DNA of 11,807 nt, from NCBI GenBank assembly GCA_018262385.1, contig JAGSPQ010000027.1:1-11807 (forward strand). Direction: 5' to 3'. Below the pieces are notes generated by a model. The model worked only from the letters and a program-made list of their open reading frames with translations. It searched no databases and was not told where the DNA came from. The stretch's first letter is position 1; each line of letters starts with the position of its first letter. A program made the position numbers and the translations under genes. Origin of the DNA: Myxococcaceae bacterium. GTDB lineage: Bacteria > Myxococcota > Myxococcia > Myxococcales > Myxococcaceae. Positions 1 through 11,807 of this stretch are shown here, piece after piece.

Positions 1-1037
1 GGATGCTGGGCCTGGGTCGACTTCGTCCAGCTCACCTGAAGGCCCGCCGCGTCGAAGCGCGCGGCCAGCGAGCCCGGCGCGCGCAGCCCGAGCAGCTCGG
101 CGAGGTTGGACATCAAGAGCCACCCTTCCCCGCCGGGGCCCAGGTGCCCGGCCAGCCCGGCGAGAAAGCCGTCGAGGAAGGCGCTGTTCTCGTCGAAGAC
201 CGCGCGATCGAGCCGGTTCTTCGGAGGCTCGGGGATCCACGGCGGGTTGGCGACGACCAGGTCGGCGCGGCCGGGGGGAAACAGGCTCTCCTCGCGCGCT
301 TCGAAGCGGCCCGCCAGCCCGAGCCGCTGGGCGTTCTCGATCGCGCAGGCGACCGCGCGCGGATCGACGTCGGTGCCGATCGCGTGGGTGGCGCCGCGCT
401 GGAGCAGCAGAAACGAGAGCACCCCGGTGCCGGTGCCGAGATCGAACACCCGCTTGCCTTCGGGCGGCGGCGCCTCGAGCAGCAGGTCGACGTACTCCGA
501 GCGGGTGGGCAGAAAGACCCCGTAGTGGGGGTGCAGCTTGCCCGGCAGCCCGCGCACCGCCAGGCCCTTGCGGTACCACTCGGCCGCGCCGAGCATTCCG
601 ATCAGCGCCTTCAGCGGCACCACCGTCGGCAGCGCGGCCGGGCCCCAGACGGCGGTACACGCCTCGGCGACGTCGGGCGCGTTCTTCAGCTGGGCCAGCC
701 GGTATTTCGGATCCAGCTTCACCACGATCCGAGAAAGGGTCTCGTGCTCGCGCAGCCGAGCCGCCCGCTCGGCCCGGAACTCCTCGAGCGCCGATCGGTT
801 CTCGGGCCGGCGGCCGCCGCCGAGCTTGCGGCCCATCGCCGCCAGCAGCTGCCGCGCGTTGCGGAAGTCGCCCTCGTAGAGCAGGTGCTCGTTCTTGACC
901 CGCTTGAGCGCCGCCTGGGCGTTGAGCCGGTCTCCGACCCGGGCGAGCTTCGCCGGCGGCGGGGCCCCGCTCTCGGAGCGCCACAGCAGCTCGACGCCGC
1001 CGTCGCTGAAGCGGACCTCGGGGTCGATCGCGCTCAC
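1..1037 (-). CDS. Class I SAM-dependent methyltransferase with NPPW motif (3' end outside window)
   Basis: Probable S-adenosylmethionine-dependent methyltransferase of the 'methyltransferase small' (MTS) type, the fold used by RsmC/RlmG rRNA guanine methyltransferases and PrmC/HemK glutamine methyltransferases. I read 345 codons from GTG at 1037; the stop lies beyond the left edge. Residues 1-190 form an alpha-rich N-terminal region that I cannot assign. The catalytic domain begins near residue 195 with motif I FDLGTGTG (198-205), then an acidic strand end (GTDVDP), then motif IV NPPW (264-267). NPPW/NPPY is typical of enzymes that methylate a planar nitrogen, so the target is probably a nucleobase or amide nitrogen; the exact substrate cannot be read. 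The start overlaps the stop of the preceding peptidase by four bases (GTGA), which implies translational coupling. The frame matches that of the unshifted peptidase, so care is needed not to fuse them. The methyltransferase family is sure; the substrate is not. Confidence 0.85.
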   Translation of the reverse strand, partial: MSAIDPEVRFSDGGVELLWRSESGAPPPAKLARVGDRLNAQAALKRVKNEHLLYEGDFRNARQLLAAMGRKLGGGRRPENRSALEEFRAERAARLREHETLSRIVVKLDPKYRLAQLKNAPDVAEACTAVWGPAALPTVVPLKALIGMLGAAEWYRKGLAVRGLPGKLHPHYGVFLPTRSEYVDLLLEAPPPEGKRVFDLGTGTGVLSFLLLQRGATHAIGTDVDPRAVACAIENAQRLGLAGRFEAREESLFPPGRADLVVANPPWIPEPPKNRLDRAVFDENSAFLDGFLAGLAGHLGPGGEGWLLMSNLAELLGLRAPGSLAARFDAAGLQVSWTKSTQAQH

Positions 1038-3500
1038 CGCTGACGGCGCACGCGACGTCGCAGCAGCGGCGCGCCGAGCAGCGCCAGCCACCACAGCTCG
1101 GCAGCCCCCGCGGAGCAGCCGCAGCCCGTCCGCGCCGCCGCGCCCAGGGGCGTCGGGTAGGTCTCGACGATGACGTTCGCCGGGGGAGGAGTCCCGGCGT
1201 CGGGCGGCGGCTGCGTGCCCGCATCGGGGACGGCGGTGCCGGCGTCGATCACCGTGCCCGCGTCGGGGATGACCACGCAGCTGTCGGCCTCGACGAACGA
1301 GTAGGCCAGGTCTGAAGTAGAGCTCGCCGCCGCAGGGCACGTCGATCAGCGCGGTGCCGCTCATCGTGCCGCCGCCGGCGGTCGGCACCACGCTCTTGTC
1401 GGCGTCGTGGGTCAGCGTCTGCCCCGCGCGGGTGAAGGTGATCGGCTGGTTGGCCTTGGCGAGCAGCGCCAGCCGCGCCGTGGTGCTTCCGCCTCCGCTG
1501 AAGTACGGACCGCTGAGGGTCACGCTCTTGGCTCCCTTCGGGACGCGGATCTTCATCTGGTACGGGCCCGGCACCCCCTGCCCGCTGCCGAGGGCGGCGT
1601 AGGCGGAACCGGAGATGATGTAGACCTTGCGCGGGCTGGGGATGCTGGTGACGTCGAGGACCTTCGAGCAGCTGGAGACGCCGCGGGCGTCGAAGATCTG
1701 CTTCATCTGCGCCTGGGCCAGCGGCAGCGCGGGGAACGCCAGGCCGACCGCGCTGGAGATGATCGCGGCCGCCTTCTCGAAGCCGACGTTGGGCGGGAAC
1801 GAGACCAGCGCGGCATAGAACGCAGCGTCGAAGGTGCGGCCCTGATCGGTGCCCTGGAACGCGGTCGCACGCGCCTGCCAGATCGCGCCGGCGAAGTGCT
1901 GGCTGTCCTGGTGCGATTCGCCCCACAGCACGTCGGGGCACTTGTCGGTGTTGTTGGCGTTGCGCAGCGCCGCGCTGCCGAAGTCGGTGCGGGGGCCGAC
2001 GTACTGACCGATCGCCGACTCCTGGCCGACCATGAACGCGATCACGTCGGCGACGCCCTCGTGGAGCGCCGACGACTCGTCATTCGACGAGCGGGCGTCG
2101 ATCTCGACTCCGCGGTTCCAGTTGGAGGTCGAGTAGATCGCGCCGTGGCCGAACTCGTGCCACACCACCGGCGCGTCGTACGCAAAGTCCGCCTTGTCGC
2201 CCTGGTAGATCACCAGCGCGTCGGTGTCGAAGGCGAACTCGGGCACGGTGACCGCCTGCATGTTCTCGCGCGCGAGGAACATCGCGTTCTCGACCCGGGT
2301 CATCGTGTTGCTGACGTAGACGCCCTGGGCGTTGGGGCTCTGGGGGAAGGCCGGCTCGCTGGCATTGACCTGGATCGCCGGGACCTTGCCGAGCTTCGAG
2401 TCGCGCATCGCGAAGGCCGAGAACCCGGCGTCGGCGGTCAGCGGCCCAATCGAGAGGGCACGCAGGTAGTCGTAGACCTTGTTGACGTGGAAGTAGGCGT
2501 GTACCTCGGCAAACTCGTCGAAGTCGGCGGGCGACTGGGGGTTGGGGCCGGCACCGGTCGGAACATCGGTCGGCGCGTAGAGGTAGTTGCCGTTGGGGTT
2601 CACCGCCGGATCGTTGGTGGCCCGCTGGTACCGATCGCAGATCGCCAGGTCGTAGCTGACCGTGCCGCCGAAGGTCTGGAACATGCCGGTCGCGCGGCGG
2701 GCGGGGGCTCCGGCGTCGAGGTTGCAGTTGGCGGTCGGGCAGCAGTTGAAGGCGCGGATCAGCTCGCCGCTGAGCTTGCCGCCGTCGACCCCGGCCGGGA
2801 AGTGATCGAGCGTCACCGGGGCGAGCGGGGTCACGCCGACGCCGGTGCTCAGCCCGCCGGGGCTGGAGGCGTAGACGTTGGCCTCGAAGCCGTGGCGGAC
2901 GCGATCCTCGCTCCACAGCACCGTGCCGTCGGTGGCGTCGATCGCCAGGTGCCAGTTCTGGGAGGTCTTCCAGGTGGGCACCCAGACGAAGTAGCCGGCG
3001 TGGAGCTCGTCGCCGACGGGGAACATCTTCTGCTGGTAGCCGCCGTAGGGGACGCCGCCGTTCTGGAACACCGCGCCCTCGATCTGGCGCGCGCCCGCCA
3101 GCAGCGCCTGGGGCCCGGTGAGGCTCCAGCTCAGCTTCACCCGGTCGTAGGAGCGGAGGCTGGAGGCGACCCGCACCACCCTGCCCTGCAGATCGAAGGT
3201 GACGATCACCTTGCCGCCATACACCTCGAGGCCATCGACGAGCTGGGGCAGGTGCACCGAGCCGCCGAAGCGGGTGGCGAACGTCTGGGCCGGACCCAGG
3301 CTGGAGGTGATCGGCAGGCCCAGCTCGGCGCGGTGGCTGAGGACGAACGCGCGGGCGGCCTCGCGCAGATCGCCGGCAGAGGGGCCGCTGAGCACCCCCT
3401 GCGCGAGGGCGATGTGCCCGTCGGGGGTGGGGACCACGTTCCAGGAAGGCTCGGTGGGCACGCCCAGCAGCAGCGGGGCGATGGCGAGGAGAGCGAACAT
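1034..3500 (-). CDS. Secreted M36/M4-like zinc metallopeptidase with MYXO-CTERM tail; frame change near its end
   Basis: Probable secreted zinc endopeptidase of the gluzincin type (fungalysin M36/thermolysin M4-like). From ATG at 3500 the product starts with a short hydrophobic signal-like stretch (FALLAIAPLLLG). An FTP-type propeptide follows at about residues 30-110, including 'LPQLVDGLEVYGGKVIV', then the catalytic region. HEFGH at 448-452 supplies two zinc histidines and the general-base Glu; E481 in HEGVAD fits the third zinc ligand; H535 in QHFAGAIW fits the transition-state His. After F729 the frame changes by one base. The other frame then gives about 92 residues: an acidic start, four (P/I)DAGT-type units, and a MYXO-CTERM-like end (CGCS, hydrophobic stretch, RRRVRR), which would anchor or sort the protein at the cell surface. 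The restored length is about 821 residues. The ribosome binding site at 3500 is weak and the signal peptide lacks basic N-terminal residues, so the start is the least sure part. Confidence 0.82.
1037..1147 (-). other. MYXO-CTERM-like C-terminal sorting segment of the peptidase
   Basis: The last residues of the shifted frame have the three parts of a MYXO-CTERM tail. A Cys-containing signature (TGCGCS) comes first, then a short hydrophobic helix (AAELWWLALLGAPLL), then an Arg cluster (RRRVRRQR) right before the stop. In myxobacteria such tails are associated with cell-surface sorting and anchoring of secreted proteins. The Pro/Asp/Ala/Gly/Thr repeats upstream (about 1190-1276) look like a flexible cell-wall or surface spacer. 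Confidence 0.7.
1310..1316 (-). other. Frame change inside metallopeptidase gene
   Basis: On the minus strand the codons GAG CTC TAC TTC are followed by one extra A (plus-strand T at 1313), then GAC CTG GCC TAC in the next frame. The upstream frame carries the whole catalytic protein; the downstream frame carries the DAGT linker and sorting tail. Without the shift, the upstream frame turns into Arg-rich out-of-frame sequence with no stop and joins the methyltransferase frame at 1037. There is no homopolymer or obvious slippery site here. A one-base insertion or a two-base loss, either real or from sequencing, explains it equally well. Confidence 0.8.
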
Positions 3501-3524
3501 GGGCGCCGCTGTAGCCCACGGGTC

Positions 3525-3543
3525 GGCGGGAGTCGAACCCGCC
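3525..3543 (-). other. T-arm-like hairpin (GGCGGG-TTCGACT-CCCGCC) between two genes
   Basis: The minus strand between the lipoprotein stop and the peptidase start holds a perfect six-pair hairpin with a seven-base TTCGACT loop. This is the shape and sequence of a T arm and resembles the 3' part of many tmRNA and tRNA genes. No acceptor stem, CCA end or anticodon arm can be built around it, so it is not an intact tRNA. No T-run follows, so it does not look like an intrinsic terminator. It may be a remnant, an mRNA hairpin, or chance. Confidence 0.3.
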
Positions 3544-3579
3544 CGGGCGCTATTCCTCGCTGCAGGCGGAAGCGGGGCC

Positions 3580-4803
3580 CTACTGGAGCGTGAACTGGGT
3601 GATGTCGCGGCCCGAGCCCGCCGAGCCGTGGTCCGCCTGGCTGGGGGTGAAGCTGCCGCAGTAGTAGCGCGCGCTGCCGGCGGCGCGGACCTCGACCTCG
3701 TACTGCACCGGCTGACTGGCCGAGCAGTTCTGGTAGTAGTCGACCCGCACCTTGTAGGTGCCGAGGGTGGCCGGCTTGTTGGCCGGGTAGATCACGTTCT
3801 CGACGTTCACGTTGTCGAGGTTGCAGCCGGCGTTCGAGTCCAGATCGAGCCACCCCTTCGCGCCGCACGAGGCGGGCACCGGAATCGGAAACGGGATCGG
3901 GATCGGCGGCGGGCCGGCGTCGAAGTTGGTGTTGCCGTACCAGATCTCGCAGGTGCCGCCGTCGACCGGCTCGAGCACGTGGAGGTCGACGTCCTCCGAC
4001 AGCGGGAAGCGCAGGGTCACCTGCACCGGCCCTCCGCTTCCGCGCAGCTCGCAGTAGCCCGCCAGGCAGGTGAAGCCGCGCGGACACTCGGTGGTGCACG
4101 GCGTCTTGTTGCCGGGGTTGAACGGCAGACAGTGGGCGCCCATCCCGGCGTCGTCCCAGACCACGGTCGGGACATAGCCGGCGTCGCTGCCGCCGCCCGT
4201 GCCACCGCCACTGCCGCCACCGGTTCCGCCCGCGTCCTCGGGCTGGCAGGTGTGGGTGGTGAGGTTGCAGGTGGTGCCGAAGGTCGGGCAGTCGGCGAAG
4301 TTGCGGCAGCCGACGCAGGCTCCGCTCGGCAGCACCGCCTGATCGCAGAACGGCGTCGGCGCCGTGCAGCTGGTCGAGGTGCAGGTGACGCAGCGGCCCT
4401 GCCCCGCGTTTCCGGCGGTGTCGCAGACGGGCTGGGTGCCCGAGCAGCCCTCGCTCGCCGTGCAGGTCTTGCAGGTGTTGCTCGAGGAGTCACAGACCAG
4501 CGCGCCGGTGCAGGCCGGGGTGCACACCGCCGGAGCGCCGCCGCCGGTTCCACCCCCGGTTCCGCCGTCGCTCTGCGCGCTGCCGCCGCCCGTGCCGCCT
4601 CCGGTCGAGGAGGAGCCGCCGCCGCTGCCGCCGGTGCCGCCGCCGGTAGCGCCCAGCACGCAGCGCACGAGCTTCGGATCGCAGGTGAGCGGAGAGACGC
4701 ACTTGATCCCCTCACACGGGTCCGGTGCTCCGCACTGACAACCTGCCCAGCCAGCCGCGATCGCGGCGAGGACGACGAAGCGAAGTTTCATGGCGGTGGA
4801 CAT
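3580..4803 (-). CDS. Cys-rich lipoprotein with Gly-rich linkers and C-terminal YfaP/DUF2135-like domain
   Basis: Predicted secreted lipoprotein of 407 residues, function unknown. The N-terminus (MKLRF, hydrophobic run, then GWAGC) is a lipoprotein signal with the modified Cys at residue 22, although Trp at lipobox position -3 is unusual. The mature part starts with a small disulfide knot (about 24-48). A Gly/Thr/Ser linker (54-90) follows, then a stretch with a Cys every few residues (94-186), a second Gly linker (192-206), a further Cys cluster (225-251), and a C-terminal beta domain from about 258. That domain carries DVDLHV (271-276), GWLDLDSNAGC and GTYKVRVDYY, the pattern of YfaP/DUF2135 domains. 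An odd PIPIPFPIPVP stretch (300-310) interrupts it. GGTGGG at 4817-4812, eight bases before ATG 4803, supports this start; ATG 4791 (residue 5) is the alternative. It lies 79 bases upstream of the peptidase and may be co-transcribed with it. Confidence 0.85.
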   Translation of the reverse strand: MSTAMKLRFVVLAAIAAGWAGCQCGAPDPCEGIKCVSPLTCDPKLVRCVLGATGGGTGGSGGGSSSTGGGTGGGSAQSDGGTGGGTGGGAPAVCTPACTGALVCDSSSNTCKTCTASEGCSGTQPVCDTAGNAGQGRCVTCTSTSCTAPTPFCDQAVLPSGACVGCRNFADCPTFGTTCNLTTHTCQPEDAGGTGGGSGGGTGGGSDAGYVPTVVWDDAGMGAHCLPFNPGNKTPCTTECPRGFTCLAGYCELRGSGGPVQVTLRFPLSEDVDLHVLEPVDGGTCEIWYGNTNFDAGPPPIPIPFPIPVPASCGAKGWLDLDSNAGCNLDNVNVENVIYPANKPATLGTYKVRVDYYQNCSASQPVQYEVEVRAAGSARYYCGSFTPSQADHGSAGSGRDITQFTLQ

Positions 4804-4846
4804 AGACCAAACCCACCGCCCGGCGCGAGTCGGCCCGGCCCGGCGG

Positions 4847-5707
4847 CTACTTGAGCGAGATCTTCATCAGTCCCTGCTTGCACTTGAGCGCCAGCTCGGT
4901 CGCGTCCGGGGCCTTCGCCTCGGCGTCCTTGTTGAAGGCTCCCGAGCGGATGGTCTCCGAGTCGCGGGGCTTGAGCTTCGCCATCACGTAGTGGGTCTTG
5001 TCCGGCTTGCGCACGTCGCAGCGCTGCCAGGTGACGTCGCCGGTGTTGTGGATGTCGACCCGGCCGCCGCCCATGTTCTCGGCGTAGCCCTTGAGCGTCC
5101 CGGGGCTGCGCGGGTTGGAGAAGAGGAACTTCGTCTCGCCCTCGTCGCAGGTGACCAGCACGTGGTCGTAGAGCGGCTCGGGCGGCCTGGGCGGGCTCTT
5201 GAACTTCAGGGTGATCACCGTGTCCTCGGAGTTCGAGGCCATCTCGCCCAGGTCGTAGGTGCGGCCGTCGTCGAAGCGCAGCTCGCACTCCGTCCAGCTG
5301 ACGTCGCTGTCGTTGTTGATCACCACCCGCAGCCCGCTCGACAGCCGGCCCTTGAGCGCCGGCAGGTTCGAGGGCGCCTTCTCGGCGGCGGCGGGGGCCG
5401 GGGTGGGGGTCACCATCTTCGGCGTGGGACCCGCGGCGGCGAGCCGGGCGAACCGGGCGTTGGCCTTGGTCGCCTCTTCGTCGAGGGTGATCCGGGCGAG
5501 CGCGCCGGTGACTTCCATCACGATCGCGGTGCCGGCCGCCTTCTGGCCCGCGGCGTCGCTGAACATCGGGACCTCGGTTCCGACCGCGACCGGGTTCTTC
5601 TTGTCCGAGCGCAGGAAGAAGTTGCCCTTGTCCGAGAACACCTTCACCACGTCCTGGGACCAGGCGGCAGTGGAGATCAACAGCGCCAGCAGCATCGGGG
5701 TTCGCAT
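4847..5707 (-). CDS. Secreted protein with a tandemly duplicated beta domain (uncharacterised)
   Basis: I do not recognise a named family. The 286-residue product has a signal peptide (MRTPMLLALLISTAAWSQ; cleavage likely after AWS) and should be exported. Residues 19-90 look like a small beta-rich domain that senses or carries 'V.VFSDKGNFFLRSD...GTEV' strands, somewhat like SH3-type modules. A Pro/Ala linker (92-118) follows. Residues 124-196 and 214-286 are two copies of one domain: RVVINNDSDVSWTEC matches RVDIHNTGDVTWQRC. The Cys pairs (141/187 and 230/276) have identical 46-residue spacing and are offset by exactly 89 residues, so each copy probably has its own disulfide. I chose ATG 5707 over GTG 5719 because GAGG (5717-5714) sits six bases before it and overlaps the GTG. 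The gene starts 34 bases after the oxidoreductase stop and ends 43 bases before the lipoprotein start, so it probably belongs to the same transcript. Confidence 0.85.
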   Translation of the reverse strand: MRTPMLLALLISTAAWSQDVVKVFSDKGNFFLRSDKKNPVAVGTEVPMFSDAAGQKAAGTAIVMEVTGALARITLDEEATKANARFARLAAAGPTPKMVTPTPAPAAAEKAPSNLPALKGRLSSGLRVVINNDSDVSWTECELRFDDGRTYDLGEMASNSEDTVITLKFKSPPRPPEPLYDHVLVTCDEGETKFLFSNPRSPGTLKGYAENMGGGRVDIHNTGDVTWQRCDVRKPDKTHYVMAKLKPRDSETIRSGAFNKDAEAKAPDATELALKCKQGLMKISLK

Positions 5708-5741
5708 GGAAAGCCTCACGGTTGAAGCGGCGATAGTCCGA

Positions 5742-7370
5742 CTACGCGGAGGTTGTCGAGGCGATTTCGGTTCGTCGTGACGAAGGGGTCCAGGTGTCGG
5801 CGAGGAAAGTCTGCAGCTTCGGCTGATCTTTCTTCAGCAGCTCGCTCATCCGGCACTCGAGGATCAGCCCCGCCGCATTCAGCCCGCTCAGCGAGGCCCC
5901 GGGTACCCCGTGACCCATCGTGCTCGCTCCGCACAGCGTGAGGCCCTTGAACACCGAGGCCTGCTTGAAGCCGAAAGGCCCCAGCTGCCCGAGGACCTTC
6001 TCGGTGCCGTAGATGTTGCCGCGGGTGGCTTCGACGTAGTGGACGTTGGTCAGGGGCGAGCCGATGTCCTGGAACACCACCTTCTTCGTCAGCCCGGGGA
6101 TGCCCTTCTCGATCGCGGCCAGCATCTTGTCGGCGATCTTCTGCTTGAAGGCGAGGTACTCCGGGCCGTGCTCGCCGGACTTGCCGTTCGCGTACTTCTC
6201 GAAGATCTCGTACGGCACGAAGGTGAACGCCTCGCCGGTGTGGTGCTTGCCGTTGAAGCTGCTCGGATCCTTGAGCGAGGTGATCGAGACGAAGATCCCC
6301 GGCAGCTCGTCGAGCTCGAGCACGTCGGGCCGCGCCATCGCGGAGTAGGCCGCGTCGGCGTCGAGGCCCGGGCACAACCAGTAGTTGCCCGAGTCGAGCC
6401 CCAGCCCCTTCACGTCGGCCTCGACGGCGAAGAACAGGCTCACCGCGGTGGTCGACCACTTCGTCTTGCCGAGCTTCTTGCGCAGGCCGCCGGGCAGCTG
6501 GGCGTCGCCGATCAGCCGGCCGTAGGTGATCGCCGGGTCGGCGTTGGAGACGACGTGTTTGGCCCGGATCTCGGTGCCGTCGGCGAGCTTCACCCCGATC
6601 GCGCGCTTGTTCTCGAGCAGGATCTGGTCGACCCGGGTCTCGAGCTTGATCACTCCGCCGGCGCGGGTCAGCGCGCGGGTCAGCGCCTTGGGCATCGCCG
6701 AGCCCCCGCCCTTCGGGTACCAGGCGCCCTCGAGGTAGTGGAGCGCGACCGTGGCATGGAGCGCGAACGGCGCGCGCGAGGGAGAAAGGCCGTGATCGCC
6801 GCACTGCACCGCGAGCAGCCCGCGCACCGCCGGATCCGAGATCCGATCGCGCAGGATCCGATCGAGGCTGTACATCCCGAAGCGGCCCATGTGGCGGGTG
6901 CGGTACGGCACCGTCAGCGTCTGCAGCAGCCCGTGGGTGTTCGCCAGCTCGCTCAGCTCGTCGCGCACCGTCTTCGACAGCTCGAGGAAGGCGCGGATCC
7001 CCTTCTGCTCGTGGGGGAACTTCGCGCACAGCCGCTCGATCAGCGCCTCCTTTCCGGCGGGGAAGTCGAAGGTGATCCCGCCGGCGCGGACGTGATCGTA
7101 GCCGTCGGGGTTGATCTCGAAGAACTGGAGGAACTCGCCCAGGCCCAGCCCTTCGAAGGTGGCGCGCATCTGCCCGCCTTCCTGCAGCTGCCCCAGGTAG
7201 TGAACGCCGGGGCTGAAGCGGTGGCCGCCGAGCGCGAAGCTGTGGGTCCAGCCGCCCGGCACGTAGTGCTGCTCGAGCACGACCACCTTCTGACCGGCCT
7301 GGGCGAGCGCGACCGCCGCCGTGAGGCCTCCCATCCCGGAGCCGATCACCACCACATCCACATCCACCAT
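5742..7370 (-). CDS. FAD-dependent oxidoreductase, phytoene desaturase / retinol saturase (CrtI/CrtISO/RetSat) type
   Basis: Flavin enzyme of 542 residues acting on conjugated or polyene-like hydrophobic substrates; in this family the reactions are desaturation, isomerisation or saturation of carotenoids and retinoids. The N-terminal dinucleotide-binding fold is clear: VVVIGSGMGG (6-15), with E33 at the end of beta-2 to bind the ADP-ribose of FAD, followed by HYVPGG. The C-terminal flavin-binding motif CGASTMGHGVPGASLSG, near residue 480-500, is typical of the CrtISO/RetSat branch. A middle stretch (AWYPKGGGSAMPKAL) matches the family's conserved substrate-domain signature. Length is normal. 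No other carotenoid gene is in view, so the substrate cannot be named. The start ATG lies 89 bases from the divergent small membrane protein; ribosome binding site GGCGGG is weak. The last 20 residues are Ser/Thr-rich and poorly family-like. Confidence 0.9.
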   Translation of the reverse strand: MVDVDVVVIGSGMGGLTAAVALAQAGQKVVVLEQHYVPGGWTHSFALGGHRFSPGVHYLGQLQEGGQMRATFEGLGLGEFLQFFEINPDGYDHVRAGGITFDFPAGKEALIERLCAKFPHEQKGIRAFLELSKTVRDELSELANTHGLLQTLTVPYRTRHMGRFGMYSLDRILRDRISDPAVRGLLAVQCGDHGLSPSRAPFALHATVALHYLEGAWYPKGGGSAMPKALTRALTRAGGVIKLETRVDQILLENKRAIGVKLADGTEIRAKHVVSNADPAITYGRLIGDAQLPGGLRKKLGKTKWSTTAVSLFFAVEADVKGLGLDSGNYWLCPGLDADAAYSAMARPDVLELDELPGIFVSITSLKDPSSFNGKHHTGEAFTFVPYEIFEKYANGKSGEHGPEYLAFKQKIADKMLAAIEKGIPGLTKKVVFQDIGSPLTNVHYVEATRGNIYGTEKVLGQLGPFGFKQASVFKGLTLCGASTMGHGVPGASLSGLNAAGLILECRMSELLKKDQPKLQTFLADTWTPSSRRTEIASTTSA

Positions 7371-7459
7371 GCCCGCCGCATAGCCCAGCAGCCGCTTCGA
7401 TGCTCGCGATTAGCCCGGGACGCAGGAAATCCCGTCGCCGCGCAGTACGCTCGCCAGTC
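7371..7459. promoter_or_regulatory. Divergent intergenic region between oxidoreductase and small membrane protein
   Basis: These 89 bases must carry the promoters for both flanking genes if each has its own. No confident -35/-10 pair is visible on either strand. TACGCT at 7446-7451, nine bases before the plus-strand ATG, could be a -10 element giving a leaderless or nearly leaderless transcript, which would fit the lack of a ribosome binding site there. This is a weak suggestion. Confidence 0.25.
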
Positions 7460-7699
7460 ATGTCCTCCTCTTCGAGCTTCCCGCTGGCGTTGAAGGTGTT
7501 CTTCTTCTCGCTGGTGGCCGGGGTGGGCGGGGGCTACGGCGCGTTCAAGCTGGCCGTGTTCCTGGTGCTCAAGTACTGGAAGGGCGAGAACGTCGAGCCG
7601 ATCTCTTTGCTGATCGGGCTGATCGCGGCGCTGGTGCTCGGAGTCTGCTCGGCGGTCACGGCCGGGGTGCTCGCCGGCCGGGTCACCCGCAGCGCTTGA
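7460..7699 (+). CDS. Small two-helix membrane protein (79 aa, uncharacterised)
   Basis: A short protein starting MSSSSSFPLALK. It has two hydrophobic segments: about residues 8-32, containing VAGVGGGYGAFKLAVFLVL, and about 45-72, containing LLIGLIAALVLGVCSAVTAGVLAG. They are joined by a charged loop (KYWKGENVEP), and the C-terminus (RVTRSA) is basic. By the positive-inside rule both ends are probably cytoplasmic. I do not recognise a family. An upstream in-frame ATG at 7400 would add an Arg-rich, unconvincing leader, so I chose 7460; no Shine-Dalgarno is seen before it. The frame has sensible codon use and a clean two-helix pattern, which argues it is real. It stands divergent from the FAD oxidoreductase and convergent with the dehydrogenase, with only three bases between the stops. 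Confidence 0.7.
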   Translation: MSSSSSFPLALKVFFFSLVAGVGGGYGAFKLAVFLVLKYWKGENVEPISLLIGLIAALVLGVCSAVTAGVLAGRVTRSA

Positions 7700-7702
7700 A
7701 GC

Positions 7703-8470
7703 TCAGTGCGCGAGCCACCCGGCGTCCATCGTCTGGGCGGTGCCGGTGATGCTCCAGGCCTCGCGCCGGCAGAGGAAGGTGACCAGGTGCGCGACGTCCT
7801 CGGGCTCGATCAGCCGCTTGATCGCGTTTCGGGTGAGCATCACCTTCTCGAGCACCTCGGCGGGGGGAATGCGGTGCACCCGGGCCTGGTCGGCGATCTG
7901 CTTCTCGACCAGCGGAGTGCGGACGTAGCTGGGGCAGATCGCGTTCACCGTCAGATCGGGGCAGCGCGCGCCGGCCTCGAGCGCGACGGTCTTGGTCAGG
8001 CCCAGCAGCCCGTGCTTGGCCGAGACGTAGGCGCTCTTGAAGGGCGAGGCGATCAGCCCGTGCACCGAGGCGATGTTGATGATCCGGCCCCAGCCGCGCT
8101 GGTACATGCCCGGCAGCAGGCCGCGGATGAGGGTGAACGGAGCGGTGAGCATCACCTGGAGGATCAGGTCCCACCGGGCGGGGTCGAAGCTCTCGATCGG
8201 GCTCACGTGCTGCAGGCCGGCGTTGTTGATCAGCACGTCGATCGGGCCGGCGGACTCCACCAGCGCCTCGACCGCGCCGCGGACGCCGAGGTCGGCGGGA
8301 AGGCGCTGCACCCCTTCGAGTGGGGCGAGCGCGTCGGACAGGCGCTCGGCGCTGACGTCGCTGGCGACCACCTGGGCGCCCTGGGCGTGGAGCTCGCGCA
8401 CGATCGCCAGCCCGATTCCGGAGGCGGCGCCGGTGACCAGCGCGCGCTTGCCCTTCATCGCGGCGCTCAT
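7703..8470 (-). CDS. bdhA: (R)-3-hydroxybutyrate dehydrogenase (SDR family)
   Basis: NAD-dependent short-chain dehydrogenase of 255 residues that interconverts (R)-3-hydroxybutyrate and acetoacetate in the cytoplasm, the step that feeds polyhydroxybutyrate breakdown products into central metabolism. Visible SDR features are TGAASGIG (13-20), NNAG (82-85), catalytic S135, Y148 and K152. The residues that bind the substrate carboxylate in characterised 3-hydroxybutyrate dehydrogenases (Gln, His, Lys, Gln) correspond to Q87, H137, K145 and Q191. Family-specific strings are present: NNAGLQHVSPIE, RIINIASVHGLIASP and the end TMDAGWLAH. The start ATG at 8470 overlaps the hydrolase stop (ATGA). A strong GAGGAG ribosome binding site (8484-8479) lies eight bases upstream, inside the hydrolase's last codons. 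So the pair is an operon, presumably under the palindromic operators ahead of the hydrolase. Confidence 0.93.
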   Translation of the reverse strand: MSAAMKGKRALVTGAASGIGLAIVRELHAQGAQVVASDVSAERLSDALAPLEGVQRLPADLGVRGAVEALVESAGPIDVLINNAGLQHVSPIESFDPARWDLILQVMLTAPFTLIRGLLPGMYQRGWGRIINIASVHGLIASPFKSAYVSAKHGLLGLTKTVALEAGARCPDLTVNAICPSYVRTPLVEKQIADQARVHRIPPAEVLEKVMLTRNAIKRLIEPEDVAHLVTFLCRREAWSITGTAQTMDAGWLAH

Positions 8471-9324
8471 CGCAGGAACTCCTCGACCGCGCGGGCGGTG
8501 TCCGGGTGGTTCATCACCCCGTAGTGGTTGGCCTCGATCTCGACCACCCGGGCGCGGGGCGCGGTGTCGAGGAAGAGGTTCCGATCGGCGGCGGTGACGA
8601 CGTCGCCTCCCGGAGCGAGCGGGATCGCCGCGCGCACCAGCAAGGTGGCGACGCCGACCCCGGACCACAGCTCGCGCACCTGGGTGCCGGCGGCGTAGCC
8701 CATGTCCTCGAGCACGGCGGCCTGGCTGGCGCGCTGCGCAACTCCGCCCGGCACCTCGACCAGGTCTTCCCGGTAGTGGGCTTCCCAGAACGGCCCCCAG
8801 GGGACGACCCCGGCGGCGCGCACCCTGGAGAGAAACGCCTCGGGCGACGGGTGCACCGTCCCCAGCCGGTTCACCGCCGCGAAGATCGGGGGCATCGCGC
8901 GCGGGTCCGGAACTCCCACCGCGTCGATCAGCACCAGCCGGCGCAGCCGCGCGGGCGCCAAGTTGGCGAGGACCAGGCCGATGAACGCGCCCATGCTGTG
9001 GCCGACGAAGTCGAAGCGGTCGACCCCCAGGGCGTCGGCGACCGCGATCACATCGCGGGCGTGGTTCTTCCAACCGTGACTTCCGTGGACGCCGGCGGGG
9101 CTGCGGCCCCGGCCGCGCAGATCCAGCGCCGCCAGTCCCCTGCCCTGCCTCGCCAGGCCCGCGCCGAGCGCGTCGAAGGTGAAGGAGTTCGCCGACAGCC
9201 CCGGCACCCCGATCGCCAGCGGAGCGCCGGCAGGCCCATGCCGGCGGACCCGCATCGGGCCGACGGCGAGGGCGAGCAGCTGATTGTCGGGGGCAGGAGC
9301 ATGTTGCAGTGCAGCATGGGGCAT
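8467..9324 (-). CDS. Alpha/beta hydrolase, first gene of the 3-hydroxybutyrate dehydrogenase operon
   Basis: Serine hydrolase of 285 residues with an alpha/beta fold. The nucleophile elbow is GHSMG with S110. A DLRGRGRS loop lies at 68-75, and the catalytic His is H267 in EANHYGVMNHPD; the acid is probably an Asp in the GGDVVTAAD loop. The usual HG of the oxyanion loop is replaced by GVPGLSANS (39-47). Substrate is not readable. Coupling to 3-hydroxybutyrate dehydrogenase suggests an ester or oligomer of hydroxybutyrate, which is inference; the protein lacks an export signal and does not show a classical PHB depolymerase architecture. I chose ATG 9324 because AGGGA (9337-9333) sits eight bases before it. 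The first 23 residues are low in complexity, and a palindromic operator (9301-9317) falls inside codons 3-8. Met 24 (9255) is the other possible start but has no ribosome binding site. Confidence 0.88.
   Translation of the reverse strand: MPHAALQHAPAPDNQLLALAVGPMRVRRHGPAGAPLAIGVPGLSANSFTFDALGAGLARQGRGLAALDLRGRGRSPAGVHGSHGWKNHARDVIAVADALGVDRFDFVGHSMGAFIGLVLANLAPARLRRLVLIDAVGVPDPRAMPPIFAAVNRLGTVHPSPEAFLSRVRAAGVVPWGPFWEAHYREDLVEVPGGVAQRASQAAVLEDMGYAAGTQVRELWSGVGVATLLVRAAIPLAPGGDVVTAADRNLFLDTAPRARVVEIEANHYGVMNHPDTARAVEEFLR
9301..9317. promoter_or_regulatory. Palindromic operator candidate 1 (ATGTTGCA-G-TGCAGCAT)
   Basis: A 17-base inverted repeat with eight-base arms around one central base and a single mismatched pair. 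It lies just inside the hydrolase reading frame, right after the chosen start. Its core TTGC-AGT-GCAG resembles the CTGC-N3-GCAG type site reported for PhaR. It is the first of four similar sequences within 315 bases. Confidence 0.55.
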
Positions 9325-9361
9325 GGGCGGATTCCCTAAGGGTCAAGCGCGAGGAATGGCG

Positions 9362-9391
9362 CGAATAACCCGGACTCATGTTGCAGTGCAA
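9362..9391 (-). promoter_or_regulatory. Possible promoter of the hydrolase operon
   Basis: On the minus strand TTGCAC (9391-9386) could be a -35 element, and TTATTC/TATTCG (9368-9362) a -10 element, at 17-18 base spacing. It is a poor match to the housekeeping consensus (about half of the positions), but the -35 lies inside the perfect palindrome, an arrangement expected for repression. Transcription would begin about 30 bases before the start codon. Confidence 0.2.
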
Positions 9392-9394
9392 CAT
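9378..9394. promoter_or_regulatory. Palindromic operator candidate 2 (perfect ATGTTGCA-G-TGCAACAT)
   Basis: A perfect 17-base palindrome, eight-base arms around one base, 54 bases upstream of the hydrolase start. Such symmetry around an odd centre is typical of a homodimeric helix-turn-helix regulator site. It is the best copy in the cluster, and its centre lies 77 bases from that of copy 1 and 76 from that of copy 3. Confidence 0.7.
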
Positions 9395-9454
9395 AATCCG
9401 CCACCCCCTCCCGGCCTCCCCGCTCTGACGCGGGCCTGGCCGGGCGCCCCGACT

Positions 9455-9469
9455 TGCTGCATTGCAGCA
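9455..9469. promoter_or_regulatory. Palindromic operator candidate 3 (perfect TGCTGCA-T-TGCAGCA)
   Basis: A perfect 15-base palindrome whose core is exactly CTGC-ATT-GCAG, the form described for PhaR in purple bacteria. It lies about 130 bases upstream of the hydrolase start in non-coding DNA, so coding constraint cannot explain it. Confidence 0.65.
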
Positions 9470-9598
9470 TTTTGCCCCCCCCCAGCCCGCCTCGGTTCCC
9501 CCGCGCGTCCCGGCGGAGGCGGACCCGTCTCGAGCAGCCGGGGGCGGTCAGTGCTGCCGGCGGATCAGGGGCGGGCGGCGCGGCGCCCGGCCCCGGAA

Positions 9599-9615
9599 AT
9601 GCTGCACCGCACCAT
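9599..9615. promoter_or_regulatory. Degenerate operator candidate 4 (ATGCTGCA-C-CGCACCAT)
   Basis: A 17-base sequence with the left arm ATGCTGCA intact and two mismatches in the right arm. It sits two bases beyond the stop codon of the dioxygenase gene. Weakest of the four copies; it could be a low-affinity site or a coincidence. Confidence 0.3.
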
Positions 9616-9617
9616 TT

Positions 9618-10409
9618 TCAGCGCGGCGAGAAGACCGGGAAGAACACCCGCGGGGCGCGCTTCTTGCGCAGGCAGCGGGTGGCGGCGCTCATGTAGCAAA
9701 CCGAGAGCGCCAGCCGGCGCTTGCCGGTGCGGCTTCTTCCCGAGCGATGCCAGAGGTTGTTGTGGACGAGCACCACCTCTCCGGCGGCGGCGGGAAGAGG
9801 AACCGCGCGCTCGTTCGCGCGGGCCGCGGCCACCTTGTCCGCAGGCACCACCCCGCCCAGCGGAGTGACCAGCCCGCCGACGTGGCTGCCGGGGATCACC
9901 TCGAGGCAGCCTCCATCGATCGGCGCGTCGTCGAGCGCGGTCCAGATCTGCACGAAGGGATCCTGGCTCAGCCCCCACAGCTTGCCGCCGTCCTGGTGCC
10001 AGGGAATGTCGCTGCCGCCGGGGATCCCCTTGTTGAAGACGATCGCGCGGTAGAGCACCACCGGCCCTTCGATCTGCGCTCGGGTCACCTTCTCGAACAG
10101 CGGGTTCTCGAGCCAGGCGAGGAAGCGCGGGTCCTTCTCGAGCTTCTCGAGCTTGCGATACGCCAGCGAGGGCCCCTGCCAGCCGAGCCCGATCGGCGCG
10201 TCCTCGTATCGGCCGGTCTCGGCGTCGAGCTGGAAGAACAGCCCCGGGTAGGTCACCCGGCCGAGCATCAGATCCTCGGCGCGCTCGCGCAGGGCGAGCA
10301 GCCCCGCGTCGTCCAGCACCCGGCCCAGGCGGGCGTAGCCGTGCTCGGCCAGGTGGGCGAGCGGTCCGGTCAGATCGAGGTGCTCGGCGCCGGGCAGCAG
10401 CATCGTCAT
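9618..10409 (-). CDS. Phytanoyl-CoA dioxygenase (PhyH) family Fe(II)/2-oxoglutarate oxygenase
   Basis: Non-haem iron oxygenase of 263 residues that should couple oxidation of a substrate C-H bond to decarboxylation of 2-oxoglutarate. The iron triad is complete: H138 and D140 in PWHQDGG, and H221 in LWHRSG. R231/R232 in RRLALSVCY fits the 2-oxoglutarate carboxylate contact. The family string CLEVIPGSHVGGL is present. PhyH-like proteins in bacteria have many substrates, including natural products and lipids, so none is assigned. The ATG at 10409 overlaps the aldo/keto reductase stop by four bases (ATGA), so the two are translated from one message and probably act in the same pathway. A second in-frame ATG two codons later (10403) cannot be excluded as the start. 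The basic C-terminus (RCLRKKRAPRVFF) is somewhat unusual. Confidence 0.9.
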   Translation of the reverse strand: MTMLLPGAEHLDLTGPLAHLAEHGYARLGRVLDDAGLLALRERAEDLMLGRVTYPGLFFQLDAETGRYEDAPIGLGWQGPSLAYRKLEKLEKDPRFLAWLENPLFEKVTRAQIEGPVVLYRAIVFNKGIPGGSDIPWHQDGGKLWGLSQDPFVQIWTALDDAPIDGGCLEVIPGSHVGGLVTPLGGVVPADKVAAARANERAVPLPAAAGEVVLVHNNLWHRSGRSRTGKRRLALSVCYMSAATRCLRKKRAPRVFFPVFSPR

Positions 10410-11344
10410 CTCGCGTAGCTCGCGTCGGTGCCGACGAACGCCCGGTGGGCCTCGTCGATCTTCGTCCGCAAGGAAGCAGTCAGCTCGACCGCGCACCCGT
10501 CGATCGCGCAGTCGAGGTGGGCGACGGTGGCCGGGCCCGCGAGCACCGAGTCGACTCCGGGGCGCCCGGCGAGCCACGCGTAGGCGAGCGTCACCCGATC
10601 GATCCCCTCGGCCTCTCCGATCGCGCTCAGCTGCTGGGCGAGGGTGCAGAGCGCCTGGGTCCAGTAGCGCTTTCGATAGATCGCGTTGCTCGCAAACCGC
10701 GACCCGGCGGGAATCTCGGCCCCGGGCGAAGGCGCGCGGGCGAGCAGCCCTCCGGCGAGCGGGTTGTAGACGGTGACGTGGATCGGGTTCTTCCGGGCGA
10801 AGGCGAAGAACTCGAGATCGAGCTGCCGCACCAGCACGTTGTAGAGCAGCTGCGCCACCTTCGGCCGGGGCAGCTTCCGCGCGTCCGCGGCGAAGTCGAG
10901 CTCGGCGATCTGCCAGGCGGCGTAGTTCGAGACGCCCCAGGCGCGGATCTTCCCCGACTCGAGCAGCGCCGCGATTCCGTCGAGCGTCGCCGCGATCGGG
11001 GTCGCGGGGTCGGGAGCGTGCAGGTAGTAGAGATCGACCCACTCGGTCTGCAGCCGCGCCAGGCTCTCGTCGAGCGCCGCGACCAGCCGGGCGGGCGCCA
11101 GCCCTTCCGGACGGCCACCCCGGCGCAGCAGGCCGACCTTGGTGGCGAGCTGGACCTGGTCCCGGCGGCCCTTCAGCGCGGCCCCGACGATCCGCTCCGA
11201 CTCGCCCTCGCCGTACATGTTCGCCGTGTCGAAGAAGGTCGCGCCGCGCTCGAGGGCGCGATCGACGATTCGACGGGCCTCGGGCCCCGGAGTCCTCGCT
11301 CCGAAGTTCATCGTTCCCACGCTGACGCGGCTGGGGGAAAGCAC
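10406..11344 (-). CDS. Aldo/keto reductase
   Basis: NADPH-dependent carbonyl reductase of 312 residues with the AKR (beta/alpha)8 barrel fold. The catalytic tetrad is visible: D39 (FFDTANMYG), Y44, K69 (ATKVG) and H109 (DLYYLHAPD). Other family strings are GKIRAWGVSNY, YNPLAGGLL and the cofactor-binding end VDSVLAGP. Length fits the family. I chose the GTG start at 11344 because an AKR needs the first beta-strand before GTMNFG, and GAGAG (11356-11352) lies seven bases upstream. ATG at residue 12 would cut into the barrel. Substrate unknown. Overlap with the downstream dioxygenase (ATGA) suggests that one enzyme makes or consumes the other's product. The start lies 40 bases from a divergent plus-strand gene. 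Confidence 0.92.
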   Translation of the reverse strand: MLSPSRVSVGTMNFGARTPGPEARRIVDRALERGATFFDTANMYGEGESERIVGAALKGRRDQVQLATKVGLLRRGGRPEGLAPARLVAALDESLARLQTEWVDLYYLHAPDPATPIAATLDGIAALLESGKIRAWGVSNYAAWQIAELDFAADARKLPRPKVAQLLYNVLVRQLDLEFFAFARKNPIHVTVYNPLAGGLLARAPSPGAEIPAGSRFASNAIYRKRYWTQALCTLAQQLSAIGEAEGIDRVTLAYAWLAGRPGVDSVLAGPATVAHLDCAIDGCAVELTASLRTKIDEAHRAFVGTDASYAR

Positions 11345-11384
11345 CCGCGCACTCTCTACACCAGCCGCCGCGGCAACCCGCGCT
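11345..11384. promoter_or_regulatory. Short divergent gap between aldo/keto reductase and GspE-N protein
   Basis: Only 40 bases separate the two starts, so the two promoters must overlap or extend into the opposite gene. GAGAG (11356-11352) serves as ribosome binding site for the minus-strand gene. No clear promoter element and no Shine-Dalgarno for the plus-strand gene can be seen. Confidence 0.3.
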
Positions 11385-11807
11385 ATGTTGCGGCGCGTGC
11401 AGCCCCGGAAACTGGCTCAGGTGCTCCTCTCCCGCGGTCTGGTGGAGAAGTTCGTCATCGATCAAACGCTGGTGAAGCTTCGCCCGAAGGAGACGCTCGC
11501 CGACCGCCTGGTCAGCGACAGCGTGATCACCGAGGCCGACCTGCTCCGCGCCGTCGCCCAGGCGACCGGGACCAAGTTCATCAGCTCTCCGCGGCTGGCC
11601 GATCTGCGGCTGTCGGGCGAGGTGCGCGACATGATCTCGCTGGAGGCCGCGCTGGAGCTCGACGTGCTGCCGCTGGCCTACAACGCCGCGCAGAAGGCGC
11701 TGACGGTGGTGATCGCCGACCCCGAACGGCTCGGCAAGCTCGACGAGCTGCCGCGGGTCGGGAAGATGGACCTCGTCGTCGCCAACGTCGCGATGCCGGC
11801 GGCGATC
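11385..11807 (+). CDS. GspE/PilB N-terminal (MshEN) domain protein (3' end outside window)
   Basis: The 141 codons in view resemble the N-terminal domain of type IV pilus and type II secretion ATPases. A helical start (RKLAQVLLSRGLV) leads into ETLADRLVSDSVITEADLLR, then the usual 'AVAQATGTKFIS' turn. A strand-helix-strand module follows (DVLPLAYNAAQKALTVVIADPERL), ending in VVANVAMPAAI. In full ATPases this domain binds c-di-GMP or the inner-membrane platform; myxobacteria also have many proteins with only this domain. The ATPase part, if any, would lie beyond the right edge, so it could be either. The first ATG is 11385; GTG at 11397 is the alternative, and neither has a clear ribosome binding site. 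Confidence 0.75.
   Translation, partial: MLRRVQPRKLAQVLLSRGLVEKFVIDQTLVKLRPKETLADRLVSDSVITEADLLRAVAQATGTKFISSPRLADLRLSGEVRDMISLEAALELDVLPLAYNAAQKALTVVIADPERLGKLDELPRVGKMDLVVANVAMPAAI

Follow-up and report, generated by a model that had tools for sequence, protein, structure and literature searches.

Putative PhaR-type operators ahead of a hydrolase-bdhA operon in a Myxococcaceae genome

Four similar palindromes are clustered at the start of an operon for 3-hydroxybutyrate oxidation in the window, the whole 11,807-nt stretch of DNA analysed here (contig C606 of its assembly). Which regulator, if any, would these sites serve? An earlier note on this DNA had proposed a PhaR-like regulon responding to polyhydroxyalkanoate (PHA). 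The sites, the operon, its orthologues and the PhaR-type genes of the family were compared in order to answer this question.

The palindromic sites and the operon behind them

The whole window was searched for ATGYTGCANTGCARCAT with up to three mismatches. Four matches were found, starting at 9301, 9378, 9454 and 9599, with 0, 0, 1 and 2 mismatches, respectively, compared to 0.02 on average and at most 1 in 200 dinucleotide shuffles of the window. The four copies were therefore recovered at the places given in the earlier note, and its centres (9309, 9386, 9462 and 9607) and spacings (77, 76 and 145) were correct. Its count of two perfect copies applies to the degenerate pattern. As palindromes, only the copy at 9378 is perfect, and the numbers of mismatched pairs are 1, 0, 1 and 2 in the same order. 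The R. eutropha 17-mer, with up to two mismatches, also found just these four places, in agreement with the claim that the window holds no further copy. The bare 9-base core TGCRNYGCA showed one extra occurrence in the window, at 7870.

The sites are located between a PhyH-type gene upstream of them (9618-10412, minus strand) and the hydrolase-bdhA operon, which has the same orientation. All four are assigned to the minus strand. Site 1 (9301..9317) overlaps hydrolase codons 3-8 if the start is the ATG at 9324, and it lies downstream of the candidate promoter. Site 2 (9378..9394) is the perfect 17-bp palindrome ATGTTGCACTGCAACAT in the minus-strand reading and forms the proximal putative operator over the candidate -35 element. 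Site 3 (9454..9470) is an upstream copy of the putative operator, and site 4 (9599..9615), the weakest copy with its two mismatched pairs, lies directly past the stop of the PhyH-type gene. Tandem duplication of 77-bp units was considered as a source of the copies and is not indicated, because the local alignment scores (15 and 21) roughly correspond to the length of the shared site.

The first gene of the operon (8467..9324, minus strand) encodes an alpha/beta hydrolase of 285 aa (Pfam PF00561, 59.6 bits). It displayed only distant matches in NCBIfam, including the intracellular scl-PHA depolymerase NF050089 (31.5 bits, cut-off 300), and no specific family was found for it in Pfam/NCBIfam and other sequence searches. 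The second gene, bdhA (7703..8470, minus strand), encodes a 3-hydroxybutyrate dehydrogenase of 255 aa from the ATG at 8470. Its match to TIGR01963 was 308.6 bits, barely above the cut-off of 307.05 (query 7703-8485), and its best PDB sequence matches were 3-hydroxybutyrate dehydrogenases, with 3v2h, a D-beta-hydroxybutyrate dehydrogenase, at the top. The bdhA start overlaps the hydrolase stop by 4 nt (ATGA). These matches support the assignment of a 3-hydroxybutyrate dehydrogenase to the downstream operon, with bdhA in second place behind the hydrolase. The assignment to a myxobacterium was also upheld by the named hydrolase relatives, which are Myxococcus, Archangium, Myxococcaceae and Myxococcales MAGs at 64-67% identity.

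Two other regions of the window were noted. A CrtI/carotenoid-isomerase-like FAD oxidoreductase (5742-7370, minus strand) follows bdhA on the same strand after a gap of about 330 nt and may or may not be co-transcribed with it. One long ORF at 3-3500 (minus strand) exhibited, by eye, a metalloprotease-like N-terminus, a methyltransferase-like C-terminus and a garbled middle, which may reflect frameshifts or an assembly overlap of two genes.

Consensus fit, orthologous operons and the candidate promoter

The PhaR core TGCRNYGCA, with its single central base, was present in all four window sites. Compared to the R. eutropha consensus YTKNTGCRNYGCANMAR, for which three mismatches are allowed (PMC12849132), sites 1-4 showed 2, 2, 1 and 2 mismatches. 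The B. diazoefficiens 12-mer consensus TGCRNYGCASMA, derived from bound promoters, footprinted ones among them (PMC6201568), was matched exactly by three of the four sites (0, 1, 0 and 0 mismatches), and the S. meliloti 21-mer was matched with 2, 0, 0 and 0. The earlier note had equated the core with the CTGC-N3-GCAG form of PhaR site, that is CTGCNNNGCAG, the R. sphaeroides form cited in PMC12542648. This was true of site 3, which fits exactly, but sites 1, 2 and 4 deviate by 1, 2 and 1 mismatches, and the other PhaR consensuses fit better.

The arrangement was also compared to three known PhaR systems. B. diazoefficiens PhaR has sites at phaP1, phaP4, phaZ1 and phaZ3 and shares the core TGCRNYGCA; the 12-mer at the core of window site 1 is the same as its phaZ3 site TGCAGTGCAGCA (PMC6201568). 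A phaP4 site overlaps the -35 element, PhaR represses PHB-degrading genes, and polyhydroxybutyrate (PHB) abolished DNA binding by PhaR in vitro in that organism (PMC6201568). However, B. diazoefficiens is an alphaproteobacterium, and bdhA, rather than being a target, is named in that paper once as background. Its footprinted 12-mers end in CACAA, whereas those of the window end in AACA, AGCA or ACCA (PMC6201568).

R. eutropha PhaR binds phaP1 and phaP3 at degenerate palindromes with a single central base, with multiple sites per promoter, located around -35/-10 and within the coding region, as in the window (PMC12849132). In contrast to the window, the targets are phasin genes, and the outer bases are Y...R rather than mostly A...T (PMC12849132). 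S. meliloti AniA/PhaR has the core NYGCRNYGCRN with AT-rich arms; that two sites flank the -35 of phasin promoters and that PHB depolymerase genes are targets was also counted as likeness (PMC12542648). As a difference, neither 'bdh' nor 'hydroxybutyrate dehydrogenase' occurs as a word start in the main text of that paper (PMC12542648).

Orthologous operons were found by protein in five other genomes (L011, L012, L013, L014 and L015, equal to G003, G111, G015, G055 and G004), four of them also by a profile search of 58 genomes; the pairing of loci and genomes was judged from identical gene tables and sites. The earlier note had named absence of the sites ahead of orthologous operons as evidence against its proposal. 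All five operons carried 1-3 sites (up to two mismatches to ATGYTGCRNYGCARCAT) within 300 nt around the start, and shuffles of each 300-nt region reached such sites in 3-9 of 2000. Each of the five genomes contains two PF07879 genes. Two distant homologues with 48% identity and no adjacent bdhA (L093 and L094) had sites in neither case.

The number and spacing of the sites differed among the operons. Of the six operons, that of the window has the largest number of sites and the best ones (four sites, one of them a perfect palindrome). In the relatives the spacing is 45 (L013 and L014, and L011 too if a site with three mismatches is counted) or 32 and 54 (L015). Looping or cooperative binding, which the earlier note had drawn from the even spacing, is without support, because the copy number and the 77/76 spacing are not kept in the relatives.

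A conserved promoter-like arrangement was observed at one of the sites. In the window, a candidate -35 element TTGCAC (9386..9391, minus strand), inferred from the geometry, lies within site 2. A candidate -10 element TATTCG (9362..9367, minus strand), proposed from TATYCS conservation, follows 10 nt past the site with an 18-nt spacer. TATYCS is located 9-10 nt downstream of one site in all six bdhA operons, the window and five relatives. Its chance occurrence at two positions is about 0.0002 per operon, for a pattern picked after looking. The composite element is TTGCNN, with TTGC inside the palindrome, a 17-18 nt spacer and TATYCS; promoter stretches were compared at fixed offsets, as the MAFFT alignment was too gappy. 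A generic sigma-70 scan of 9200-9700 showed no promoter and no terminator, so the promoter argument rests on conservation and not on consensus strength.

In each of the five relatives, a GTG begins 7-8 nt past TATYCS and is in frame with the hydrolase match, suggesting that the hydrolase-bdhA message there may be leaderless or nearly so. In the window, the hydrolase ATG is 38 nt past the candidate -10. Since one site covers the candidate -35 in 6/6 operons, repression through blocked RNA polymerase is likely.

PF07879 paralogues and PhaR-type sites across the family

The family set contained 96 genomes including that of the window and was taken as Myxococcaceae since the named records match members. 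A PF07879 protein was present in 95 of them, the sole exception being the window's own genome; two copies occur in 21 genomes and a single copy in 74. Five proteins, from both one-copy and two-copy genomes, showed the PhaR1 type, marked by IKRYTNRKLYDT, and in a sixth locus (L066) this motif was not in the displayed part. As an observation in its own right, the loci L058, L062, L071, L077 and L085 hold this near-universal paralogue in genomes with and without PhaR2. The PhaR1 protein tested showed 94.0 bits to PF07879, no PF05233 and a weak coiled-coil match.

The PhaR2 type, marked by KKYGNRRLYDT, adjoins phasin-like, class III phaC-like, SDR or PHB depolymerase genes in the 12 loci displayed. 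The PHB depolymerase of L117 matched TIGR01849 with 540 bits, and the small phasin-like genes, which have no family match, are named from position and look. All 21 second copies were above the PF07879 cut-off of 25 (94.4 bits for L124), and the one PhaR2 protein tested reached 24.9 bits to PF05233, slightly below its cut-off of 27. The only NCBIfam family matched by PhaR2 was the equivalog TIGR01848, with 91-103 bits in 5/5 tested proteins. These values are below the cut-off of 109.45, and PhaR2 is therefore named PhaR-like and not equivalog. PhaR1 scored 89 bits, so TIGR01848 separates the two types poorly.

PHA synthesis is not always paired with PhaR2, because G006 has a single PhaR and yet carries a class III PhaC-like gene matching TIGR01836 with 314 bits. 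That family was added for five genomes because PF07167 is a poor test for PhaC, a relative's class III PhaC reaching 20.6 bits against a cut-off of 23.7. The TIGR01836 cut-off was passed in none of the five genomes, and matches of 217-314 bits were found in three (G006, G070 and G001). Gene calls in the relatives were made with a simple ORF and GC-frame script.

The phaR2 loci themselves carry the core at fixed places. Twenty of the 21 loci were counted, G040 being left out for want of a phaR2 start, and expectations were taken from the remainder of the same loci. The core TGCRNYGCA was located 0-19 nt after the phaR2 stop in 19/20 loci (expected 0.003 per locus) and 31-60 nt before the conserved KKYGN of PhaR2 in 16/20 (expected 0.005 per locus); these counts, like that for the five orthologues, are not independent, since clusters and orthologues are related by descent. 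The full 17-mer, with up to two mismatches, was near phaR2 in 10/20 loci. Random 500-nt windows from the phaR2 loci matched it in 8.4% of cases, a background that is inflated because these loci carry sites themselves, so that the shuffles and the fixed-position count are the better controls. The positions suggest that phaR2 may be autoregulated and may control the following gene as well.

Genome-wide, exact TGYTGCANTGCARCA sites were found in 9/21 two-PhaR genomes (13 sites) compared to 6/74 one-PhaR genomes (6 sites; Fisher p 5.5e-4), and the other 12 two-PhaR genomes had none. The reversed-pattern control gave 4 hits against the 13 sites and 8 hits against the 6. All 13 sites in the two-PhaR genomes adjoin PHA, 3-hydroxybutyrate, acetate-kinase or HMG-CoA-synthase genes. 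They are located at hydrolase-bdhA (G004, G055 and G111), in phaR2-phasin/phaC clusters (G003, G005 twice, G020, G042 and G055), directly ahead of phaC (G001), ahead of an extracellular-type PHB depolymerase and of acetate/propionate kinase (both G015), and ahead of HMG-CoA synthase (G004). The six sites of the one-PhaR genomes are inside ORFs, as three pairs of orthologous hits. In 12 genomes (the window's own and 11 two-PhaR genomes), the looser TGYTGCRNYGCARCA gave 37 sites, some of them coding, and its control 8 hits; G012 and G017 had no site.

Several single loci were also recorded. In L114 (G004:C600), a PhaR-type site at 3137 lies at the start of HMG-CoA synthase (TIGR01835, 383 bits), with a near-match 46 nt off at 3183. 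PhaR-type sites lie next to an acetate/propionate kinase gene in L023 (G015:C174, at 1500) and L038 (G070:C58, at 1501). The L038 site is divergent from an SDR gene, which is followed by a thiolase-like gene, both named by eye. In L108 (G015:C197), a site at 2784 is located at the 5' end of an ETF-beta-like gene adjoining an acyl-CoA dehydrogenase-like gene, again by eye.

The window's own assembly (5.57 Mb in 1057 contigs, estimated 78.9% complete) contributed little to this pattern. The earlier note had looked to a genome scan for sites at phaC, phasin and phaR genes, and none was seen in this 79%-complete assembly. Six other exact TGYTGCRNYGCARCA hits (C431, C432, C543, C584, C598 and C651) are coding by ORF calls; for C584 the automatic gene caller gave no gene, and an open reading frame spans the site. 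Two further 17-mer hits (C193 and C434) are also coding. The own genome therefore adds no further regulon member. As to a random spread of sites through the genome, which would have spoken against a regulon, the distribution was non-random in the two-PhaR relatives, but the own genome gave no support.

The earlier note had counted the lack of a PhaR-type protein in the genome against its proposal. Neither a PF07879 protein, nor PhaC_N, nor a class III PhaC was found in this 79%-complete assembly, and the PhaR2 profile met only a C-terminal piece at E 0.02. Given 21% missing, the chance that the PhaR1 locus and the PHA cluster are both absent from the assembly is estimated at about 4% if independent, which leaves true loss some weight. 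Because a PhaR1-type match is present in 95/95 other genomes, incompleteness or binning is likely the simpler reading of the missing PhaR than true loss.

A putative PHB-released operon and its alternatives

Taken together, the consensus fit, the sites at orthologues and the phaR2 clusters with sites at fixed places support a PhaR-like, PHA-responsive regulon in the family and make one likely in the window. We consider it highly probable that a PhaR-type repressor (PF07879, a PHB-granule sensor), probably PhaR2, uses the four palindromes as operators, and that the hydrolase-bdhA operon is released by PHB. At low PHB, PhaR2 dimers would occupy the palindromes. PhaR2 on site 2 would cover the -35 of the hydrolase-bdhA promoter and block RNA polymerase, and sites 1, 3 and 4 would raise the local PhaR2 occupancy. 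As PHB accumulates, PhaR2 would be drawn to the granules and the operon released; growing granules take up PhaR in R. eutropha (PMC12849132). The hydrolase and BdhA would then be made, ready to convert released 3-hydroxybutyrate to acetoacetate. We infer the binding by PhaR2, the repression and PHB as the signal, the last of which has been reported for PhaR in other bacteria.

Three other explanations were weighed against this one. The sites could be relics of a PhaR system in a lineage that lost PHA synthesis and PhaR, leaving the operon constitutive or otherwise regulated, and the absence of PhaR and PhaC from the own assembly is what such a loss would leave. However, no other of the six operons has as many or as good sites as the window, which is unlike decay, and with 21% of the genome missing even the otherwise universal PhaR1 was not found; we regard relics as unlikely. 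Binding by PhaR1 instead of PhaR2 is quite unlikely as well. This near-universal paralogue has the same DNA-binding domain, its match occurs in all 95 other genomes, and its equivalog score is close to that of PhaR2. Yet the exact sites of the 74 one-PhaR genomes do not exceed the control hits and are all coding by ORF calls, it is the PhaR2 clusters themselves that carry the core, and the PhaR1 protein tested is without the PF05233 region that the PhaR2 protein tested weakly shows (one each).

Palindromes of 17 bp are usual for several regulator families, and no regulator gene was seen in the window to decide the matter. A different dimeric regulator of TetR, LysR or GntR type, sensing 3-hydroxybutyrate or acyl-CoA, would make the likeness to PhaR sites convergent. 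The core at fixed places in the phaR2 loci and the fit to published PhaR consensuses argue against such convergence, and we hold this explanation to be very unlikely.

A wider reading is offered tentatively, and as a whole we consider it somewhat less likely than not. The PHB granule may, via PhaR2, set the expression of the whole exit route of the polymer in Myxococcaceae. This route would comprise the hydrolase and 3-hydroxybutyrate dehydrogenase, to which the relatives would add PHB depolymerase, acetate/propionate kinase, HMG-CoA synthase and the ETF/acyl-CoA dehydrogenase locus. PhaR1 would serve another, non-granule purpose.

PhaR operators and PhaR repression of PHB-degrading genes were already known (PMC6201568), and the cited PhaR work covers alpha- and betaproteobacteria, with phasins, PHB synthesis and breakdown, and central metabolism as its subjects (PMC6201568, PMC12849132 and PMC12542648). 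In the open-licence literature, where a null search is no proof of absence, no report was found of bdhA as a PhaR target or of PhaR in Myxococcota. The accessible part of PMC5596199 does not present bdhA as a PhaR target, and PHA genes have been reported in Myxococcota MAGs, without PhaR in the portion available (PMC11821767).

The present analysis extends the putative PhaR operator type to a myxobacterial family, both in phaR2 clusters and ahead of a monomer-oxidising gene. Through it, bdhA becomes a candidate direct target of PhaR. These results offer a testable carbon-storage regulon in predatory, multicellular bacteria.
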